Assembly: GCF_001425235.1 (NCBI RefSeq)
Contig: NZ_LMEA01000007.1
Span: 73,170-137,169 of the forward strand
Direction of reading: 5' to 3'
DNA from: Devosia sp. Root413D1
GTDB taxonomy: Bacteria; Pseudomonadota; Alphaproteobacteria; Rhizobiales; Devosiaceae
Length of the DNA stretch: 64,000 nucleotides
Part shown: piece by piece, positions 1 through 64,000 of the stretch
Numbering within the stretch: position 1 is the stretch's first letter
How the letters are laid out: every line of letters begins with the position of its first letter
The notes under the pieces: model-generated
The model's input: only the letters and a program-made list of their open reading frames with translations
Database searches by the model: none
Told to the model about the DNA's origin: nothing
Position numbers and translations under genes: made by a program

Positions 1-459
1 GTCATAGGCGGCCACCAGCGGCAGGGCGACGCCATCGTCGCGCAAGCCATGCAGCCGGTTGGTGTCGAGCGAGCCGTCGAACAGCAACAGCCCGTCGGCG
101 CGGTTGGAGAGCAGGTAGTCGCTGAGCCAGCGGTTCGGGTCATCGCCGATCCGGCTCGCCACCAGCACGCTGTAGCCGCGTTCGGCCGCCTCGCGGATCA
201 CCGCGTCGACGATGGTCGAGTAGAACGGGTTGCCGATGTTGGGCGCCGCCATCAGAATCGTCCGCGCTGCCTTGAGCCGGAGCGATCGGGCCGCCTGGTT
301 GATGGTGTAGCCGGTGTCGCGCACCGCAGCATAAACCCGCTCACGCGTTGTCTCCGTCACCCTTTCGGGCGAACTGAGCACACGGCTGACTGTCGCCGCG
401 GACACACTTGCGTGACGGGCAACGTCCTGAATCGTCGGTGTTTTTCTTGCCAGGACCAT
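1..459 (-). CDS. LacI-family transcriptional regulator (N-terminal part, cut by window edge)
   Basis: Reading leftward from ATG at 459, the frame stays open to base 1 (153 codons), so the C-terminus lies outside the window. The product starts MVLARKTPTIQDVARHASVS and has a typical LacI helix-turn-helix (residues 8-30, VARHASVSAATVSRVL), a hinge-helix region near residues 45-60 (QAARSLRLKAA) and the start of a periplasmic-binding-like sensor domain with the usual NPFYSTIVDAV segment. It is divergent from a sugar ABC transporter, and two palindromes at 543-556 and 577-592 lie between them. The likely role is local repressor of that transporter and of itself. The ligand cannot be read from the sequence. 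Confidence 0.93.
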   Translation of the reverse strand, partial: MVLARKTPTIQDVARHASVSAATVSRVLSSPERVTETTRERVYAAVRDTGYTINQAARSLRLKAARTILMAAPNIGNPFYSTIVDAVIREAAERGYSVLVASRIGDDPNRWLSDYLLSNRADGLLLFDGSLDTNRLHGLRDDGVALPLVAAYD

Positions 460-542
460 GAGTTCGCAGCGCTCCCTCGCCGCTGCTCGCCCGCTCTGTC
501 TAGATCGACCTTGACAGCCGCGCAAGGAATGTCTGAAACTCC

Positions 543-556
543 TGCAATCGATTGCA
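543..556. promoter_or_regulatory. LacI-type operator O1
   Basis: A perfect 14-bp palindrome, TGCAATCGATTGCA. It shares the AATCGATT core with the palindrome centred 35 bp downstream. Even palindromes with a central CG are typical of LacI-family operators, and this one lies between the divergent LacI gene and the ABC transporter operon. Confidence 0.75.
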
Positions 557-576
557 TTGACCTTCTGCAAGGGGTT

Positions 577-592
577 GTGTAATCGATTACAC
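577..592. promoter_or_regulatory. LacI-type operator O2
   Basis: A perfect 16-bp palindrome, GTGTAATCGATTACAC, with the same AATCGATT core as O1. The two centres are 35 bp apart, about three and a half helical turns. Binding by the adjacent LacI regulator is inferred. Confidence 0.8.
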
Positions 593-696
593 GCAGCCAG
601 CACCGGAGCTTTCCCAACAAGAGGGGCCCCTGCGCGGCTGGCGCAAATTTCGCGAGGGGCGTTTTGCTCCTGGGTGAACGTTGGGAGGATTACATT

Positions 697-1935
697 ATGA
701 AGTCAGTCGTGTCGGTGGTGGCCCTGGTGGCTGCCGCCTTGCTTGGCAGCACCTCGGTGCGCGCCGCGGACGTTGAAGTCATTCACTGGTGGACGTCGGG
801 TGGCGAACAGGCCGCCGTGTCGGTGTTCGCCCGTGAGTTCGACGCCCTGGGCGGCGACAAGTGGGTCGATACTGCTATCGCCGGCGGCGAAAATGCCCGT
901 TCGGCCACGTTGCAGCGCATTCTCGGTGGCGATCCTCCGGGCGCGGCGCAGTTCAACCCCGGCCGTCAGTACGAAGAACTGATCGCCGGCAACATGCTGC
1001 TCGATCTCACCGATCTGGCGACGAAAGAGAACTGGGCTGGCTTCATCCGTCCGGCGTCCATCTCCGAGGCTTGCCTTGTCGATGGTCACTGGTGGTGCGT
1101 GCCGGTCAACATCCACTCGTGGAACTGGGCCTGGGCTTCGGTCCCGGCATTCGAGAAGGCCGGCGTGCCGCTCCCGACCAGCTTTGACGACTTCCTCGCG
1201 GAAGCTCCGAAGCTTCAGGAAGCCGGCATTATCCCGTTCGCCATCGGCGGCGAAAGCTGGCAGATCAACGGCGCCTTCGGCGTGATCCAGACCTCGCTGC
1301 TCGGCCTCGAGAAGCGCGAAAAGATCCTGAAGGACAAGGACCTCGAGCTGGCCAAGGCAGAGATGCCGGCGGTGTTCGAGAAGTTCCGTCAGTTCAAGCA
1401 GTTCTCCGATGCCGGTTCGGCGAACCGCAACTGGAACGACACGACCAACCTCGTCGTGACCGACCAGGCGGCCCTGCAGATCATGGGTGACTGGGCCCGT
1501 GGCGAGTTCGGTGTCGCCGGTGAGAAGGCCGGCGTCGATTACGCTTGTCTGGCTCTGCCGATCGATCACCCGACCGTCTCCACCGGCGGCGACATCTTCC
1601 TGTTCCCCAAGCAGTCGGATCCGGCTGTCGAAGCGGCTCAGCTGAAGATGGCTTCCATGATGGTCAACCCGCAGGTCCAGGCGCTGTTCAACAACGCCAA
1701 GGGCTCCATGCCGATCCGTGACGACGTCGATATGTCGCTCGCTGACGACTGCATGAAGCGCGGCCTCGAGATCATCAAGGACCCGGCGAACATTGCCGTG
1801 GATGCCGGCCGCTGGCAGTCGAACGACACCACCGGTCAGATGAACGACCTCGTCGCCCAGTTCTGGGCTGACGACACGATGACTGCCGCGGCAGCCGCCG
1901 AGCAGTACGTGACGATCCTCCAGAACGCCGACTGA
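697..1935 (+). CDS. Sugar ABC transporter substrate-binding protein
   Basis: 412 residues. I chose ATG 697 because a GGGAGG ribosome-binding site sits just upstream and the protein then starts directly with a signal peptide (MKSVVSVVALVAAALLGSTS, cleavage near VRAA-DVEV). The mature start EVIHWWTSGGEQAAV is typical of family 1 extracellular solute-binding proteins of the glucose/mannose type (GtsA-like). It should capture a sugar or glycoside in the periplasm for the two permeases and ATPase that follow. A strong stem-loop right after the stop separates it from the permeases, which fits the higher expression usual for binding proteins. LacI operators lie upstream. The exact sugar is not determinable. 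Confidence 0.93.
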   Translation: MKSVVSVVALVAAALLGSTSVRAADVEVIHWWTSGGEQAAVSVFAREFDALGGDKWVDTAIAGGENARSATLQRILGGDPPGAAQFNPGRQYEELIAGNMLLDLTDLATKENWAGFIRPASISEACLVDGHWWCVPVNIHSWNWAWASVPAFEKAGVPLPTSFDDFLAEAPKLQEAGIIPFAIGGESWQINGAFGVIQTSLLGLEKREKILKDKDLELAKAEMPAVFEKFRQFKQFSDAGSANRNWNDTTNLVVTDQAALQIMGDWARGEFGVAGEKAGVDYACLALPIDHPTVSTGGDIFLFPKQSDPAVEAAQLKMASMMVNPQVQALFNNAKGSMPIRDDVDMSLADDCMKRGLEIIKDPANIAVDAGRWQSNDTTGQMNDLVAQFWADDTMTAAAAAEQYVTILQNAD

Positions 1936-1951
1936 TCTGGTGCTATGATGT

Positions 1952-1986
1952 CCGGGCGGTGCCAAAAGCACCGCCCGGCTCTTTTT
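1952..1986 (+). terminator. Stem-loop with T-run after the binding-protein gene
   Basis: An 11-bp perfect stem (CCGGGCGGTGC / GCACCGCCCGG, 1952-1962 and 1968-1978) with a CAAAA loop, followed by CTCTTTTTT. It has the form of an intrinsic terminator, but it lies inside an apparent operon. It probably acts as a partial terminator or mRNA-protecting hairpin that lowers permease and ATPase expression relative to the binding protein. Confidence 0.85.
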
Positions 1987-2049
1987 TCGGCGTATCCGGG
2001 TGGGCAGGGGATCCGGTGCCGGTTGTTTCAACAACGCGGGGAGTGAACC

Positions 2050-3006
2050 ATGACCCAGATCGCCGAACCGGGCGAGCGAGCGGCGCCTGGTTTTGCCGGC
2101 ACAGCAGCGGAGCACAAACCGCGCACGCGCCGGAAATTCAACATTCAGTCAGTGCTGGGCACCACGCCGATGATCGTCACGGCGGTCGGGGTGTTCGTGA
2201 TCTGCATCATCTTTTCGATCATCTGGTCGTTCACCAATTCCAAGTTGTTCCCGAACTTCAACTTCATTGGCCTGGCTCAGTACGAGCGGCTGTGGGCGAA
2301 CGATCGGTGGAACATCTCGGTCCGCAACCTCGCCGTGTTCGGCGTGTTGTCGATCGGCGTCAGCATGGTGTTCGGCTACCTGCTCGCGGTCTTCATGGAT
2401 CAGCGCATCAAGCAGGAAGATCTGTTCCGCTCGATTTTCCTCTATCCGTTCGCCATGTCGCTGGTCGTTACCGGCCTCGTCTGGCAGTGGATGTTCGACC
2501 CCAATCTCGGCATCCAGTCCGCCGTACGCCAGCTTGGCTGGACGAACTTCGAGTTCGCGCCGCTGGTAAAGCAGGAGACTGCGCTCTACGGCCTCGTGCT
2601 CGGCGGGTTGTGGAACGGCGTCGGGGTGACCATGGCCATTCTGCTGGCGGGCCTCCGCGGTGTCGACTCCGAGATCTGGAAGGCCGCCAAGGTTGATGGC
2701 ATCCCGACCTGGAAGACCTACCTGTTCATCGTGTTGCCGATGATGAAAGGCGCCGTAGCGACCGCCTTCATCCTGCAGATGACCGGCATCGTGCGCGTCT
2801 TCGACATTGTCATCGCCATGACCCAGGGCGGACCGGGCGTTTCGACCCAGATGCCGGCCGTCTACGTCATCCAGCACATCACCGACCGCGTGAACGTCGG
2901 CCAGGGTATGGCCGCCGCGACGATGATGTTGTTGCCGGTCATGCTTCTCATCGCCGTGCAGTACCTGCTGCGCTGGAACGCAAATCGCAAGGCGGGCAGG
3001 GCATAA
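2050..3006 (+). CDS. Sugar ABC transporter permease (MalF-type)
   Basis: 318 residues, ATG start. After a hydrophilic N-terminus the first membrane segment lies near residues 38-58, with further segments to the C-terminus. The cytoplasmic EAA-type loop that contacts the ATPase is visible (EIWKAAKVDGIPTWKTYLFI, about residues 210-230). This is a CUT1-family inner-membrane permease. It pairs with the next gene, whose start overlaps this stop (TAATG at 3004-3008), implying translational coupling. Together with the binding protein and the ATPase it forms one importer. Confidence 0.93.
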   Translation: MTQIAEPGERAAPGFAGTAAEHKPRTRRKFNIQSVLGTTPMIVTAVGVFVICIIFSIIWSFTNSKLFPNFNFIGLAQYERLWANDRWNISVRNLAVFGVLSIGVSMVFGYLLAVFMDQRIKQEDLFRSIFLYPFAMSLVVTGLVWQWMFDPNLGIQSAVRQLGWTNFEFAPLVKQETALYGLVLGGLWNGVGVTMAILLAGLRGVDSEIWKAAKVDGIPTWKTYLFIVLPMMKGAVATAFILQMTGIVRVFDIVIAMTQGGPGVSTQMPAVYVIQHITDRVNVGQGMAAATMMLLPVMLLIAVQYLLRWNANRKAGRA

Positions 3007-3926
3007 TGACCACTGAAGCCATCTCACCGGGCCTTTCTGCCGGCACGCTCTCCGGACCGCGCGGCCCCAAGCCCAAGACCGTCACCATCGGACGGATCGG
3101 CGTCTACGCCTTCCTCATCATCTCGGCCGTCTTCTTCCTGATGCCGCTTTGGGTGATGATCGTGACGTCGCTGAAGACGATGCCGGAAATCCGCGAAGGG
3201 CACCTGTTCAACTGGCCGGCGCTCCTCACCTTCGACCCGTGGCTCAAAGCCTGGGACACCGCCTGTACCGGCCGCGACTGCAACGGCCTGAAGCCTGGCT
3301 TCTGGAACTCGGTGAAGATCACTGCGCTCTCGGTGCCGGTCTCTATCGTCATCGCCATGATCAACGGCTACGCCCTGAGCTTCTGGAAGTACAAGGGTTC
3401 CGAGCTGCTGTTCGGCATCCTGATCTTCGGCGCCTTCGTGCCGTTTCAGGTGGTGATCTATCCGCTGATCATCGGGCTCTCGAAGGTGGGGCTGTTCGCG
3501 ACGCTCCCGGGCATCGTGGTCGTCCATACCATCTTCGGCATGCCGATCCTGACGCTGCTCTACCGCAACTTCTTCGCCTCGCTGCCGATCGAGCTGTTCA
3601 AGGCAGGCCGCGTTGACGGGGCAGGGTTCTGGGGCATCTTCTTCCGCATCATGCTGCCGATGTCGGTGCCGATCACCATCGTCGCCATCATCCTGCAGGT
3701 TACCGGCATCTGGAACGACTTCCTGTTCGGCACGGTCTTCGCCGGCCGCGAGAACATGCCGATGACGGTGCAGCTCAACAACATCGTCACCACCACGACC
3801 GGTACCCGCGAATACAACGTGAACATGGCTGCAACCATCCTCACGGCAGCGGTTCCGCTGGTGGTCTATTTCATCTCGGGTAAATGGTTCGTCCGCGGCA
3901 TCGCCGCCGGTGCGGTGAAGGGGTAA
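3006..3926 (+). CDS. Sugar ABC transporter permease (MalG-type)
   Basis: 306 residues, with ATG overlapping the previous stop by one base. Several transmembrane segments begin near residue 32. The EAA-loop region reads ELFKAGRVDGAGFWGIFFRI (about residue 198 on), followed by a conserved LPMSVPI segment. It is the second membrane subunit of the CUT1 importer. The ATPase gene follows after 6 bases, so the transporter genes form one tight operon. Confidence 0.93.
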   Translation: MTTEAISPGLSAGTLSGPRGPKPKTVTIGRIGVYAFLIISAVFFLMPLWVMIVTSLKTMPEIREGHLFNWPALLTFDPWLKAWDTACTGRDCNGLKPGFWNSVKITALSVPVSIVIAMINGYALSFWKYKGSELLFGILIFGAFVPFQVVIYPLIIGLSKVGLFATLPGIVVVHTIFGMPILTLLYRNFFASLPIELFKAGRVDGAGFWGIFFRIMLPMSVPITIVAIILQVTGIWNDFLFGTVFAGRENMPMTVQLNNIVTTTTGTREYNVNMAATILTAAVPLVVYFISGKWFVRGIAAGAVKG

Positions 3927-3932
3927 TCCTCA

Positions 3933-5009
3933 ATGACGACTAGCGTTTCCATCAAGGATCTCAGCCTCAACTTCGGTAATGTGAAGGTCCTCGAGTCTCT
4001 CGATCTCGAGGTCGCACAGGGCGAGTTCATCGTGCTGCTCGGGCCTTCGGGCTGCGGCAAGTCCACGCTGCTGAACTGCATTGCTGGCCTGCTCGATGTT
4101 TCCGACGGGCAGATCTTCATTTCCGGCAAGAACGTCACCTGGGACGAGCCCAAGGACCGTGGCATCGGCATGGTGTTCCAGTCCTACGCGCTCTACCCGC
4201 AGATGACGGTCGAAAAGAACCTGTCGTTCGGCCTGCGCGTTGCCCGCATGCCGAAGGCCGAGGTCGATGCCCGCGTCAAGCGCGCCTCGGAAATCCTGCA
4301 GATCGAGCCGCTCTTGCAGCGCAAGCCCGTCGAACTCTCCGGCGGCCAGCGCCAGCGTGTCGCCATCGGCCGCGCCCTGGTGCGCGATGTCGATGTGTTC
4401 CTGTTCGACGAGCCGCTTTCCAACCTCGATGCCAAGCTCCGCAACGACCTGCGCATCGAGATCAAGCGGCTGCACGCCCGGCTCAAGAACACCATGATCT
4501 ACGTCACGCACGACCAGATCGAGGCGATGACCCTGGCCGACCGCATCGCCATCATGAAGAATGGCGTGATCCAGCAGCTGGCCGACCCGCACACCATCTA
4601 CAACAGGCCGGTCAACCTGTTCGTCGCCGGCTTCATCGGCTCGCCCTCGATGAATTTCATCAAGGGCGATCTCAGTGGCACTACGCTCAGCGTCGATGGC
4701 CAGGCCAACATCCCGCTTGGCAACTACCAGTTCGCCAACCAGACCAATGGCGCATCGATCCTCGGCATTCGGCCCGAGCACATCGCTGTCGGCGAGGAAG
4801 CGCGGAAAATGCCGGTGCAGATGGAATCGGAGATCGAGATCGTCGAGCCGATGGGTGCCGATACCGTCGCCTGGACCAAGATCGCCGGGCAGTCGCTCAC
4901 CTTCCGCGCTGCCGCCGAAGTACATCTCGAGCCGGGCCAGAAGGTCCTGATCGGTTTCGATCCGGGTCGTGGTTCCGTCTTCAACGCAGCGAGCGGCAAC
5001 CGCATCTGA
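3933..5009 (+). CDS. Sugar ABC transporter ATP-binding protein (UgpC/MalK type)
   Basis: 358 residues. Walker A is GPSGCGKST (37-45), the signature is LSGGQ (135-139), Walker B ends FLFDE (D159-E160), and the switch histidine lies in YVTHDQ. A C-terminal TOBE-like regulatory domain follows (about 240-358, including GIRPEHI). This is the MalK/UgpC layout expected for a CUT1 sugar importer. It energises the two permeases encoded immediately upstream and is the last transporter gene. Two hairpins follow before the isomerase genes begin. Confidence 0.94.
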   Translation: MTTSVSIKDLSLNFGNVKVLESLDLEVAQGEFIVLLGPSGCGKSTLLNCIAGLLDVSDGQIFISGKNVTWDEPKDRGIGMVFQSYALYPQMTVEKNLSFGLRVARMPKAEVDARVKRASEILQIEPLLQRKPVELSGGQRQRVAIGRALVRDVDVFLFDEPLSNLDAKLRNDLRIEIKRLHARLKNTMIYVTHDQIEAMTLADRIAIMKNGVIQQLADPHTIYNRPVNLFVAGFIGSPSMNFIKGDLSGTTLSVDGQANIPLGNYQFANQTNGASILGIRPEHIAVGEEARKMPVQMESEIEIVEPMGADTVAWTKIAGQSLTFRAAAEVHLEPGQKVLIGFDPGRGSVFNAASGNRI

Positions 5010-5038
5010 CCTTTCGGCTCATTGAGCTTACCGGACGC

Positions 5039-5113
5039 GTAGCGGCCCGCCGAACGGGCTGCTACGAACCGCGATAAATCAGCACTGCGCCGCCCCGGCA
5101 ACGACCGGGGCGG
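5039..5113 (+). terminator. Two consecutive hairpins after the ATPase gene
   Basis: Hairpin 1 spans 5039-5065 (GTAGCGGCCCG / CGGGCTGCTAC, one G-T pair). Hairpin 2 spans 5090-5113 (CCGCCCCGG / CCGGGGCGG, 6-base loop) and is followed by TGGCTTT. Neither has a strong T-run. They may be partial terminators or RNA-stability elements separating transporter from enzyme genes. Confidence 0.5.
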
Positions 5114-5186
5114 TGGCTTTACGGAGCGCTTTCAGGAAGAGTTGCAGACTTTTCCGGGGTCGAAAGCGCGACAAACCGAGGATCGA

Positions 5187-5223
5187 GTGCATCTCACCGT
5201 TTCAGCGAAACGGAGAAGTGCAC
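5187..5223 (+). promoter_or_regulatory. RNA hairpin just upstream of a TTG-started gene
   Basis: GTGCA (5187-5191) pairs with TGCAC (5219-5223) around an inner perfect stem CCGTTTC / GAAACGG (5197-5203, 5207-5213) with an AGC loop. The hairpin ends a few bases before the GGAGGAG ribosome-binding site of the gene starting at 5242. It could influence translation or protect the transcript end. A regulatory role is inference. Confidence 0.4.
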
Positions 5224-5241
5224 GAGTGGAGGAGACATCTG

Positions 5242-5994
5242 TTGGACTTTTCTTTTCAGCTCTACAGCGCGCGGAATTTCCCGCCGCTGGACAGCGTGCT
5301 CGGGCGTCTCGCCAAACTCGGCTACAAGCAGGTCGAGGGTTTTGGCGGGCTCTATGCCGAGCCCGATAGCCTCGCCGCATCGTTGAAGCAGCACGGCCTC
5401 ACCATGCCGACCGGCCATTTCGGCCTCGCCCAGCTCAAGGATACCGAGGCCGCGCTGAAGATCGCAGAAACGCTCGGCATGAGGTTCCTCTATTGCCCGG
5501 CGGTCCCCAAGGAGGAGCGCGAGGCAGGGCAGGGCGACAGCAAGTGGATCGAGCTCGGCGAGACCCTCGCCAAGCTCGGCGAAGCCTTCCGCCGACGCGG
5601 TTTCGGTTTCGGCTGGCACAACCATGATTTCGAGTTCCGCCCCACCGCCACCGGCAAGCTGCCGATGGACCTCATCCTCGACACCGCGCCCAACAATGAT
5701 TGGGAAATGGATGTCGCCTGGGTGGTGAAGGGCGGCCAGGATCCGATCGAGTGGATCAAGAAGCATGGCCGCCGCATCAACGCCGTGCACGTCAAGGACA
5801 TCGCTCCCGCCGGGGAGAATGCCAACGAAGACGGCTGGGCCGATGTCGGCCATGGCACGCTCGACTGGCCGGCGCTCTCGGACGCCGTCAAAGCCCACAC
5901 CAACGCCCGCTATTGGGTGATGGAACACGACAACCCCGCCGACGTCGACCGCTTCGCATCCCGTTCGATCGCCGCCGTCACCGCCTGGAAGTGA
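5242..5994 (+). CDS. Sugar phosphate isomerase/epimerase-like TIM-barrel protein (1)
   Basis: 250 residues from a TTG start at 5242. I prefer this start because GGAGGAG lies 6 bases upstream and the resulting N-terminus (DFSFQLYSARNFP) aligns with that of the next gene (MDIGFQLFSARNYP). It is an AP-endonuclease-2-type TIM barrel with conserved metal-site segments: GWHNHDFEF, WEMDVAWVVKGG, AVHVKDIAP and VMEHDN near the C-terminus. Such proteins isomerise, epimerise or open keto-sugars in operons with Gfo/Idh/MocA dehydrogenases. A close paralogue follows after 13 bases. The reaction is unknown. A glycoside 3-oxidation type pathway is plausible. Confidence 0.88.
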   Translation: MDFSFQLYSARNFPPLDSVLGRLAKLGYKQVEGFGGLYAEPDSLAASLKQHGLTMPTGHFGLAQLKDTEAALKIAETLGMRFLYCPAVPKEEREAGQGDSKWIELGETLAKLGEAFRRRGFGFGWHNHDFEFRPTATGKLPMDLILDTAPNNDWEMDVAWVVKGGQDPIEWIKKHGRRINAVHVKDIAPAGENANEDGWADVGHGTLDWPALSDAVKAHTNARYWVMEHDNPADVDRFASRSIAAVTAWK

Positions 5995-6007
5995 AAGAGG
6001 CCACATA

Positions 6008-6751
6008 ATGGATATCGGTTTTCAGCTGTTCAGCGCCCGCAATTACCCGCTCGCGGACGTGCTCAAGAAGGTCGCCGCGCTCGGCTACACCCACGTTGAG
6101 GGTTACGGTTCGCTCTACACCGACCCGCAGGCGCTGAAGGCGCAGCTCGATGCCAACGGCCTCACCATGCCGACCGCGCATGTGAGCCTCGGCGACCTCG
6201 AGGATACTTCGAAGACCCTGAAGCTCGCTGAGACGCTCGGCATCAAGGTCGTCGTCTGCCCTTGGCTCGCCCCCACCGATCGGCCCACCTCGGCTGATGG
6301 CTGGAAGAAGTTCGGCGACCGGCTGCAGAAGATCGGCAAGCCCTTCCAGGATGCCGGCCTCACCTTCGGCTACCACAACCACGAGTTCGAGTTCATCTCG
6401 TATGACGGCAAATACGCCATGGACTGGCTGCTCGAGGCCGCCCCGGCCGTGAACGTCGAGGCCGACGTCGCCTGGATCGTCCGCGGCAAGGCCGACCCTG
6501 CGACCTGGCTGCCCAAGTTCGGCGATCGCATCGTCGCCGTACACGTCAAGGATATCGCGCCAGCCGGCCAGAACGCCGATGAAGATGGCTGGGCCGATGC
6601 CGGCCAGGGCGTCGTGCCGTGGAAGACGCTGTGGCCGATCATCCGCACTGAGACCAAGGCGCAGTACTTCGTCGCCGAGCACGATAACCCCAATGACATC
6701 GACCGCTTTGCTTCGCGCTCGATCACCTTCATCAAGACTCTCGGAGCCTAA
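6008..6751 (+). CDS. Sugar phosphate isomerase/epimerase-like TIM-barrel protein (2)
   Basis: 247 residues, ATG start. It is clearly paralogous to the preceding gene along its whole length (FQLFSARNYP, YHNHEFEF, EADVAWIVRGKADP, AVHVKDIAPAGQNADEDGWAD, EHDNPNDIDRFASRSI), indicating a tandem duplication. The metal-binding Glu/Asp/His positions of the AP-endonuclease-2 barrel are retained in both copies, so both are probably active. It is followed after 4 bases by a Gfo/Idh/MocA oxidoreductase. Likely job: an isomerisation, epimerisation or cleavage step on the oxidised sugar. The substrate is not identifiable. Confidence 0.88.
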   Translation: MDIGFQLFSARNYPLADVLKKVAALGYTHVEGYGSLYTDPQALKAQLDANGLTMPTAHVSLGDLEDTSKTLKLAETLGIKVVVCPWLAPTDRPTSADGWKKFGDRLQKIGKPFQDAGLTFGYHNHEFEFISYDGKYAMDWLLEAAPAVNVEADVAWIVRGKADPATWLPKFGDRIVAVHVKDIAPAGQNADEDGWADAGQGVVPWKTLWPIIRTETKAQYFVAEHDNPNDIDRFASRSITFIKTLGA

Positions 6752-6755
6752 GATC

Positions 6756-7898
6756 ATGGCAAAGACCTATGGCGTCGGCATCATGGGTGCCGGCAACATC
6801 TCGTCCGCCTACCTGCGCCTCGCGCCGCTGTTCAGGAACCTCGAAGTCCGCGCCATCGCCGACATCATTCCCGAGGCCGCACAGAAGCGGGCAGGGGAGT
6901 ACAATGTCGCGGCGCAGACCCCCGATGAGCTGCTGAAGAACTCCGAGATCGACGTGATCGTGAACCTCACGATCCCCTCGACCCACTTCTCGATTTCGAA
7001 GGACATCCTCTCGGCCGGCAAGCACGCCTATTCCGAGAAGCCGTTCGTCCTCAGCGTCGAAGAGGGCATTCAGCTCAAGGCACTGGCCGAGGAGCACAAG
7101 CTCAAGGTCGGCTCCGCGCCCGATACCTTCCTCGGCGGCGCGCATCAGCAGGCCCGCTCGATCATCGACTCGGGCAAGCTCGGCAAGATCGCCTCGGGCA
7201 CCATGCACGTACTGAGCCGCGGCATGGAGCACTGGCATCCCAACCCGGATTTCTTCTTCCAGCCCGGCGGGGGGCCGATCCTCGATCTCGGCCCTTACTA
7301 CATCACCGACCTGATCAGCCTCGTCGGTCCGATCAAGCGCGTCACCGCGTTCACCGGCTCGGCCCGGGCCGAGCGTGAGGTGACCACCGAGGGCTCGCCG
7401 TTCAAGGGCACGTTCATCAAGGTCGGCACCCCGACCACGATCCACGCCATCCTCGAATTCCACTCGGGCGCCATCATCACCCTGGGCGCCAGCTGGGACG
7501 TTTCCAGCCATGGCCACCATAATATCGAGCTCTACGGCACCGAAGGTTCGGTCTATGTGCCCGATCCGAACTTCTTCAACGGCGACGTGACCATCACCGA
7601 TCGCGCCGGCACCAAGGAGAAGGTGACCCCTTGGGATCACCCGTTCGGCAAGGCCAACCAGGATCTCGACAAGCCCAACCCGCGCGCCAACTACCGCAAT
7701 GCCGGCCTGAGCGACATGATGGACTCGATCGAGACCGGCAAGAAGGCGCGCTGCGATCTCGATGTGGCGCTGCATGCCGTCGACGTCATGACCTCGATCC
7801 TCCGTGCCGGCGAAACCGGCCAGGTGATCACGCTGCAGACCACCTGCGAGCGCCCTGCCGCCCTCGGCATCGAAGAAGCCCGCGCCCTGCTGCGCTGA
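6756..7898 (+). CDS. Gfo/Idh/MocA family oxidoreductase (1)
   Basis: 380 residues from ATG 6756, placed right after the TIM-barrel gene. The N-terminal Rossmann fold has GVGIMGAGNISSAY (residues 5-18), the catalytic-lysine motif is YSEKPF, and the C-terminal domain carries GGGPILDLGPYYITDL. In this last segment a tyrosine stands where many family members have the catalytic histidine, as in a known subset of the family. NAD(P)-dependent oxidation of a sugar or cyclitol hydroxyl is the expected reaction. It is the last gene of the LacI-linked operon. A strong terminator follows at 7922-7951. Confidence 0.9.
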   Translation: MAKTYGVGIMGAGNISSAYLRLAPLFRNLEVRAIADIIPEAAQKRAGEYNVAAQTPDELLKNSEIDVIVNLTIPSTHFSISKDILSAGKHAYSEKPFVLSVEEGIQLKALAEEHKLKVGSAPDTFLGGAHQQARSIIDSGKLGKIASGTMHVLSRGMEHWHPNPDFFFQPGGGPILDLGPYYITDLISLVGPIKRVTAFTGSARAEREVTTEGSPFKGTFIKVGTPTTIHAILEFHSGAIITLGASWDVSSHGHHNIELYGTEGSVYVPDPNFFNGDVTITDRAGTKEKVTPWDHPFGKANQDLDKPNPRANYRNAGLSDMMDSIETGKKARCDLDVALHAVDVMTSILRAGETGQVITLQTTCERPAALGIEEARALLR

Positions 7899-7921
7899 GC
7901 CCTTGTCGCCATCCAGTGTTG

Positions 7922-7951
7922 AAGAGGCCCGGGTGTCACCCGGGCCTCTTT
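7922..7951 (+). terminator. Rho-independent terminator of the sugar operon
   Basis: A perfect 14-bp inverted repeat (AAGAGGCCCGGGTG, 7922-7935, and its complement, 7937-7950) with a minimal loop. The stem runs into CCTCTTTC. It marks the end of the unit that starts at 697. Confidence 0.85.
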
Positions 7952-8001
7952 CGTTCGGCGATCACCAGTCACCACCGACCCCGGTCCCAACCACCAAGTC
8001 A

Positions 8002-8019
8002 TTCCCGCGAAAGCGGGAA
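8002..8019. repeat. Short dispersed palindrome
   Basis: TTCCCGC-gaaa-GCGGGAA, preceded by GTCA. Intergenic palindromes built on this arm are common in alphaproteobacterial genomes. Here it lies in the gap between two convergent gene groups. Confidence 0.55.
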
Positions 8020-8133
8020 CCTCCGTTTTCGCGCCCACGGCACGATCGCAGACGGAGATCCCTGGCCGTCGAGGCGGAGTAGGGCGGGGGAGGGCTCGGT
8101 GCGACCCGAACCGTCACCTCGCGGCTTGCCGCC

Positions 8134-8403
8134 TCAGCGCCGCACCAGCGTGTGCAACGACTCGAACCGTGCCTTGGGTTGGATACCCTTGGGCAGGTTG
8201 GGTGCGACGTGCTGGGCAAAGAAGCGCCCTGCATCTTCGCGGCTCTCCCACACCTCCACGATCCGCCAGCCGCCCTCGGTGGCGTGGGCCGAGTGCATCA
8301 GGAAGCCCTGGGCGTCCGCATAGTGCGGCTGCACGGTTTCGAGCACCCGCTCATAGCCTTCGACGCTCTGGCCTGCGACGTCCGAAATCATCATGATTGC
8401 CAT
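8134..8403 (-). CDS. Small antibiotic-biosynthesis-monooxygenase-like (ABM fold) protein
   Basis: 89 residues from ATG 8403. The sequence (ISDVAGQSVEGYERVL at the start, EGGWRIVEVWESREDAGRFF in the middle) has the alpha-beta pattern and RIVEVWES-type central strand of dimeric ABM-fold proteins. Many of these are small oxygenases or stress proteins, and many have no known substrate. It lies 11 bases downstream of the DUF924 gene on the same strand, so the two are probably co-transcribed. No catalytic residue can be assigned with certainty. Confidence 0.7.
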   Translation of the reverse strand: MAIMMISDVAGQSVEGYERVLETVQPHYADAQGFLMHSAHATEGGWRIVEVWESREDAGRFFAQHVAPNLPKGIQPKARFESLHTLVRR

Positions 8404-8414
8404 GTTTGTCTCCT

Positions 8415-8981
8415 TCAGCCTGAGAACCCGCCATTGCGCAGGAATTCTTCCTCGGCGCCGGTGGCCTCGCGGCCAAGGATCGGGTTGCGGTGGGGGAAGC
8501 GCCCGAACTGCTCGATCACTGCCCGGTACTTTCTCGCGTGATCGGTATAGGGCGAGCCCATGTGTTCCAGCAGCTCGCCGCCGCGCACGTGGTCGGCCAG
8601 GCTCTCGGAATGGCCGAACGGGATGTACATGAACAACCTGAGCTCGAGATCGATCATCAGGTCTTGACCCCAACTGGTCGCCAGCATCGCGATGCGCCGC
8701 GCATGGGTGTCGGTGGCGTAAGCCTTGGGCGTGCCGCGGAAGGCATTGCGGGGGAACTGGTCGAGCAGGATGAGCAGTGCCAGTGAACCGCGCGCCGTAC
8801 CGGTCCAATGGTCGAGTTGCCCCTTGGCGGCGAGCTCATAGAGCGCGATGTAGCTCTCGGTGAACAGCGCATCGAAGGCGGCGTCCTTGGCGAACCACAG
8901 CTCGCGCCCCGCCTTGCGCCAGAATGCGATCAGCTGCAGCGCCTCGTCGGGTGTCTCGTTGGAGAACTGAGCCAGCATCAT
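8415..8981 (-). CDS. DUF924 family protein
   Basis: 188 residues from ATG 8981, with GAGGAG 8 bases upstream. Family hallmarks are LIAFWRKAGRELWFAKDAAF at the N-terminus, LALLILLDQFPRNAFRGTP in the middle and FGRFPHRNPILGR near the end. It is a helical cytosolic family of unknown biochemical role, often described as TPR-like. It lies upstream of the ABM-like gene and divergent from a LysR regulator. A 46-codon reading frame ends at its start codon (A-TGA overlap), which may couple translation. Confidence 0.9.
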   Translation of the reverse strand: MMLAQFSNETPDEALQLIAFWRKAGRELWFAKDAAFDALFTESYIALYELAAKGQLDHWTGTARGSLALLILLDQFPRNAFRGTPKAYATDTHARRIAMLATSWGQDLMIDLELRLFMYIPFGHSESLADHVRGGELLEHMGSPYTDHARKYRAVIEQFGRFPHRNPILGREATGAEEEFLRNGGFSG

Positions 8982-9118
8982 TTCCCACTCTCCTCGCGCG
9001 CCGCCGACGGTGTGGTGGGTGCCGGCAAGCGAAGCGTCGTGGGCGGTGTGCGCTTCGGCTTCGAGATATTGTGGCGCGCGGCCCAGCGGTCGCCGATCAT
9101 CATGAAGGTCAGGTACAT
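8978..9118 (-). CDS. Possible small protein, translationally coupled to the DUF924 gene
   Basis: A 46-codon frame from ATG 9118 ends with a TGA that overlaps the ATG of the DUF924 gene (ATGA). The predicted product is basic (starts MYLTFMMIGDRWAARHN, ends REESGK) and has a weak GAGGA about 11 bases upstream. I do not recognise it. The overlap is the only argument for translation, and the proline-rich tail could be chance coding. It may serve only as a leader frame. Confidence 0.3.
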   Translation of the reverse strand: MYLTFMMIGDRWAARHNISKPKRTPPTTLRLPAPTTPSAAREESGK

Positions 9119-9202
9119 CAGAGAAAGTCCTCAGGTTGCCCACCCGCGGCGTCGGGATGCCCGATTGCCGGGTCGTGAATCCAGTGATATGAATGCATCG
9201 AT

Positions 9203-10153
9203 ATGCTGCACCAGATTGATCTATCTCGTACCGACCTGAATCTGCTCGTGCTTTTCGAAGTCGTGCTGCAGGAGCTGCATGTCGGCAGGGCTGCGCAGCG
9301 TCTCAACCTATCGCCCTCGGCGGTCAGCCACGGCCTCGGCCGGCTACGCGCACAGCTCAATGATCCGTTGTTTCTCAAGACCCCGCGCGGCGTTGTGCCC
9401 ACCGAGCGAGCCCTCGGTCTGGCCGAGCCGATCGCCGAAATTCTGGCGCGGGTCCGGCAGGTGGTTTCGTCGGCCGAACCTTTCGATCCGCGGACGTCGC
9501 GCCGCCGCTTCATGATCGGCTCGCCCGACGGAAGCGCCATTGCGCCGCTGCCGGCTCTGCTCGCTGAGCTCTCGGCAAAGGCGCCGGGCATCGATATCGG
9601 CACACGGCAGATCATGCCGGACGTCAGCCGCGCCCGACCATGGGAGGCCGTGTTCGAGGAACTGGACTCCCGCAGTGTCGATCTCGCCGCGGTAACCTTC
9701 GGCGAGGTGCCGTCCCGGTTCGTGTCGCGCCCGCTCTACCACGGCGACTTCGCCGTCGTTGCCCGCCAGGGCCACCCGTTCCTCGACGATCCCTCACTCG
9801 ATGCCTATTGCGCAGCCAACCACGTCATGGTCTCGGCGCGGGGCGATGTCGGCAGCTACACCAGCGACGTACTAGCCGGGCTCGGCCGCAGCCGCCGGGT
9901 GCAACTCACCGTGACGCACTTCATCGTGGCGCTTGCCGCCATCGCTGAAACCGACCTCATCGGCACCATCCCGGTGCCTGTGGTCAGTGCCTATGCCCGC
10001 CGCTTCGGCCTCGGCACCGCGCCGGTGCCGTTCGACCAGGGCGATCCCAGCTTCGTCCATCTGGTCGCGCCGCGCGCCGGCCTGATGGATGCGGGTCTGG
10101 TCTGGTTGATGGATACCATCGAGCGTTTGGTGCTCGAGAGCCTCGGGCCCTGA
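9203..10153 (+). CDS. LysR-family transcriptional regulator
   Basis: 316 residues. The N-terminal winged HTH reads LSRTDLNLLVLFEVVLQELHVGRAAQRLNLSPSAVSHGLGRLR (about residues 7-50), followed by LFLKTPRGVVPTERA. The C-terminal two-lobed substrate-binding domain follows from about residue 95. This NodD/PcpR-type N-terminus is common in LysR proteins that control a neighbouring divergent gene. Here that would be the small frame, the DUF924 gene and the ABM-like gene. Its inducer is unknown. No clear T-N11-A operator could be assigned in the 85-base gap. Confidence 0.92.
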   Translation: MLHQIDLSRTDLNLLVLFEVVLQELHVGRAAQRLNLSPSAVSHGLGRLRAQLNDPLFLKTPRGVVPTERALGLAEPIAEILARVRQVVSSAEPFDPRTSRRRFMIGSPDGSAIAPLPALLAELSAKAPGIDIGTRQIMPDVSRARPWEAVFEELDSRSVDLAAVTFGEVPSRFVSRPLYHGDFAVVARQGHPFLDDPSLDAYCAANHVMVSARGDVGSYTSDVLAGLGRSRRVQLTVTHFIVALAAIAETDLIGTIPVPVVSAYARRFGLGTAPVPFDQGDPSFVHLVAPRAGLMDAGLVWLMDTIERLVLESLGP

Positions 10154-10353
10154 GCAGAGGCCGCAAAACCCTGCTGGTTTCCGTTCGCCGTCACCTTGAC
10201 AGTTCCGAGCCGAGCATGAAGGTAGCTGCCGACATGTCAGCGGCGGCCCGGCTCAACCCATCTCTCGAACCATTGGCGGGCAGGGCGTCCCACTGACTTG
10301 AGGTACGTGCACAAGCGACGGCGGAACCGCGCCGTTCCAAGGGAGGTATTCTG

Positions 10354-11409
10354 ATGCGCACCATCAAAGGGCCGGCGATTTTCCTCGCCCAGTTCGCGGG
10401 CGACAAGGCCCCGTTCGACACGCTCGACCACATCTGTGCCTGGGCGGCCGACCTCGGCTACAAGGGCGTGCAGATCCCGACCTGGCTGACCCATTTCGTC
10501 GACGTCGAGAAGGCAGCGACCTCCAAGACCTATGCCGACGAGGTGAAGGGCACCGTTCAGAGCCACGGCCTCGAGATCGCCGAGCTCGCCAGCCACATCA
10601 TCGGCCAGCTCGTCGCCGTGCACCCGGCCTATGACACGCTCTCCGACGGCTTCGCCATCCCGGAAGTGCGCGGCAATCCGAAGGCGCGGCAGGAATGGGC
10701 GGTAAAGCACCTCAAGGCTTGCGCCGCGGCATCGAAGAACCTCGGCCTCAAGGCGCACGCTACCTTCTCCGGTGCGCTGGCCTGGCCCTACCTCTATCCG
10801 TTCCCGCAGCGTCCGGCCGGTCTGGTCGAAGAGGCCTTCGATGAGCTGGCCCGGCGCTGGACCCCGATCCTCGACGAGTTCGACAGGCACGGCGTCGACG
10901 TCTGCTACGAGATCCACCCGAGCGAGGACCTGTTCGACGGCGCGACCTATGAGATGTTCCTCGAGCGGGTGAACAACCACCCGCGCGCCAACCTGCTCTA
11001 TGATCCCAGCCACTTCGTGCTGCAGCAGCTCGACTACCTGCAGTACATCGATTTCTATCACGAGCGGATCCGGATGTTCCACGTCAAGGACGCCGAGTTC
11101 AACCCGACCGGCCGGCAGGGTGTCTATGGCGGCTTCCAGTCCTGGGTGAACCGGGCAGGGCGCTTCCGCTCGCTCGGCGATGGCCAGGTGGATTTCGCCG
11201 GTATTTTCTCGAAGCTCAGCGCCTACGGTTTCGACGGCTGGGCGGTGCTCGAGTGGGAATGCGCCATCAAGTCGGCGGAGCAGGGCGCGGCCGAGGGCGC
11301 GCCGTTCATCCAGAGCCACATCATCAATGTCACCGAGAAGGCGTTTGACGACTTCGCCGCGTCGGGCACCGACAAGGCGGCCAACCGCAAGATTCTCGGT
11401 CTGAGCTAA
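10354..11409 (+). CDS. Sugar phosphate isomerase/epimerase family protein, long form (TIM barrel, 3)
   Basis: 351 residues, ATG preceded by GGGAGG. It is about 100 residues longer than the two TIM-barrel proteins near 5-7 kb and belongs to a distinct subgroup. Metal-site segments are VCYEIHPSEDL, LLYDPSHFVLQQLDY, FHVKDAEF and AVLEWECAIK, which supply the Glu, Asp/His, His and Glu ligands of the family. The next gene is a Gfo/Idh/MocA dehydrogenase, a standard pairing in cyclitol and keto-sugar degradation. It probably isomerises or cleaves the dehydrogenase product. The substrate is unknown. A repeat of about 100 bp separates the two genes. Confidence 0.88.
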   Translation: MRTIKGPAIFLAQFAGDKAPFDTLDHICAWAADLGYKGVQIPTWLTHFVDVEKAATSKTYADEVKGTVQSHGLEIAELASHIIGQLVAVHPAYDTLSDGFAIPEVRGNPKARQEWAVKHLKACAAASKNLGLKAHATFSGALAWPYLYPFPQRPAGLVEEAFDELARRWTPILDEFDRHGVDVCYEIHPSEDLFDGATYEMFLERVNNHPRANLLYDPSHFVLQQLDYLQYIDFYHERIRMFHVKDAEFNPTGRQGVYGGFQSWVNRAGRFRSLGDGQVDFAGIFSKLSAYGFDGWAVLEWECAIKSAEQGAAEGAPFIQSHIINVTEKAFDDFAASGTDKAANRKILGLS

Positions 11410-11434
11410 GCACTGGGGCAACCCCACACGCGGT

Positions 11435-11532
11435 GTCATCCCGGCGCAGACCGGGATCCATCCTGAGATATCTCTCACCCACACGGTGAGCTGAAGCAGC
11501 TCAGGATGGGCCCCAGCCTTCGCCGGGGTGAC
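11435..11532. repeat. GC-rich palindromic intergenic repeat
   Basis: Outer arms GTCATCCCGGCG (11435-11446) and CGCCGGGGTGAC (11521-11532) pair with one mismatch. Inner arms around CATCCTGAG / CTCAGGATG and a central CTCACC-cacac-GGTGAG also pair, so the whole unit can fold as one long hairpin. It sits between two apparently co-oriented genes. It resembles dispersed REP/MITE-like repeats of alphaproteobacteria. Confidence 0.75.
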
Positions 11533-11580
11533 GCGGTGGGTGGGGTGACATCCCGTCAATGGAACTGAGGGAGTAAGAAA

Positions 11581-12732
11581 ATGGCAGAGAACGGCGCTCC
11601 GCGCATTCGCCTGGGCATGGTCGGTGGCGGCACCGGTGCTTTCATCGGCTACGTCCACCGTGTCGCCGCTCGCATCGACGGCGATTATGAACTGGTCGCT
11701 GGCGCCCTGTCGTCCAACGCGGCAACGGCGCTCGAGAGCGGCAAGAACCTCGGCCTCGCCGAGGACCGCATCTACACTTCGTACGAGGAAATGGCCGCCA
11801 GGGAATCCGCCCGCAAGGACGGTATCCAGGCGGTCTCCATCGTTACGCCCAACCACGTGCATTTCGGCCCAGCCAAGGCCTTCCTCGAGGCCGGCATCCA
11901 CGTCATCTGCGACAAGCCGCTGACCTCGACGCTGGACGATGCGCGAGCGCTGGCGGCAATCAAGCCCAAGAAGGGTGCAAAATTCCTCCTCACCCACAAC
12001 TACACCGGCTATCCGCTGGTGCGGCAGGCGCGTGAGCTGGTGAAATCCGGGGCCCTGGGCAAGATCCGCGTCGTGCAGGTGGAATACCCGCAGGACTGGC
12101 TGACCAATGCCGCCGACCCCGGCAACAAGCAGGCGTCCTGGCGTACCGACCCCAAGCGCTCCGGCGCCGGCGGCGCCATCGGCGATATCGGCACCCACGC
12201 CTATAACCTCGCGCGCTTCGTCACCGGGCTGAAGACCGAGGCGGTCAGCGCCGAGCTCACCAGCTTCGTCAAGGGGCGTAAGCTCGATGACGACGTGCAG
12301 ATCAAGCTCAGGTTCCAGGGCGGCGCCAAGGGCATGCTGTGGGCCAGCCAGGTCGCCGTGGGCTCGGAGAACGGCCTGCAGCTGCGCGTCTATGGCGAAA
12401 AGGCCGGCCTCGAGTGGCGGCAGGATAACCCGAACTACATGTGGTTCACCGAGTTCGGCAAACCCAAGCAGTTGCTGACCCGCGGCGGCGCCATCTCCGC
12501 TCCGCCCGCTGCCGCGATGAACGTCCGCATCCCGGGCGGGCACCCGGAGGGCTATCTCGAGGCTTTCGCCACGCTCTACAGCCAGTTCGCCCAGGTGATC
12601 CGCGGCGAAGGTAAGGATGTCGCCGGGCTGCTCCCCAGCCTTGCCGACGGCGTCGAAGGCATGGAGTTCATCATGGCCTCCGTCGCCTCGTCGAAGGCCG
12701 ACGGCAAGTGGACCAAGCTCAGCGAGGTTTGA
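11581..12732 (+). CDS. Gfo/Idh/MocA family oxidoreductase (2)
   Basis: 383 residues. The Rossmann motif is RLGMVGGGTGAFIGYVHR (residues 10-27), the EKP-type motif appears as CDKPL, and the C-terminal domain has GAIGDIGTHAYNLARFV with the conserved Asp and His. It keeps this canonical D-x-G-x-H signature, unlike the dehydrogenase ending at 7898. It is expected to be an NAD(P)-dependent dehydrogenase of a sugar, cyclitol or glycoside, working with the long TIM-barrel protein upstream. The gap between them holds only the palindromic repeat, so co-transcription is likely. Confidence 0.9.
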   Translation: MAENGAPRIRLGMVGGGTGAFIGYVHRVAARIDGDYELVAGALSSNAATALESGKNLGLAEDRIYTSYEEMAARESARKDGIQAVSIVTPNHVHFGPAKAFLEAGIHVICDKPLTSTLDDARALAAIKPKKGAKFLLTHNYTGYPLVRQARELVKSGALGKIRVVQVEYPQDWLTNAADPGNKQASWRTDPKRSGAGGAIGDIGTHAYNLARFVTGLKTEAVSAELTSFVKGRKLDDDVQIKLRFQGGAKGMLWASQVAVGSENGLQLRVYGEKAGLEWRQDNPNYMWFTEFGKPKQLLTRGGAISAPPAAAMNVRIPGGHPEGYLEAFATLYSQFAQVIRGEGKDVAGLLPSLADGVEGMEFIMASVASSKADGKWTKLSEV

Positions 12733-12753
12733 GCCGGGCGTTATCGAGATCGC

Positions 12754-12888
12754 GGCCCCACCCCACCCTTAATCCCTCCCCATCAAGGGGAGGGAAGGGC
12801 GATAGAACCGAAATGCCGGTAATGGCGTCTCCCTCCCCTCAGGGCGCTACCGCGTCCCCTTGTGGGGAGGGATCAAGGGTGGGGGGCC
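12754..12888. repeat. GC-rich palindromic intergenic repeat (CCCTCCCC family)
   Basis: The left end GGCCCCACCCCACCCTTAAT and the right end ATCAAGGGTGGGGGGCC are near-complementary. Both arms also contain the CCCTCCCC / GGGGAGGG unit with a short AAGGGGA hairpin. The same building blocks recur at 41448-41607, 42787-42947 and 49395-49579. It lies between convergent genes. Confidence 0.75.
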
Positions 12889-12907
12889 ACAGCCGCGATG
12901 CTGGCCG

Positions 12908-13651
12908 TTACACCCAAGCCACCACCGCCCCCCAGATCAGCACCAGCCCTGACGCGGTCAGCCCGACCAGCACAACGCGTCGAAACCCCACTGTCGTCAG
13001 CCGCTTGAACACCAGCACGCCGAGGATGGCGAACGGCACCAGCACCACGCCGGTCAGTGCCAGGGCGCCGAGCATCTCGGCTTCGAGCGTCCCGGCGATC
13101 AGGTAGACGGTCAGCGTTGCCGTGTGCATGGCGATATTGAAGCCCTGCAGCACGCCGCGCTGCTCGTCCTTGCTCCAGCCGCGCAGTGTCGTCCACAGCG
13201 TCGGTACCGGACCCGAGATTGCCGCCATGCCGCCGAGCACTCCGCCGATCCAGCCGATTGCCGTGTCGGCCACCCCTCCGCCCCAACTGAACCGGAGGTC
13301 GGGCCGCAGCAGCAGCATCAGTGGGCAATAGGCGACAAGGAACAGCCCTAGTCCGAACTTGAACAGATTTGGGTCGGCCGCACCTACCAACTGCGCACCG
13401 ATCGGCACGCCGATCAGTCCGCCGATGATGAACGGCAGCGCCGCCTTCGCGCTGAAGCCGCGCCACACGAAGGGCAGCGTCACCAGTTGCCCGACCAGCG
13501 AACCGAACACCGACAGCACCACCGCCAGCCGGGGATCGACGCCCCATGCCCACACCGACAGCGCCACCAGCGCGAAGGCAAAGCCGGAAACGCCCTGCGC
13601 AAACCCGGCCAAAGCCGCGCCGACGGCGATCAACACCAGCATCTGGTCCAT
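12908..13651 (-). CDS. TauE/SafE (sulfite exporter) family permease
   Basis: 247 residues of almost uninterrupted hydrophobic segments. The start MDQMLVLIAVGAALAGFAQG and the repeated LPFIIGGLIGVPIG and AIGWIGGVLGGMAAISGPV segments are typical of the two-fold repeat in TauE/SafE proteins. It should be an inner-membrane transporter, commonly of sulfite, sulfoacetate or other organic anions. The cargo is unknown here. It lies only 4 bases after the TraB/GumN gene, so the two are probably co-transcribed. Confidence 0.9.
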   Translation of the reverse strand: MDQMLVLIAVGAALAGFAQGVSGFAFALVALSVWAWGVDPRLAVVLSVFGSLVGQLVTLPFVWRGFSAKAALPFIIGGLIGVPIGAQLVGAADPNLFKFGLGLFLVAYCPLMLLLRPDLRFSWGGGVADTAIGWIGGVLGGMAAISGPVPTLWTTLRGWSKDEQRGVLQGFNIAMHTATLTVYLIAGTLEAEMLGALALTGVVLVPFAILGVLVFKRLTTVGFRRVVLVGLTASGLVLIWGAVVAWV

Positions 13652-13655
13652 CGTG

Positions 13656-14594
13656 CTACCGGCGCCTGTTCGGCCGGCCGGTCGCGCTGGCGGGCGCCAC
13701 CGAACGATCCATCCGCTCGACCTTGAATCCTGCTTCGCCGAGCAGTGTTGGCACGCCGACCGGGCCGGCGAGGTGTCCCGCGCCGACCACGATCATGGCG
13801 TCCTCGTTGTTCGCCAGCATCTCAGCGATCTCGGTGGTCCAGCGGCGGTTACGATCGCCCAGCATGCGCCGATAGGTCGGCGAGTCGACCGGCCCGAGCG
13901 CCGCATTCATCGTGCGCGCCAGCGCTTCGACGTCGCCGGCGTGCCACAGGTCGGCCAAGGCGCCCAGGCCCTGGTCGGGGCTGTCGGTCGCCGCAATGGT
14001 GCGCATCAGCGAGCTGACCTGTTCGGCATCGGGCAGTCCTGCGAACAGCCGGAACTGCGTTTCCGCTGTTTCCAGCTCGCGCCGCCGGTCCTCGACAATC
14101 TCGTCGAGCAGCACCAGCTCGACGCCGGCCTGCTGCGTCATCGCGCTTTCGCCACCACCGCCTGCCGAAAGGCTCATGCTCATCAGCGTCAGGTCCGCCA
14201 TCCATGGCCGCATCGGCTCGATCAGGTCGCGCAGCAAGCCGTGCTCATCGAGGAAGGCCTGCAGCGTGTCCTGCTGTTCGCCGGTCAGGTAGTCGCTGAG
14301 CTGCCGCCCGTCCCGGTTCATGCCATAGAGCATCGATAGTCGGGTAAACGTGGCGTAGGCGTCCACGTCCAGCACCATCTCGAAATAGACGTGCTCGGCC
14401 TCGGCGAGCGCCGCGTCGAAGCGCGGCGTGCGCCAGTCCCGGTCCTTGTCGAGAATGTGGATGGAGCCGAACAGCCAGACGGAGCTGTCGGCATCGCTGA
14501 CCCGCCACAGGGCAGGGGCCGCCAGCGCTGCGGCGGGAGCGAGCCCGGCCAGCAACGACAGCAGCAACAGGGTGCGGCGGAGGAATGCCCTCAT
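13656..14594 (-). CDS. TraB/GumN family protein
   Basis: 312 residues with an N-terminal signal peptide (RTLLLLSLLAGLAPAAALAA). The mature part has WRVSDADSSVWLFGSIHILD at its start and DAMIVVGAGHLAGPVGVPTLL near the end. These are the GxxH-type and GxxHL-type motifs of the TraB/GumN (Tiki-like) metal-dependent fold. Members are putative periplasmic or membrane-anchored proteases, but the bacterial role is not established. It is sandwiched between the NDUFS4-like gene (12-base gap) and the TauE-type permease (4-base gap). Confidence 0.88.
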   Translation of the reverse strand: MRAFLRRTLLLLSLLAGLAPAAALAAPALWRVSDADSSVWLFGSIHILDKDRDWRTPRFDAALAEAEHVYFEMVLDVDAYATFTRLSMLYGMNRDGRQLSDYLTGEQQDTLQAFLDEHGLLRDLIEPMRPWMADLTLMSMSLSAGGGGESAMTQQAGVELVLLDEIVEDRRRELETAETQFRLFAGLPDAEQVSSLMRTIAATDSPDQGLGALADLWHAGDVEALARTMNAALGPVDSPTYRRMLGDRNRRWTTEIAEMLANNEDAMIVVGAGHLAGPVGVPTLLGEAGFKVERMDRSVAPASATGRPNRRR

Positions 14595-14606
14595 CGCCGC
14601 AGTCCC

Positions 14607-14912
14607 TTAATGGGTCCAGGGCGTTTTGCGATCGGAGCGGAAATTGTCCGAGTAGGCGGTGCGCTTCACCGTCGGCTTGTGATCGGGCAGCACCTGGTAG
14701 GCGATGCCGTTCTTGTGCGCATAGGCCTCGGCCTCTTCGAGGGTGTCGAAGGTGAGGCGAATCTGCGCACGCGTATCGGTGCTCGAGGTGTAGCCCATCA
14801 GGGGCTCGATTTCGCGCGGGGCGGTCGGCTCATGCACCAGGATCCATTCCTTGGACTTGCCCCGGCCGGACTGCATGGCATTGGGCGCAGGCCGGTAGAT
14901 TCGTGCCGTCAT
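14607..14912 (-). CDS. NADH dehydrogenase accessory subunit, NDUFS4-like (ETC complex I)
   Basis: 101 residues. The start MTARIYRPAPNAMQSGRGKS and the segments WILVHEP, DTRAQIRLTFDTLEEAEAYA and YSDNFRSDRKTPWTH match the NDUFS4-type complex I subunit found in alphaproteobacteria and mitochondria. It is expected on the cytoplasmic arm of complex I. It is not near other nuo genes. It follows hutD by only 31 bases on the same strand, so read-through from the hut operon is possible. Confidence 0.93.
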   Translation of the reverse strand: MTARIYRPAPNAMQSGRGKSKEWILVHEPTAPREIEPLMGYTSSTDTRAQIRLTFDTLEEAEAYAHKNGIAYQVLPDHKPTVKRTAYSDNFRSDRKTPWTH

Positions 14913-14943
14913 CGTTACTTCGAGTCCTGTTGTCCGAATTGGA

Positions 14944-15564
14944 CTAACTCATAGGGGTTTCTGGGCGCTCTTTCGAGTCCTTCTGTTCCCCTCGGGATCG
15001 GAAGAACTCGATCAGGTAAGTCGGAGCGTCGGGCTCCGGGCGGACGGTGATGCGCTGTCCAGGCGCGATGCCCACGAGTGCATCGAACCGGTCGGCTGCA
15101 AGCGGGTCGCCCAGCCCTTCGACAACCGTCCTGCCGCCAAACACCACCACCGTTTCGGCGGCCACCCCTGCGATGGAGAAGGTGCCATTCTGATGCAACC
15201 GACGCATCCTATGCGTGAACCACCCACGCCGCGTCATCGCATTGAGGTCGGTCGTCTCGCCGTCCATGACGCTGGCATGCACTGGCGCTTCGCCGGCGAA
15301 CGAGAACGGTTCACTGTCGTCGGTCACGGGGACCGTCCGATCGGGCAGTCGCAGCGCGATGCCGCGTCCGGCCAGAACGGCAATCGTCCGGTCGGTCCCG
15401 ACAAAGCTCGAGAACGGGCCGTCGGCATTGACCGTGGCGATGCTGAGGCGCCACAGGAAGTCGGACCCGGCGCCGGCGTCGCGGCGGGCGGCAACCTCGC
15501 GGGTAACGCCGCCGCCGTTTCGCCAGGGGACGACCGCCAGGTCCTCGAACCGCGTGAGCCGCAT
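14944..15564 (-). CDS. hutD: HutD family protein
   Basis: 206 residues from ATG 15564, preceded by GAGGA and 7 bases after the hutU stop. Landmarks are MRLTRFEDLAVVPWRNGGGV at the start, FLWRLSIATVNADGPFSSFVG and the closing PTYLIEFFRS. HutD proteins are cupin-fold accessory proteins of histidine-utilisation operons, proposed to limit pathway flux by binding an intermediate. They are not catalytic in the core pathway. It is the last gene of the leftward hutIHGUD unit, consistent with expression under HutC control. Confidence 0.92.
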   Translation of the reverse strand: MRLTRFEDLAVVPWRNGGGVTREVAARRDAGAGSDFLWRLSIATVNADGPFSSFVGTDRTIAVLAGRGIALRLPDRTVPVTDDSEPFSFAGEAPVHASVMDGETTDLNAMTRRGWFTHRMRRLHQNGTFSIAGVAAETVVVFGGRTVVEGLGDPLAADRFDALVGIAPGQRITVRPEPDAPTYLIEFFRSRGEQKDSKERPETPMS

Positions 15565-15571
15565 AGCGTCC

Positions 15572-17242
15572 TCAGCCAAGGATGCCGGGGAGGTCGAGCC
15601 CCTTCTCGCGTGCGACATCGAGGGCGATTTCGTAACCGGCATCGGCGTGCCGCATCACGCCGGTCGCCGGATCGTTCCACAGTACGCGTTCCAGCCGGCG
15701 GGCCGCATCGTCGGTGCCGTCGGCACAGATCACCATGCCGGCATGCTGTGAAAAACCCATGCCGACGCCGCCGCCATGGTGGAGCGAGACCCAGGTTGCG
15801 CCCGACGCGGTGTTGAGCAGCGCGTTCAGCAGCGGCCAGTCCGAAACCGCGTCGGAGCCATCCTGCATCGCCTCGGTCTCGCGGTTCGGCGAGGCCACGG
15901 AACCCGAATCGAGGTGGTCGCGGCCGATGACCACGGGCGCCTTCAGTTCGCCGCTGCGGACCATCTCGTTGAAGGCGAGGCCCAGCCGGTGGCGGTCGCC
16001 GAGGCCGACCCAGCAGATGCGCGCCGGCAGCCCCTGGAACGCGATGCGCTCCCGCGCCATGTCGAGCCAGTTGTGGAGATGCGTGTTGCCCGGCGTCAGC
16101 TCGCGCACCTTGGCGTCGGTCTTGTAGATGTCTTCGGGGTCGCCCGAGAGCGCCGCCCAGCGGAACGGGCCGATGCCGCGGCAGAACAGCGGGCGGATAT
16201 AGGCCGGCACGAAGCCCGGGAAGGCGAAGGCATTCTCAAGTCCTTCGTCCTTGGCGACCTGGCGGATATTGTTGCCATAGTCGAGTGTCGGGATGCCGCG
16301 ATCCCAGAAGGCCAGCATGGCCTCGACATGTTCGCGCATCGAGGCGCGCGCCGCTTTTTCGACCGTCTTCGGGGCGCTCTCGCGCTTCTCCCGCCATTCG
16401 GCCATGCTCCAGGCCTTGGGCAGGTAGCCGTTGATCGGGTCATGCGCCGACGTCTGGTCGGTGACGAGGTCGGGGCGAATGCCGCGGCGCACCATCTCCG
16501 GCAGGATTTCGGCGGCGTTCCCGAGCAGGCCCACCGACTTCGCCTCGCCGGCTCTGGTCCAGCGCGCGATCATCTCGAGTGCCTCGTCCAGCGTTGTCGC
16601 CTTCTCGTCGAGGTAGCGGGTGCGGAGGCGGAAATCGATCGAGTCCGGGTTGCACTCGACGGCGAGGCAGGAGGCGCCGGCCATGACGGCGGCGAGGGGC
16701 TGGGCTCCGCCCATCCCGCCAAGGCCTGCGGTGAGGATCCACTTACCCTTGAGGTTGCCGCCATAGTGCTGGCGGCCGGCTTCGACGAACGTCTCGTAGG
16801 TGCCCTGCACGATGCCCTGGGTGCCGATATAGATCCACGAGCCCGCCGTCATCTGGCCGTACATGGCCAGGCCCTTCTTATCGAGCTCGTTGAAATGGTC
16901 CCAGGTCGCCCAGTGCGGCACGAGGTTAGAGTTGGCGATCAGCACGCGCGGTGCATCCGAGTGGGTGCGGAACACCCCGACCGGCTTGCCCGACTGGACC
17001 AGCAGGGTCTGGTCGGCCTCGAGCTTTTCCAGCGCCGCGACGATGCGGTCGAAATCCTGCCAGGTGCGGGCCGCCCGCCCGATCCCGCCATAGACCACCA
17101 GTTCGTTGGGGTTCTCGGCGACATCCGGGTCGAGGTTGTTCATCAGCATGCGGAGCGGCGCCTCGGTGAGCCAGCTCTTGGCGCGCAACTGGGTGCCGCG
17201 AGGGGCACGGACTTCTCGGATGTTGTGGCGGGGATCGGTCAT
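15572..17242 (-). CDS. hutU: Urocanate hydratase
   Basis: 556 residues, the usual length. It converts urocanate to 4-imidazolone-5-propionate using tightly bound NAD+, the second step of histidine degradation. Recognisable segments are [50 protein letters not shown] (the NAD-binding glycine-rich loop) and [20 protein letters not shown]. The start codon overlaps the hutG stop by 4 bases (ATGA), and hutD follows after 7 bases. Confidence 0.97.
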
Positions 17243-18048
17243 GGCTGTGCTTCCGCGAGAGAGGGGGCAAGCGCCTCGAGGCGCTTCAGCATTTCAGTGA
17301 GGTGGGCGCGCAGGCGTTCCGACTTGACGGGGTCGAGTGCGAAGGGCGGCGCTTCCGCGACGAGGTGCGTCGCCTGCGCCAGTTCGAGCTGGATCGTCTC
17401 TACGCCGCCGGCCGGGTTGCTGTAGTGGCGTGTCGTCCACCCGCCCTTGAAGCGGCCATTGAGCACCGAGCTGTAGCCCTCGGCCGCCCGCGCGACGTCG
17501 TAGACGGCGGCCTCGACGGCGGGCGCACAGGATCTTCCATCGGCCGTGCCGACATTGAAATCCGGCAGCGTGCCTTCAAACAGGAACGGGATATTCGAGC
17601 GGATCGAATGGCAATCGAAGAGAATGGCGACGCCGTGCGCCGCGCGGACCCGCTCGACTTCGGCGGCCAGCGCGGCGTGGTAAGGGGCGTGGTACACCGC
17701 CAGCCGCTGCTGCGTCTCGGCCGTATCGGCGAAGCCGCCCTCGGACCAGATCGGTGCGCCATCGAAATCGGTTTCGGGCACAAGCCCCGTGGTGTTCTGG
17801 CCCGGATAGAGGCTGGCGCCGGTGGGATCGCGACCCACGTCGATGACATAGCGGTGGTGGGTGGCGCGGATGGTCGAGGCGCCCGGCAGCAGGTCGCGAT
17901 AGAGTTGGTGGATATGCCAGTCGGTGTCGGCGAGGATTTTGCCGTTGTCGTTCAGCTGATCCCGGATCTGAGGCGGCACATAAGTCCCGGTATGCGGGAA
18001 CGCCAGGATGACGGGCGAGGTGCCCTGGTGGAGCTCGAAGATCTCCAT
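17239..18048 (-). CDS. hutG: N-formylglutamate deformylase
   Basis: 269 residues from ATG 18048, sharing one base with the hutH stop (TGATG). The product hydrolyses N-formylglutamate to glutamate and formate, the end of the five-step hut pathway. FGH-family landmarks are [39 protein letters not shown] and [13 protein letters not shown]. Its presence together with hutF shows that the deiminase/deformylase branch is used rather than direct formimidoylglutamase cleavage. Confidence 0.95.
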
Positions 18049-19583
18049 CAGTGCGCCAGCCCCGGCAGGATGCCAGGCCCGATGGCGCTGATCAGGCCAC
18101 CATTGGCGACCAGCGTCACCGCGGCGGCGATGTCGGGGGCCATGTAGCGGTCCTCCTCGAGTTCGGGAACCACCGCGCGAAGCGCCGAGCGGGCCTTGAG
18201 CAGTTCGGTGCCGGTCTGCAGCGGCGCCCGGCAATCGACACCCTGTGTCGCCGTGAGCGCCTCGATGCCGATAATGCCGAACAGGTTCTCGGTCATCTGC
18301 AGCAACCGGCGCGCCCCGTGGCAGGCCATCGAGACATGGTCTTCCTGGTTGGCCGAGGTGGGGGTGGAGTCGACCGAGGCCGGATGGGCCATCTGCTTGT
18401 TCTCGCTCATCAGCGCCGCCGAGGTCACCTCGGCAATCATCAGGCCGGAATTGAGCCCGGGCTTCTTGGCGAGGAATGCCGGCAAGCCGTAGGAGAGGGC
18501 CGGATCGACCAGCAAGGCGATGCGGCGTTGCGCAATGGCACCGATCTCGCACACCGCGATGGCGATCTGATCGGCCGCGAAGGCCACCGGCTCGGCGTGG
18601 AAATTGCCGCCCGACACTACGCTGCCATCGGACAGCACCAGGGGGTTGTCGGTGACGGCGTTGGCCTCGATCTCGAGCGTCCGCCCAGCCGTGCGGAGCA
18701 GGTCGAGGCAGGCGCCATCGACCTGCGGCTGGCAGCGAATGCAGTAGGGGTCCTGCACCCGTTCGTCGCCTTCAACATGGCTCTCGCGAATGGCCGAGCC
18801 GGCGAGCAGCGTGCGCAGCGCCGCTGCCGCATCGATCTGGCCCTGGTGTCCCCGGAGAGTATGGATATCGGGATGGAACGGGGCCGAGGAACCCATCGCG
18901 GCATCGGTCGACATGGCGCCGGTGATCAATGCTGCCTGGGCGGCGCGATGCGCGCGGAACAGTCCGGCAAGTGCCAGCGCCGTCGAGGTCTGCGTGCCGT
19001 TGATTAGCGCCAGGCCCTCCTTGGCGGCGAGCACCACCGGGCTGAGCCCGGCGCGTTCGAGCGCCGCGCGGCCAGTAAGCCGGTCGCCCCGGTAGAATGC
19101 CTCACCCTCGCCGATCATCACCGCCGTCATATGCGCCAGCGGCGCCAGGTCGCCGGAGGCGCCGACCGAGCCCTTTTCCGGGATCAGCGGGATGACGCCG
19201 CGGGCCAGCATGGCCTCGATCAGCCGGATGAGCTCGATCCGCACGCCGGATGCGCCGCGCCCCAGTGAGACCAGCTTCAGCGACATGATCAGCCGCACGA
19301 TGTTCTCTGGCAGCGGCGCGCCGACGCCGCAGCAGTGCGACAGGATGAGGTTGCGCTGCAGCGTGGCGAGGTCAGCTGCTTCGATCTTGATCGAAGCCAG
19401 TTTGCCGAAGCCGGTATTGACGCCATAGACCGGGGCGTTGCCGGCGGCGATCTGGGCAATGCGGTCCGCGGCGCGGTCGACCGCCGCGTCGAATCCCGGA
19501 TCGAGCACCGCGGGAGTGCCGTTCCAGAAGATCTCGGACAGCGTCTCGAGCGAGACGCTCCCCGGTGTGAGCGTGATAGTCAT
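18048..19583 (-). CDS. hutH: Histidine ammonia-lyase
   Basis: 511 residues from ATG 19583, chosen because it overlaps the hutI stop (ATGA) and gives the usual HutH N-terminus [10 protein letters not shown]. The Ala-Ser-Gly triad that forms the MIO electrophile is at residues 142-144 ([14 protein letters not shown]). [12 protein letters not shown] and GNFHAEP are further family motifs. It deaminates L-histidine to urocanate, which is also the normal inducer ligand of HutC. All catalytic landmarks look intact. Confidence 0.97.
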
Positions 19584-20809
19584 GTTGCCTTGCCCTTGAA
19601 GATGCGGCGGTGCAGCGGGTTGAAGCCGATGCGGTAGGTGAGTTCGGCCACCGAGGCGCAGTTCCACACCGCGAAGTCAGCGGATTTGCCCGCCTCGAGC
19701 GTGCCGGTCTGCTCGCGCAGCCCCAGCGCCTGCGCCGCTATGCGCGTCGTTCCGGCCAGGCACTCGGTGACCGTCAGCCCGAACAGCGTGGCCGCCATGT
19801 TCATGCCCAGCAGCAGCGAGGTGAGCGGCGAGGTACCGGGGTTGCAATCGGTGGCGACAGCGATCGCGACGCCATGCCGGCGCAGCGCGGCGATATCGGG
19901 CTTGTGCGTCTCTCGGATGGCGTAGAAAGCGCCCGGCAGCAGCACCGCGACCGTCCCCGCGGCGGCCATGGCCGCGGCGTCCGCGTCGTCGATATATTCG
20001 AGATGATCCGCCGACAGCGCGCCGTAACGGGTGGCGAGCAACGTGCCGCCGAGATGGCTCAACTGCTCAGCATGGAGCTTCACCGGCAGCCCGAGCTCCC
20101 GCGCCAGGTCGAAAACCCGGGCGATCTCCTCGGGCGAAAAGGCGATGCCCTCGCAAAAGCCGTCGACAGCGTCGACCAGCCCGTCGGCATGCGCCGCTTT
20201 CAGGCCGGGCAGCACCACCTCGTCGAGATAGGCTCCGTTGCGTCCCTTGTACTCCTCGGGCGTCGCATGGGCGCCCAGATACGAGGTGACCAAGCGCACC
20301 GCCCGCCGATTGCCCAGCTCGCGGGCGGCGCGCAGCATGTTCGACTCGGCCTCGATACTGAGGCCATAGCCTGACTTGATCTCGATGGTCCCCACACCCT
20401 CGCCGAGCAGCGTATCGAGGCGCGGCAGGGCCTGCTCGACCAGTTCCTCGACCGACAGCGCTCGGGTGGCCCGAACGGTCGAGACGATACCGCCCCCAGC
20501 CTTGGCAATCTCGACATAGCTGGCGCCGTCGAGCCGCATTTCGAACTCACGGGCGCGGTTGCCGCCATGCACGATGTGGGTGTGGCAATCGATCAGCGCC
20601 GGGGTCACCAGCCGGCCGCCGAGGTCGATCTGTTGCGCGCCGTCGATATCGGGCGCTTCCGACGCGGCGCCGGCGAAGACGATGCGTTCGCCGGAGGTGA
20701 CGACCACGCCGTTCTCGATCGGCTCGACCGAGGGGCTGGCCATCGTCACGAGGCGGGCGTTCCGCCATAGTTTCACGTCGGCGTCGCGGCTGGGGATTGG
20801 TGTCGGCAT
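19580..20809 (-). CDS. hutI: Imidazolonepropionase
   Basis: 409 residues, first gene of the leftward hut unit. It is an amidohydrolase-fold enzyme that opens the ring of 4-imidazolone-5-propionate to N-formimidoyl-glutamate. Metal and substrate motifs are [39 protein letters not shown] and [12 protein letters not shown] HutC-type box lies 30 bases upstream of its start, in the 92-base gap shared with the divergent hutF. Confidence 0.97.
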
Positions 20810-20838
20810 TGCATGTCCGCTTTCAATCGTCCTAAAAG

Positions 20839-20850
20839 ATGTATAGACAT
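20839..20850. promoter_or_regulatory. HutC-type operator in the hutI/hutF divergent promoter
   Basis: ATGTATAGACAT, an imperfect ATGT-N4-ACAT dyad. The identical 12 bases recur at 23075-23086 and 23977-23988. It is the only such box between the two hut transcription units, so one site probably serves both directions. Assignment to HutC rests on position and recurrence. Confidence 0.8.
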
Positions 20851-20901
20851 AATGGGGTCGATGACAAGAGAGTTTTCCGTTTGTCCCGTCAGGATCGCTC
20901 G

Positions 20902-22248
20902 ATGACCAAGCTGTTCGCCGCCGCTGCCTTGCTTCCCACCGGTCTCGCCCACGATGTCAGCATCGAGATCGAGAACGGGCTGATCACCTCGGTAGAGCAG
21001 GGGAGTGCGCCGGCTGTCGCAGACGAGCGCCATGCGCTGCTGGCGCCGGCGGTCCCCAACCTCCACAGCCACGCTTTCCAGCGCGCCATGGCGGGGCTGA
21101 CCGAGAAGCGCGGGCCCGATGAGGACAGCTTCTGGAGCTGGCGGACCCAGATGTATCGCTTCGCCCTGTCGATGACGCCCGACGACGTCGAGGCGGTGGC
21201 GGCGCAGCTCTATGTCGAAATGCTCGAGGCGGGCTTCTCGCGGGTGGGCGAGTTCCACTACCTGCATCACGACGTCGATGGTCGTCCCTATGCCAACATC
21301 GCTGAGATGGCGGAGCGCATCGCCGCCGCCAGCGCCGAGGCGGGCATCGGCCTGACTCTGCTGCCGGTGTTCTACGCCCACTCAGGCTTCGGGCCGAAAC
21401 CGCCGATCGAGGGGCAGCGGCGCTTCATCAACGACACGGCTCGCTTTGCCGAACTGGTGACCGCGTCGCGGCGCGCGGTCCGCGCGCTGGAGGGCGCGGT
21501 GGTGGGCATCGCCCCGCACAGCCTGAGGGCCGCGACCATCGACGAGATCCGGGAGATCCTGCCGTTCGCCGAAGGACAGCCCGTGCATATCCACGTCGCC
21601 GAGCAATTGCTGGAAGTCGAGGATTGCATTGCGGCCACCGGCGCGCGCCCCGTTGAGCTGCTGCTTGCCGGCGCGCCGGTCGATCAGCGCTGGTGCCTGA
21701 TCCATGCCACCCACCTCACCGCCGATGAGGTGGCCGGCATCGCTGCCACCAAGGCTGTGGCGGGTCTCTGCCCGATTACCGAAGCCAACCTTGGCGACGG
21801 CATATTTGCCGGCGCCGCATTCGTCGCGCAGGGCGGCCGCCTGGGCGTGGGCTCGGACTCCAACGTCCAGATCTCGCTGGCCGGTGAGCTGAGGCAGCTG
21901 GAGTACAGCCAGCGCCTGGCGCGGCAGAGCCGCAACGTCATCGCGCGGGCCGGACAGTCGACCGCCGCTGAGCTCGTCAACCTGGCGGCGAAGGGTGGTG
22001 CAGCGGCCCTCGGGGTGCAGTCGGGGATTGCAGTCGGCAACCCCGCCGACCTGGTGTCATTCTCGGCCGCCGGTGCGCCTTACCTGTCGTCGGTCGATCA
22101 GCTCGACGCGTTTGTGTTCGCCTCCGGCGTCTCGGTGGCGGATGTCTGGGTCGGCGGCAACAAGCAAGTGGTCGATGGCAAACATGTTAAGTCCGGCGCC
22201 ATTCGGCGGCGGTTCGAGTCGACCATGCACCGCCTGCTTGGGGCTTGA
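20902..22248 (+). CDS. hutF: Formimidoylglutamate deiminase
   Basis: 448 residues from ATG 20902, preceded by AGGATCG and giving the start [19 protein letters not shown]. It converts N-formimidoylglutamate to N-formylglutamate plus ammonia. Amidohydrolase landmarks are [17 protein letters not shown] (HxH metal site), [19 protein letters not shown] and [12 protein letters not shown]. It works between HutI and HutG and is transcribed opposite to them. hutC follows after 48 bases, so the regulator is probably co-transcribed and autoregulated. Confidence 0.96.
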
Positions 22249-22296
22249 CCCCATCGGCGGAACATCGGTTAGCTTTGGTTTGAAGCACGGGATTGG

Positions 22297-23043
22297 ATGA
22301 GCGTGAGCACACTAGTGACTGCCGAGCGTGACACCGAAGCCGGCACGCTCCACCAGCGCATCCTCAATGACATTGAAGGCAAGATCGTTTCGGGGGAATG
22401 GCCCATCGGCCACCGCATCCCGTTCGAGGTGGATCTCGCTCGCGAGTATGGCTGCTCGCGGATGACCGTGAACAAGGTCCTGACCCAGCTGGCGCGGGCC
22501 GGGCTGATCGAGCGGGTGAAAAAGAGCGGCAGCTTCGTCAGCCAGCCGCACACCCAGTCCGCGGTGCTCGAGATCAGCGACATCCGCAAGGAAGTGGAGT
22601 CGCTCAAGCTCCCCTACGCCTTCAATGTTCCGCGGGCGGGGAAGCGGAAAGCCCAGGGCGCCGATCGGCTGTTGCTCGACGTGCCCGTCGGTACGGCGAT
22701 CCTCGATATCACCTGCGTCCACCTGGCGGGCGGCAAGCCGTTCTGCCTTGAACAGCGGCTGATCAACCTTGCCAGTGTCGAGGGCGCCGACCAGGCGGAT
22801 TTCACCAAGGTCCCGCCCGGACAATGGCTGCTGAGCCAGGTGCCGTGGAGCTCGGCGGAACACCGCATCCATGCGGCAGCGGCGGACGCCACGACCGCTG
22901 AACAACTGGGGATCGAGCAGGGCACGGCTTGCCTCGTGATCGAGCGCCGGACTTGGAGCGCCGGCGCTGCCGTCACTCAGGTGCGGCTGACCTATCCGGG
23001 CGATCGCCACGCCCTCGTCGCCACCTTTACCCCGTCGTCGTGA
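22297..23043 (+). CDS. hutC: Histidine utilisation repressor, GntR/HutC family
   Basis: 248 residues. The N-terminal GntR winged HTH (about residues 17-82) includes GEWPIGHRIPFEVDLAREYG and SRMTVNKVLTQLARAGLIER. A C-terminal UTRA ligand domain follows (about 95-245, with FCLEQRLINL and CLVIERRTW). HutC proteins repress hut genes and release DNA on binding urocanate. Its position between hutF and an SDR/ABC transporter operon, and the identical ATGTATAGACAT boxes in front of both systems, suggest that it controls both. Confidence 0.93.
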   Translation: MSVSTLVTAERDTEAGTLHQRILNDIEGKIVSGEWPIGHRIPFEVDLAREYGCSRMTVNKVLTQLARAGLIERVKKSGSFVSQPHTQSAVLEISDIRKEVESLKLPYAFNVPRAGKRKAQGADRLLLDVPVGTAILDITCVHLAGGKPFCLEQRLINLASVEGADQADFTKVPPGQWLLSQVPWSSAEHRIHAAAADATTAEQLGIEQGTACLVIERRTWSAGAAVTQVRLTYPGDRHALVATFTPSS

Positions 23044-23074
23044 CCGCGCATCAGGTCGCGATCCTACCGACATT

Positions 23075-23086
23075 ATGTATAGACAT
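23075..23086. promoter_or_regulatory. HutC-type operator upstream of the SDR gene
   Basis: ATGTATAGACAT, an exact copy of the hut promoter box, 52 bases before the SDR start codon. No other regulator gene lies nearby. Confidence 0.78.
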
Positions 23087-23138
23087 GAGTGACTGAAAGT
23101 GCTGATACTCGTCAACTGCATCTCTGGGAGGAGGCTGC

Positions 23139-23909
23139 ATGTCTAGCAAATCTGCCTTCGACCTCACGGGAAGGCGCGCCCTGGTGACCGGCGGCAGCCG
23201 CGGCCTGGGGCAGGGGATTGCCGTTGCCCTCGCGGCAGCTGGCGCCGAGGTCTGCGTCACGGCGCGCGCCCGCGCCAGCCTCGACGCGACGCTGAGCCAG
23301 GTCGCAGCAGCCGGTGCGTCCGGCCGGGCGCTCGAGCTCGATGTCACCGATGTCGCCGGCATCGCCGCCGCAATCGGTGAACTCGACGCGGCGTGGCCCA
23401 TCGACATCCTCGTCAACAATGCCGGCTTCGAAAGCGTCGCGCCGTCGCTCGATGTCGATGAAGCGCTGTGGGACAGCATCGTCGACACCAACCTCAAGGG
23501 TAGCTTCTTCTGCGCCCAGGCGGCGGCGCGCGGCATGGCCTCGCGCGGTCGCGGTGGCTCGATCATCAACCTCTGTTCGCTGACCTCCTATGTGGGCGTG
23601 CCCACCGCCGTCCCCTATGGTTCGTCGAAATCCGGGTTGCTCGGCATGACCCGCGCCCTGTCGGCGGAGTGGGCTCGGCACGGCATCCGCGTCAACGCGG
23701 TCGCGCCGGGCTATTTCCGCACCGAGATGACGGAAGGTTTCTATGCCGAAGAAGCCTGGGCCACCGGCATGCTGGGAAAGATCCCGCAGGGCCGCTTCGG
23801 GCTGGCCGAGGATGTCGGCGGCCCTGTCGTCTTCCTCGCCAGCACCGCATCGGCCTATGTGACGGGGCAGTGCCTGGCGATCGACGGAGGCTACCTTGCC
23901 TCCATCTGA
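23139..23909 (+). CDS. SDR family NAD(P)-dependent oxidoreductase
   Basis: 256 residues, ATG preceded by GGGAGGAGG. A classical short-chain dehydrogenase with cofactor loop TGGSRGLG (17-24), NNAG (93-96) and catalytic Ser147, Tyr160 and Lys164 (YGSSK). It oxidises or reduces a hydroxy or keto group of a small molecule. It lies directly downstream of a HutC-type box and upstream of an ABC importer with its own box, in a cluster that also holds a HisD-family dehydrogenase and a zinc alcohol dehydrogenase. It is probably one step of the same pathway. The substrate is unknown. Confidence 0.9.
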   Translation: MSSKSAFDLTGRRALVTGGSRGLGQGIAVALAAAGAEVCVTARARASLDATLSQVAAAGASGRALELDVTDVAGIAAAIGELDAAWPIDILVNNAGFESVAPSLDVDEALWDSIVDTNLKGSFFCAQAAARGMASRGRGGSIINLCSLTSYVGVPTAVPYGSSKSGLLGMTRALSAEWARHGIRVNAVAPGYFRTEMTEGFYAEEAWATGMLGKIPQGRFGLAEDVGGPVVFLASTASAYVTGQCLAIDGGYLASI

Positions 23910-23918
23910 CGCGCCATT

Positions 23919-23953
23919 TGCACAATCTTTGTGCAGAAAGGAAAACTGCACAA
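23919..23953. promoter_or_regulatory. NtrC-like palindrome plus an extra half-site
   Basis: TGCACAA-tct-TTGTGCA (23919-23935) is a perfect 17-bp dyad of TGCAC-N7-GTGCA form, the shape of enteric NtrC sites. A third TGCACAA follows at 23947-23953. It precedes the ABC transporter promoter by about 80-110 bases. Nitrogen control is inferred. The dyad could alternatively be a weak hairpin at the end of the SDR transcript. Confidence 0.5.
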
Positions 23954-23976
23954 GTCGTGTTGACACACAGGTCGAT

Positions 23977-23988
23977 ATGTATAGACAT
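23977..23988. promoter_or_regulatory. HutC-type operator upstream of the ABC transporter operon
   Basis: A third exact copy of ATGTATAGACAT. It lies about 12 bases after a TTGACA (23960-23965) that could be the -35 element, so a bound repressor would cover the -10 region. It is 44 bases before the start of the ATPase gene. Confidence 0.78.
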
Positions 23989-24032
23989 TATTGGCATGAG
24001 GTGGCTGCGACTGGCCTGTTCGAGGGGAAGTT

Positions 24033-25166
<1,134 letters not shown>

Positions 25167-25199
25167 GCCGGCTGGTAGAGACAATAGGAGAGAGAAACC

Positions 25200-26306
25200 A
25201 TGACTGATCACAAATCCATCCTTGCCCTGTCCCGCCGCAAATTCCTCGGCGGCGCCGCCGCGCTGAGCGGCATCGCAGCCTCCGGCTTCGCGACACGGGT
25301 ATTTGCCCAGGAACCGGCCAAGCCCGCCGAAATCATCGTGCGGGCCTGGGGTGGCTCGTGGGTCGATAGCCTCAAGGCGGGCGTTTCCGACCCCTTCACC
25401 GCTGCCACCGGCATCGCCGTCCGGCACGACCTGACCGAAGACAACGAGATCCAGCCCAAGGTGTGGGCGGCGGTGGCGCAGAACCGGGTGCCCCCGATCC
25501 ACATCAACTGGGACACCACCACCAATGCCACCAAGTCTGCACTGCGTGGCGTGACCGAGGATCTGTCCGATCTCTCGAACCTCGCCGGCACCACGGACCT
25601 CGCCAAGCCTGTCGGGCTCGAGGGCTATCCGATCGTCAACACCTACGGCTATGTCTACGTGCTGGCCTACCGTCCCGAGGCCTTCCCGGATGGCGCCCCG
25701 ACCTCGCTGCAGGTGCTGCTCGATCCCAAGTTCAAGGGCCGCATCGCGCTCTACAACGACGGTATCGGCTTCCACTTCCCTGCCCAGGTCGCCGGCGGCG
25801 GCAAGCTCGAGGATATCCCCGCCAACATGCAGCCGGCCTGGGATTTCATCGCCAAGGTCAAGCAGCAGGCGCCGCTGCTCGGCGAGGACCCGGATTTCAC
25901 CACCTGGTTCCAGAATGGCGAGATCGACCTCGCGGTGACTATCTCGACCAATGCCCGCGAAGCCAAAAAGAACGGCGTCAACATCGCCTGGACCGTTCCC
26001 GAGGAAGGCGCCAAGTTCGATACCGATGGTCTGTGGATCCCCAAGGGCCTGCCCGAGAACGAGCTCTACTGGGCCAAGCAGTACATCAACTTCGCCATCA
26101 CCAAGGACGCTCAGCAGGTGTGGCTCGATGGCCTCGGACTGCCGGGCGTCGTCCCCGGTCTCACTCCGCCGGCCGATCTCGTCGGCGATCCGTCCTACCC
26201 GACCAAGCCGGAGGATTTCGAGCACCTGATCCGCATCTCCTCGCAGGTCCAGGTCGAGAACGAGAGCACCTGGTTCGGCGAATTCAAGAAGATCATGCAG
26301 GGCTGA
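25200..26306 (+). CDS. ABC transporter substrate-binding protein, PotD-like, Tat-exported
   Basis: 368 residues. The N-terminus carries a twin-arginine motif (SRRKFLGG, residues 11-18) and a hydrophobic stretch ending RVFAQEP, so export is probably by Tat. The mature protein starts with EIIVRAWGGSWVDSLKAGVS, the beginning typical of PotD/PotF-type solute-binding proteins for polyamines and other small amines or acids. It delivers the unknown substrate to the two permeases encoded next. The ligand cannot be inferred from residues alone. Confidence 0.9.
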   Translation: MTDHKSILALSRRKFLGGAAALSGIAASGFATRVFAQEPAKPAEIIVRAWGGSWVDSLKAGVSDPFTAATGIAVRHDLTEDNEIQPKVWAAVAQNRVPPIHINWDTTTNATKSALRGVTEDLSDLSNLAGTTDLAKPVGLEGYPIVNTYGYVYVLAYRPEAFPDGAPTSLQVLLDPKFKGRIALYNDGIGFHFPAQVAGGGKLEDIPANMQPAWDFIAKVKQQAPLLGEDPDFTTWFQNGEIDLAVTISTNAREAKKNGVNIAWTVPEEGAKFDTDGLWIPKGLPENELYWAKQYINFAITKDAQQVWLDGLGLPGVVPGLTPPADLVGDPSYPTKPEDFEHLIRISSQVQVENESTWFGEFKKIMQG

Positions 26307-26367
26307 TCTCGCCTCGAACTCGGGACGGCGCTGCGGTGCCGTCCCGCACTACCCCCTGAGGAGCATC

Positions 26368-27312
26368 ATGCGAACGTATCGAAAGGCCTATCCGCTTGGC
26401 TGGCGGATCATGGACGGTATCGAGGCCGCCGTGGCCGCCGTCTGGCCGAGACGCCTGTCTGGTGCGGTGCCCTACGTGATGGTGCTGCCGGCGGTGCTGC
26501 TGGTGCTGCTCCTGGTGATCGGCATGGTGCAGATCGCCGACCAGAGCGCCCGCGTCCTCGACACCAGCACCTTTATGCCCTCGGCCGACTATCGCTCGGC
26601 CAACTATGAGCAGATTTTCAATAGCGGCCTCTACTGGTCGATCCTGTGGCGGAGCCTGCTCGGCTCGGTGATCGTCACCGTGCTCTGCCTCGTCTTCGCG
26701 TTTCCCTACAGCTACCTGATGGTGCGCACGCCCTCGGCCTTGCTGCGCAAGTTCCTGCTGATCGCGCTGTTCCTGCCCTTTTTCATCGGCCAGGTGGTGC
26801 GCGCCTATGGCTGGCTCATCATCCTCGGCAACCAGGGGGTGGTGAACGAGGTGCTGGGGCTGGTCGGCGTTCCCCCCATGCGGCTGCTCTACAACTACCC
26901 AGCCGTCCTCTTCGGGCTGGTGCAGTACATGATCCCGTTCGCCGTGCTGATGCTGGCGCCGGCCCTCACCGCCATCCCCGAGGAGATCGAGTCCGCTGCC
27001 AGCAGCCTCGGCGCCAACTGGTGGCGGAGCTTCGTCCACGTCGTGCTGCCGATGGCCAAGCCCGGCCTGATCGGCGCCGGCCTCGTGGTCCTGACGCTGT
27101 CGTTGACCGATTTCGCCATGCCGGCCATCCTTGGCGGCGGCTCGCAGGATTTCATCGCCAATGCCATCTACGACCAGTTCTTCCGCACCTCCGACCAGGG
27201 GATGGGCGCCGCGCTCACCATCATCCTCGTCGGCATCGGTTCGCTGGTCGTTGGCATCGTCTTTTCGATCTTCGGGGCCGGCACCCTCGCCATGGGGAGG
27301 GATCGCAAATGA
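26368..27312 (+). CDS. ABC transporter permease, PotB-like
   Basis: 314 residues with about six hydrophobic segments, the first at about residues 38-56 (YVMVLPAVLLVLLLVIGMV). The EAA loop reads EEIESAASSLGANWWRSFVH, followed by LPMAKPGL. It is the first membrane subunit of the PotABCD-like importer. Its stop overlaps the next start (ATGA at 27309-27312), so the two permeases are translationally coupled. Confidence 0.92.
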   Translation: MRTYRKAYPLGWRIMDGIEAAVAAVWPRRLSGAVPYVMVLPAVLLVLLLVIGMVQIADQSARVLDTSTFMPSADYRSANYEQIFNSGLYWSILWRSLLGSVIVTVLCLVFAFPYSYLMVRTPSALLRKFLLIALFLPFFIGQVVRAYGWLIILGNQGVVNEVLGLVGVPPMRLLYNYPAVLFGLVQYMIPFAVLMLAPALTAIPEEIESAASSLGANWWRSFVHVVLPMAKPGLIGAGLVVLTLSLTDFAMPAILGGGSQDFIANAIYDQFFRTSDQGMGAALTIILVGIGSLVVGIVFSIFGAGTLAMGRDRK

Positions 27313-28112
27313 CCCAGCAACCCCTGGGCAAGTCCATCGTCATCTGGACGATGGTGGCCCTGGTCCTCATCGTCCTCTCGGCCCCGACGATCGTGGTCCT
27401 CGGCGCCTCCTTCACCTCGGGCAACATCATCCAGTTCCCGCCGCAGGGGTTCTCGCTGCAGTGGTACGCCAAGATCGCGCTGGCCGATGACCTGCGCAGC
27501 GCTTTCGTCCGGTCGCTGGCCGTGGCGCTGATCTGCACCCTGATTTCCATCCCGGTCGGCACCCTCGCGGGCATCGCGCTCAGCAAGTATGCGATCAAGT
27601 TCGAGCGGACGCTGCAGATCTACTTGCTGCTGCCCTTCACCATCCCGCTGATCGGTTCCGGCATCGGGCTGATGCTGCTGTTCGGCGAGATGCGGATTCT
27701 CGGGCAGATCTGGCCGGTTGGCCTCGCCTGCTGCGTCATCAACCTGCCGTTCATGATCTGGGCGGTGATGGCGAGCTCGGCGAGCCTCGACCCCGACCTC
27801 GAACTGGCGGCGGCCAATTGCGGGGCAGGGCCGATCTCCACCTTCTTCAATGTGACCATCCCGGGCGTCATGCCCGGCATCATCAGCGGCTCGCTGCTAA
27901 TGTTCATCCTGGCGCTCAACGAGTTCCTGGTCAGCCTGCTCCTGACCGACGCCCGGACGGTGACGCTGCCGGTGCAGATCTACAATTCGATCCGCTCGAT
28001 CATCACCCCGGACCTCGCGGCCATCTCGGTGGTCTTCATCGTCTGCGCGACCCTGGTGATCGCGCTGCTCGACCGCCTGGTCGGCCTCGACATCTTCCTC
28101 AAATCGAAATGA
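27309..28112 (+). CDS. ABC transporter permease, PotC-like
   Basis: 267 residues from ATG 27309. A first transmembrane segment (VIWTMVALVLIVLSAPTIVV) is followed by five more. The EAA-like loop is DLELAAANCGAGPISTFFNV, then IPGVMPGIISG. It completes the importer. The HisD-family gene starts 34 bases downstream on the same strand with no terminator in between, tying transport to the enzymes. Confidence 0.92.
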   Translation: MTQQPLGKSIVIWTMVALVLIVLSAPTIVVLGASFTSGNIIQFPPQGFSLQWYAKIALADDLRSAFVRSLAVALICTLISIPVGTLAGIALSKYAIKFERTLQIYLLLPFTIPLIGSGIGLMLLFGEMRILGQIWPVGLACCVINLPFMIWAVMASSASLDPDLELAAANCGAGPISTFFNVTIPGVMPGIISGSLLMFILALNEFLVSLLLTDARTVTLPVQIYNSIRSIITPDLAAISVVFIVCATLVIALLDRLVGLDIFLKSK

Positions 28113-28146
28113 CGGTCCGCCGTCCGTACGCAAAGTGAGACGAACT

Positions 28147-29472
28147 ATGTCTGACGTGTCCTTCTACGACTACGCGAAGCTCTCGACCGAGCAGCGGGCA
28201 GCGCTGCTGAAGCGTTCCGAGGCCGATCTCTCCGGCGTCATCGAGAAGGTGAAGCCGATCATCGAGGCGGTGCGGACCGAAGGCGATGCCGCGCTTGCCC
28301 GGTTTGCGCGGGATCTCGACAAGGCTGAGAACGTCACCGAAGCGACGCTGCAGGTCACGCCGGCTGAGTTCGACGCCGCCTTCAAGGCGGTCGACAGCAA
28401 GGTTATCGACGCCATCCAGTTCGGCATCGAGAACATCCGCAGCTTCCACGAGGAGCAGAAGCCCGAGACCATGTGGATGAAGGAGATCCGGCCGGGCGCC
28501 TATGCCGGCGATCGCTTCACCCCCATTCAGTCGGTCGCCCTCTATGTGCCGCGCGGCAAGGGCTCGTTCCCGTCGGTGACCATGATGACCTCCGTGCCGG
28601 CCGTCGTCGCCGGTGTGCCCAATCTTGCCATCGTCACCCCGCCGGCGCCCGATGGCAGCGTCGACGCAGCAACCCTGGTGGCGGCGCGCCTCGCCGGCGT
28701 CGAGACGGTCTACAAGGCCGGCGGCGCCCAGGCGGTTGCCGCGATTGCTTATGGAACGAAGACGGTGAAGCCGGCGCTCAAGATTGTCGGCCCGGGCAGC
28801 CCCTGGGTGGTCGCCGCCAAGCGCCTGCTCTCCGGCGTCATCGATACGGGCCTGCCTGCTGGTCCCTCCGAGGCGGTGATCTTTGCCGACGACACCATCG
28901 ATGGCGGCCTCGCCGCGCTCGATCTGCTCATCGAAGCCGAGCACGGCCCGGATTCGTCGGCTTACCTCGTCACCCACAGCCGACGCGTTGCCGAGGAGGC
29001 GATCGCCGCGCTGCCGGGTATCTGGGCGAAAATGACCGAGCAGCGCGTCGCCTTCTCACGCACCGTGCTGACCGGCGGCAAGACCGGCGGCATCATCCTC
29101 ACCTCGTCGGTCGAGGAGAGCTACGACTTCATCAACGCCTATGCCCCCGAGCACCTCGAGATCCTCTCCACCGAGCCCTATGATCATCTGGGCAAGATCA
29201 CCGAGGCGTCGGAAATCCTGCTCGGCCAGCACACCCCCTGCAGTATCGGCAATTTCGGCCTCGGGCCCAATGCCGTGCTGCCGACCAGCCGCTGGGCCCG
29301 CACCTACGGTCCGCTCTCTGTTACCGATTTCGTCAAACGCAGCTCGATCGGTTACGTCACCGCCGCAGGTTTTCCGCTGCTCGCCAGGCACGCCCACGAG
29401 CTCGCCATCTACGAGGGTTTTTCGTCGCATGCCCTTGCCGTCTCGGACCTGCGCCAGCAGTTTGTGCGGTAG
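28147..29472 (+). CDS. HisD-family dehydrogenase with altered metal site (not the biosynthetic enzyme)
   Basis: 441 residues from ATG 28147. The histidinol-dehydrogenase fold is clear: YVPRGKGSFPS, AGGAQAVAAIAYGT, GPGSPWVVAAKR, LPAGPSEAV, YAPEHLEI (catalytic-pair equivalents E335 and H336) and GPLSVTDFVKRSS. Compared with E. coli HisD (zinc ligands Gln259, His262, Asp360, His419), the aligned positions here are Glu263, His266, Asn369 and His428, and the histidine of GPNHVLPT is Ala376. These changes argue against ordinary histidinol oxidation. Its place in an ABC transporter/SDR/ADH operon with HutC-type boxes points to a catabolic two-step alcohol-to-acid oxidation of an unknown compound. 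Confidence 0.9.
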   Translation: MSDVSFYDYAKLSTEQRAALLKRSEADLSGVIEKVKPIIEAVRTEGDAALARFARDLDKAENVTEATLQVTPAEFDAAFKAVDSKVIDAIQFGIENIRSFHEEQKPETMWMKEIRPGAYAGDRFTPIQSVALYVPRGKGSFPSVTMMTSVPAVVAGVPNLAIVTPPAPDGSVDAATLVAARLAGVETVYKAGGAQAVAAIAYGTKTVKPALKIVGPGSPWVVAAKRLLSGVIDTGLPAGPSEAVIFADDTIDGGLAALDLLIEAEHGPDSSAYLVTHSRRVAEEAIAALPGIWAKMTEQRVAFSRTVLTGGKTGGIILTSSVEESYDFINAYAPEHLEILSTEPYDHLGKITEASEILLGQHTPCSIGNFGLGPNAVLPTSRWARTYGPLSVTDFVKRSSIGYVTAAGFPLLARHAHELAIYEGFSSHALAVSDLRQQFVR

Positions 29473-29480
29473 CCGATCCT

Positions 29481-30491
29481 ATGCGTGCGGTGCGCCTCCA
29501 TGACGTCAAGGACCTGAGGTTCGAACAGGTCGCTGCCCCCGGGGCGCCTGGCCCCGGTTCGGTGCTCATCGCCGTCGAGGCCGCCGGCATCTGCGGCTCG
29601 GACCTCCACAACTTCTCGACCGGGCAGTGGATTTCGCGCCGCCCAAGCGTCGCCGGCCACGAGTTCTGCGGCCGGGTCGTCGCGGTCGGGCAGGGGGTGT
29701 CCGGCCTGTCGGTTGGGCAAGCCGTGGTGGCCGATTCCCGCTTCTGGTGCGGCGAGTGCCCGCAGTGCCGCGACGGCCATCGCAACGCCTGTGAACGCCT
29801 CGGCTTCGTCGGCGAGGTCTGCGATGGCGGCTTCGCCGAACAGGTCATCCTGCCGGCGAGGCTCGTGCAGCCGCGACCTGAGACCATGGACCCACGCGTC
29901 GCGGCAATGAGCGAGCCACTCGCCGTGGCCCTCCACGCCATCAACAAGGTCGCACCGGCCGACGGCGCTGGCGTGCTGGTGGTCGGCTGCGGCACCATTG
30001 GCGGCCTCTGTGCGCTCGCCCTCTCGCATCGCCATAACGGCCCGCTCCTCCTGGCGGATCGCAATGCCGATCGGGCGCGGATGGTCGCGAAGGTCACCGG
30101 CGGTCGGGTTGTCGATCTCACCCCGGACGCCATCGCCGCCGCCAACCAGGGCCGGCCGCTGCGCTTTGCCATCGATGCCACCGGCAGCATCGCCGCCTTG
30201 CGGCAATTGCTCGATGTCATCGGGCCGAACTCCGTGCTTGGCCTTGTCGGCATCAGCCACGGCAAGCTCGATCTCGACCCCAATCACCTGGTCGAGCGCG
30301 AGATCCAGCTCGTCGGCTGTCACGCCTTCAAGGACGAACTGCCCGAGGCAATCGCCCTGGCCGATGTGCTCGGCGAGCAACTGCTCTCCCTGATCGACGA
30401 GGAGATCGGGCTCGACCAGGTGCCGGCCGCCTTCGAGCGCTTGCTGGCCGGCAATGTCAAAGGCCTCAAGACCATCATCTCCATCCGCTAG
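29481..30491 (+). CDS. Zinc-dependent alcohol dehydrogenase (MDR family)
   Basis: 336 residues, 8 bases after the HisD-family gene. Catalytic zinc ligands are Cys38 (ICGSD), His60-Glu61 (GHE) and Glu145 (SEPLAVA). The structural zinc lobe is intact with cysteines 90, 93, 96 and 104 (CGECPQCRDGHRNAC). The NAD-binding segment is VLVVGCGTIGGL. It is a sorbitol/threonine dehydrogenase-like enzyme oxidising a secondary alcohol. Together with the SDR it could interconvert stereoisomers of a hydroxyl compound before the HisD-type enzyme acts. Confidence 0.92.
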   Translation: MRAVRLHDVKDLRFEQVAAPGAPGPGSVLIAVEAAGICGSDLHNFSTGQWISRRPSVAGHEFCGRVVAVGQGVSGLSVGQAVVADSRFWCGECPQCRDGHRNACERLGFVGEVCDGGFAEQVILPARLVQPRPETMDPRVAAMSEPLAVALHAINKVAPADGAGVLVVGCGTIGGLCALALSHRHNGPLLLADRNADRARMVAKVTGGRVVDLTPDAIAAANQGRPLRFAIDATGSIAALRQLLDVIGPNSVLGLVGISHGKLDLDPNHLVEREIQLVGCHAFKDELPEAIALADVLGEQLLSLIDEEIGLDQVPAAFERLLAGNVKGLKTIISIR

Positions 30492-30507
30492 CCCGGCAGA
30501 CCCGACC

Positions 30508-31794
30508 ATGACCCAGTTTTCCAGCCGGACGGCGGATATTCGCGCCGCCGCCAAGCACCATGACGGCCGGGCGGAACCGCTGCTCGCGGCGCTGCTCGCC
30601 GACCTATTCAAGATCGAAGCGCAGAACGTCGCGATCAATCGCGACCAGTACAGCCTCAACTCGCTCAACGGCTTCTTCGACACCGCCGACGGCGCCTTCT
30701 TTTTCAAGTTCCACCAGGAAGAGGGCGAAGAACAGATGAGCGGCGAGTATTATCGCGCCGACATCCTGGCGCGGGCCGGATTGCCGGTCGATCAGGCCGT
30801 CTACACCTCGACGCTCCCCGGCGAGCAGATCCTCGTCTACCGCCGTCGCACCGATCCGCGCTTCTCCGATGTCCTGCGGGCCCTCGATCTCGACGACCAT
30901 GCCGAGCGTCGCGCCGCGGCGGTCTCAGCCGAGGCGACGCTGAGCGATTGCGTCAACGACATCTACCGGCAGACCCTGCACCCGATCACGTCGGCGCAGT
31001 CGCAAAGCGAACCGGTGCACCGTCTGTTCTTCGAGCGCCTCATCGATCCGGTCACCGGCGCCTATCCCGGTGGGCGCCTCAAGAGCTTCTATGTCGGCCA
31101 GAGCTTCGCGTTTCCGGGCGCCACACTGAGCTGGGCCGAATTTGCCGGCGCCGAGTTTATCGTCAACGGCGTCGCCTACCGCCACTCGATCGGCGAGCTG
31201 TTCGACTTGGCGCACCACCGGCTGAACCCCATTCGCCTGGCGGATGCCGGCGGTGTCGTGGCGCATGGCGACGCACACAATGCCAACGTCTGGTATTCCG
31301 AGGGGCAGGACGGGCCCAGCCTGTCGTTCTTCGATCCGGCGTTTGCCGGCGAGCACGTGCCCTCGCTTCTCGCCGAGGTGAAGACGACCTTCCACAACAT
31401 CATCGCCCACCCGCTCTGGCTCTACGATCCCGAGGAAGTCGCGAAGTGCTACACCGCAACCGCAACCCATCGCGACGGCACCCTCGCCATCGAGACGGAC
31501 TGGGCCCTGACCCCGGTCCGCGAGGACCTGCTTCAAGTGAAGGCCGAACGCGCCTGGCGCCCGCTGTTGCAGGATTTGCGGGATCGCAACCTCCTGCCGG
31601 CAGACTGGCGCCAGCTTATCCGCCTGGGCCTGTTCCTCTGCCCCACACTGGTGATGAACCTTCGGGCCGGCAGCGGCCGCCACAACCCGATCTCCTCGGC
31701 CATCGGCTTCGCCAACGCAGTGCGCGTCGGCAGCGAACCGGACGACGGCACAGACTTCGTCACCGCGTTCCTCGATTCAATCGAGCCGCGTTAG
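30508..31794 (+). CDS. APH-fold (aminoglycoside phosphotransferase-like) kinase, unknown substrate
   Basis: 428 residues from ATG 30508, 16 bases after the dehydrogenase. The Brenner-type catalytic motif HGDAHNANV (253-261) and the metal-binding aspartate in FFDPAFAG (D276) define the APH/choline kinase fold. FFFKF near residue 67 may supply the nucleotide-binding lysine. It is longer than typical choline kinases. As the last gene of the HutC-box cluster it may phosphorylate the imported compound or an intermediate. A resistance role is unlikely in this setting. I do not recognise a specific subfamily. Confidence 0.75.
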   Translation: MTQFSSRTADIRAAAKHHDGRAEPLLAALLADLFKIEAQNVAINRDQYSLNSLNGFFDTADGAFFFKFHQEEGEEQMSGEYYRADILARAGLPVDQAVYTSTLPGEQILVYRRRTDPRFSDVLRALDLDDHAERRAAAVSAEATLSDCVNDIYRQTLHPITSAQSQSEPVHRLFFERLIDPVTGAYPGGRLKSFYVGQSFAFPGATLSWAEFAGAEFIVNGVAYRHSIGELFDLAHHRLNPIRLADAGGVVAHGDAHNANVWYSEGQDGPSLSFFDPAFAGEHVPSLLAEVKTTFHNIIAHPLWLYDPEEVAKCYTATATHRDGTLAIETDWALTPVREDLLQVKAERAWRPLLQDLRDRNLLPADWRQLIRLGLFLCPTLVMNLRAGSGRHNPISSAIGFANAVRVGSEPDDGTDFVTAFLDSIEPR

Positions 31795-32017
31795 GCGTTG
31801 CTGGTTGGGCACCGCAGCGCCGCTGACGGTGACACAACGTCCCAACGACTGCTTGTGGCCCAAAGCAGACGCCCGCGTTCCAGGTTAGTCAAAGGGCTGC
31901 AGTGATCGAGGCGGTTGCGCCTGTTCTTCTCTACCAGAACTTCTCCTTGCGAAAGTCTTTGTATCGAGCTGTTGGATCCAGGGCTTCGTCCTGACTCACA
32001 GGGCGCTTTTGACACCG

Positions 32018-32033
32018 TACCAACTAGTGGGTA
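32018..32033. promoter_or_regulatory. TetR-type operator
   Basis: TACCAACTAGTGGGTA, a 16-bp dyad (TACC-N-ACTAGT-N-GGTA, one mismatched pair). It lies 10 bases before the start codon of the adjacent tetR gene, so autoregulation is likely. Confidence 0.7.
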
Positions 32034-32043
32034 TGGTCGTGGT

Positions 32044-32670
32044 ATGCACGAGTCACGCCTCAAAATTCTGAATGCGACGCTCAACGTCGTCCGGGAAAAG
32101 GGCTACCACGCCACCCGCATCGAGGATGTCTGCGCCGCAGCTGGCCTGACGAAGGGCAGCTTCTTTCATCATTTTTCCAGCAAGGAAGAATTGGCCATCG
32201 CCGCGGCCGCCCATTGGGATGTGGTCACCGGAACACTATTCGCCTCGGCGAGCTACCATTCCGCACCGGAGCCGCTCGACCGGCTGCTGGGCTACATCGA
32301 ACTGCGGAAAGCCCTGCTCACCAACACGATCCCCGAGGCCACCTGCTACGCCGGCACGATCGTGCAGGAAGCTTATGTGACGCATCCCGCCGTTCGTGAG
32401 GCCTGCGCCAACAGCATCGTGTTGCACGCGCGGACGCTCGAAACGGATATCGAGGCGGCAATTGCTCGCAGCGACTACAGCGGCGAACTCACAGCCCAGA
32501 GCCTCGCACTGCACACCCAGGCGGTCGTGCAAGGCGCGTTCATCCTCGCCAAAGCGCTGGACGGTATGCCCGCCGCGCTCGACAGCCTCGATCATCTAGC
32601 TCGCTACTTCCGGCTGCTCTTTGCTGTGCCGGCGAGACGGGTCCGCAAGACGATTTCAAAGGAGAGGTAA
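32044..32670 (+). CDS. TetR/AcrR-family transcriptional regulator
   Basis: 208 residues from ATG 32044, just after the operator-like dyad. The N-terminal HTH spans about residues 3-48 (ILNATLNVVREKGYHATRIEDVCAAAGLTKGSFFHHFSSKEEL, given here as the motif span). The rest is the helical ligand domain. The start gives the normal length for the family. An alpha/beta hydrolase starts 1 base after its stop, forming a two-gene unit. Effector unknown. Confidence 0.92.
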   Translation: MHESRLKILNATLNVVREKGYHATRIEDVCAAAGLTKGSFFHHFSSKEELAIAAAAHWDVVTGTLFASASYHSAPEPLDRLLGYIELRKALLTNTIPEATCYAGTIVQEAYVTHPAVREACANSIVLHARTLETDIEAAIARSDYSGELTAQSLALHTQAVVQGAFILAKALDGMPAALDSLDHLARYFRLLFAVPARRVRKTISKER

Positions 32671-32671
32671 G

Positions 32672-33475
32672 ATGCCCCATGTCACTTCTGCGGACGGCAC
32701 GAGGATCGCCTACGACCGGGAAGGCGCTGGCCCGGCGGTGATCCTCGTCGGCGGCACCCTGGACGACGGCGCTGAGAACGCGCCGCTGGCCCGGCTCCTT
32801 GCCGACCATTTCACGGTCTACAATTACGCACGACGCGGCCGGGGCGCCAGCGGCAATACACCGCCGTACGCCTTGGCGCGGGAGGTGGAAGACCTCGACG
32901 CACTGATTGCGACAGCGGGCGGCTCAGCTCACGTGTACGGCGCCTCATCTGGCGGCGCCCTCGCGCTGGAGGCAGCAGCGGCAGGTTCGGCGATCGACAA
33001 GATCGCGGTGTGGGATGTGCCGTACGTGATCGGAGACGACCTGTGGCCGAGGTTCAACCAGTACCTCGCGGACACCCACGAGGCATACAAAGCCGGCCGG
33101 GACGAGGAGCTCCTGGAACTCTTCATGAGGCTTACCGGCGGACCCGACGCGGACATCGCGACTTTCAAACAGTACCCGATCTGGGCCTCGTCCGTCGCGC
33201 TCGCCCACACGCTCGTCAAGGACGCCGTGATCCTCAATGACTATAAGATCCCCACGGACCGACTTGCCCGCATCACTCAGTCGGTCCTGGTGACCACCGA
33301 GGGTCCGATCACCCAACCCCAGTTGTCAGGCCTCCCGACCGACTTCTTCGACCGCGCCGCGAAAGCGATAACCGCTGCCATCCCCCAGACCGAACGACAC
33401 ACGCTCGACGGGCAGGGACACGTCGTCGCCCCCGAACTCATGGCCCGTGTACTGAAGACGTTCTTCAACCAGTAA
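32672..33475 (+). CDS. Alpha/beta-fold hydrolase
   Basis: 267 residues from ATG 32672, with GGAGAGG upstream. Fold landmarks are an oxyanion-region segment VILVGGTLDDG, the YARRGRGASG strand/turn and the nucleophile elbow VYGASSGGAL (central Ser). The probable catalytic histidine is near the end (LDGQGHVV). It resembles small cytosolic esterases or peroxidase-like hydrolases. It is co-transcribed with the TetR gene, suggesting response to and removal of a small lipophilic compound. The high alanine/aspartate content and isolated two-gene setting could reflect horizontal transfer, but this is not proven. Confidence 0.88.
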   Translation: MPHVTSADGTRIAYDREGAGPAVILVGGTLDDGAENAPLARLLADHFTVYNYARRGRGASGNTPPYALAREVEDLDALIATAGGSAHVYGASSGGALALEAAAAGSAIDKIAVWDVPYVIGDDLWPRFNQYLADTHEAYKAGRDEELLELFMRLTGGPDADIATFKQYPIWASSVALAHTLVKDAVILNDYKIPTDRLARITQSVLVTTEGPITQPQLSGLPTDFFDRAAKAITAAIPQTERHTLDGQGHVVAPELMARVLKTFFNQ

Positions 33476-33673
33476 CCCGTCGACACCAGGCTTCCACTGC
33501 CATCTGAGAAACCGGCCTTCATTAGCCTCGAGCACGTACGTGAGCCTCTCGAGATTCGACTGCTGCGCAATTGGCGATTGCACGCGGTGCAGGTATCTCA
33601 AGACTTAGGTCGGAGTGCTGGACTGGACGCGATCGAGCGGCGGCGTGCCTGAGCTCAGCGTCTGCCGCTCCGG

Positions 33674-34654
33674 CTAGGTCTTGCTCAGTCGAGCAAGCAC
33701 CGCGTCCGTCACGTCGGCGCCGAGCCGATAGGAAAATGCCGTGACACTCCTAAGGTCGTCGCTGAGTGTGCAGTCGAAAGCGAGGCCATACCACCTGTCT
33801 CCGGAGCGGAAGATCGCGCCGGTGGCTGTGAGGCGCGTGCCTGTCATCTCCGACCTGGCATAGGCTTCCGTCATCACCACGTCGGGCGTGAAGCGTTCCC
33901 CGGCATTGCCGATCTGGGCCAGGGCCTCGATGTTGCAGGTTTGCGCCAGCCGCTTTTCGGGCGGCAGCGTTTCGAGCATCGCGCGCGCCTGCGCCATGCT
34001 GGGAACACTCAGCATCGCCTTGAGATAGAAGCGTGTGGCGCTGCGCGGCGCGCCCAGCTCGAGGGTCGCGACATCGGGCTCCGCCGACGGAGCAGGCGGG
34101 GCCGTTCCTTCCGTCATCTCGCCAGTGTCGGCCGTGACTGCGGTGACGGCGTCATCCGGCCCGCTGGCTGGGGCAGTCAACCCCCTCACTCTGGGACGCG
34201 ACAGCGGTATCGGGGCTTCCTGTGCCGAGGTCTCCGCACCCCGCACCGGCTCCGATACTGCGGTGGCCGAGGCCTCGTCTACGGTCTTTGGGGCCGCCGC
34301 TTCGGATGGCGTTTCGGGCGGATAGACCTCCTCCGCGGCCGATGGAGCTGGACCGGCAGCTTGCTCTGCCGGTGGCGGATTGGCTGGGGTCGTCTTGGCC
34401 GGCGGCAAGGTTGCCGCCGACTCCTCCTCCGCTGGCTCCTCCGCAGGCGGCTCGCTGGTCTCCGGGGGCCGCACTAGCTCCACGTCAATGGCCGCTGGAG
34501 GTGTGGCTTCGGCGCTGTCAGGCCGCGGCTGCCAGAGGAAGAACACCAGCACCCCCGCATGCAGCATTGCTGAAGCCATCGTGCCCCAGACGTTCCATGG
34601 CTTACGCCTTGGCGGCTCGGGGAGCGTCGGCTCGGGCAGCGTGATTTCGCTCAT
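33674..34654 (-). CDS. DUF930 domain protein with TonB-like N-terminal architecture
   Basis: 326 residues. One transmembrane helix (about 24-41) follows a short cytoplasmic N-terminus. A long Pro/Ala/Glu-rich linker (about 42-200) would reach into the periplasm. The C-terminal part (about 208-326) has the DUF930 pattern FYLKAMLS, LPPEKRLAQTCNIEAL, DRWYGLAFDC and a final beta-rich segment. Its function is unknown. The architecture resembles TonB, but the C-terminal domain is different and no ExbB/ExbD genes are nearby. It is monocistronic. Confidence 0.82.
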   Translation of the reverse strand: MSEITLPEPTLPEPPRRKPWNVWGTMASAMLHAGVLVFFLWQPRPDSAEATPPAAIDVELVRPPETSEPPAEEPAEEESAATLPPAKTTPANPPPAEQAAGPAPSAAEEVYPPETPSEAAAPKTVDEASATAVSEPVRGAETSAQEAPIPLSRPRVRGLTAPASGPDDAVTAVTADTGEMTEGTAPPAPSAEPDVATLELGAPRSATRFYLKAMLSVPSMAQARAMLETLPPEKRLAQTCNIEALAQIGNAGERFTPDVVMTEAYARSEMTGTRLTATGAIFRSGDRWYGLAFDCTLSDDLRSVTAFSYRLGADVTDAVLARLSKT

Positions 34655-34857
34655 GGTTCAGCCTGCCATGACGATTGTGGGCGTCCGGTGGGAGGACCGA
34701 GAACATTTTCGCTCGCCAGGGACTTACTGGCAATGGCCAGGAGGGGCCCGAATTATGCTAGGGCGCACGGGCGTCCACACATGGCGCATAGCGGACGCTT
34801 CTACTAGCCTCGGCTCGGACAGAGGCCTGCAAGCTCCGGCGCCTGCTGCCTTTTTGA

Positions 34858-34934
34858 TGGTCGGGGCAGAGTGATTCGAACACTCGACCCCCGGTTCCCA
34901 AAACCGGTGCTCTACCAGACTGAGCTATACCCCG
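34858..34934 (-). tRNA. tRNA-Pro (anticodon TGG)
   Basis: 77 nt including the encoded CCA. The 5' end CGGGGTA pairs with TGCCCCG, the D-arm is AGCTCAGTCTGGTAGAGC, and the anticodon arm CCGGT-TTTGGGA-ACCGG carries TGG. The T-arm with GTTCGAATC is intact. It reads CCA and, by wobble, other proline codons. Confidence 0.97.
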
Positions 34935-35038
34935 AACTATCGCCCTTCCGTTATCGGGAGTTGCTGCAAAGAGCAAGCAGGGCAAGCCCATTTGAGTTCC
35001 GGTTGACGTGAACTGGCGTCTCCGCCGACAAGAGCGCC

Positions 35039-35770
35039 ATGATCGATCTGAGCAAGCCTTGGCCCTTTGGCCTCACCCGTCGCCGCGCGCCCTGGTTCGT
35101 CCTCGGCTTTGTCGTGCTGATCGCGGTGCTGCATCTGCTCGATCGGCCGCTTTCGGCCTGGGGGCAGGGGCTACCGGACAACGTACGGGCGGTCTTCTTC
35201 TGGATCACCGAATGGGGGAAATCCGACTGGATACTGATTCCCACCTTCATCGCCTGGCTCGTGGCGTGGCTGCTTTCGCTACTGACGCGCGATAACCTCC
35301 GCCTTGCGCTGCAGGAACTGGCCGCCCTCGCCGGCTTCATTTTCCTCGGCGTCGGCCTTCCTGGCCTCGTCTCGACGCTGCTCAAACGCGCCATCGGGCG
35401 CGGGCGGCCCGAGACCTGGACGGCCGAAACGCCGCTGAGCTTCCAGAGCTTCAATTGGAGCGCCTACGACTACCAGAGCTTCCCCTCGGGTCACTCCACC
35501 ACTGCCTTCGCCTTTGCCGCGGTCGTGGCATTCCTGTGGCCGCGGGCGTTCTGGCCGGCCATGCTGTTTGCCGCCGCTATTGCCGTGTCGCGCATTGTCG
35601 TCGGCGAGCACTACCCCACCGACATCATCGCCGGCGCGCTGCTCGGCCTGCTCGGCGCCTACGCGGTGCGCCAACTGTTCGTATCGCGCGGCTGGTTGTT
35701 CGCCGCGACCGCTTCAGGTACGGAGCGCCGGCCGTTCGCCGCGCTCCGTACCCTGTTGGTCAGGCGATAG
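35039..35770 (+). CDS. PAP2-family lipid phosphatase
   Basis: 243 residues, integral membrane protein. All three acid-phosphatase signature motifs are present: KRAIGRGRP (KX6RP), PSGHS (motif 2) and SRIVVGEHYPTD (SRX5HX3D). Hydrophobic segments flank them. It should dephosphorylate a membrane lipid pyro- or monophosphate (phosphatidate, undecaprenyl pyrophosphate or lipid A phosphate). Its 3' end overlaps the convergent metC gene by 11 bases. Confidence 0.92.
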   Translation: MIDLSKPWPFGLTRRRAPWFVLGFVVLIAVLHLLDRPLSAWGQGLPDNVRAVFFWITEWGKSDWILIPTFIAWLVAWLLSLLTRDNLRLALQELAALAGFIFLGVGLPGLVSTLLKRAIGRGRPETWTAETPLSFQSFNWSAYDYQSFPSGHSTTAFAFAAVVAFLWPRAFWPAMLFAAAIAVSRIVVGEHYPTDIIAGALLGLLGAYAVRQLFVSRGWLFAATASGTERRPFAALRTLLVRR

Positions 35771-36947
35771 CCCGGTAGCGCGTCAGCGCTGCCGCCATGT
35801 CCGCCTTGAGGTCGTCGAGGCTCTCGAGCCCGACATGCACGCGGAACATCTGCCCCGGGGCGTCCCACGCCACGGCCGTGCGAATGTTCGAGGGATCGAA
35901 CGGGATGCAGAGGCTCTCGTAGCCGCCCCACGAATAGCCCATGCCGAACAGCTGAAAACCGTTGACCATCGCCGCCAGCGCGTCGCGCGAGCGCTGCTTC
36001 AGCCGAAAGGCGAACAGGCTCCCGGCGCCGGTGAAATCGCGCTTGAACAGCGCGTGATCCGGATGGCTCGGCAGGGCAGGGTGGTAGACCTCCTCAACCT
36101 CAGGCTGCCCCTCGAGCCACGCAGCAAAGGCCAATGCTGCCTCGTTGTGGTGCTTCATCCGCACCGCCAGCGTCCTGAGGCCGCGCAGTGTCAGGTACGA
36201 ATCGTCCGGTGATACCGCCACCCCGAGGATGCGGTGGGTGCGCTTCAGCCGTGCCCACAGCTTCTCGTTGGCGGAAACCGTGCCCACCATGGCGTCCGAG
36301 TGCCCGACGAACATCTTGGTCGCGGCGTGCATCACCATATCGGCGCCCATTTCGAGCGGCCGGTGGAACAGCGGCGTGCCCCACGAATTGTCGACGATCA
36401 CCGTGATGCCGCGGGCGTGCGCAGCTGCGGCAATCGCCGGCAGGTCCTGCATTTCGAAAGTCAGCGACCCAGGGCTCTCGACGAAGATCGCCTTGGTCCT
36501 CTCGGTGAACAATTCGGCGATACCCGCGCCGATGCGCGGATCATAGTAGCGAGTCGTCACGCCGAACCGGGTCAGCCCCTCGGTGGCGAAGGTCCGTGTC
36601 GGCTCGTAGGCCGAGTCGGTCATCAGCAACTCATCGCCCGCCGAAACGGCCGCCAGCAGCGCCGTCGAAACCGCCGACAGGCCCGATGGCGCAACGATGG
36701 TGCCGGCCGCCCCTTCGAGCTCGCTGATGAGGTCGCAGAGCGCCCGGGTCGTCGGGTTATCGTTTCGCCCGTAGCGGTAGGGCGCCTTGTAATCTTCCAG
36801 TTCGTCCAGCGACTTGAACAGGATCGTCGAGCCACGGAACACCGGCATGTTCACAAAGCCCAGGTGCTCGTCCGAAGCTCGCCCGCCATGCGTGAGGACG
36901 GTTGCGAGGGATGCGGGAGTGCCGCTTTTCCCGTTGTTATCAGTCAT
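35760..36947 (-). CDS. metC: Cystathionine beta-lyase
   Basis: 395 residues from ATG 36947 (GGGCAGAG upstream). A GTG 27 bases further out (36974) is an alternative start. It is a PLP enzyme of the Cys/Met metabolism family with YGRNDNPTT, VAPSGLSAV, DNSWGTP and the PLP lysine in HAATKMFVGHSD. It cleaves cystathionine to homocysteine. The divergent metC-aapJ arrangement is conserved in rhizobia. The 3' end runs 11 bases into the PAP2 gene. Confidence 0.93.
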   Translation of the reverse strand: MTDNNGKSGTPASLATVLTHGGRASDEHLGFVNMPVFRGSTILFKSLDELEDYKAPYRYGRNDNPTTRALCDLISELEGAAGTIVAPSGLSAVSTALLAAVSAGDELLMTDSAYEPTRTFATEGLTRFGVTTRYYDPRIGAGIAELFTERTKAIFVESPGSLTFEMQDLPAIAAAAHARGITVIVDNSWGTPLFHRPLEMGADMVMHAATKMFVGHSDAMVGTVSANEKLWARLKRTHRILGVAVSPDDSYLTLRGLRTLAVRMKHHNEAALAFAAWLEGQPEVEEVYHPALPSHPDHALFKRDFTGAGSLFAFRLKQRSRDALAAMVNGFQLFGMGYSWGGYESLCIPFDPSNIRTAVAWDAPGQMFRVHVGLESLDDLKADMAAALTRYRAIA

Positions 36948-37161
36948 TTCAAACTCTGCCCAAAACGCAGTCACCAGAGAAATATGGGCAAAAAACAGTC
37001 AGGTTTGCTGCCCCATTTCGGCCATAGCGCTTGACGCAACCGTCAATTGCCGCTTCGATGCTTACCAGCATCACATCCGCCCTCCAAGGCGGAGGTGCCG
37101 CCGGGCAACAGGCTGGGGCCAAGTTGCCCGACGAACAGGGTCAGGAAACAAGGTAATAACA

Positions 37162-38193
37162 ATGATCAAATCGCTTCTTTCCGTCGCGCTTGCGGCAGGC
37201 CTCGGCCTTTCCGCATCCGCCGCCTTCGCGCAGACGACAACCTCGGCAACGCTCGACGCGGTCAAGGCCAAGGGCTATGTCCAATGCGGCGTGACCGGCG
37301 GCGTGCCGGGGTTCTCTGCCCCCGACGCGAACAACAACTGGTCTGGTCTCGAAGTCGATTACTGCCGCGCTCTGGCGGCCGCGATCTTCAACAATGCGGA
37401 CTCCGTCCGTTACACGCCGCTCACCTCGCAGGAGCGCTTCACCGCGCTCAGCGCCGGTGAAATCGACGTGCTGTCGCGTACCACCACCTGGACCATGAGC
37501 CGCGATACCCAGCTGGGCATCAAGTTCATCGGCACCATGTTCTATGACGGCCAGGGCTTCATGGTCCGCAAGGCCGACAACATCGCTTCGGCGCTCGATC
37601 TCAGCGGCGCCGCCGTCTGCATCGAGTCGGGCACCACCACCGAGCTGAACGCGGCCGACTACTTCGCCGCCAACAACCTCGAGTTCAACACCGTGGTGTT
37701 CGTCGACCAGGACGAAGTGGTGAAGGCCTACGAAGATGGCCGCTGCGACGTCTACACCACTGACTCCTCCGCGCTCGCCGCCGAGCGTTCGAAGTTCGCC
37801 AACCCGGCTGACCACATCATTCTGCCGGAGATCATCTCCAAGGAGCCGCTCGGCCCCGTGGTGCGCCAGGGCGACGATGGCTGGTTCAACATTGCCCGCT
37901 GGACCTACTACGCGCTGCTCGAAGCCGAAGAGCTGGGCGTCAGCTCGGCCAACGTCGACGAGATGCTGGCTTCCGACAACCCGGCGATCAAGCGCCTGCT
38001 CGGCGTTGAAGGCGACTTCGGCACCCCGATCGGCCTGACCAAGGACTGGGCCTACCAGATCATCAAGCTGGTCGGTAACTACGGCGAGGTCTACGACAAG
38101 CATGTCGGCCCGAACACGCCGATCGGCCTTGCCCGCGGCCTGAACGCCCTGTGGAAAGACGGCGGCATCCAGTACTCGCCGCCGATCCGCTAA
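37162..38193 (+). CDS. aapJ: General L-amino acid ABC transporter, substrate-binding protein AapJ
   Basis: 343 residues from ATG 37162. A signal peptide (SLLSVALAAGLGLSASAAFA) precedes the mature TTTSATLDAVKAKGYVQCGV. Family 3 solute-binding features include GLEVDYCRALAAAIF and a conserved cysteine pair. It captures a broad set of L-amino acids for AapQM/AapP. A perfect GC hairpin follows the stop, separating it from aapQ, an arrangement that favours excess binding protein. Confidence 0.95.
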   Translation: MIKSLLSVALAAGLGLSASAAFAQTTTSATLDAVKAKGYVQCGVTGGVPGFSAPDANNNWSGLEVDYCRALAAAIFNNADSVRYTPLTSQERFTALSAGEIDVLSRTTTWTMSRDTQLGIKFIGTMFYDGQGFMVRKADNIASALDLSGAAVCIESGTTTELNAADYFAANNLEFNTVVFVDQDEVVKAYEDGRCDVYTTDSSALAAERSKFANPADHIILPEIISKEPLGPVVRQGDDGWFNIARWTYYALLEAEELGVSSANVDEMLASDNPAIKRLLGVEGDFGTPIGLTKDWAYQIIKLVGNYGEVYDKHVGPNTPIGLARGLNALWKDGGIQYSPPIR

Positions 38194-38202
38194 ACCTTCT
38201 GC

Positions 38203-38231
38203 AGCCCGGCGCTGAGCTCCAGCGCCGGGCT
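38203..38231 (+). terminator. Intercistronic stem-loop between aapJ and aapQ
   Basis: An 11-bp perfect stem, AGCCCGGCGCT / AGCGCCGGGCT, with a 7-base loop and no T-run. It is more likely an mRNA-stabilising or attenuating hairpin than a full terminator. Confidence 0.75.
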
Positions 38232-38309
38232 GATCGTTTCCGGCGGGCGGCAGGCGGAACCCGCATGCGCCGGTATTTTTCTTCTCCTGGGCAGGGAGAT
38301 GCATAGCTC

Positions 38310-39497
38310 ATGGCATCCATCGACACGGCGCAATCACCGCCGCGGGGCTTCTCATTCAACGATCCCGTCGTGCGGGGCGTCATCTACCAGGTCGTCGTCG
38401 CGGTACTGGTGGTGGTGTTCCTCGTCTGGATCGTCAACAACACGGCGATCAACCTCAAGGCGCAGAACAAGACCTCGGGCTTCGACTTCCTGTGGAAGAC
38501 GGCCGGGTTCGACATCAGCTTCACGCTCTTCCCGTTCGATCGCACTTCGCTCTACTGGCAGGCGTTCCTCGTCGGCCTCACCAACACCGTTCTCGTCGCC
38601 GTCATCGGCATCTTCTTTGCCACGCTCATCGGCTTCACTATCGGCATCGCACGGCTGAGTTCGAACTACCTGGTGTCCCGGCTGGCGACGGTCTACGTCG
38701 AGACCATCCGCAACATCCCGCTGCTGCTGCAGCTGTTCTTCTGGTACTTCGCGGTCCTGAAGACCATGCCGGCGGTGCGCGACTCGCTGGCGCTGCCGCT
38801 CGATACCTTCATCAATCAGCGCGGCCTGTTCGTGCCCAAGCCCATCCCCGACGAGCAGTTCGTCTGGGTCTGGGTCGGGCTCGCCGTTGCCCTGGTGCTG
38901 TGGCTGGTGCTGCGGCAATGGGCCAAGGCGCGCCTCGAGCGCACCGGCAAACGCTTCCCGGTGTTCCTCGGTGGCCTCGCCCTCACGCTGGTTATCGTCG
39001 GCCTCGTCTGGGTGGTGAGCGGCGCTTCCGTCACCTTCGATCCGCCGGTGCTCAACCGCTTCAATTTCAAGGGCGGCCTCGAGCTGCCCCCTGAGCTGGT
39101 GGCGCTGGTTTTCGGCCTCTCCATCTACACCGCTGCCTTCATTGCCGAGCTGGTGCGCGGCGGCATCCAGTCGGTCAGCCACGGCCAAACCGAGGCGGCA
39201 GAGGCGCTGGGGCTACAGGATGGCGACCGGCTGCGGCTGGTCATCGTCCCGCAGGCGATGCGCGTCATCATCCCACCGCTGACCAGCCAGTACCTGAACC
39301 TGACCAAGAACTCGTCGCTCGGCGCCGCCATCGGCTACCCCGAGCTGGTCAACGTGTTCACCGGCACGACGCTCAACCAGACCGGCCGCGCCATCGAGGT
39401 GATCGCGCTCACCATGCTGGTCTACCTCATCCTGTCGCTGGGCACCTCGGCGATCATGAACTGGTACAACGCCCGTGTGGCGCTGGTTGAACGCTAG
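38310..39497 (+). CDS. aapQ: General L-amino acid ABC transporter permease AapQ
   Basis: 395 residues, ATG with GGGAGA upstream. HisMQ-type permease with an unusually long insertion between the first and later membrane segments, as known for AapQ. The segment LGAAIGYPELVNVFTGTTLN and the EAA-type loop HGQTEAAEALGLQDGDRLRL are clear. It is an inner-membrane subunit paired with AapM, whose gene follows after 9 bases. Confidence 0.95.
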   Translation: MASIDTAQSPPRGFSFNDPVVRGVIYQVVVAVLVVVFLVWIVNNTAINLKAQNKTSGFDFLWKTAGFDISFTLFPFDRTSLYWQAFLVGLTNTVLVAVIGIFFATLIGFTIGIARLSSNYLVSRLATVYVETIRNIPLLLQLFFWYFAVLKTMPAVRDSLALPLDTFINQRGLFVPKPIPDEQFVWVWVGLAVALVLWLVLRQWAKARLERTGKRFPVFLGGLALTLVIVGLVWVVSGASVTFDPPVLNRFNFKGGLELPPELVALVFGLSIYTAAFIAELVRGGIQSVSHGQTEAAEALGLQDGDRLRLVIVPQAMRVIIPPLTSQYLNLTKNSSLGAAIGYPELVNVFTGTTLNQTGRAIEVIALTMLVYLILSLGTSAIMNWYNARVALVER

Positions 39498-39506
39498 GAG
39501 CGGCAG

Positions 39507-40631
39507 ATGACCGATATCGCCTTCGTCCGCTCCGAGATCGAGAAAGCCCAGCCGGCGCCCCGCAGCCAGACTGGCCTCGTCGCCTGGCTGCGCAAGAACC
39601 TGTTTGCCAGCGTCTCGGACACTATCCTCACCGTCGTCGCGGTAGTGCTGCTGTTGTGGCTCGTCCCGCAGCTCTATGGCTTCCTGATCGGCCGCGCCGT
39701 CCCTCCGGGCGGCACGGTCGAGCAGTGCCGGGTCGAGAATGTCGGTGCCTGCTGGGCCTATATCGCCAGCGAGATCGAGTTCTTCATCTACGGCTTCTAC
39801 CCGATGGCCGAGTACTGGCGCCCCAACATCGTGTTCGCCATGCTCGCGCTGATCGGCCTGCCGCTGCTCTGGCCGTCGGCCCCGTTCAAGATCGTCAACG
39901 CCATCCTGTTCTTCGTGGTGTTCCCGATCGCCTCGGTGGTCATGCTGTCGGGTGGCATGTTCGGCCTGCGCTACGTGCCGACCGAGCAGTGGGGCGGGCT
40001 GCTGGTCACGCTGATCATCTCGGTGGTCGGCATCAGCCTGTCGCTGCCGATGGGGATCCTCCTGGCGCTCGGCCGGCAATCCAAGCTCCCGATCATCAAG
40101 ACCCTCTGCATCGCCTTCATCGAGCTGATCCGCGCCGTGCCGCTGATCACCATCCTGTTCATGGCCTCGATCATGCTGCCGCTGTTCATGCCGCAGGGGA
40201 CGACCGTGGACAAACTGGTGCGCGCCCTGGTCGGTGTCACGCTGTTCGCCTCGGCCTACATGGCCGAAGTGGTGCGCGGCGGCATGCAGGCCATCGGCCG
40301 CGGCCAGTACGAGGCGGCCGCCGCCCTCGGGCTCGGCTATTGGCAGCGCATGGGCTTCATCATCCTGCCGCAGGCATTGAAGCACGTGATCCCCGGCATC
40401 GTCGGCAACTTCATCTCGCTGCTGAAGGATACCTCACTGGTCTACATCGTCGGCATGAAGGATCTGCTCGAAGCGGTGAAGACCAAGAACGACGCCATCG
40501 AATGGGCATCGCCAACGCAGTCGGTCACCGGCTATATTTTTGCCGCAGCCGTGTTCTGGGTGCTCTGTTTCTCAATCTCCCGATACTCCCGATACTGGGA
40601 GCGCCGGCTCAATACCGGCCACAAGAGGTAG
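39507..40631 (+). CDS. aapM: General L-amino acid ABC transporter permease AapM
   Basis: 374 residues. Like AapQ it has a long N-terminal portion with extra membrane segments (including VVAVVLLLWLVPQLYGFL) before the HisMQ core. The EAA loop is GRGQYEAAAALGLGYWQRMG, followed by SLLKDTSLVYIVGMKDLLEA. The second permease of the system. The ATPase gene starts 3 bases after its stop. Confidence 0.95.
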   Translation: MTDIAFVRSEIEKAQPAPRSQTGLVAWLRKNLFASVSDTILTVVAVVLLLWLVPQLYGFLIGRAVPPGGTVEQCRVENVGACWAYIASEIEFFIYGFYPMAEYWRPNIVFAMLALIGLPLLWPSAPFKIVNAILFFVVFPIASVVMLSGGMFGLRYVPTEQWGGLLVTLIISVVGISLSLPMGILLALGRQSKLPIIKTLCIAFIELIRAVPLITILFMASIMLPLFMPQGTTVDKLVRALVGVTLFASAYMAEVVRGGMQAIGRGQYEAAAALGLGYWQRMGFIILPQALKHVIPGIVGNFISLLKDTSLVYIVGMKDLLEAVKTKNDAIEWASPTQSVTGYIFAAAVFWVLCFSISRYSRYWERRLNTGHKR

Positions 40632-40634
40632 CTG

Positions 40635-41435
40635 ATGTCAGACGTATCTCCAGTCGTCGTCGATCGCGATATCGACACCACCAACATGCAGGTTTCCAAG
40701 ACCGAGGTAGCGGTCGAGATCATCGGCATGAACAAGTGGTTCGGTGATTTCCACGTGCTGCGCGACATCAACCTCAAGGTGATGAAGGGCGAGCGCATCG
40801 TCATTGCCGGGCCGTCGGGCTCCGGCAAGTCGACACTGATCCGCTGCATCAACCGCCTCGAGGAGCACCAGAAGGGCCAGGTCATCGTCAACGGCGTCGA
40901 GCTGACCTCCGACCTGAAGCGCGTCGATGAAGTGCGGCGCGAAGTCGGCATGGTGTTCCAGCACTTCAACCTGTTCCCGCACCTGACGATCCTGCAGAAC
41001 CTGACGCTGGCGCCGATCTGGGTGCGCGGCGTGCCCAAGGCGCAGGCCGAGGAAACGGCGATGATGTACCTTGAGCGGGTGCGCATCCCCGAGCAGGCGG
41101 CCAAGTACCCCGGTCAGCTCTCGGGCGGCCAGCAGCAGCGCGTCGCCATCGCCCGCTCGCTCTGCATGAACCCCAGGATCATGCTGTTCGACGAGCCGAC
41201 CTCGGCGCTCGATCCGGAAATGGTCAAGGAAGTGCTCGAGGTGATGATCAGTCTCGCCGAGGAAGGCATGACCATGCTCTGCGTCACCCATGAAATGGGT
41301 TTCGCCCGCCAGGTCGCCAACCGCGTCATCTTCATGGATCAGGGCCAGATCATCGAGCAGAACGAACCCGAAGCGTTCTTCTCCAACCCGCAGCACGAAC
41401 GCACCAAGCTCTTCCTCAGCCAGATCCTGCACTGA
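40635..41435 (+). CDS. aapP: General L-amino acid ABC transporter ATP-binding protein AapP
   Basis: 266 residues. Walker A is [10 protein letters not shown], the signature is [15 protein letters not shown], Walker B is [12 protein letters not shown], and the switch is [10 protein letters not shown]. This is the polar amino-acid (GlnQ/HisP) subtype, without a regulatory domain. It is the last gene of the aapJQMP operon. A 160-bp palindromic repeat starts 12 bases after the stop. Confidence 0.95.
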
Positions 41436-41447
41436 GGCTTGGGCAGC

Positions 41448-41607
41448 GCGGCTGACCGGCCGGCGCGGGAAGAGTACCCCCACCCCTGTTCCCGTCCCCG
41501 CAAGGGGGAGGGAGACGCTCTCACCAACGCTAGTGTTTTGGTCTCCTCCCCCCTTGCGGGGGAGGGACAGGGTGGGGGCAGTCTTCCCGCACCGAGCTAT
41601 CGCACGC
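41448..41607. repeat. 160-bp GC-rich palindromic repeat, copy 1
   Basis: The left flank begins GCGGCTGACCGGCCGG, followed by GCGGGAAGA. The right flank is TCTTCCCGCACCGAGCTATC. The core is a large hairpin of CCCTGT...CCCCGCAAGGGGGAGGG arms around a 34-nt GAGAC...GTCTC loop (41512-41545). Compared with copy 2 (42787-42947) the flanks match in the same orientation, whereas the core matches in the opposite orientation. Confidence 0.85.
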
Positions 41608-41713
41608 CATAGGCGGTCGCCCTGCGTGTACCCGGGCCATGATGCCGCCTTGACCCGGTCACCCCCGATCGGGATATTGCGCGCCGAGGGCGAGTTGGAG
41701 CAGCGTTTAGACC

Positions 41714-42769
41714 ATGACGGTTCAGGCCGTTTGGCGTGGCCTCGTCCGCGTCATCCTTGCTATCGCGATACTGACCCCGTCCTGGGCCTCGGCACAGCCC
41801 GCGGCGCCCGCTATGGCCGGTCCGACACTGCAGGCGATCCGTGACCGCGGCCATCTGATCTGCGCCACCGCCGACCCGTTGCCCGGCTTTGCTCAGCCCG
41901 GCGCCGATGGGCGCTGGACCGGCTTCGATGTCGATTTCTGCCGCGCTATCGCGGTCGCCGTGTTCAACGACGCCAGCAAGATGGAATTCGTCCCGCTCTC
42001 GGGCGATAGCCGCTTCGCCCAGTTGCAGACCGGCAGCATCGACCTCATCGCCCGCAACGCCCCCTGGACCATGCGCCGCGATACCGGCTACGGCGCCAGC
42101 TACGTCGCGACCTCATTCTATGACGGGCAGGCGATCATGGTACCGCAGTCGCTCGGCGTCGTCTCGGCCTATGAGCTCGACGATGTCCGTGTCTGCATCG
42201 TCGATGCGCCCGAGGGGCTTGCCAACCTGCGTGAGTTCTTTTTCGGCACCCAGGCGACCTATACCGAGGTGCTTTACGAGGACCGCGAGGACCTGACCGT
42301 TGCTTACCGCGAAGGCCGCTGCAATGCCGTCTCCGCTTCCGCCAGTTTCCTCAACGCCATGCGCCGCAGCCTGCCGGAGCCAGCCACCCACCGCATCCTG
42401 CCCGAGCGCATCTCCAAGGATGCCTTCGGCCCGGTGATCCGCTCCGGCGATGACCAGTGGTTCGATATCGTCGAGTGGACCCTGTTCGCGCTCATCGATG
42501 CCGAGGAAGCCGGCGTCACTTCGCTCAACATCGGCTCGCTCGCCGCCGCCAAGACCCACCGAATTCGCCGCCTGCTCGGCCTTGAAGGCACCTTCGGCCC
42601 CAGCATCGGGCTCGACTCGATGTTCATCGCCAATGTCATCAAGGCTGTCGGCAATTACGGCGAGATCTTCGAGCGAAACTTCGGCCCCGCCACCGGCGCC
42701 GCCGTGGTCCGCGGCCAGAACGCCCTGTGGATCAACGGCGGCCTGATCTGGGCCCCGCCGATCGAATAG
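41714..42769 (+). CDS. AapJ-like amino-acid ABC transporter substrate-binding protein (orphan)
   Basis: 351 residues with a signal peptide (VILAIAILTPSWASA). It aligns with AapJ along its length (LQAIRDRGHLICATADPLPG, WTGFDVDFCRAIAVAVFND, ending ALWINGGLIWAPPIE) but is clearly diverged. No permease or ATPase follows. It probably uses AapQMP with a different ligand preference, or acts as a sensor. It lies between two related 160-bp repeats, one on each side. Confidence 0.9.
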   Translation: MTVQAVWRGLVRVILAIAILTPSWASAQPAAPAMAGPTLQAIRDRGHLICATADPLPGFAQPGADGRWTGFDVDFCRAIAVAVFNDASKMEFVPLSGDSRFAQLQTGSIDLIARNAPWTMRRDTGYGASYVATSFYDGQAIMVPQSLGVVSAYELDDVRVCIVDAPEGLANLREFFFGTQATYTEVLYEDREDLTVAYREGRCNAVSASASFLNAMRRSLPEPATHRILPERISKDAFGPVIRSGDDQWFDIVEWTLFALIDAEEAGVTSLNIGSLAAAKTHRIRRLLGLEGTFGPSIGLDSMFIANVIKAVGNYGEIFERNFGPATGAAVVRGQNALWINGGLIWAPPIE

Positions 42770-42786
42770 TTTCTGCTCGAGGAAAC

Positions 42787-42947
42787 GCGGCTGACTGGCC
42801 GGTGCGGGAAAGATACCCCCCACCCTGTCCCTCCCCCGCAAGGGGGGAGGAGACCAAAACACTGGCGCCGGTGTGAGCGTCTCCCTCCCCCTTGCGGGGA
42901 GGGGACAGGGGTGGGGGTGCACTTCCCGCGCCGAACTGTCCCCACGC
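42787..42947. repeat. 160-bp GC-rich palindromic repeat, copy 2
   Basis: Left flank GCGGCTGACTGGCCGG and right flank TTCCCGCGCCGAACTGTC match copy 1 in direct orientation. The 34-nt loop (42850-42883, GAGACCAAAACACT...) matches the reverse complement of the copy 1 loop at nearly every base. Confidence 0.85.
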
Positions 42948-42983
42948 ATGTGCGATCGCTTACCCTTATGGGAAGGGCACCAG

Positions 42984-43694
42984 CTACCCGAAAACCACCG
43001 ACACCCGGCGGTTGATAGCGCCCTTCTTCTCGATCTTGCCGAGCCGCAGCGGGCCGATCTCGCTGGTGTTTTTGACATGCGTACCGCCGCAGGGCTGCAG
43101 GTCGACATCACCGATCCGCACCAGCCGTACCCGGCCCTGGCCCATCGGCGGCTTGACGTTCATCGATTTGATCAGCCTGGGATTGGCCTCGAGCTCGGCA
43201 TCGGTGATCCACTCGGCCGAGACCGGCAGCGCCGCCTCGACCAGGTCGTTGAGCTTCCGCTCGACCTCGGCAGCGTCGGGTACATCCGGCAGGTTGAAAT
43301 CCACCCGCCCCTTGTCCTCGCCCACCGCGGCACCGGTGATCGGGTAGGGGAGGACGACGGTCACCAGATGCAGCGCCGTATGCATGCGCATCAGCTTGTG
43401 CCGGCGCTCCCAGTCGAGATGCGCGATCACCTCATCGCCCACCGCCAGCGGCGGCTGCCCCACGGCCGGCAGGTGCACGATCACCGTCTTGTCGCCATCG
43501 GGGTGGATGGTGCCGCCGAGGCTGACGAAGCTGCCATCGGCCCGCTCCAGCCGGCCGGTGTCGCCAGGCTGGCCGCCCGATGTCGCATAAAAGATCGTCC
43601 GGTCCAGCACGATCCCGCCCTCGGGCGTGATCGCTGTGACCAGCGTCGGCAGCGAGCGGACATAGCTGTCCTCTCGAAAGATGAATTCAGTCAC
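42984..43694 (-). CDS. Alanyl-tRNA editing protein (AlaX type)
   Basis: 236 residues. The zinc-binding editing motifs HTALH (in MRMHTALHLV) and CGGTH (in LQPCGGTHV) match the editing domain of AlaRS and free-standing AlaX proteins. The N-terminal part (YATSGGQPGDTG) is also typical. It hydrolyses mischarged Ser- or Gly-tRNA-Ala in trans. It starts inside the stop of the cysteine synthase gene (ATGA overlap) and is translationally coupled to it. Confidence 0.93.
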   Translation of the reverse strand: MTEFIFREDSYVRSLPTLVTAITPEGGIVLDRTIFYATSGGQPGDTGRLERADGSFVSLGGTIHPDGDKTVIVHLPAVGQPPLAVGDEVIAHLDWERRHKLMRMHTALHLVTVVLPYPITGAAVGEDKGRVDFNLPDVPDAAEVERKLNDLVEAALPVSAEWITDAELEANPRLIKSMNVKPPMGQGRVRLVRIGDVDLQPCGGTHVKNTSEIGPLRLGKIEKKGAINRRVSVVFG

Positions 43695-44743
43695 GCAACA
43701 GGCTCCGCCTCAACGACTGACTGCCAGTCTATGGGCGTCCTCTGCTCAAGCCAATGCGGCACCGGCAGGTTCTTCGAGCGCAGGAACTCGGGGTTGAACA
43801 GCTTGCTCTGATAGCGATTGCCGTAGTCGGCAAGGATGGTGACGATGGTCTTGCCCGGCCCGAGGTCGCGCGCCAGCCGCACCGCGCCGGCGATGTTGAT
43901 GCCCGACGAGCCGCCGAGGCAGAGCCCCTCGTGCTCGAGCAGGTCGAACACATAGGGCAGGGCCTCGCTGTCGGGGATCTGGTAGGCGCGATCCACGACG
44001 ATATCCTTGAGGTTCGCGGTGATGCGCCCCTGGCCGATGCCCTCGGTGATCGAGTTGCCCGAGCTCTTGAGCTCGCCGGTAGTGTAGTAGCTGTAAAGCG
44101 CTGCCCCCTCGGGGTCAGCAAGGCCGATCTGGATGTTCGGGTTCTTGGCCTTCAGCGCCATCGAGATGCCGCCGAGCGTGCCGCCCGAGCCGACTGCCGA
44201 AACGAAGCCGTCGACCTTGCCGCCGGTCTGCTCCCAGATCTCCGGGCCGGTGGTCTCGATATGCGCCTGCCGGTTCGCGGTATTGTCGAACTGGTTGGCC
44301 CAGATCGCGCCGCCCGGCAATTCCTTAGCCAGCTTCTCGGCCAGCCGGCCGCTCAGCTTCACGTAGTTGTTCGGGTTCTTGTAGGGTTTCGCGGGCACCT
44401 GGATCAGTTCGGCGCCGAGCAGCGTCAGCGCGTCCTTCTTCTCCTGGCTCTGCGTCTCGGGGATCACGATCACCGATTTGTAGCCCAGCGCATTGGCCAC
44501 CATGGAAAGCCCGATGCCGGTATTACCGGCGGTACCCTCGACGATCGTCCCACCGGGCCGCAGCAGCCCGCGCTTCTCGGCGTCGCGGATGATGAACAGC
44601 GCGGCGCGATCCTTCACCGATTGCCCCGGGTTCAGGAACTCCGCCTTGCCCCAGATCTCCGAGCCCGTCGCGTCGGACACGCGGTTGAGCCGGATCAGGG
44701 GCGTGTTGCCGATGGCGGAGATAACGTCGCGGTGGTTGGTCAT
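43691..44743 (-). CDS. cysK: Cysteine synthase A (O-acetylserine sulfhydrylase)
   Basis: 350 residues. PLP-dependent fold-type II enzyme. The PLP lysine is K44 in NPGQSVKDRAA, the substrate loop is EGTAGNTG, and the phosphate-binding loop is SAVGSGGTLGG. It joins O-acetylserine and sulfide to cysteine. The roughly 30-residue C-terminal extension fits the longer alphaproteobacterial CysK type. It is the upstream gene of a two-gene unit with the AlaX-type gene. Sulfate activation genes lie about 2 kb away. Cystathionine beta-synthase-like activity cannot be excluded from sequence. Confidence 0.9.
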   Translation of the reverse strand: MTNHRDVISAIGNTPLIRLNRVSDATGSEIWGKAEFLNPGQSVKDRAALFIIRDAEKRGLLRPGGTIVEGTAGNTGIGLSMVANALGYKSVIVIPETQSQEKKDALTLLGAELIQVPAKPYKNPNNYVKLSGRLAEKLAKELPGGAIWANQFDNTANRQAHIETTGPEIWEQTGGKVDGFVSAVGSGGTLGGISMALKAKNPNIQIGLADPEGAALYSYYTTGELKSSGNSITEGIGQGRITANLKDIVVDRAYQIPDSEALPYVFDLLEHEGLCLGGSSGINIAGAVRLARDLGPGKTIVTILADYGNRYQSKLFNPEFLRSKNLPVPHWLEQRTPIDWQSVVEAEPVA

Positions 44744-44930
44744 GGGGCCGGAGGGTGGGCTGTGGAGGTTGGCCTGAACCTAGGCGGCAGCCCCTTCACT
44801 GCCAAGGCTTAAGCTGCGGAATGGTATGGGATTTTCCGGCCCGCACGAGAAAAGGGCAGGATTTCGCGCGGTCATCGGGATTGTCGGAATTTCGGACCTT
44901 GCCACATCTGAGTTCAGTCTGCCTCTAGAC

Positions 44931-44951
44931 CCTTTGTCCTCCAGACAAAGG
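44931..44951 (-). terminator. Hairpin downstream of the photolyase gene
   Basis: CCTTTGTC-ctcca-GACAAAGG, an 8-bp perfect stem beginning 15 bases after the photolyase stop. There is no T-run, so terminator function is tentative. Confidence 0.45.
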
Positions 44952-44966
44952 CGCGTCACGGCAGGC

Positions 44967-46346
44967 CTATAGTGCCTTGAACGCCTCCAGCGCTCGCTCG
45001 CGCGAACCTTTGAGGTCGACGATCGGTGCGGGGTAGTCGAGCGCCACGGCATCCGGAGCCTCCCAGGGCTGGTGCACCAGCTTGTCCGGCAACCCTGCCA
45101 CTTCCGGTACCCAGCGCCGCACGTAGTCGCCGGCCGGATCGAACCGTTCGCCCTGTGTCACCGGGTTGAAGATCCGGAACCAGGGCGAGGCATCGAGCCC
45201 GCTGCCGGCCACCCATTGCCAGTTGCCGGGGTTGTTCGCCGGATCGGCGTCGACCAGCGTGTCCCAGAACCACTGCTCGCCCTTTCGCCAATCGATCAGC
45301 AGGTTCTTGGCGAGGAGCGATGCGGTGAGCATCCGCACCCGGTTGTGCATCACCCCGGTCTCCCACAGCTCGCGCATCCCTGCGTCGATGATCGGGATGC
45401 CGGTTCGCCCATGCCGCCAGGCTTCGAGCGCCGCATCGGCATGCCGCCATTTGAGCCCTCTATACTTCTCGACCATCGGCACGGTGGCGATGTCGTCGCG
45501 GTGGTAGAGCTGGTTGTAGTTGAAATCGCGCCAGCCCAGCTCCGACAGGAATTTGTCGATTGCCGAAGCTCTGGCCGGCGCATGCTGCGCCATCGCATGC
45601 GCCGCGTGCCAGACCTGCCTTGGACTGATCTCGCCGAACGCCAGGTGCGGCGACAGTCCGGATGTCGCCGCCTTCCTGGGGATGTCGCGATCCCCGGGAT
45701 AGTCGAGCACCAGTTCATCGAGAAACCGATCGAGCCGCTCGCGTGCTGCCGCCTCGCCGATCTGCCAGTGCCCGCCGAGCTTCCGGCCCCATTCTGCCTC
45801 GCGATAGTCCCTGTCGACACGCTGCGGCTGGATTGCGTCGCCGTGGCGCGGCCGAGACAGCGGTTTCGCAATGTCCCGCTTCTTCAGCGTGTTCCAGAAC
45901 GGCGTGTAGACCGAGTATGGCTTGCCGGCGCCGGTTGCCATTTCGAACGGCTCGACCAGCACATTGGCGGCAAAGCTCTCGGTCGTTATGCCCTCGCGCT
46001 TCAGCCGCGCCTTAATGCCGGCATCGATTTCGCGCTCCGCCGGTCCATAGCGCCGGTTCCAATACACGGCGTCGACACCACGCGCGGCGATCGCCTTGAA
46101 CAGTTCTACCTCGGCCTCACCCTCGACGGTCTCGAGCGGCGCGCCAAGCTGCACCAGCTCCTCCGCCAGCCGGTTGAGGCTGTGATGCAGCCACCAACGG
46201 CTCGCCGCGCCGCGCCGCCGCAGCCTGCCATCTGTCGCCTCGATGTGGATGGCGTGCGCCTTGCCGTGCTTCAGCGCCGCAACCAAGGCCGGGTTGTCCG
46301 CGATCCGCAGGTCGTTTCTGAGCCAGGCCAGCGCCGTTCCAGTCAT
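44967..46346 (-). CDS. phrB: Deoxyribodipyrimidine photolyase
   Basis: 459 residues from ATG 46346, giving the standard N-terminus MTGTALAWLRNDLRIADNPA. The N-terminal antenna-binding alpha/beta domain is followed by the FAD-binding helical domain with SGLSPHLAFGEISPRQVW, LGWRDFNYNQLYH, GIPIIDAGMRELWETG, MHNRVRM and WQWVAGSG. It is a class I CPD photolyase that repairs UV dimers with light. It diverges from cysD. Confidence 0.95.
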   Translation of the reverse strand: MTGTALAWLRNDLRIADNPALVAALKHGKAHAIHIEATDGRLRRRGAASRWWLHHSLNRLAEELVQLGAPLETVEGEAEVELFKAIAARGVDAVYWNRRYGPAEREIDAGIKARLKREGITTESFAANVLVEPFEMATGAGKPYSVYTPFWNTLKKRDIAKPLSRPRHGDAIQPQRVDRDYREAEWGRKLGGHWQIGEAAARERLDRFLDELVLDYPGDRDIPRKAATSGLSPHLAFGEISPRQVWHAAHAMAQHAPARASAIDKFLSELGWRDFNYNQLYHRDDIATVPMVEKYRGLKWRHADAALEAWRHGRTGIPIIDAGMRELWETGVMHNRVRMLTASLLAKNLLIDWRKGEQWFWDTLVDADPANNPGNWQWVAGSGLDASPWFRIFNPVTQGERFDPAGDYVRRWVPEVAGLPDKLVHQPWEAPDAVALDYPAPIVDLKGSRERALEAFKAL

Positions 46347-46543
46347 GGAATAGATTTTCCTTTGCTCGGTATCTCCGACGCAGCCGTTCTTGTCATGACG
46401 ATCATGCGACAAGCTCCACCTTTACAACGCCTGATACGCGCAAACAGGCGGAATAGTTGACTTTTTTGGTAGTCTAGTGGCGCTTGCCGCCCTCCTGTTG
46501 AGCGCGTATTTGACTGCCGTTGCAACATGGTTCCCCAGCGCCA

Positions 46544-47461
46544 ATGAGTTCCGTCGGCCCGCGTGGCCTCAGCCACCTGAAGTCCCTCGAGTCCGAAAGC
46601 ATCGAAATCTTCCGCGAAGTCGCGGCAAGCTTCGAGCGGCCGGTGATGATGTATTCCATCGGCAAGGACTCGTCGGTGCTGCTGCACCTGGCGCGCAAGG
46701 CCTTCTTCCCCAGCCGCATCCCGTTTCCGGTCCTCCACATCGATACCAGGTGGAAGTTCCGCGAGATGATCGAGTTTCGCGACCGCATGGCGCGCCAGTA
46801 CGATCTCGATCTGATCGTGCACACCAATCCCGATGGGCTGGCAGCCGGCATCAACCCGTTCGATCACGGCTCGGCCGTGCATACCGACATCATGAAGACC
46901 CAGGCGCTGCGCCAGGCCCTCAATGCCGGTCAGTATGACGCGGCCATCGGCGGCGCCCGCCGCGACGAGGAGAAGTCGCGCGCCAAGGAGCGCATCTTCT
47001 CGCATCGCAACGCCCAGCACGCCTGGGATCCGAAGAACCAGCGGCCCGAGCTGTGGCGTATCTTCAACACGCGGCTGGCGCCCGGTGAGAGCATGCGGGT
47101 GTTCCCGATCTCGAACTGGACCGAACTCGATGTGTGGACCTACATCTACGCCGAGGGCATCGAGATCCCCGACCTCTACTTCGCCCGCCGCCGCCCGGTG
47201 GTGGAGCGCTCCGGCACCCTGATCATGGTCGATGACGACCGCTTCCGCTTCACCCCCGGTGAAACGGCGCGTGAGGAGATGATCCGCTTCCGTACTCTCG
47301 GCTGCTATCCGCTGAGCGGCGGCATCCGCTCCGACGCTGCCGACCTGCCGTCGATCATCATGGAAATGCAGGCCTCCCGCACCTCGGAGCGCGAAGGGCG
47401 CCTCATCGACTCCGACAGTGTCGGCTCGATGGAGAAGAAGAAGCAGGAAGGGTACTTCTGA
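46544..47461 (+). CDS. cysD: Sulfate adenylyltransferase subunit 2
   Basis: 305 residues from ATG 46544. A TTG at 46520 is an alternative start, and neither has a clear ribosome-binding site. The PP-loop is [19 protein letters not shown], followed by [15 protein letters not shown] and [16 protein letters not shown]. It forms ATP sulfurylase with CysN, making adenosine 5'-phosphosulfate from sulfate. The stop overlaps the cysNC start by one base (TGATG). Confidence 0.95.
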
Positions 47462-49377
47462 TGTCGAGCGTACCCATGACCGCCTCGTCTGCTGAAACCG
47501 CCCTCGAACTCTGGCTCGCCGAACAGACCGACAAGAGCCTGCTGCGCTTCCTCACCTGCGGCTCGGTCGACGACGGCAAGTCGACGCTGATTGGTCGGCT
47601 GCTCTACGACAGCCAGCTGATCCTCGACGATCAGTTGGCCAGCCTCCGCAAGGAAAGCCGCAACCGCACCACCGGCGATGAAGGCATCGATTTCTCGCTG
47701 CTGGTCGATGGGCTCACCGCCGAGCGCGAGCAGGGCATCACCATCGACGTCGCCTACCGGTTCTTTTCGACCGACAAGCGCAAGTTCATCGTCGCCGATA
47801 CGCCCGGCCACGAGCAGTACACGCGCAACATGGCGACCGGTGCCTCGAACGCCGATCTGGGCATCGTTCTGATCGACGCCCGCAAGGGTGTGCTGACCCA
47901 GACCCGCCGCCACAGCTTCATCCTGAGCCTGATCGGCGTGAAGCACGTGGTGCTGGCGGTCAACAAGATCGACCTCGTCGGCTACGATGCCGACGTGTTC
48001 AACGCCATCGAGGCCGAGTATCGCGCCTTCGCCAAGGATCTTGGCTTCGAGACCCTCGCCGCCATCCCGCTCTCGGCGCTGAAGGGTGACAACATCCTTG
48101 ACCCCAGCCCGCAGACGCCCTGGTACAATGGCCCGCAACTGGTGCCGTATCTCGAGAGCATCGAGGTCGCGACCGACCGCGTCGAGCAGCCGTTCCGCTT
48201 CCCGGTGCAATGGGTGAACCGCCCGAACCTCGATTTCCGCGGCTTCTCCGGCACTCTGGCCTCGGGCGAGGTGAAGGTCGGCGACGACATCCTGGTCGCC
48301 GCCTCCCGCAAGCCGGCGAGGATCAGCCGCATCGTCACCATGGACGGCGACCAGCAGCACGCCATCGCCGGCGAGGCGGTGACCCTGGTGCTCGATCGCG
48401 AGGTCGATATCTCGCGCGGCGACGTGCTGGTGCACCCCGGCGAGACGCCTGACTATTCCAACCAGTTCCAGGCCCGCATGGTCTGGATGAGCGACGAGCA
48501 GGCCATCCCCGGCCGTTCCTATCTCTTGAAGCTCGGCGCCCAGCAGGTGCCGGCCTCGATCACCGCCCTGAAGTTCAGAACCAACGTCAACACGCTCGAG
48601 CAATCGGCTGCAAAGACTCTGGAATTGAACGAAGTCGGCACCGTCACCATCGCCACCGACAAGCCGATCGCCTTCGACAGCTATAGCGATAACCCGCTCT
48701 CGGGCAGCTTCATCCTGATCGACCGCATCAGCAACGCCACGCTGGGCGCCGGGGTGATCGAGTACGGCCTGCAGCGCGCCAAGAACCTGAGCTACCAGTC
48801 GTTCGACGTGAACCGCCGGGTCCGCGCCGAGATGAAGGGCCAGACGCCGCAGATCGTCTGGTTCACCGGGCTGTCGGGTTCCGGCAAATCGACGGTCGCC
48901 AACCTGATCGAGAAGCGGCTCACCTCCGAAGGCCGCCACGCCTATATCCTTGACGGCGACAACGTCCGCCACGGCCTCAACAAGGACCTCGGCTTCACCG
49001 ACGAGGCCCGCGTCGAGAACATCCGGCGTGTCGCCGAAGTGGCGCGGTTGATGGCTGATGCCGGGCTGATCGTCATCGTCTCGTTCATCTCGCCGTTCCG
49101 CAACGAGCGCCGGCTGGCGCGCGAAGTGGCGGGTGATGTGAAGTTCACCGAGGTGTTCGTCAACACCCCGCTCGAGGTGTGCGAAGCCCGCGATCCCAAG
49201 GGCCTCTACGCCAAGGCGCGCCGCGGCGAGATCACGAACTTCACCGGCATTTCAAGCCCCTACGAGGCGCCGGAAAAGCCCGACATCGTGCTGCACGGTG
49301 CGCTGCAGGATCCGGTGCAGATGGCCGACGACCTCTACGCCCGGGTCTTCGAGTGGGACACCGGCTACTCGATCTAA
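47461..49377 (+). CDS. cysNC: Bifunctional sulfate adenylyltransferase subunit 1 / adenylylsulfate kinase
   Basis: 638 residues, a natural fusion. The N-terminal CysN GTPase (about 1-440) has the P-loop GSVDDGKST, DTPGHEQY and NKID. The C-terminal APS kinase CysC (about 460-638) has its own P-loop GLSGSGKST near residue 470 and DGDNVRHGLNKDLGF. It drives sulfate activation and then phosphorylates APS to PAPS. The NodQ-like fusion is common in rhizobia. It is followed by a 185-bp palindromic element. Confidence 0.96.
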   Translation: MSSVPMTASSAETALELWLAEQTDKSLLRFLTCGSVDDGKSTLIGRLLYDSQLILDDQLASLRKESRNRTTGDEGIDFSLLVDGLTAEREQGITIDVAYRFFSTDKRKFIVADTPGHEQYTRNMATGASNADLGIVLIDARKGVLTQTRRHSFILSLIGVKHVVLAVNKIDLVGYDADVFNAIEAEYRAFAKDLGFETLAAIPLSALKGDNILDPSPQTPWYNGPQLVPYLESIEVATDRVEQPFRFPVQWVNRPNLDFRGFSGTLASGEVKVGDDILVAASRKPARISRIVTMDGDQQHAIAGEAVTLVLDREVDISRGDVLVHPGETPDYSNQFQARMVWMSDEQAIPGRSYLLKLGAQQVPASITALKFRTNVNTLEQSAAKTLELNEVGTVTIATDKPIAFDSYSDNPLSGSFILIDRISNATLGAGVIEYGLQRAKNLSYQSFDVNRRVRAEMKGQTPQIVWFTGLSGSGKSTVANLIEKRLTSEGRHAYILDGDNVRHGLNKDLGFTDEARVENIRRVAEVARLMADAGLIVIVSFISPFRNERRLAREVAGDVKFTEVFVNTPLEVCEARDPKGLYAKARRGEITNFTGISSPYEAPEKPDIVLHGALQDPVQMADDLYARVFEWDTGYSI

Positions 49378-49394
49378 CGCCGCACGCACGGGAT

Positions 49395-49579
49395 CTCCCT
49401 CCCCCTCGGGGCGACCTCTTGTCGTCCCCATGGGGAGGGTAGCGAAGCAGGACTTGGCATTGCCAAGTCCGTTGCGCAACTGGGTGGGGGTCTTCACACG
49501 CTCCGCGCGTCTTGCCACCCCCACCCTTGATCCCTCCCCACAAGGGGGACGACAAGAGGTCGCCCCGAGGGGGAGCGAG
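49395..49579. repeat. 185-bp palindromic element with 35-bp terminal arms
   Basis: Terminal arms 49395-49429 and 49545-49579 are inverted repeats identical at 34 of 35 positions (CTCCCTCCCCCTCGGGGCGA at the left end). A second palindrome, GGACTTGGC-att-GCCAAGTCC, lies inside (49450-49470). This accounts for most of the 308-base gap between cysNC and the next gene. No other gene is seen there. Confidence 0.85.
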
Positions 49580-49685
49580 ACGACTGAGACACAGCCACCA
49601 CACTTCCTGTGAACACCTCGCCATCGGCTGGCGCCGCCCTCCGATCGATGCGACAATGCCGGTCAGGTTGATTGGCTAGTATCTC

Positions 49686-51215
49686 ATGCGCAACGCGTTC
49701 CGGCTCCTGTTGTGGCTGCTGCTCCTGTGGGCATCGACCGCTGCCGCGCACGCCTCTTTCGATGATTCGAAGCTCTGGTTCGAACGCCTGAGCGACGAGG
49801 AACGCTCCGCCACCCAGACCGACCTGATCCTGCTCGGATACTACCAATACCTGGTCGATGGTCAGTTCGGCCGCGGCACCTTCGACGCCATCGCCGCGTT
49901 CCAGAAGAACCAGGGCAGGGCCACGACCGGCGTTCTCACCGACTTCGAACGCCGCGCGCTGCGCGATCAAGCCGGAAAGGTCGATAGCAGGCTCGGCATC
50001 GAACTGGTCAGCGACACTCCGGCGCATGTCGCCATGATGATCCCACTGCGCCTGCTATCGATCCGCAACCCGACCGATGCCGGCACTTCCTACGTCAGCG
50101 AGGATGGCGAGTTTTCGCTCGAAACCATGCATGTTTCGCTCGCCGACCAGTCGTTCGAGGCGCTGTTCGACGTGATGACCAGCCCCGATCCGGAGCGCAC
50201 CGTCACCTATCGCAGCTTCGGGGCAGGGCGGTTCGTCGTCTCCGGGCAGATCGGCGACTATTCGTTTTACACCATGTTCGTCAGCGCCGCCGGCGAAGCA
50301 GTCGGCTACTCGCTCGCCTGGGGCAAGGACTACGCTCACGAGGGCGCGGTCACCTCCGTCTACATCGCCTCGCACTTCACCCCGCTCGGCAACCTGCCGC
50401 CGCCCGATGAGCTGAAGAAGGCAGAGGGCACCGGCGGTGCGCCACCCCGCGGCGCCTTCGTCCTGCCCGAGGATCAGCCGGACCTGATCCTCCTCAACGC
50501 CGATATCACCGACCAGACGTCGTCCGAGTTCGACCGCGCCCTCGCCGCCCGCCCCAACGTTCGCATCGTGGCGCTCAACAGCCCCGGCGGCTCGGTCGAT
50601 TCAGCGCTGAAGATGGCCGACGAAATCCACAAGCGCGGGCTGACCACATTCGTGCCGCGCGACATGGGCTGCTACTCGGCCTGTGCCTATATCTTCTTTG
50701 CCGGCATCGACCGGCAGGCCGAGGGTGAACTCGGCGTGCACCAGATCTCGGCCGAGGTTGCCGACCTGGTGCTGGCGCAGACGACGCTCGGCGATGTGCT
50801 CGATGCGCTCGAGGAATTCGGCGTCCACCAGCAGGTCATCTCGCACATGCTGCGCACGCCACCCGACGACATGTACGTGTTCAGCACGGCCGAACTGACC
50901 GAGTTCGGTATCCTGAGCGGCGATCCGCTGAGCATCACGGTGGCCCTTGAACAGCCACAGGAGGCGCCGGGCAGCAGTGGCGCGGCGATCGTGCACCTGT
51001 CGAGCCAGTCGGACGCAGCCGAGGCCGAGCGGTCGCGCGCCTATGTCGAGGGCCGCTGGAGCACGCTGTTCGGCGAAGCCAAACCCGAGGTCGAGACCGC
51101 CGGCAACGTCTACCGCGTCCAGGTACCGACCCCTTCGCTCGAACGCGCCAACGCCATCTGCGCCGCCATCAAGGCCGACGGCGGCGGTTGCTACGTGACG
51201 GCAGCGGGAAGCTGA
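49686..51215 (+). CDS. Periplasmic protein: peptidoglycan-binding, ClpP/SppA-like and SPOR-like regions
   Basis: 509 residues. A signal peptide covers residues 1-24. Residues 40-95 look like a PG_binding_1 domain (ILLGYYQYLVDGQFGRGTFD, AIAAFQKNQG). Residues about 265-420 resemble a ClpP-fold serine protease, with NSPGGSVDSALKMADEI, a candidate nucleophile Ser331 in GCYSACAYIFFAG and His352 in GVHQI. The last 35-70 residues (VYRVQVPTPSLERANAICAA) look like a SPOR domain. This suggests a protease anchored at the cell wall or septum. It is related to COG3904-type proteins. Its substrate is unknown. It is monocistronic. Confidence 0.72.
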   Translation: MRNAFRLLLWLLLLWASTAAAHASFDDSKLWFERLSDEERSATQTDLILLGYYQYLVDGQFGRGTFDAIAAFQKNQGRATTGVLTDFERRALRDQAGKVDSRLGIELVSDTPAHVAMMIPLRLLSIRNPTDAGTSYVSEDGEFSLETMHVSLADQSFEALFDVMTSPDPERTVTYRSFGAGRFVVSGQIGDYSFYTMFVSAAGEAVGYSLAWGKDYAHEGAVTSVYIASHFTPLGNLPPPDELKKAEGTGGAPPRGAFVLPEDQPDLILLNADITDQTSSEFDRALAARPNVRIVALNSPGGSVDSALKMADEIHKRGLTTFVPRDMGCYSACAYIFFAGIDRQAEGELGVHQISAEVADLVLAQTTLGDVLDALEEFGVHQQVISHMLRTPPDDMYVFSTAELTEFGILSGDPLSITVALEQPQEAPGSSGAAIVHLSSQSDAAEAERSRAYVEGRWSTLFGEAKPEVETAGNVYRVQVPTPSLERANAICAAIKADGGGCYVTAAGS

Positions 51216-51241
51216 TCACCGACGGTGAGGGCTTGAACAAC

Positions 51242-51265
51242 CCCCTCGGCCGCAGGGCCGAGGGG
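51242..51265. terminator. Bidirectional terminator-like hairpin
   Basis: CCCCTCGGCC-gcag-GGCCGAGGGG, a 10-bp perfect stem between convergent genes. A similar CCCCTCGG hairpin lies at 62658-62683 in the same kind of position. Confidence 0.65.
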
Positions 51266-51285
51266 CAACTGTAGCGACTGACAGC

Positions 51286-52704
51286 CTAGTGAACGAAACG
51301 CGGGGCGTCGGCGGCGGGCTTGCCGCCGGGCACCACGATGATCGCCAGCACGGCCGTCGCGCCGGCGACAATGGCCGAGAGCGTCAGCGCGTCGATAAAG
51401 CCGTTGGCAATCGACGGCGCGGCAAGGCTTGCGGCCGCGATCGCCGCGAGGATGGCCGCGCCCATTGCTCCCCCCAGCTCGTGGAACGTGTTGACGAGAC
51501 CGGAGACGACGCCGGTTTCATGTGGCCCGGCATGCGCCATCGCTGTCGTTGTCGCGCTGACGAATACGGTGCCTAGTCCGAGTGCAGTCGTCGCCACCGA
51601 GGCGATCAACAGCATGGGCGAGCCAAGCGCGGTCGTCGCGAATTCCAGCGACGCGGCGGCGATGACGAGCCCGGCAACAGCGACGACCCGGGCGCCGAGG
51701 TGGCCAACAGCATGACCGGCAAGGTGGGCGCCGACGATGGTTGCCACGGCGACAGGCAGGAAGCCGAGGCCGGTATCAAGGGCGGTCCAGCCGAAGCGGC
51801 TTTGCAACGCGAAGGAAAGCAGGAAGAAGGCGCCGACGAGGAGGCCGGTCGCCACCAGCATCAGCAGTGCTCCGGCCTGGATCGGCCGGCGGGTCAATAG
51901 CCGGAGATCGACCAGGGGCTTGGCTGCGAAGCTCTCGACCGCTGCAAAGACCCCGAGGATGACGATCGCTGCGCCGATAAACAGCATCCCATTGCCGAGC
52001 GAGCCGATTTGGGTGATGCCGATGACCAGGCTGGCGGTGCCGAGCGTCGCCAGGATCGCGCCGATCACGTCGAACTTGCCGTCACCAAGCCCGCGGCCGG
52101 CCGGCACGACCAGCGGTACCGCCATGGCAACGAGGATGCCGATTGGCACGTTGACGAAAAAGATCCAGCGCCAGCCCGGACCGGCGGTGAGCAGGCCGCC
52201 GAGCAGCACGCCAACCGCAGCGCCGGAGCCGCCGATGGCGCCCCAGATCGCCAGGGCGCGATGGCGCGAGTGGCCGGTGAACAGGCGGGTCACAGTCGAG
52301 AGTGCGGAGGGGGACAGGAAAGCGGCGCCGACACCCTGCGCCGCGCGGGCGGCGAGCAGCATGGTCGCGTCGGTGGCGAAGCCCGCGGCGAACGAGGCAA
52401 CGGTGAAAACGATCAGGCCAGCCATAAAGACACGTCGCGAGCCGAGGAGGTCCGCGGATCGACCGCCCAACAGCATCAGGCCGGCGAACGGGATGGCATA
52501 AGCGGCGATGGTCCAGGCGGCGGAAGTTGGAGGAAGGCCGATGTCGCGGCTGAGATCGGGCAGTGCGACATTGATGACGGTGACATCGAGAATCAGCATG
52601 AACTGGGCGAGGCAGAGCAAAGCCAGGGCAAACCAGCGACCTGACGCGGGGGCGTCTTCCGGTGCGCTGGGATGGTGGGCTTCGGCGGCTAGGTGATGGT
52701 TCAT
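51286..52704 (-). CDS. MFS drug exporter, DHA2 (EmrB/QacA) type
   Basis: 472 residues from ATG 52704 (AGGA upstream); ATGs at 52719 and 52724 are alternatives. About 14 hydrophobic segments. Motif A-like GGRSADLLGSRRVF, motif C-like GAIGGSGAAVGVLLGGLLT and the DHA2 sequence LDVTVINVALPDLSRDIG near helix 1 identify a proton-driven multidrug exporter. It is transcribed divergently from a TetR regulator, the standard repressor-pump pair. Substrates unknown. Confidence 0.92.
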   Translation of the reverse strand: MNHHLAAEAHHPSAPEDAPASGRWFALALLCLAQFMLILDVTVINVALPDLSRDIGLPPTSAAWTIAAYAIPFAGLMLLGGRSADLLGSRRVFMAGLIVFTVASFAAGFATDATMLLAARAAQGVGAAFLSPSALSTVTRLFTGHSRHRALAIWGAIGGSGAAVGVLLGGLLTAGPGWRWIFFVNVPIGILVAMAVPLVVPAGRGLGDGKFDVIGAILATLGTASLVIGITQIGSLGNGMLFIGAAIVILGVFAAVESFAAKPLVDLRLLTRRPIQAGALLMLVATGLLVGAFFLLSFALQSRFGWTALDTGLGFLPVAVATIVGAHLAGHAVGHLGARVVAVAGLVIAAASLEFATTALGSPMLLIASVATTALGLGTVFVSATTTAMAHAGPHETGVVSGLVNTFHELGGAMGAAILAAIAAASLAAPSIANGFIDALTLSAIVAGATAVLAIIVVPGGKPAADAPRFVH

Positions 52705-52706
52705 GG

Positions 52707-52751
52707 ACGTTCCTAACATGAACATGTATGTTTGAGTTAACGATGGAACGT
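52707..52751. promoter_or_regulatory. Candidate TetR operator region between the MFS and tetR genes
   Basis: Perfect inverted repeats ACGTTCC (52707-52713) and GGAACGT (52745-52751) flank an AT-rich stretch with ACATGAACATGTATGT. Which dyad the TetR protein binds cannot be decided from one sequence. Confidence 0.35.
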
Positions 52752-52785
52752 ATACATCAGTGTTTGATTTAGTAAAGGGCTGACG

Positions 52786-53370
52786 ATGTCGACTACCGAC
52801 GGTGAACGTGCGAGGCGCTCTGACGCGCTGCGCAACCGAGACGCGATCATGGATGCGACGTTGGCCTGTCTCGCGCTCAACCCGTCCGCCAGCATGGCCG
52901 AGATCGCTCAGGCGGCCGGAGTCGGCCGGGTGACGCTCTACGGACATTTTTCCTCGCGGGAGGAACTGATCGACGCGGTGTTCGAGCGCACCATGGCCAA
53001 GGCCGAGGCAGAGTTGTCGGCGGTCGATCTCAGCGGCGACGCGCGGCGGGCGATGGAGCGGCTCGTCCGCAGCTCGTGGCGGATCGTGGCGGAATCACAC
53101 GCGTTGCTGGGAGCAGCGGAGGTGGCGCTGTCATCCGAGCGCATCCGCAGCCATCATCATCAGCCGATGGCGCGCGTCGCCGCGTTGATCGCCAGGGGCC
53201 AGGCAGAGGGAAGTTTTCGCGTCGATCAGCCGATCGAGTGGCTGACCGCTTGCTTCCACACGATCCTGCACGCCGGGGCGGCCGAGGTTCGGGCCGGTCG
53301 CCTGACCGAGGCCACCGCGGCCGAAATCATTCCCGACACCGTGACGGCGCTGCTCAGTCCACCGTGCTGA
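52786..53370 (+). CDS. TetR-family transcriptional regulator
   Basis: 194 residues. The HTH region includes MAEIAQAAGVGRVTLYGHFS and SREELIDAVFE (about residues 36-68). The rest is helical. It is divergent from the DHA2 exporter with an 81-base gap, so it most likely represses the pump gene and itself. A short N-terminal basic stretch (ERARRSDALRNRD) precedes the HTH, as in many drug-responsive family members. Confidence 0.92.
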   Translation: MSTTDGERARRSDALRNRDAIMDATLACLALNPSASMAEIAQAAGVGRVTLYGHFSSREELIDAVFERTMAKAEAELSAVDLSGDARRAMERLVRSSWRIVAESHALLGAAEVALSSERIRSHHHQPMARVAALIARGQAEGSFRVDQPIEWLTACFHTILHAGAAEVRAGRLTEATAAEIIPDTVTALLSPPC

Positions 53371-53494
53371 CGGTCGAACTGACCGGAGTGCGGGCCGAGC
53401 TTTGGCTCAGGCCTTGCCGGATGCGTTTCCTCAACCACCACTGGCCGCCATCAAGGCCGGCGGCTGAGCCCAGGCGCAGGTGCTACTGGGCCGA

Positions 53495-54214
53495 CTACCT
53501 GGTCGCGCCAAGCCGCGCCAACGCTTCAGTGAAGCCATTGGAACTCAACACAAACCTCACCGGCTTGCCGGTTGTGGTGGGGACGACGATGGCGGAGATC
53601 TTCGCCGCAGTATCGAGCTTGCTCAGGTAATCCGGCGCAAGGATCGCTTGAACGACGCACTTGCCGGCGCCGCATTGGGCGAATGGCACGGTGCGAAGCT
53701 TGCCGTCTCCGATATCGAGGGTCAGGCCGCGATCGGCTGCGACATCGGCGGGCGTGCGCCAGGCGGCGTGGACGACACCCTCGGCATCACGCCACACCGT
53801 CCACGCGAACACTATCCCTTTGGACTCTTTGGCGGAAAGCTGCTGCTCCATGTAGCAGGCAGTCCCGGCATCGGCCGGACAGATCACGAACCAGTCCTTG
53901 ATCTGCTCGACCTTTGGGCTCGCGGCAACGGGGGCGGTGTCCTGTGCAGTCGTCGGGATAGCTGAGGGCGTCGGGTCAGTCGCTGCGGCCGGAGTGGCGT
54001 CTACAGCCGCAACAGTTGGAAGCGATTGCCTCCACAGGAGGTAGCCGACGGCGGCCCCGACGACGAGCACCAAGGCAAAGGTGATCGAGAGGAGCCATGC
54101 AAGCCAAGGGCGTTTTCGACGTGGCGGGTGATTGTCGATCACATGGCGGCGCGGAAGTTCCTCGCTGTCCGGATCGTCGTCGAACTGTGGCTCGACTTTC
54201 GGTACCCGTGGCAT
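53495..54214 (-). CDS. Invasion-associated locus B (IalB) family protein, membrane-anchored
   Basis: 239 residues from ATG 54214 (GAGGGA upstream); a TTG at 54238 is an alternative. An acidic then basic N-terminus (DDDPDSEELPRR, PPRRKRP) precedes one transmembrane helix (about WLLSITFALVLVVGAAVGYL). The periplasmic domain has IKDWFVICPADAGTACYMEQ, with paired cysteines, and AQCGAGKCVVQAILAP, the conserved IalB pattern. IalB-like proteins are envelope proteins with stress and host-interaction roles in Bartonella and Brucella. Here the role is unknown. A second family member follows upstream on the same strand. Confidence 0.82.
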   Translation of the reverse strand: MPRVPKVEPQFDDDPDSEELPRRHVIDNHPPRRKRPWLAWLLSITFALVLVVGAAVGYLLWRQSLPTVAAVDATPAAATDPTPSAIPTTAQDTAPVAASPKVEQIKDWFVICPADAGTACYMEQQLSAKESKGIVFAWTVWRDAEGVVHAAWRTPADVAADRGLTLDIGDGKLRTVPFAQCGAGKCVVQAILAPDYLSKLDTAAKISAIVVPTTTGKPVRFVLSSNGFTEALARLGATR

Positions 54215-54290
54215 TGGCGACCGGTCCCTCGCGTTCAAGTCCCGTGTCGTCCGGCGCTGTGGTGTTCGCGCTCGACGGCCCTGTGCCCCA

Positions 54291-54812
54291 TCACTTCAGC
54301 TTCTGATAGACCGCTGTGAACCCGACCAGTGACATCTCCAGGGTCACCGACTGCTTGCTCATGCTCTGGAACACGATGTTGAGCTTCTGCCCGTTTTGCA
54401 TCGCGGCGAGCGTCTCGGGTGAAACTGCGCCGCTGCCATAGCAGCCGCTACGGTCGCAGGTTTGCAGTTCCAGCTGCTGCGCCGCTGCTCCGTCGATGTT
54501 GAAGCCGATCCCCGCCCCCAGATAGATACCCAGCGGCACTGAAACCTGCAGGCTGGGCGCGGCTCCGTCGGGCGGAAAGCTCAACGAAGCGGTGCCCACC
54601 ACCTGGCGGTTGCTGCCCACGAAGGCGCGCACGATCATCGTGCACTCGGCGCCCGACGCGCGGGCATCGGAAACGCAGCGACCGCTCCACTGCGCGGTCG
54701 GCGCCGGTGCCGTATCGGCCTCGCCACCGAGAACCGGCTCCTGCGCCGAGGCCGGAGCCGCAGCAAAACTCATTGCCACGGCCACGATATACAGAAAACT
54801 GCGCAGTCCCAT
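54291..54812 (-). CDS. IalB-like secreted protein
   Basis: 173 residues from ATG 54812. A signal peptide (LYIVAVAMSFAAAPASA) is present. The mature part has WSGRCVSDARASGAECTMIV, LQTCDRSGCYGSGAVS and KLNIVFQSMSKQ, the beta-rich two-disulfide pattern of the IalB family, though with weaker similarity than the adjacent member. It is soluble rather than membrane-anchored. The gene is 76 bases upstream of the other IalB gene and divergent from the ATP-grasp pair. Confidence 0.75.
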   Translation of the reverse strand: MGLRSFLYIVAVAMSFAAAPASAQEPVLGGEADTAPAPTAQWSGRCVSDARASGAECTMIVRAFVGSNRQVVGTASLSFPPDGAAPSLQVSVPLGIYLGAGIGFNIDGAAAQQLELQTCDRSGCYGSGAVSPETLAAMQNGQKLNIVFQSMSKQSVTLEMSLVGFTAVYQKLK

Positions 54813-54908
54813 CTGCGTTCCCTCGTTTCCACGCCCCTGACATGCAGGATGTACAGAATGACGATGAAAGCGCAAGTCCGGTATTACCATAATGCCGTCT
54901 AAGTCTTT

Positions 54909-54929
54909 GAGATATACTGTAATCAGCGA
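54909..54929 (+). promoter_or_regulatory. Promoter-like element of ATP-grasp gene 1
   Basis: Contains GAGATATACTGTAATC, matching GAGATACGCTGTAGTC at 56081 in front of the second gene. The distance to the start codon is almost the same (56 and 55 bases between). It is probably the core promoter or a binding site copied together with the gene. Confidence 0.55.
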
Positions 54930-54985
54930 CTTTTCTAGCCGCGAATTTTGCCGTATCGTGCGCCGACAACTGGCAGCGCGCGAAC

Positions 54986-56023
54986 ATGGCACGATCGAAG
55001 AACAAGCCGGCGGCAGAACCTGCTGCAGCGTCGGTCGTCGAGACGGCGAGGTCTTTGCAGCCGGCGCTGCAGCGTCATCTGGTGATCGTGCACCAGCCGG
55101 GTTGGCAGGCTCTGAGTGACTGGTACGAGATTGCGCAGATGGTGCGCCGCATCGATCCGACAACCGGCGTCGTCATCGTCCGTGCCGATCGTCCCGACCC
55201 CCGGCTGCAGAAACAGGCTACGACGCTACCGAGCCTCGTATTCTCGGCTGGGCCGCTCGGCAGGTTTATGCCAGAACGGGGCAAAGTCTATCACGGCCGC
55301 CCGATCCATAAGTTCGAGCAGTTGTTTCGCCTCGATCGAGCAGGAGTGCGGGTGCCGCCGACCGCCATCCTGCAGGCCGACACCAGGCTCGACCCCGACC
55401 TGTGGGGTGAGTTCGTCGTGGTGAAGCCGACTGACATTGGCAGCTCATCGCATGGCGCGTGCATTCAGCTGATGCGCACTCGGCGCGTTCGCTACATTCC
55501 ACCCCAAGATTACCCTGAGGATCACCCCGGCCGCAGGGGGCCGATGCTCGTGCAGAAATACATCGATACGGGCCCGCGCATCGCGCTCTACCGGATTCTC
55601 ACACTGTTCGGCGAGCCGCTCTACATCCAGTACATAGAGAGCAAGCTCGACCGGATCGGCTTGGACAGCACCGACGCGCGGATCGAGGCGGAAGTTATCG
55701 CCAATCAGGGACTGTCGCAGGAAGACAAGCGGAAGAGCTTTGTGTTTCGGGCCGAGATTGCGGCATTGGCGCGCGCCGCCTATCGAGCCATTCCCGAAGT
55801 GCCGCTGCAGGGCTGCGATATCGTCTGCGATGCGCGAACCGGTTTACCTTACATCCTCGAGTTGAACCCTGGCGGGAATACGTGGCACTTTTCCTCGTCG
55901 TTTCAGGCTGACGTCAGAGAATTCGAGGGGCCGGAAATGCAGCACCAGCGACGCTGGCACCTCGACGCTTTCGGCACGGCCGCGCACGTGCTGGCGGAGG
56001 TCACGCGCCGTGAAGCGATCTGA
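54986..56023 (+). CDS. ATP-grasp domain protein of unknown function (1)
   Basis: 345 residues. A basic, low-complexity N-terminus (MARSKNKPAAEPAAA) is followed by a RimK/D-Ala-D-Ala ligase-like ATP-grasp fold: FVVVKPTDIGSSSHG (nucleotide-binding lysine and glycine/serine loop), GPMLVQKYIDTGPR (adenine-side EKF-type strand), YRILTLFGEPLYIQY and YILELNPGGNTWHFSS (ExN metal site). It should form an acyl-phosphate and join it to an amine, thiol or similar group. No partner substrate gene is adjacent. A close paralogue follows in tandem. Confidence 0.8.
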   Translation: MARSKNKPAAEPAAASVVETARSLQPALQRHLVIVHQPGWQALSDWYEIAQMVRRIDPTTGVVIVRADRPDPRLQKQATTLPSLVFSAGPLGRFMPERGKVYHGRPIHKFEQLFRLDRAGVRVPPTAILQADTRLDPDLWGEFVVVKPTDIGSSSHGACIQLMRTRRVRYIPPQDYPEDHPGRRGPMLVQKYIDTGPRIALYRILTLFGEPLYIQYIESKLDRIGLDSTDARIEAEVIANQGLSQEDKRKSFVFRAEIAALARAAYRAIPEVPLQGCDIVCDARTGLPYILELNPGGNTWHFSSSFQADVREFEGPEMQHQRRWHLDAFGTAAHVLAEVTRREAI

Positions 56024-56080
56024 GCATTTCAGGAGCGTGTGACGCGTTGGATTCCTTCATTCTCGCACCGACCGGCAAGT

Positions 56081-56101
56081 GAGATACGCTGTAGTCGACG
56101 A
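56081..56101 (+). promoter_or_regulatory. Promoter-like element of ATP-grasp gene 2
   Basis: GAGATACGCTGTAGTC matches the element in front of gene 1 at 14 of 16 bases, again about 55 bases before the start codon. This indicates that the duplication unit included the promoter. Confidence 0.55.
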
Positions 56102-56156
56102 GGACATCCGCCGCGAAATCGTTCTGTCGAATGGGGATAACTCGTAGGGGCGCAAG

Positions 56157-57185
56157 GTGGCACGAGCGAAAAGTAAGCCGGCAGCGGAGTCAGCGCTAGA
56201 ACCGGTCGTGCCGACGAGAACTTTCCAGCCGGCATTACAACGTCATCTGGTCATCGTGCATCAGCCGGGCTGGCAGGCTCTGAGTGATTGGTACGAGATA
56301 GCGCAAATGGTGCGTCGCATCGATCCGGCGACCGGGGTGTTCATCATCCGCGCGGATCGTCCCGAGCCCGAGCTGCAGAAGCGGGCCGCGACATTGCCCA
56401 GCCTGGTGTTCTCGGCCGGCCCGCTTCGCGCCTTTGTCCCGGAACGCGGCAAAGTCTATCACGGCCGTCTGATCCACAAGTTCGAGCAACTGATGCGCCT
56501 CGCGGCCGGTGGGGTACGTGTGCCGATGAGTACCCTGCTGCAACCGGACACCAAGCTCGACCCCGCGAAGTGGGGGGAGTTCGTGGTACTGAAACCCACC
56601 GACATCTCGACCTCGTCGCATGGCAAGGGCATTCAGCTGATGCGAACCACGCGGGTGCGCTACATCAAACCGGAAGACTATCCCGAGGATCATCCGGGAC
56701 GCCGTGGTCCAATGGTGGTGCAGCAGTTCATCAATTCAGGCCCGCGCATGCCCCACTATCGGGTGCTGACGCTGTTTGGTGAGCCGCTCTATTGCCAGAT
56801 GTCGGAGGCTGCCGAGAACCGGGTCGACCTGTCAAGCGCGGACGAAACAATCGAGGCCGCGCCCATTGCGATGAATGTGCTGCTGGGCAAGACCAAGACC
56901 TTCCTTTATCGCGCGGACGTTGTGGCGCTGGCGCGAGCCGCCTATCGGGCGGTCCCCGAGGCGCCGTTGCAAGGCTGCGACATTATCCGCGATGCCGCCA
57001 CCGACAGGCTCTATGTGCTGGAGCTCAATCCTGGCGGTAATACCTGGCATTTCTCTTCGGATTTTCAGGCGCCGTTGCGTGCCATCGACGGTGCTGAACA
57101 CGAAGCGCGCCGGCGCTCGCACCTGGATGCCTTCGGCACGGCAGCACATGTCCTGGCAGAAGTGACACGACGGGAGGCGATTTAG
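56157..57185 (+). CDS. ATP-grasp domain protein of unknown function (2)
   Basis: 342 residues from a GTG start that gives the matching N-terminus MARAKSKPAAES. It aligns with the preceding gene end to end: LQRHLVIVHQPGWQALSDWY is identical in both, and FVVLKPTDISTSSHGKGIQL, GPMVVQQFINSGPRMPHYRV and YVLELNPGGNTWHFSSDF keep the ATP-grasp catalytic elements. The most divergent stretch is around residues 215-245, a possible specificity loop. Both copies look active. A strong terminator follows at 57360. Confidence 0.8.
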   Translation: MARAKSKPAAESALEPVVPTRTFQPALQRHLVIVHQPGWQALSDWYEIAQMVRRIDPATGVFIIRADRPEPELQKRAATLPSLVFSAGPLRAFVPERGKVYHGRLIHKFEQLMRLAAGGVRVPMSTLLQPDTKLDPAKWGEFVVLKPTDISTSSHGKGIQLMRTTRVRYIKPEDYPEDHPGRRGPMVVQQFINSGPRMPHYRVLTLFGEPLYCQMSEAAENRVDLSSADETIEAAPIAMNVLLGKTKTFLYRADVVALARAAYRAVPEAPLQGCDIIRDAATDRLYVLELNPGGNTWHFSSDFQAPLRAIDGAEHEARRRSHLDAFGTAAHVLAEVTRREAI

Positions 57186-57359
57186 CGCGCCTCACTGTCA
57201 AATCGGATCGCCGAGCCGACCAGCCAGCGACTGTGGAAAGAAATGGGCCCGCAGGTTCGTCGTGGGGCTGTCCTCGAGATGCGCGGGTCCAGCGAGGAGG
57301 TCCGCTCCCGTTCTCCTCTGCAGCCCAACAAGCAGCGCCGAATGCGCCTCCCTAAAGGA

Positions 57360-57389
57360 GAAGGGGCCGGTCTTGCGACCGGCCCCTTC
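57360..57389. terminator. Bidirectional terminator between ATP-grasp gene 2 and the autotransporter
   Basis: GAAGGGGCCGGTC-ttgc-GACCGGCCCCTTC, a 13-bp perfect stem between convergent genes. On the minus strand it begins about 20 bases after the autotransporter stop. Confidence 0.8.
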
Positions 57390-57409
57390 GATTGGCTCTG
57401 GAGGTAGCC

Positions 57410-60400
57410 TTAGAAGCCCTTGCGCAGGCCTGCCTTGGCGTCGACCGAGGTGAAGTCCTCGTTGAACTTCACACCCGCTGAGCCGAAGGCTGAGAAGCTC
57501 CGGTCGGCGCTGTACACAGTGGCAGTGCCACTGAGTTCCCCGAAGACACCGCTGATGCCGTCGCTGAAGGTGGTGCTGTTGATGCCGTCACTGATGGTGA
57601 TCTGGTTCGCGTCCTCGAACTCGTTCCAGATCTTGCCCATCACCGAGATTTCGGTGGTGGTGTCGCCCGGGGTGCCGAGTGTCACGCCGGCACGGGCACC
57701 GATGCCGCCCTGCAGGCTTGTCCCGTTGCTGAACTCGACCGAGGCGCCGCCGGCGTCGAAACCGTCAAGCTGGGTCGAGACGAAGGCCACAGACGCGATC
57801 GGCTCGAAGAAGGCGCTGTCACCGAGCTCCATGCGATAGCCCGTGTTGGCGAGGATACCCACGCTGGTCGAGGCCCCCGAGACTTCGAAGCCCGGGCTGA
57901 TCGGCGCGGTGTAGGTGACGTTGAGCAGGTCGGCCTTGACCTCGGCGTCGGCATAGAAGCCGCCGCTGGTGAAGGCAGCATAGGCACCAATCACGCCACC
58001 GCTATAGTCCGCGGCCGCTCCGTAGCTGTCGAAATCGAGGTTCGAGCCGACATAGCCGCCGAACACGCCAGCCCGCAGGCCATCCTCCCCACCGCCCATC
58101 GGCTGGAAGTCGGCGCCCCCGAGGATGGAGAAGGTGTTCTGCACGAAGCTGGTGTCGATAGTGACCGGAGCGCCGGGCGGGATGTCCTGGGTGACCTCGG
58201 TGTTCTGGTCGGTCCAATTGCCCGTGACCTTGGCCCAGACCGCGGCACCCGGAGCAGCATCCGGAGCAACCGGCAGTTCGCCCACCGGCAGATCGGCACC
58301 GGCGCCGCCACTGCCCGAAAGCGGGAAGTGATTGCCGTAGATATGATCGGCAACCACGCCGGCTGTATCGTGCCAGATATTCTGAGCGGCTGTGATCAGC
58401 GTCGGCAACTGCGCCGCCTGAGGCGCCCAAGCGCTTTCGAGCACAAAGTCCGGGTCGATGGCAGTTTCAGAGGGCGCGTCGGTGAGCGCCATGAGGCCTT
58501 CTTCCTCGTAGAGATACCAGGCATAGAAGCCGTCCTGGATGGCTCCGACGCCATTGACGTTGATGTAACCCTCGGATGCGGCGTCGATGTACATCGTGTC
58601 GCCTTCGGCGCAAGCTCGATCGACGCACATCATGTCCGGGTTGTTGTTGTCCCACGAGGCATAGGCAACATAGATCCTGTCGCCCAGAAGATCGGTGCCC
58701 GTCGAGCCAACCTTGTTGATGATCAGGCCAGTCGAGCCCTCGATCGTGTCATAGATATTGAGATAGTCACCACGCCACGTCGACGGATCCATCTCATCGA
58801 TGGCGGTGGTCTGCGGGCCGAAGTTCACGTCGAGGCCCACAAAGCTGGTGAGGCTGCCATCCTCGGCGCCGCGGAAGTTATGGTCGATCCAGGTATAGTC
58901 GCCCGTACCGTCATCGATCATGCTGAGCAGGCCGGCCTCGGCGTGGAAGCCATCGTCGTAATAACCGCCGTTGGTGAAGTTGTTTACCCCACCAAAGTTG
59001 GCCGTCTCGTAGGTGTCCCAGCCGAACGCCGTCTGGATCAGGCCAGCGTTCTGAATCTCATCGTTGGAGCTGCCGTGCATCTCGGTGCCCCACTCGCCGT
59101 TATCCGTGACCAGCCAGGTACCGAAATTCTTGATGCTGTTGCCATCGACGTCCGGCCAGTCGCCGGTGTGTCCGTCCATGTTCACACGACCGATCATCAC
59201 CCCGTAGTTTTCGGTGTAGGTCCGGCCGCCACGCGTCCACATCAGCATGTCGGAGGCGGCATCGGCGTAGAGGTCGAGATTGCCGATGTCGCCCGCCTGT
59301 CCGCCGCTCCAGACAAAGTCTGTAACATCGGCGTAATCAGTTTCGAGCTGCTCGATGTCAGCCGCATCAAGAGGATCAGCTGGAACAATCTTGGCGTCTG
59401 GCGCTGTCCAGCCGCGCTCGAAATACGGAATGTTGCCGCTGGTCATCAGGCCAAGGTTGACAATGTCACCTCCCGCGCCTTCGTCATTGGAGGTTTCAAG
59501 CCGGATCACCGGCTGCTGCCAGTCGCCGTCGCCGACGATGATGCCGCCAACGCCGTTGCCGATCCAGGCGCGCTCGGACTCGATATTGATTGCCCTGTCG
59601 GCGCCCCAGATCAGACCGCCATCGGTGCCCCAGTTCGGATTGAAGTCTTCGCTTTCAGGGTCCGTGTTTCCGCCGAAGTCGCCATTGGCGACGCCCGCCC
59701 ATCCACCGTAGATCCCGGACGAGTCGACATCCCTGATCTTGATGGCATCGCCATAGAAGCCCTGGATCCGTCCGCCGCCGTTGCCGACGAAGGCGTCACC
59801 CCTCCAGGTGTCGTCGATCTGGACGCCATCCTCGATACCGAAGATCGTACCGCCCCAGTTATCGACATTGACGTTGCCGTCGGCGTTCCTGACATACACG
59901 CCGTCATCCCCGCCCCACGTCAGGCCGTCGCTGTTGTTGACGTTGACCGCTTGATACCAGCTATTGCTGCCTTCTTCCCGATAGACGCCTTCAACGCCGT
60001 AGATGTGAACGCCGTCCTCGTTGACGCCGACAATCAAACCGCCGCCGATCTCACGACCGAACTCATCGGTGAAGCTGCCGTTGTTGATGTTCACGGTCTT
60101 GTCGACATTGTAGACCCTGACGCCATTTTGCTGGCCCCAGATGCCCATCTCCGCAGCGACACCGCCAAACAGGTAGCCATTGTCCAGCAGGCCGTCTTCG
60201 CTGTTCCAAACCTGAGGGTCGAGGACGCTCAAGTCGAACATATCGCCGAGCGTGCCGGCATTGTTGATGTTCAACTCCCCGCCGATATCGGAAACGTAAA
60301 TACCGTCCTCGTTAACGCCGGTGATCAAGCCGCCGCGCTGGTAGACATCGTCGAGCGGATCCCCGTCAGTTCCCATCCAGTCGTAGAACGCGTCATTGTT

Positions 60401-61327
60401 AATCTGGACGTTGCCGTTGTCGCCCTCGGTGACACCAAACACATCCGAAACATAGATACCATTGCCGTAGCCGGCGATGACACCAGCGCTGTTGTTGTTG
60501 ATTTGCACAGCGTTGTGGTCAGTGTCGTTGTCGACGTTGACGATGCGGACGCCGTCCCTGGTCAAGCCGGCGATCAGGCCGTTGCCGTTGCTGATCTCAG
60601 TCCAGGTAATGTCGTCATGAACGTAGACGCCGTCGATGGCGCCGATCGACGACAGATAGCTGTGGTTCTGCAGTTCGAAGATCAGCGCGCCGTCTTCGTT
60701 GCCCCCGGTGGCTTCGATCGCCGCCCCGTCGAAGCCCTGAACGTGACCATTGTTTTCGATGCGAACGTGGCTCAGATTCGAGCCGGTGTTGCCGACGAAG
60801 ATGCCAGTGGTGCCGCCAGTAACGCTCGCCGCACTGAATTCTGAGTCTTCCCAGTTCTCGATCCGGAACGTCACCGGGTCGCCGGGCTCGCCCGGGTTCA
60901 GGATGGTAACGCCGACGCCGTCTTCGTTGTTGATGGAAGAATTGGGATAGAGGCGGACACCATCGTTGTCGGTCGAGTAGCCGTCCGCTTGGATGGTGAG
61001 GGCGGCACCGGGGTCGTTTACGCTCAGAACGAAGGGATTGAAATTCGGGTTCGGCCCGAGGTCCGCCTGGAAGTCACCGTTTGGCGCCAGCGTCACCGCG
61101 TTGGTTTCCGGACCGGCGCAGGTGTAATAAGTGCTCGGGTTGGCGTTGCAGGCCGCGGCGAATGCCGGAGTAATGCCGAACAGCGCCCCGCCCATCGCGC
61201 CTGCCATCAATGCAGTACTGCCCAGAAGCCATGAGCGCTTGGTCCGCGGTGCGTGAATTACCTTGAATTCGCGCCGCCCCGCCCCGCGAGCACCCTTCGT
61301 TGTCTTGCGCTTTGCCATAAACGACAT
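57410..61327 (-). CDS. Autotransporter with Asp/Asn/Gly-rich repeat passenger
   Basis: 1305 residues. A long signal peptide with a basic extension (KRKTTKGARGAGRREFKV) is cleaved near AFA-AAC (about residue 57). The passenger (about 60-1000) is very rich in N, D and G. Over about residues 225-540 it repeats an [ED]-[DN]-G-[VI]-x-[VI] strand motif (IDGVYV, RDGVRI, EDGIYV, QNGVRV, EDGVHI, DDGVYV, EDGVQI), often with N[IV]NN about 15 residues later. This suggests a beta-helix with a long repeat period. The last 270 or so residues form the beta-barrel (from AAVWAKVTGNW), ending in a C-terminal Phe. It is exposed on the cell surface and may be an adhesin. Confidence 0.87.
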   Translation of the reverse strand: MSFMAKRKTTKGARGAGRREFKVIHAPRTKRSWLLGSTALMAGAMGGALFGITPAFAAACNANPSTYYTCAGPETNAVTLAPNGDFQADLGPNPNFNPFVLSVNDPGAALTIQADGYSTDNDGVRLYPNSSINNEDGVGVTILNPGEPGDPVTFRIENWEDSEFSAASVTGGTTGIFVGNTGSNLSHVRIENNGHVQGFDGAAIEATGGNEDGALIFELQNHSYLSSIGAIDGVYVHDDITWTEISNGNGLIAGLTRDGVRIVNVDNDTDHNAVQINNNSAGVIAGYGNGIYVSDVFGVTEGDNGNVQINNDAFYDWMGTDGDPLDDVYQRGGLITGVNEDGIYVSDIGGELNINNAGTLGDMFDLSVLDPQVWNSEDGLLDNGYLFGGVAAEMGIWGQQNGVRVYNVDKTVNINNGSFTDEFGREIGGGLIVGVNEDGVHIYGVEGVYREEGSNSWYQAVNVNNSDGLTWGGDDGVYVRNADGNVNVDNWGGTIFGIEDGVQIDDTWRGDAFVGNGGGRIQGFYGDAIKIRDVDSSGIYGGWAGVANGDFGGNTDPESEDFNPNWGTDGGLIWGADRAINIESERAWIGNGVGGIIVGDGDWQQPVIRLETSNDEGAGGDIVNLGLMTSGNIPYFERGWTAPDAKIVPADPLDAADIEQLETDYADVTDFVWSGGQAGDIGNLDLYADAASDMLMWTRGGRTYTENYGVMIGRVNMDGHTGDWPDVDGNSIKNFGTWLVTDNGEWGTEMHGSSNDEIQNAGLIQTAFGWDTYETANFGGVNNFTNGGYYDDGFHAEAGLLSMIDDGTGDYTWIDHNFRGAEDGSLTSFVGLDVNFGPQTTAIDEMDPSTWRGDYLNIYDTIEGSTGLIINKVGSTGTDLLGDRIYVAYASWDNNNPDMMCVDRACAEGDTMYIDAASEGYINVNGVGAIQDGFYAWYLYEEEGLMALTDAPSETAIDPDFVLESAWAPQAAQLPTLITAAQNIWHDTAGVVADHIYGNHFPLSGSGGAGADLPVGELPVAPDAAPGAAVWAKVTGNWTDQNTEVTQDIPPGAPVTIDTSFVQNTFSILGGADFQPMGGGEDGLRAGVFGGYVGSNLDFDSYGAAADYSGGVIGAYAAFTSGGFYADAEVKADLLNVTYTAPISPGFEVSGASTSVGILANTGYRMELGDSAFFEPIASVAFVSTQLDGFDAGGASVEFSNGTSLQGGIGARAGVTLGTPGDTTTEISVMGKIWNEFEDANQITISDGINSTTFSDGISGVFGELSGTATVYSADRSFSAFGSAGVKFNEDFTSVDAKAGLRKGF

Positions 61328-61713
61328 GCAGTCCCCCGTCCCTCTGGTGCCGACGACGCCAAACGTCTTTTGGGCGCCTGTGGCCGATTACCACGCGATA
61401 GCGAAATGCTTAGGTGGACTCCACGATTACAGCAAGGAGAGTCTAACAACTCGTTCAAGGACTCCGTCTGGAGTCTTCGCGGTGTTGCAGGTGAGCCACA
61501 ACTGCAGAGACTCCAAGACGATGGATAGCGTTATCATGTAGAGAGATGTAGTTCATCTGCATCACGTCGGCTGTTCGCATGAGATTGACTCCAAGCGAAT
61601 CAAGATCGTCTGTTTGACGACTCGATCGTCACGAAATTGATACGGTGGCGCCTCGCCATCGTCGCCGCGGCGGCGAGACGGTGCCAGAGTGGCCGTGGGC
61701 GGCGGAGGGCGGT
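61328..61713. other. Intergenic region with repeated GACTCC boxes
   Basis: A 386-base gap upstream of the autotransporter, clearly richer in A+T than its surroundings. GGACTCC occurs at 61416-61422 and 61459-61465, the latter in a perfect dyad GACTCC-gtct-GGAGTC (61460-61475). GACTCCAAG occurs at 61509 and 61587. No gene is evident. Confidence 0.6.
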
Positions 61714-62640
61714 ATGCCAGGCATCCATCGAGTGATAGTTTCCGTCCTTGTGGTCGCGATACTCACGGTCGCTCTACCGGTTTGGAGCCCGCTGGCTAGC
61801 CAAGCAGCCGGAGACCTTCGCGCCGGTCCGGCCGGGCCCGAGGGAGGGCCGCAACGCGAGCAACTCTGGCTGGTGCCATCCCCCCTCAAGGACGTGCTTA
61901 TGCACGCCTACCTCTACAGGCCCCCGGGCGACGGCCCGTTTCCGCTGGCGGTGATCAACCATGGCTCAGACGAAGACCGGGCGCGCCGGGCCAGGGTGGC
62001 GATGCCGTCATTCCCGGCGCTCGCGGCTTGGCTGGTGGCGCGTGGCTATGCTGTGCTGCTGCCGCAGCGGCCCGGGCACGGCATTACTGGCGGGCGCTAC
62101 CTCGAGGGGCAGGGGGCTTGCGGTAATCCGGACTTCGAGCGCGCCGGACTTGCTGCCGCCAGTAGTATAGAGAGTGCGGTAGACTTCATGCAGGCGCAGA
62201 AGTTCATCGAGCCCGGTGGTATTGTGATCGTCGGAAACTCGGCCGGCGGCTGGGCTGCGCTGGCGCTGGCGAGCCACAACCCAGCCGGGGTTGCTGCGGT
62301 GGTAGACTTTTCCGGGGGGCGCGGCGGCCGCGAGCGCAACAAAGCGTACAACAATTGCGCGCCGGATAAGCTGGTGGCCGCAGCCGCTGCCTACGGCCGG
62401 ACGGCCCGGATCCCGACGCTCTGGCTCTACGCGGAGAACGACACCTACTTCGCGCCCGAACTGTCGCGCCGCATGGTTGATGCCTTTGTCGCAGCAGGTG
62501 GGGATGCGGAGTATCGCCTGCTGCCGGCCGTGCGCGGCGACGGCCATGCGCTGGCGCTTACCGCAGGCCGTGAAGCGAGCTGGAAAGCGCCCCTCAAGGC
62601 CTTTCTCGACTCGCTTGTGCGTAAGCAGCCGCAGGACTGA
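61714..62640 (+). CDS. Secreted alpha/beta hydrolase (dienelactone hydrolase-like)
   Basis: 308 residues from ATG 61714. This start gives a signal peptide (MPGIHRVIVSVLVVAILTVA..., cleavage near SQAAG). The hydrolase fold shows PFPLAVINHGSDED, the nucleophile elbow IVIVGNSAGGWAALAL (Ser), LWLYAENDTYF (acid) and RGDGHALAL (His). Location is probably periplasmic. It may cleave an ester or short peptide. The substrate is unknown. It is convergent with the porin gene, with a hairpin between them. Confidence 0.85.
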   Translation: MPGIHRVIVSVLVVAILTVALPVWSPLASQAAGDLRAGPAGPEGGPQREQLWLVPSPLKDVLMHAYLYRPPGDGPFPLAVINHGSDEDRARRARVAMPSFPALAAWLVARGYAVLLPQRPGHGITGGRYLEGQGACGNPDFERAGLAAASSIESAVDFMQAQKFIEPGGIVIVGNSAGGWAALALASHNPAGVAAVVDFSGGRGGRERNKAYNNCAPDKLVAAAAAYGRTARIPTLWLYAENDTYFAPELSRRMVDAFVAAGGDAEYRLLPAVRGDGHALALTAGREASWKAPLKAFLDSLVRKQPQD

Positions 62641-62657
62641 GAGACGGGCGGCAAAGA

Positions 62658-62683
62658 GCCCCTCGGCCGGATGACCGAGGGGC
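62658..62683. terminator. Bidirectional terminator-like hairpin
   Basis: GCCCCTCGG / CCGAGGGGC, a 9-bp stem with an 8-base loop between convergent genes. On the minus strand it is followed by CTCTTTGCC. Confidence 0.7.
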
Positions 62684-62697
62684 AGTTGGCCCACGTC

Positions 62698-63507
62698 TCA
62701 GAATTGGAAATTGAGCCCGGCGCGAACGACGTGGAACGCCACATCGCTGTCGGCAGAAAAGTTGAAGCCGTCGCCGAAATCGGCATCGACGATCTGTTCG
62801 CTGCCGAGGTCGGTGTAGAGATACTCGGTCTTGAAGGTGATGTTGTCGGTCAGCGCATACTCGATGCCGGCGCCGATGGTCCAGCCGAAGCGGTCATTGG
62901 TGATCGACTCGTCTATGACCGTCTGCCCCACGATGGTGCCGTTGATCGACGAAGTCGTCTGACCCCAGGCGAGGCCGCCGGTGGCATAGACCACGAAGCG
63001 ATCGTTCACCCAGCCGATGCGGGGTCGGAGCGTGGCGAACCAGTCGAGGCGGGTGCCGAGGTCGAAGTCGGCGGATTCACCGGGCGGCAGGAACTCGCCG
63101 GTTTCGTCGGTGATGCTGAGCGAGACGCGGCCATCGATCGATGAGCCTTGAATGTCGCCCTCGATGCCGAGCAGGACGTTCTCGCTCCACTGCCAGTTGT
63201 AGCCGGCCTGCACGCCGGCGATGAAGCCGCCGGCCGTGACGTCGGCCGAGCCGGTGGCAAAGATGATCTCGCCGGGGCCGGGCGGCACAAGTGCCGGTGC
63301 CGGTTCCTCTTCAACGGGCTCGGGCCCGATGATCTGGAACGGATGCTTGAATACCCCGCCGCCATAACCTGCGTTGATACCGGCATAGAACCCATTCCAG
63401 TCGTAGAGCGGGGTGGAATAGATCGGTTCGATGATTGGGAGATCGGCCGCAACCGCGCCAGTGGCAAAAACGCAGGTCGCACCGAGAGCTAAGAATCTCG
63501 TCCGCAT
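62698..63507 (-). CDS. Outer-membrane beta-barrel protein, Omp25/Omp31 (porin) type
   Basis: 269 residues from ATG 63507 (GGAGG 7 bases upstream). A signal peptide (FLALGATCVFATGAVAADLP) is followed by YDWNGFYAGINAGYGGG, the hallmark start of the Omp25/31 family. Alternating amphipathic strands follow (GWTIGAGIEYALTDNITFKT, LYTDLG), ending in NFQF with the C-terminal Phe needed for outer-membrane assembly. An extra Pro/Glu-rich loop (EPVEEEPAPALVPPGPGE) sits between the first two strands. Confidence 0.92.
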   Translation of the reverse strand: MRTRFLALGATCVFATGAVAADLPIIEPIYSTPLYDWNGFYAGINAGYGGGVFKHPFQIIGPEPVEEEPAPALVPPGPGEIIFATGSADVTAGGFIAGVQAGYNWQWSENVLLGIEGDIQGSSIDGRVSLSITDETGEFLPPGESADFDLGTRLDWFATLRPRIGWVNDRFVVYATGGLAWGQTTSSINGTIVGQTVIDESITNDRFGWTIGAGIEYALTDNITFKTEYLYTDLGSEQIVDADFGDGFNFSADSDVAFHVVRAGLNFQF

Positions 63508-63843
63508 AGTCAACCCTCCAATAATAGAGCGAAAAGACGCCCCATGCAGCGAAGAGTTTAGGTGGACTCGTCCCTGGAGTCCTTAACAAGGCGGTAAATG
63601 CAGGGTGTTGTTGCATTTTCGACAAACAACCGACAATTGTGCGAAACAGTGCGAAGTGTCGATATGTTGTTGTCAGATCAGCGGGAATCGAGCGCCAGGG
63701 ATGGCGAATGTGCGGTTTCGAACAATGTGAACTTGCAATAACTTGCGTCCGGCAATGGGCGTTGCCAAATTATTGACGCATTTTGGGCCGTGCGGCGGCC
63801 CGCGGCGCGGCTGCGCTACGCGAAGTTATCGCGGTGCAATGAC
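63508..63843. other. Intergenic region upstream of the porin gene
   Basis: A 336-base AT-rich gap. It contains GGACTC-N6-GGAGTCC (63564-63582) and the stretch GAGTCCACCTAA on the minus strand, both shared with the region upstream of the autotransporter. An ACTTGC-aata-ACTTGC direct repeat lies near 63732. No gene is evident. Confidence 0.55.
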
Positions 63844-64000
63844 TTAGCGCTCGTCGCCTGCCGTGACCGGCTTCTCCTCGAGCGCGACGGCGGAGGTCTC
63901 GACATTGTTGTCGATGCCCCAGTCCAGCGTTTCGAGTCTTAACGTCTCGAACAACACATCTGCGCTGACCTTGCGGCCATCGAGTTTGGCGAGGACGGAT
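63844..64000 (-). CDS. Unidentified protein, C-terminal end only (cut by window edge)
   Basis: An open frame enters from the right edge and stops at TAA (63844-63846). The last 51 residues (SVLAKLDGRKVSADVLFETL at the left, ending KPVTAGDER) have good coding character: regular charged and hydrophobic alternation and GC-rich third positions. I do not recognise the family. Confidence 0.6.
   Translation of the reverse strand, partial: SVLAKLDGRKVSADVLFETLRLETLDWGIDNNVETSAVALEEKPVTAGDER

What the first reader, a model, noticed from the sequence alone, without database searches (positions are those of the whole stretch)
23139..31794. Candidate undescribed catabolic pathway built on a HisD-like enzyme with a changed active site
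SDR, PotABCD-like importer, HisD-family dehydrogenase, zinc alcohol dehydrogenase and APH-fold kinase form a continuous rightward cluster. The HisD-type enzyme has Glu and Asn at two of the four zinc-ligand positions of E. coli HisD and Ala in place of the GPNH histidine, so histidinol is an unlikely substrate. SDR plus ADH plus HisD-like resembles the hpsOPN set for dihydroxypropanesulfonate, but as I recall HpsN keeps the standard metal ligands, and the control signals here point to nitrogen. A new amino-alcohol or imidazole-compound route is a reasonable hypothesis.
Basis: partly seen in the sequence, partly recalled or inferred. Interest (0 to 1): 0.8.

Follow-up and report, generated by a model that had tools for sequence, protein, structure and literature searches.

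The report
HutC-controlled histidinol-like alcohol catabolism cluster
A soil bacterium (Devosia) carries, right beside its histidine-degradation genes and apparently under the same repressor, an importer plus oxidising enzymes that probably turn a histidinol-like imidazole alcohol into histidine for use as food; its key enzyme belongs to an unrecognised branch of histidinol dehydrogenases with a changed metal site.

Summary
SDR, PotABCD-type importer, HisD-family enzyme, Zn-ADH and an APH-fold kinase form a rightward cluster directly after a complete hut locus (hutUGHI, hutF, hutC). E. coli HisD Q259, D360 and H367 are E, N and A in 89 of 89 aligned homologue rows; the catalytic Glu/His pair, two Zn-ligand histidines and the imidazole-contacting Glu are kept. 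Two things change the reading. (1) The 10-mer TGTATAGACA, which fits the HutC-subfamily operator consensus, occurs exactly three times in the 5.85-Mb genome: at hutI/hutF, SDR and potA. The cluster is probably part of the HutC regulon; many relatives add HutC paralogues, HisC-type or aromatic aminotransferases and a hydroxy-acid oxidase. (2) The altered site is not evidence against histidinol: ten tested genomes of one distant genus, and 12 of 17 genomes of one alphaproteobacterial family, have Glu/Asn-type HisD and no canonical HisD found, yet keep other histidine-biosynthesis genes where tested. Dihydroxypropanesulfonate is unlikely (HpsN's sulfonate contacts are Phe/Phe here). Best reading: uptake and oxidation of histidinol or its desamino diol to histidine, feeding Hut. 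Substrate unproven; kinase role open.

The parts
15572..17242 (-). hutU, urocanate hydratase
   Evidence: TIGR01228 967 bits, cut-off 375
17239..18048 (-). hutG, N-formylglutamate deformylase (start approximate)
   Evidence: TIGR02017 352 bits, cut-off 279
18048..19583 (-). hutH, histidine ammonia-lyase (start approximate)
   Evidence: TIGR01225 715 bits, cut-off 539
19580..20809 (-). hutI, imidazolonepropionase
   Evidence: TIGR01224 432 bits, cut-off 298
20840..20849 (+). putative HutC operator TGTATAGACA in the hutI/hutF divergent promoter
   Evidence: one of 3 exact copies in window and in whole genome
20902..22248 (+). hutF, formimidoylglutamate deiminase
   Evidence: TIGR02022 589 bits, cut-off 413
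22297..23043 (+). hutC, GntR/UTRA repressor
   Evidence: TIGR02018 290 bits, cut-off 220
23076..23085 (+). putative HutC operator in front of SDR
23139..23909 (+). SDR dehydrogenase, 42% identical to HpsO
   Evidence: present in 78 of 78 counted neighbourhoods
23919..23935 (+). NtrC-like palindrome TGCAC-N7-GTGCA
   Evidence: a site with at most 1 mismatch in 8 of 81 regions (window included) against 0.75 expected
23978..23987 (+). putative HutC operator in front of potA
24033..25166 (+). ABC transporter ATPase, PotA-like
   Evidence: TIGR01187 350 bits, just under its cut-off 356
25200..26306 (+). periplasmic binding protein, PotD/PotF-like
   Evidence: SBP_bac_8; nearest solved relatives by sequence are agropine- and spermidine/putrescine-binding proteins, weak
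26368..27312 (+). ABC permease, PotB-like
27309..28112 (+). ABC permease, PotC-like
   Evidence: start placed at the ATG at 27309
28147..29472 (+). HisD-family dehydrogenase of the Glu/Asn type (E263, N369, A376)
   Evidence: PF00815 450 bits; residues; clade 100/100
29481..30491 (+). zinc alcohol dehydrogenase (31% to HpsP)
30508..31794 (+). APH-fold small-molecule kinase, catalytic motif intact

Best explanation
The cluster is the upstream arm of histidine utilisation. An ABC importer brings in an imidazole compound with a three-carbon alcohol side chain: L-histidinol and/or its desamino analogue 3-(imidazol-4-yl)propane-1,2-diol. SDR and Zn-ADH interconvert the secondary alcohol and ketone at C2 (as HpsO and HpsP, named DHPS-2-oxidoreductases, do for DHPS); the HisD-family enzyme oxidises the primary alcohol to the carboxylate with 2 NAD+. 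Histidinol would give histidine directly; the diol would give imidazolelactate, which a hydroxy-acid oxidase (or SDR/ADH) turns to imidazolepyruvate and a HisC-type or aromatic aminotransferase to histidine. Histidine enters HutHUIFG; urocanate formed by HutH lifts HutC from the three shared operators, so the module is induced by its own product. Shown: gene order, residues, shared motif, conserved gene set, Glu/Asn-type HisD as the only HisD found elsewhere. Inferred: HutC binding, substrate, order of steps. Unassigned: the kinase.
For: TGTATAGACA occurs 3 times in the genome, all here, at hutI/hutF, SDR and potA (chance in window 0.02). It fits the published HutC-subfamily consensus GTMTAKAC (PMC4494728, passages) and is one base from the Pseudomonas TGTA-N2-TACA site (PMC12977541, passages). 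In 87 homologous loci: 105 exact sites in 69 loci; 102 of 105 lie near the start of SDR/HisC, PotA, HisD or hut genes, against a mean of 1.15 copies (max 11) for 60 anagram 10-mers. A HutC-family gene lies in 65 of 78 neighbourhoods. At least one hutH/I/U/F homologue lies within about 10 kb in 15 of 81 loci, in several arrangements (in L061 only a lone HutH homologue). Aminotransferases in 34 of 78 (27 HisC type, 7 aromatic type) and FMN hydroxy-acid oxidase in 26 of 78; a Klebsiella copy adds a glyoxylate/hydroxypyruvate reductase. The same signature marks the only HisD found in lineages that keep histidine biosynthesis genes. Positions of HpsN H126 and K353 are Phe and Phe in 89 of 89 rows, while E. 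coli Glu414 (Glu455 in Medicago HisD, where it contacts imidazole; PMC5585171 passages; residue match inferred) is kept.
Against: No substrate is shown. Glu414 is also kept in HpsN, so it does not prove imidazole. The window's genome has no close homologue of the cluster HisC (best 33%) or hydroxy-acid oxidase (best 43-45%), and the exact operator is not near either, so here those steps would rest on other enzymes. Histidinol alone would need only HisD. The kinase, in 46 of 78 neighbourhoods and associated with the oxidase (24 of 26 oxidase loci; p=2e-5 if loci were independent, which they are not), has no place in the scheme. 18 of 87 loci lack the exact operator (two or three of them too short to hold the promoter); of 15 of these examined, 7 had only a 1- or 2-mismatch form and 8 none. 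Annotated Klebsiella and Pantoea copies have no hut operon in view; one has an N-formylglutamate amidohydrolase about 10 kb away.
Confidence: 0.6

Rival explanations
1. Phosphorylated salvage: SDR/ADH make imidazoleacetol, the kinase phosphorylates it, HisC (cluster or biosynthetic) converts imidazoleacetol phosphate to histidinol phosphate, a phosphatase gives histidinol, and the HisD-like enzyme, a true histidinol dehydrogenase, gives histidine for Hut.
For: Uses every enzyme except the hydroxy-acid oxidase; the S. meliloti HisC-type aminotransferase scores 647 bits against a cut-off of 540 for a histidinol-phosphate transaminase model; Glu/Asn-type HisD is the only HisD found in some genomes.
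Against: Kinase absent from 32 of 78 neighbourhoods, including 7 that have the aminotransferase; the hydroxy-acid oxidase, associated with the kinase, is unexplained; no phosphatase among the cluster genes.
Confidence: 0.15
2. Catabolism of a non-imidazole amino alcohol or diol, with a HutC relative recruited as regulator.
For: Importers are PotABCD- or SsuABC-type, both families with varied substrates; the S. meliloti cluster HutC paralogue is only 31% identical to the window's HutC; Klebsiella and Pantoea copies have no hut operon in the annotated stretch.
Against: In Devosia the canonical hutC and the hut operon itself share the site; hut linkage recurs in other families; HisC-type and HisD-type enzymes point to histidine chemistry.
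Confidence: 0.15
3. DHPS (dihydroxypropanesulfonate) catabolism, hpsOPN-like.
For: Same three enzyme classes; SDR 42% to HpsO, ADH 31% to HpsP, HisD 31% to HpsN.
Against: HpsN signature His126 and sulfonate-binding Lys353 are Phe and Phe in 89 of 89 rows; two HpsN zinc ligands (Gln248, Asp352) are Glu and Asn; shared hut-type site; the enzyme scores higher with true HisDs than with HpsN and branches away from HpsN. No sulfolactate lyase is annotated in the relatives' clusters, but it was not searched for.
Confidence: 0.03
4. The HisD-like gene is a spare biosynthetic histidinol dehydrogenase and the neighbours are unrelated.
For: Glu/Asn-type enzymes are the only HisDs found in some genomes; in genome G402 the only HisD sits in an SDR/kinase/SsuABC cluster.
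Against: The window's genome has a canonical HisD on contig C12; importer, SDR and ADH are conserved around the enzyme in dozens of genomes with a hut-type operator.
Confidence: 0.07

Closest known systems
hpsOPN module for 2,3-dihydroxypropanesulfonate (CpHpsN structure paper, PMC11382572)
   Same: SDR + Zn-ADH + HisD-family 4-electron dehydrogenase; catalytic Glu/His pair
   Different: Two of four metal ligands, the sulfonate-binding His and Lys, regulator type, transporter and downstream genes differ
Histidinol dehydrogenase HisD (E. coli, Medicago; PMC5585171)
   Same: Fold family, catalytic Glu326/His327, His262, His419, Glu414
   Different: Gln259->Glu, Asp360->Asn, His367->Ala, Gly133->Arg, Tyr361->Phe; forms a separate 100/100 clade
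Hut pathway and HutC regulon (reconstruction of 113 HutC regulons, PMC5343134)
   Same: Regulator family, operator type, physical linkage, nitrogen role
   Different: The HutC section (passages) names hut enzymes, transporters and, in two species, the histidine biosynthesis operon; the word histidinol does not occur in that paper's main text
Sinorhizobium meliloti pSymA hisC3-SMa0391-0396-hisD2
   Same: Orthologous cluster (81% HisD identity)
   Different: Adds HisC-type aminotransferase, HutC paralogue and hydroxy-acid oxidase; in the two papers seen it appears only in gene tables with homology names (passages)

Membership tests
Canonical HisD | PF00815 / TIGR00069 over cut-off | tested here: met
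   450 and 421 bits
Canonical HisD | Zn ligands Gln, His, Asp, His | tested here: not met
   Glu263, His266, Asn369, His428
Canonical HisD | Catalytic Glu326 and His327 | tested here: met
   Glu335, His336; 89 of 89 rows
Canonical HisD | Oxidises L-histidinol | not testable with these tools
   Indirect support only: same-type enzymes are the only HisDs found in some genomes
HpsN / hpsOPN | G-R-Y-A/S-H motif (His126) | tested here: not met
   Phe at the His126 position in 89 of 89 rows; G-K-G-S-F in the window
HpsN / hpsOPN | Lys353 sulfonate contact | tested here: not met
   Phe370; Phe in 89 of 89 rows
HpsN / hpsOPN | SDR and Zn-ADH partners | tested here: met
   42% to HpsO, 31% to HpsP
HutC regulon | Shared operator-like site with hut genes | tested here: met
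   3 of 3 genome copies at hutI/hutF, SDR, potA
HutC regulon | HutC binds and urocanate releases | not testable with these tools
   needs EMSA or reporter
PotABCD polyamine importer | PotA-type ATPase over the family cut-off | tested here: not met
   TIGR01187 349.6 bits against cut-off 355.6
PotABCD polyamine importer | Binding protein binds polyamine | not testable with these tools
   only weak sequence similarity, E 6e-7 to spermidine/putrescine-binding protein
APH-fold kinase | Fold and HGDxxxxN motif | tested here: met
   Foldseek probability 1.00 to methylthioribose kinase and APHs, TM 0.3-0.6; motif invariant in 34 of 34 rows; no Pfam hit

The most novel reading that the evidence does not exclude
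An undescribed, widespread catabolic pathway in which HutC controls import and oxidation of histidinol or imidazolylpropanediol to histidine, built on a second class of histidinol dehydrogenase whose metal site has swapped carboxylate and amide ligands (Gln/Asp to Glu/Asn) and which has replaced canonical HisD in histidine biosynthesis in some bacterial lineages.
Probability: 0.45. Interest if true: 0.72.

Novelty: new variant of a known kind. Interest (0 to 1): 0.62.

Why it matters
It would extend histidine utilisation upstream to imidazole alcohols in many rhizobia and their relatives, give a function to the S. meliloti hisC3-hisD2 cluster, show how a HisD can work with a rearranged metal site, and warn that automatic 'hisD' and 'histidinol-phosphate transaminase' labels can hide catabolic genes. 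It also suggests how genomes that lack textbook HisD may still make histidine.

Tried and rejected
DHPS pathway: rejected on HpsN signature residues. Dead enzyme: unlikely, because the catalytic pair and the signature are invariant down to 45% identity. 'Altered ligands exclude histidinol': rejected. A first search for palindromic TGTA..TACA forms in front of SDR found 1 of 82; the right motif was then read by eye and tested, so its discovery and first test use the same window; the other loci are the independent part, though many are close relatives. A widely conserved NtrC site: only 8 of 81 regions, window included. A sigma-54 site: 0 of 81. Clustering the remaining neighbour ORFs found no further cluster-wide family; the largest group covered 7 loci. 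Kinase profile against PDB sequences: nothing meaningful; PADLOC nothing. HisD structure model: unreliable in the metal loop, not used further. A. brasilense: a paper reports that mutants in its hisD region are less fit in defined medium (PMC5764234, passages); a plasmid copy from another A. brasilense strain has canonical residues, so this gives no evidence on the Glu/Asn type; I did not show that it is the same gene. Literature: the ten searches listed no paper on this pathway as far as titles and abstract openings show; only the top-listed papers were seen, served another question, and most subscription papers are not held.
Full report
What is there. The window lies in a Devosia-like genome: the nearest named copy of the HisD-like gene, 99% identical, is in D. 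insulae, and the window is G000:C7:73170-137169. Immediately before them stands a complete histidine-utilisation locus: hutU, hutG, hutH, hutI on the minus strand and hutF, hutC on the plus strand, each over a curated NCBIfam cut-off.

The HisD residues. In an alignment with E. coli HisD and C. pinatubonensis HpsN, the metal ligands Gln259 and Asp360 are Glu263 and Asn369, and His367 is Ala376. His262, His419, the catalytic Glu326/His327 and Glu414 are kept. 89 of 89 clade rows (the window, its own copy L001 and 87 loci, among them a Klebsiella plasmid at 63% and a Monoglobus record at 45% identity) carry the same letters; Arg133, Phe138 and Phe361 are further fixed differences. The swap Gln/Asp to Glu/Asn keeps one acid and one amide, so a metal site may well persist; that is inference. 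HpsN keeps all four ligands and recognises sulfonate with His126 and Lys353 (PMC11382572, passages read). Both positions are Phe here, which argues against DHPS.

Does the change exclude histidinol? The evidence says no. A scan of 398 genomes of the phylum found 20 with a close relative, including genomes of another alphaproteobacterial order and of a distant genus. In that genus (f48/g105) 10 of the 11 matching genomes were tested further: each has one HisD-family gene, always Glu/Asn/Ala, and all ten keep hisF. Five of the ten are 93-100% complete, the other five 76-88%, so absence of a second HisD is weaker for those. None has a Pfam IGPD match at 1e-10, but the two loci examined carry a divergent HAD-IGPD fusion beside a HisC-like gene. 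In family f11 (17 genomes) five have canonical HisD. Twelve have Glu/Asn enzymes and no canonical HisD was found; one of these also has an HpsN-like paralogue and another has partial matches that were not classified. Eleven of the twelve were tested for IGPD and all have it. In G402 the only HisD sits in a cluster of SDR, kinase and SsuABC importer, without ADH. In Monoglobus the enzyme is followed by an IGPD gene annotated 'hypothetical'; only that replicon was searched. The tree gives one clade (100/100) holding these sole HisDs and the cluster enzymes together (the tool flags long branches, and the root is at the midpoint). The simplest reading is that Glu/Asn-type enzymes are working histidinol dehydrogenases.

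Regulation. The 10-mer TGTATAGACA was first seen by eye in front of hutF, SDR and potA. It occurs three times in the window against 0.02 expected, and these are the only three in the 5.85-Mb genome. It matches the HutC-subfamily consensus GTMTAKAC (PMC4494728, passages) and is one base from the Pseudomonas HutC palindrome (PMC12977541, passages). In 87 homologous loci there are 105 exact copies in 69 loci. 102 of 105 lie near the start of SDR/HisC, PotA, HisD or hut genes, and 60 anagram 10-mers average 1.15 copies, the highest 11. Eighteen loci lack an exact copy; L009 and L010 and probably L085 are too short to hold the promoters. Of 15 of the eighteen examined, 7 had a 1- or 2-mismatch form, which may be chance, and 8 had none. 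A Paroceanicella copy has one exact site and a TGTATATACA site, and a Pantoea copy a TGTATATACA site before its importer. HutC binding itself is inferred. In S. meliloti the orthologous genes are down roughly 10-fold with ntrBC and glnK in a tolC mutant (PMC2912261, passages), and a perfect NtrC-like palindrome precedes potA in the window; both fit nitrogen control.

Conserved gene set. In 78 neighbourhoods with usable flanks: SDR 78, ADH 71, HutC-family regulator 65, Pot-type importer 52 or Ssu-type 23 (3 neither), kinase 46, aminotransferase 34 (27 HisC type, 7 aromatic type), FMN hydroxy-acid oxidase 26. Kinase and oxidase go together (24 of 26 oxidase loci; p=2e-5 treating loci as independent). 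Hut enzyme homologues are within reach in 15 of 81 loci, in several orientations; in L061 it is a lone HutH homologue. A Klebsiella copy adds a glyoxylate/hydroxypyruvate reductase near the oxidase, again pointing to a 2-hydroxy/2-oxo acid. These partners fit an alcohol oxidised to a 2-hydroxy acid, then to a 2-oxo acid, then transaminated to histidine. From memory, not from a call: Pseudomonas (Comamonas) testosteroni was reported in the 1970s to degrade imidazolyl-lactate through imidazolylpyruvate and histidine, which would be the second half of this route.

What is not settled. The substrate is unproven. In the window's own genome the nearest HisC-type (33%) and oxidase (43-45%) genes are unlinked and lack the exact operator, so a direct histidinol route or use of other enzymes must be assumed there. 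The kinase has an APH fold and intact motifs but its target is unknown; a phosphorylated salvage route is kept as a rival.

Novelty. Ten literature searches listed no paper that describes this module, judged by titles and abstract openings of the listed papers; the HutC-regulon reconstruction, of which I read passages, does not contain the word histidinol in its main text. I rate it a new variant of a known kind: a Hut upstream module plus a variant HisD class.

Noticed in passing
L123:3310-6349, L120:2492-5645 (genus f48/g105): HAD-IGPD fusion protein (apparently two IGPD domains in L123) with weak Pfam IGPD matches beside a HisC-like gene, in genomes with no ordinary IGPD hit: a divergent late histidine pathway accompanying the Glu/Asn/Ala HisD.
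   Followed up: partly
L090:10001-12931 (Monoglobus): Glu/Asn/Ala HisD followed by an IGPD gene annotated 'hypothetical protein' (105 bits) and a HAD hydrolase; looks like an unrecognised histidine biosynthesis group.
   Followed up: partly
L126 (G000:C8:548001-568000) and L125 (G000:C2:88001-106000): Three more HisD-family paralogues in the window's genome, related to HpsN (Lys at the 361 position, Leu at 138 instead of HpsN His), with SDR- and PotA-like genes nearby; substrates unknown.
   Followed up: no
L116, L195, L199 (family f11): A subtype with Asn instead of Ala at the 367 position (E/N/N), outside the cluster and probably the biosynthetic HisD of that genus.
   Followed up: partly
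window 23919-23935: Perfect NtrC-like palindrome in front of potA, conserved in few relatives.
   Followed up: partly
L089:19301-24682 (Klebsiella variicola plasmid): Amino acid permease, glutamine synthetase, RpiR regulator, N-formylglutamate amidohydrolase and isochorismatase genes about 3-9 kb beyond the cluster; possibly another nitrogen-compound pathway.
   Followed up: no
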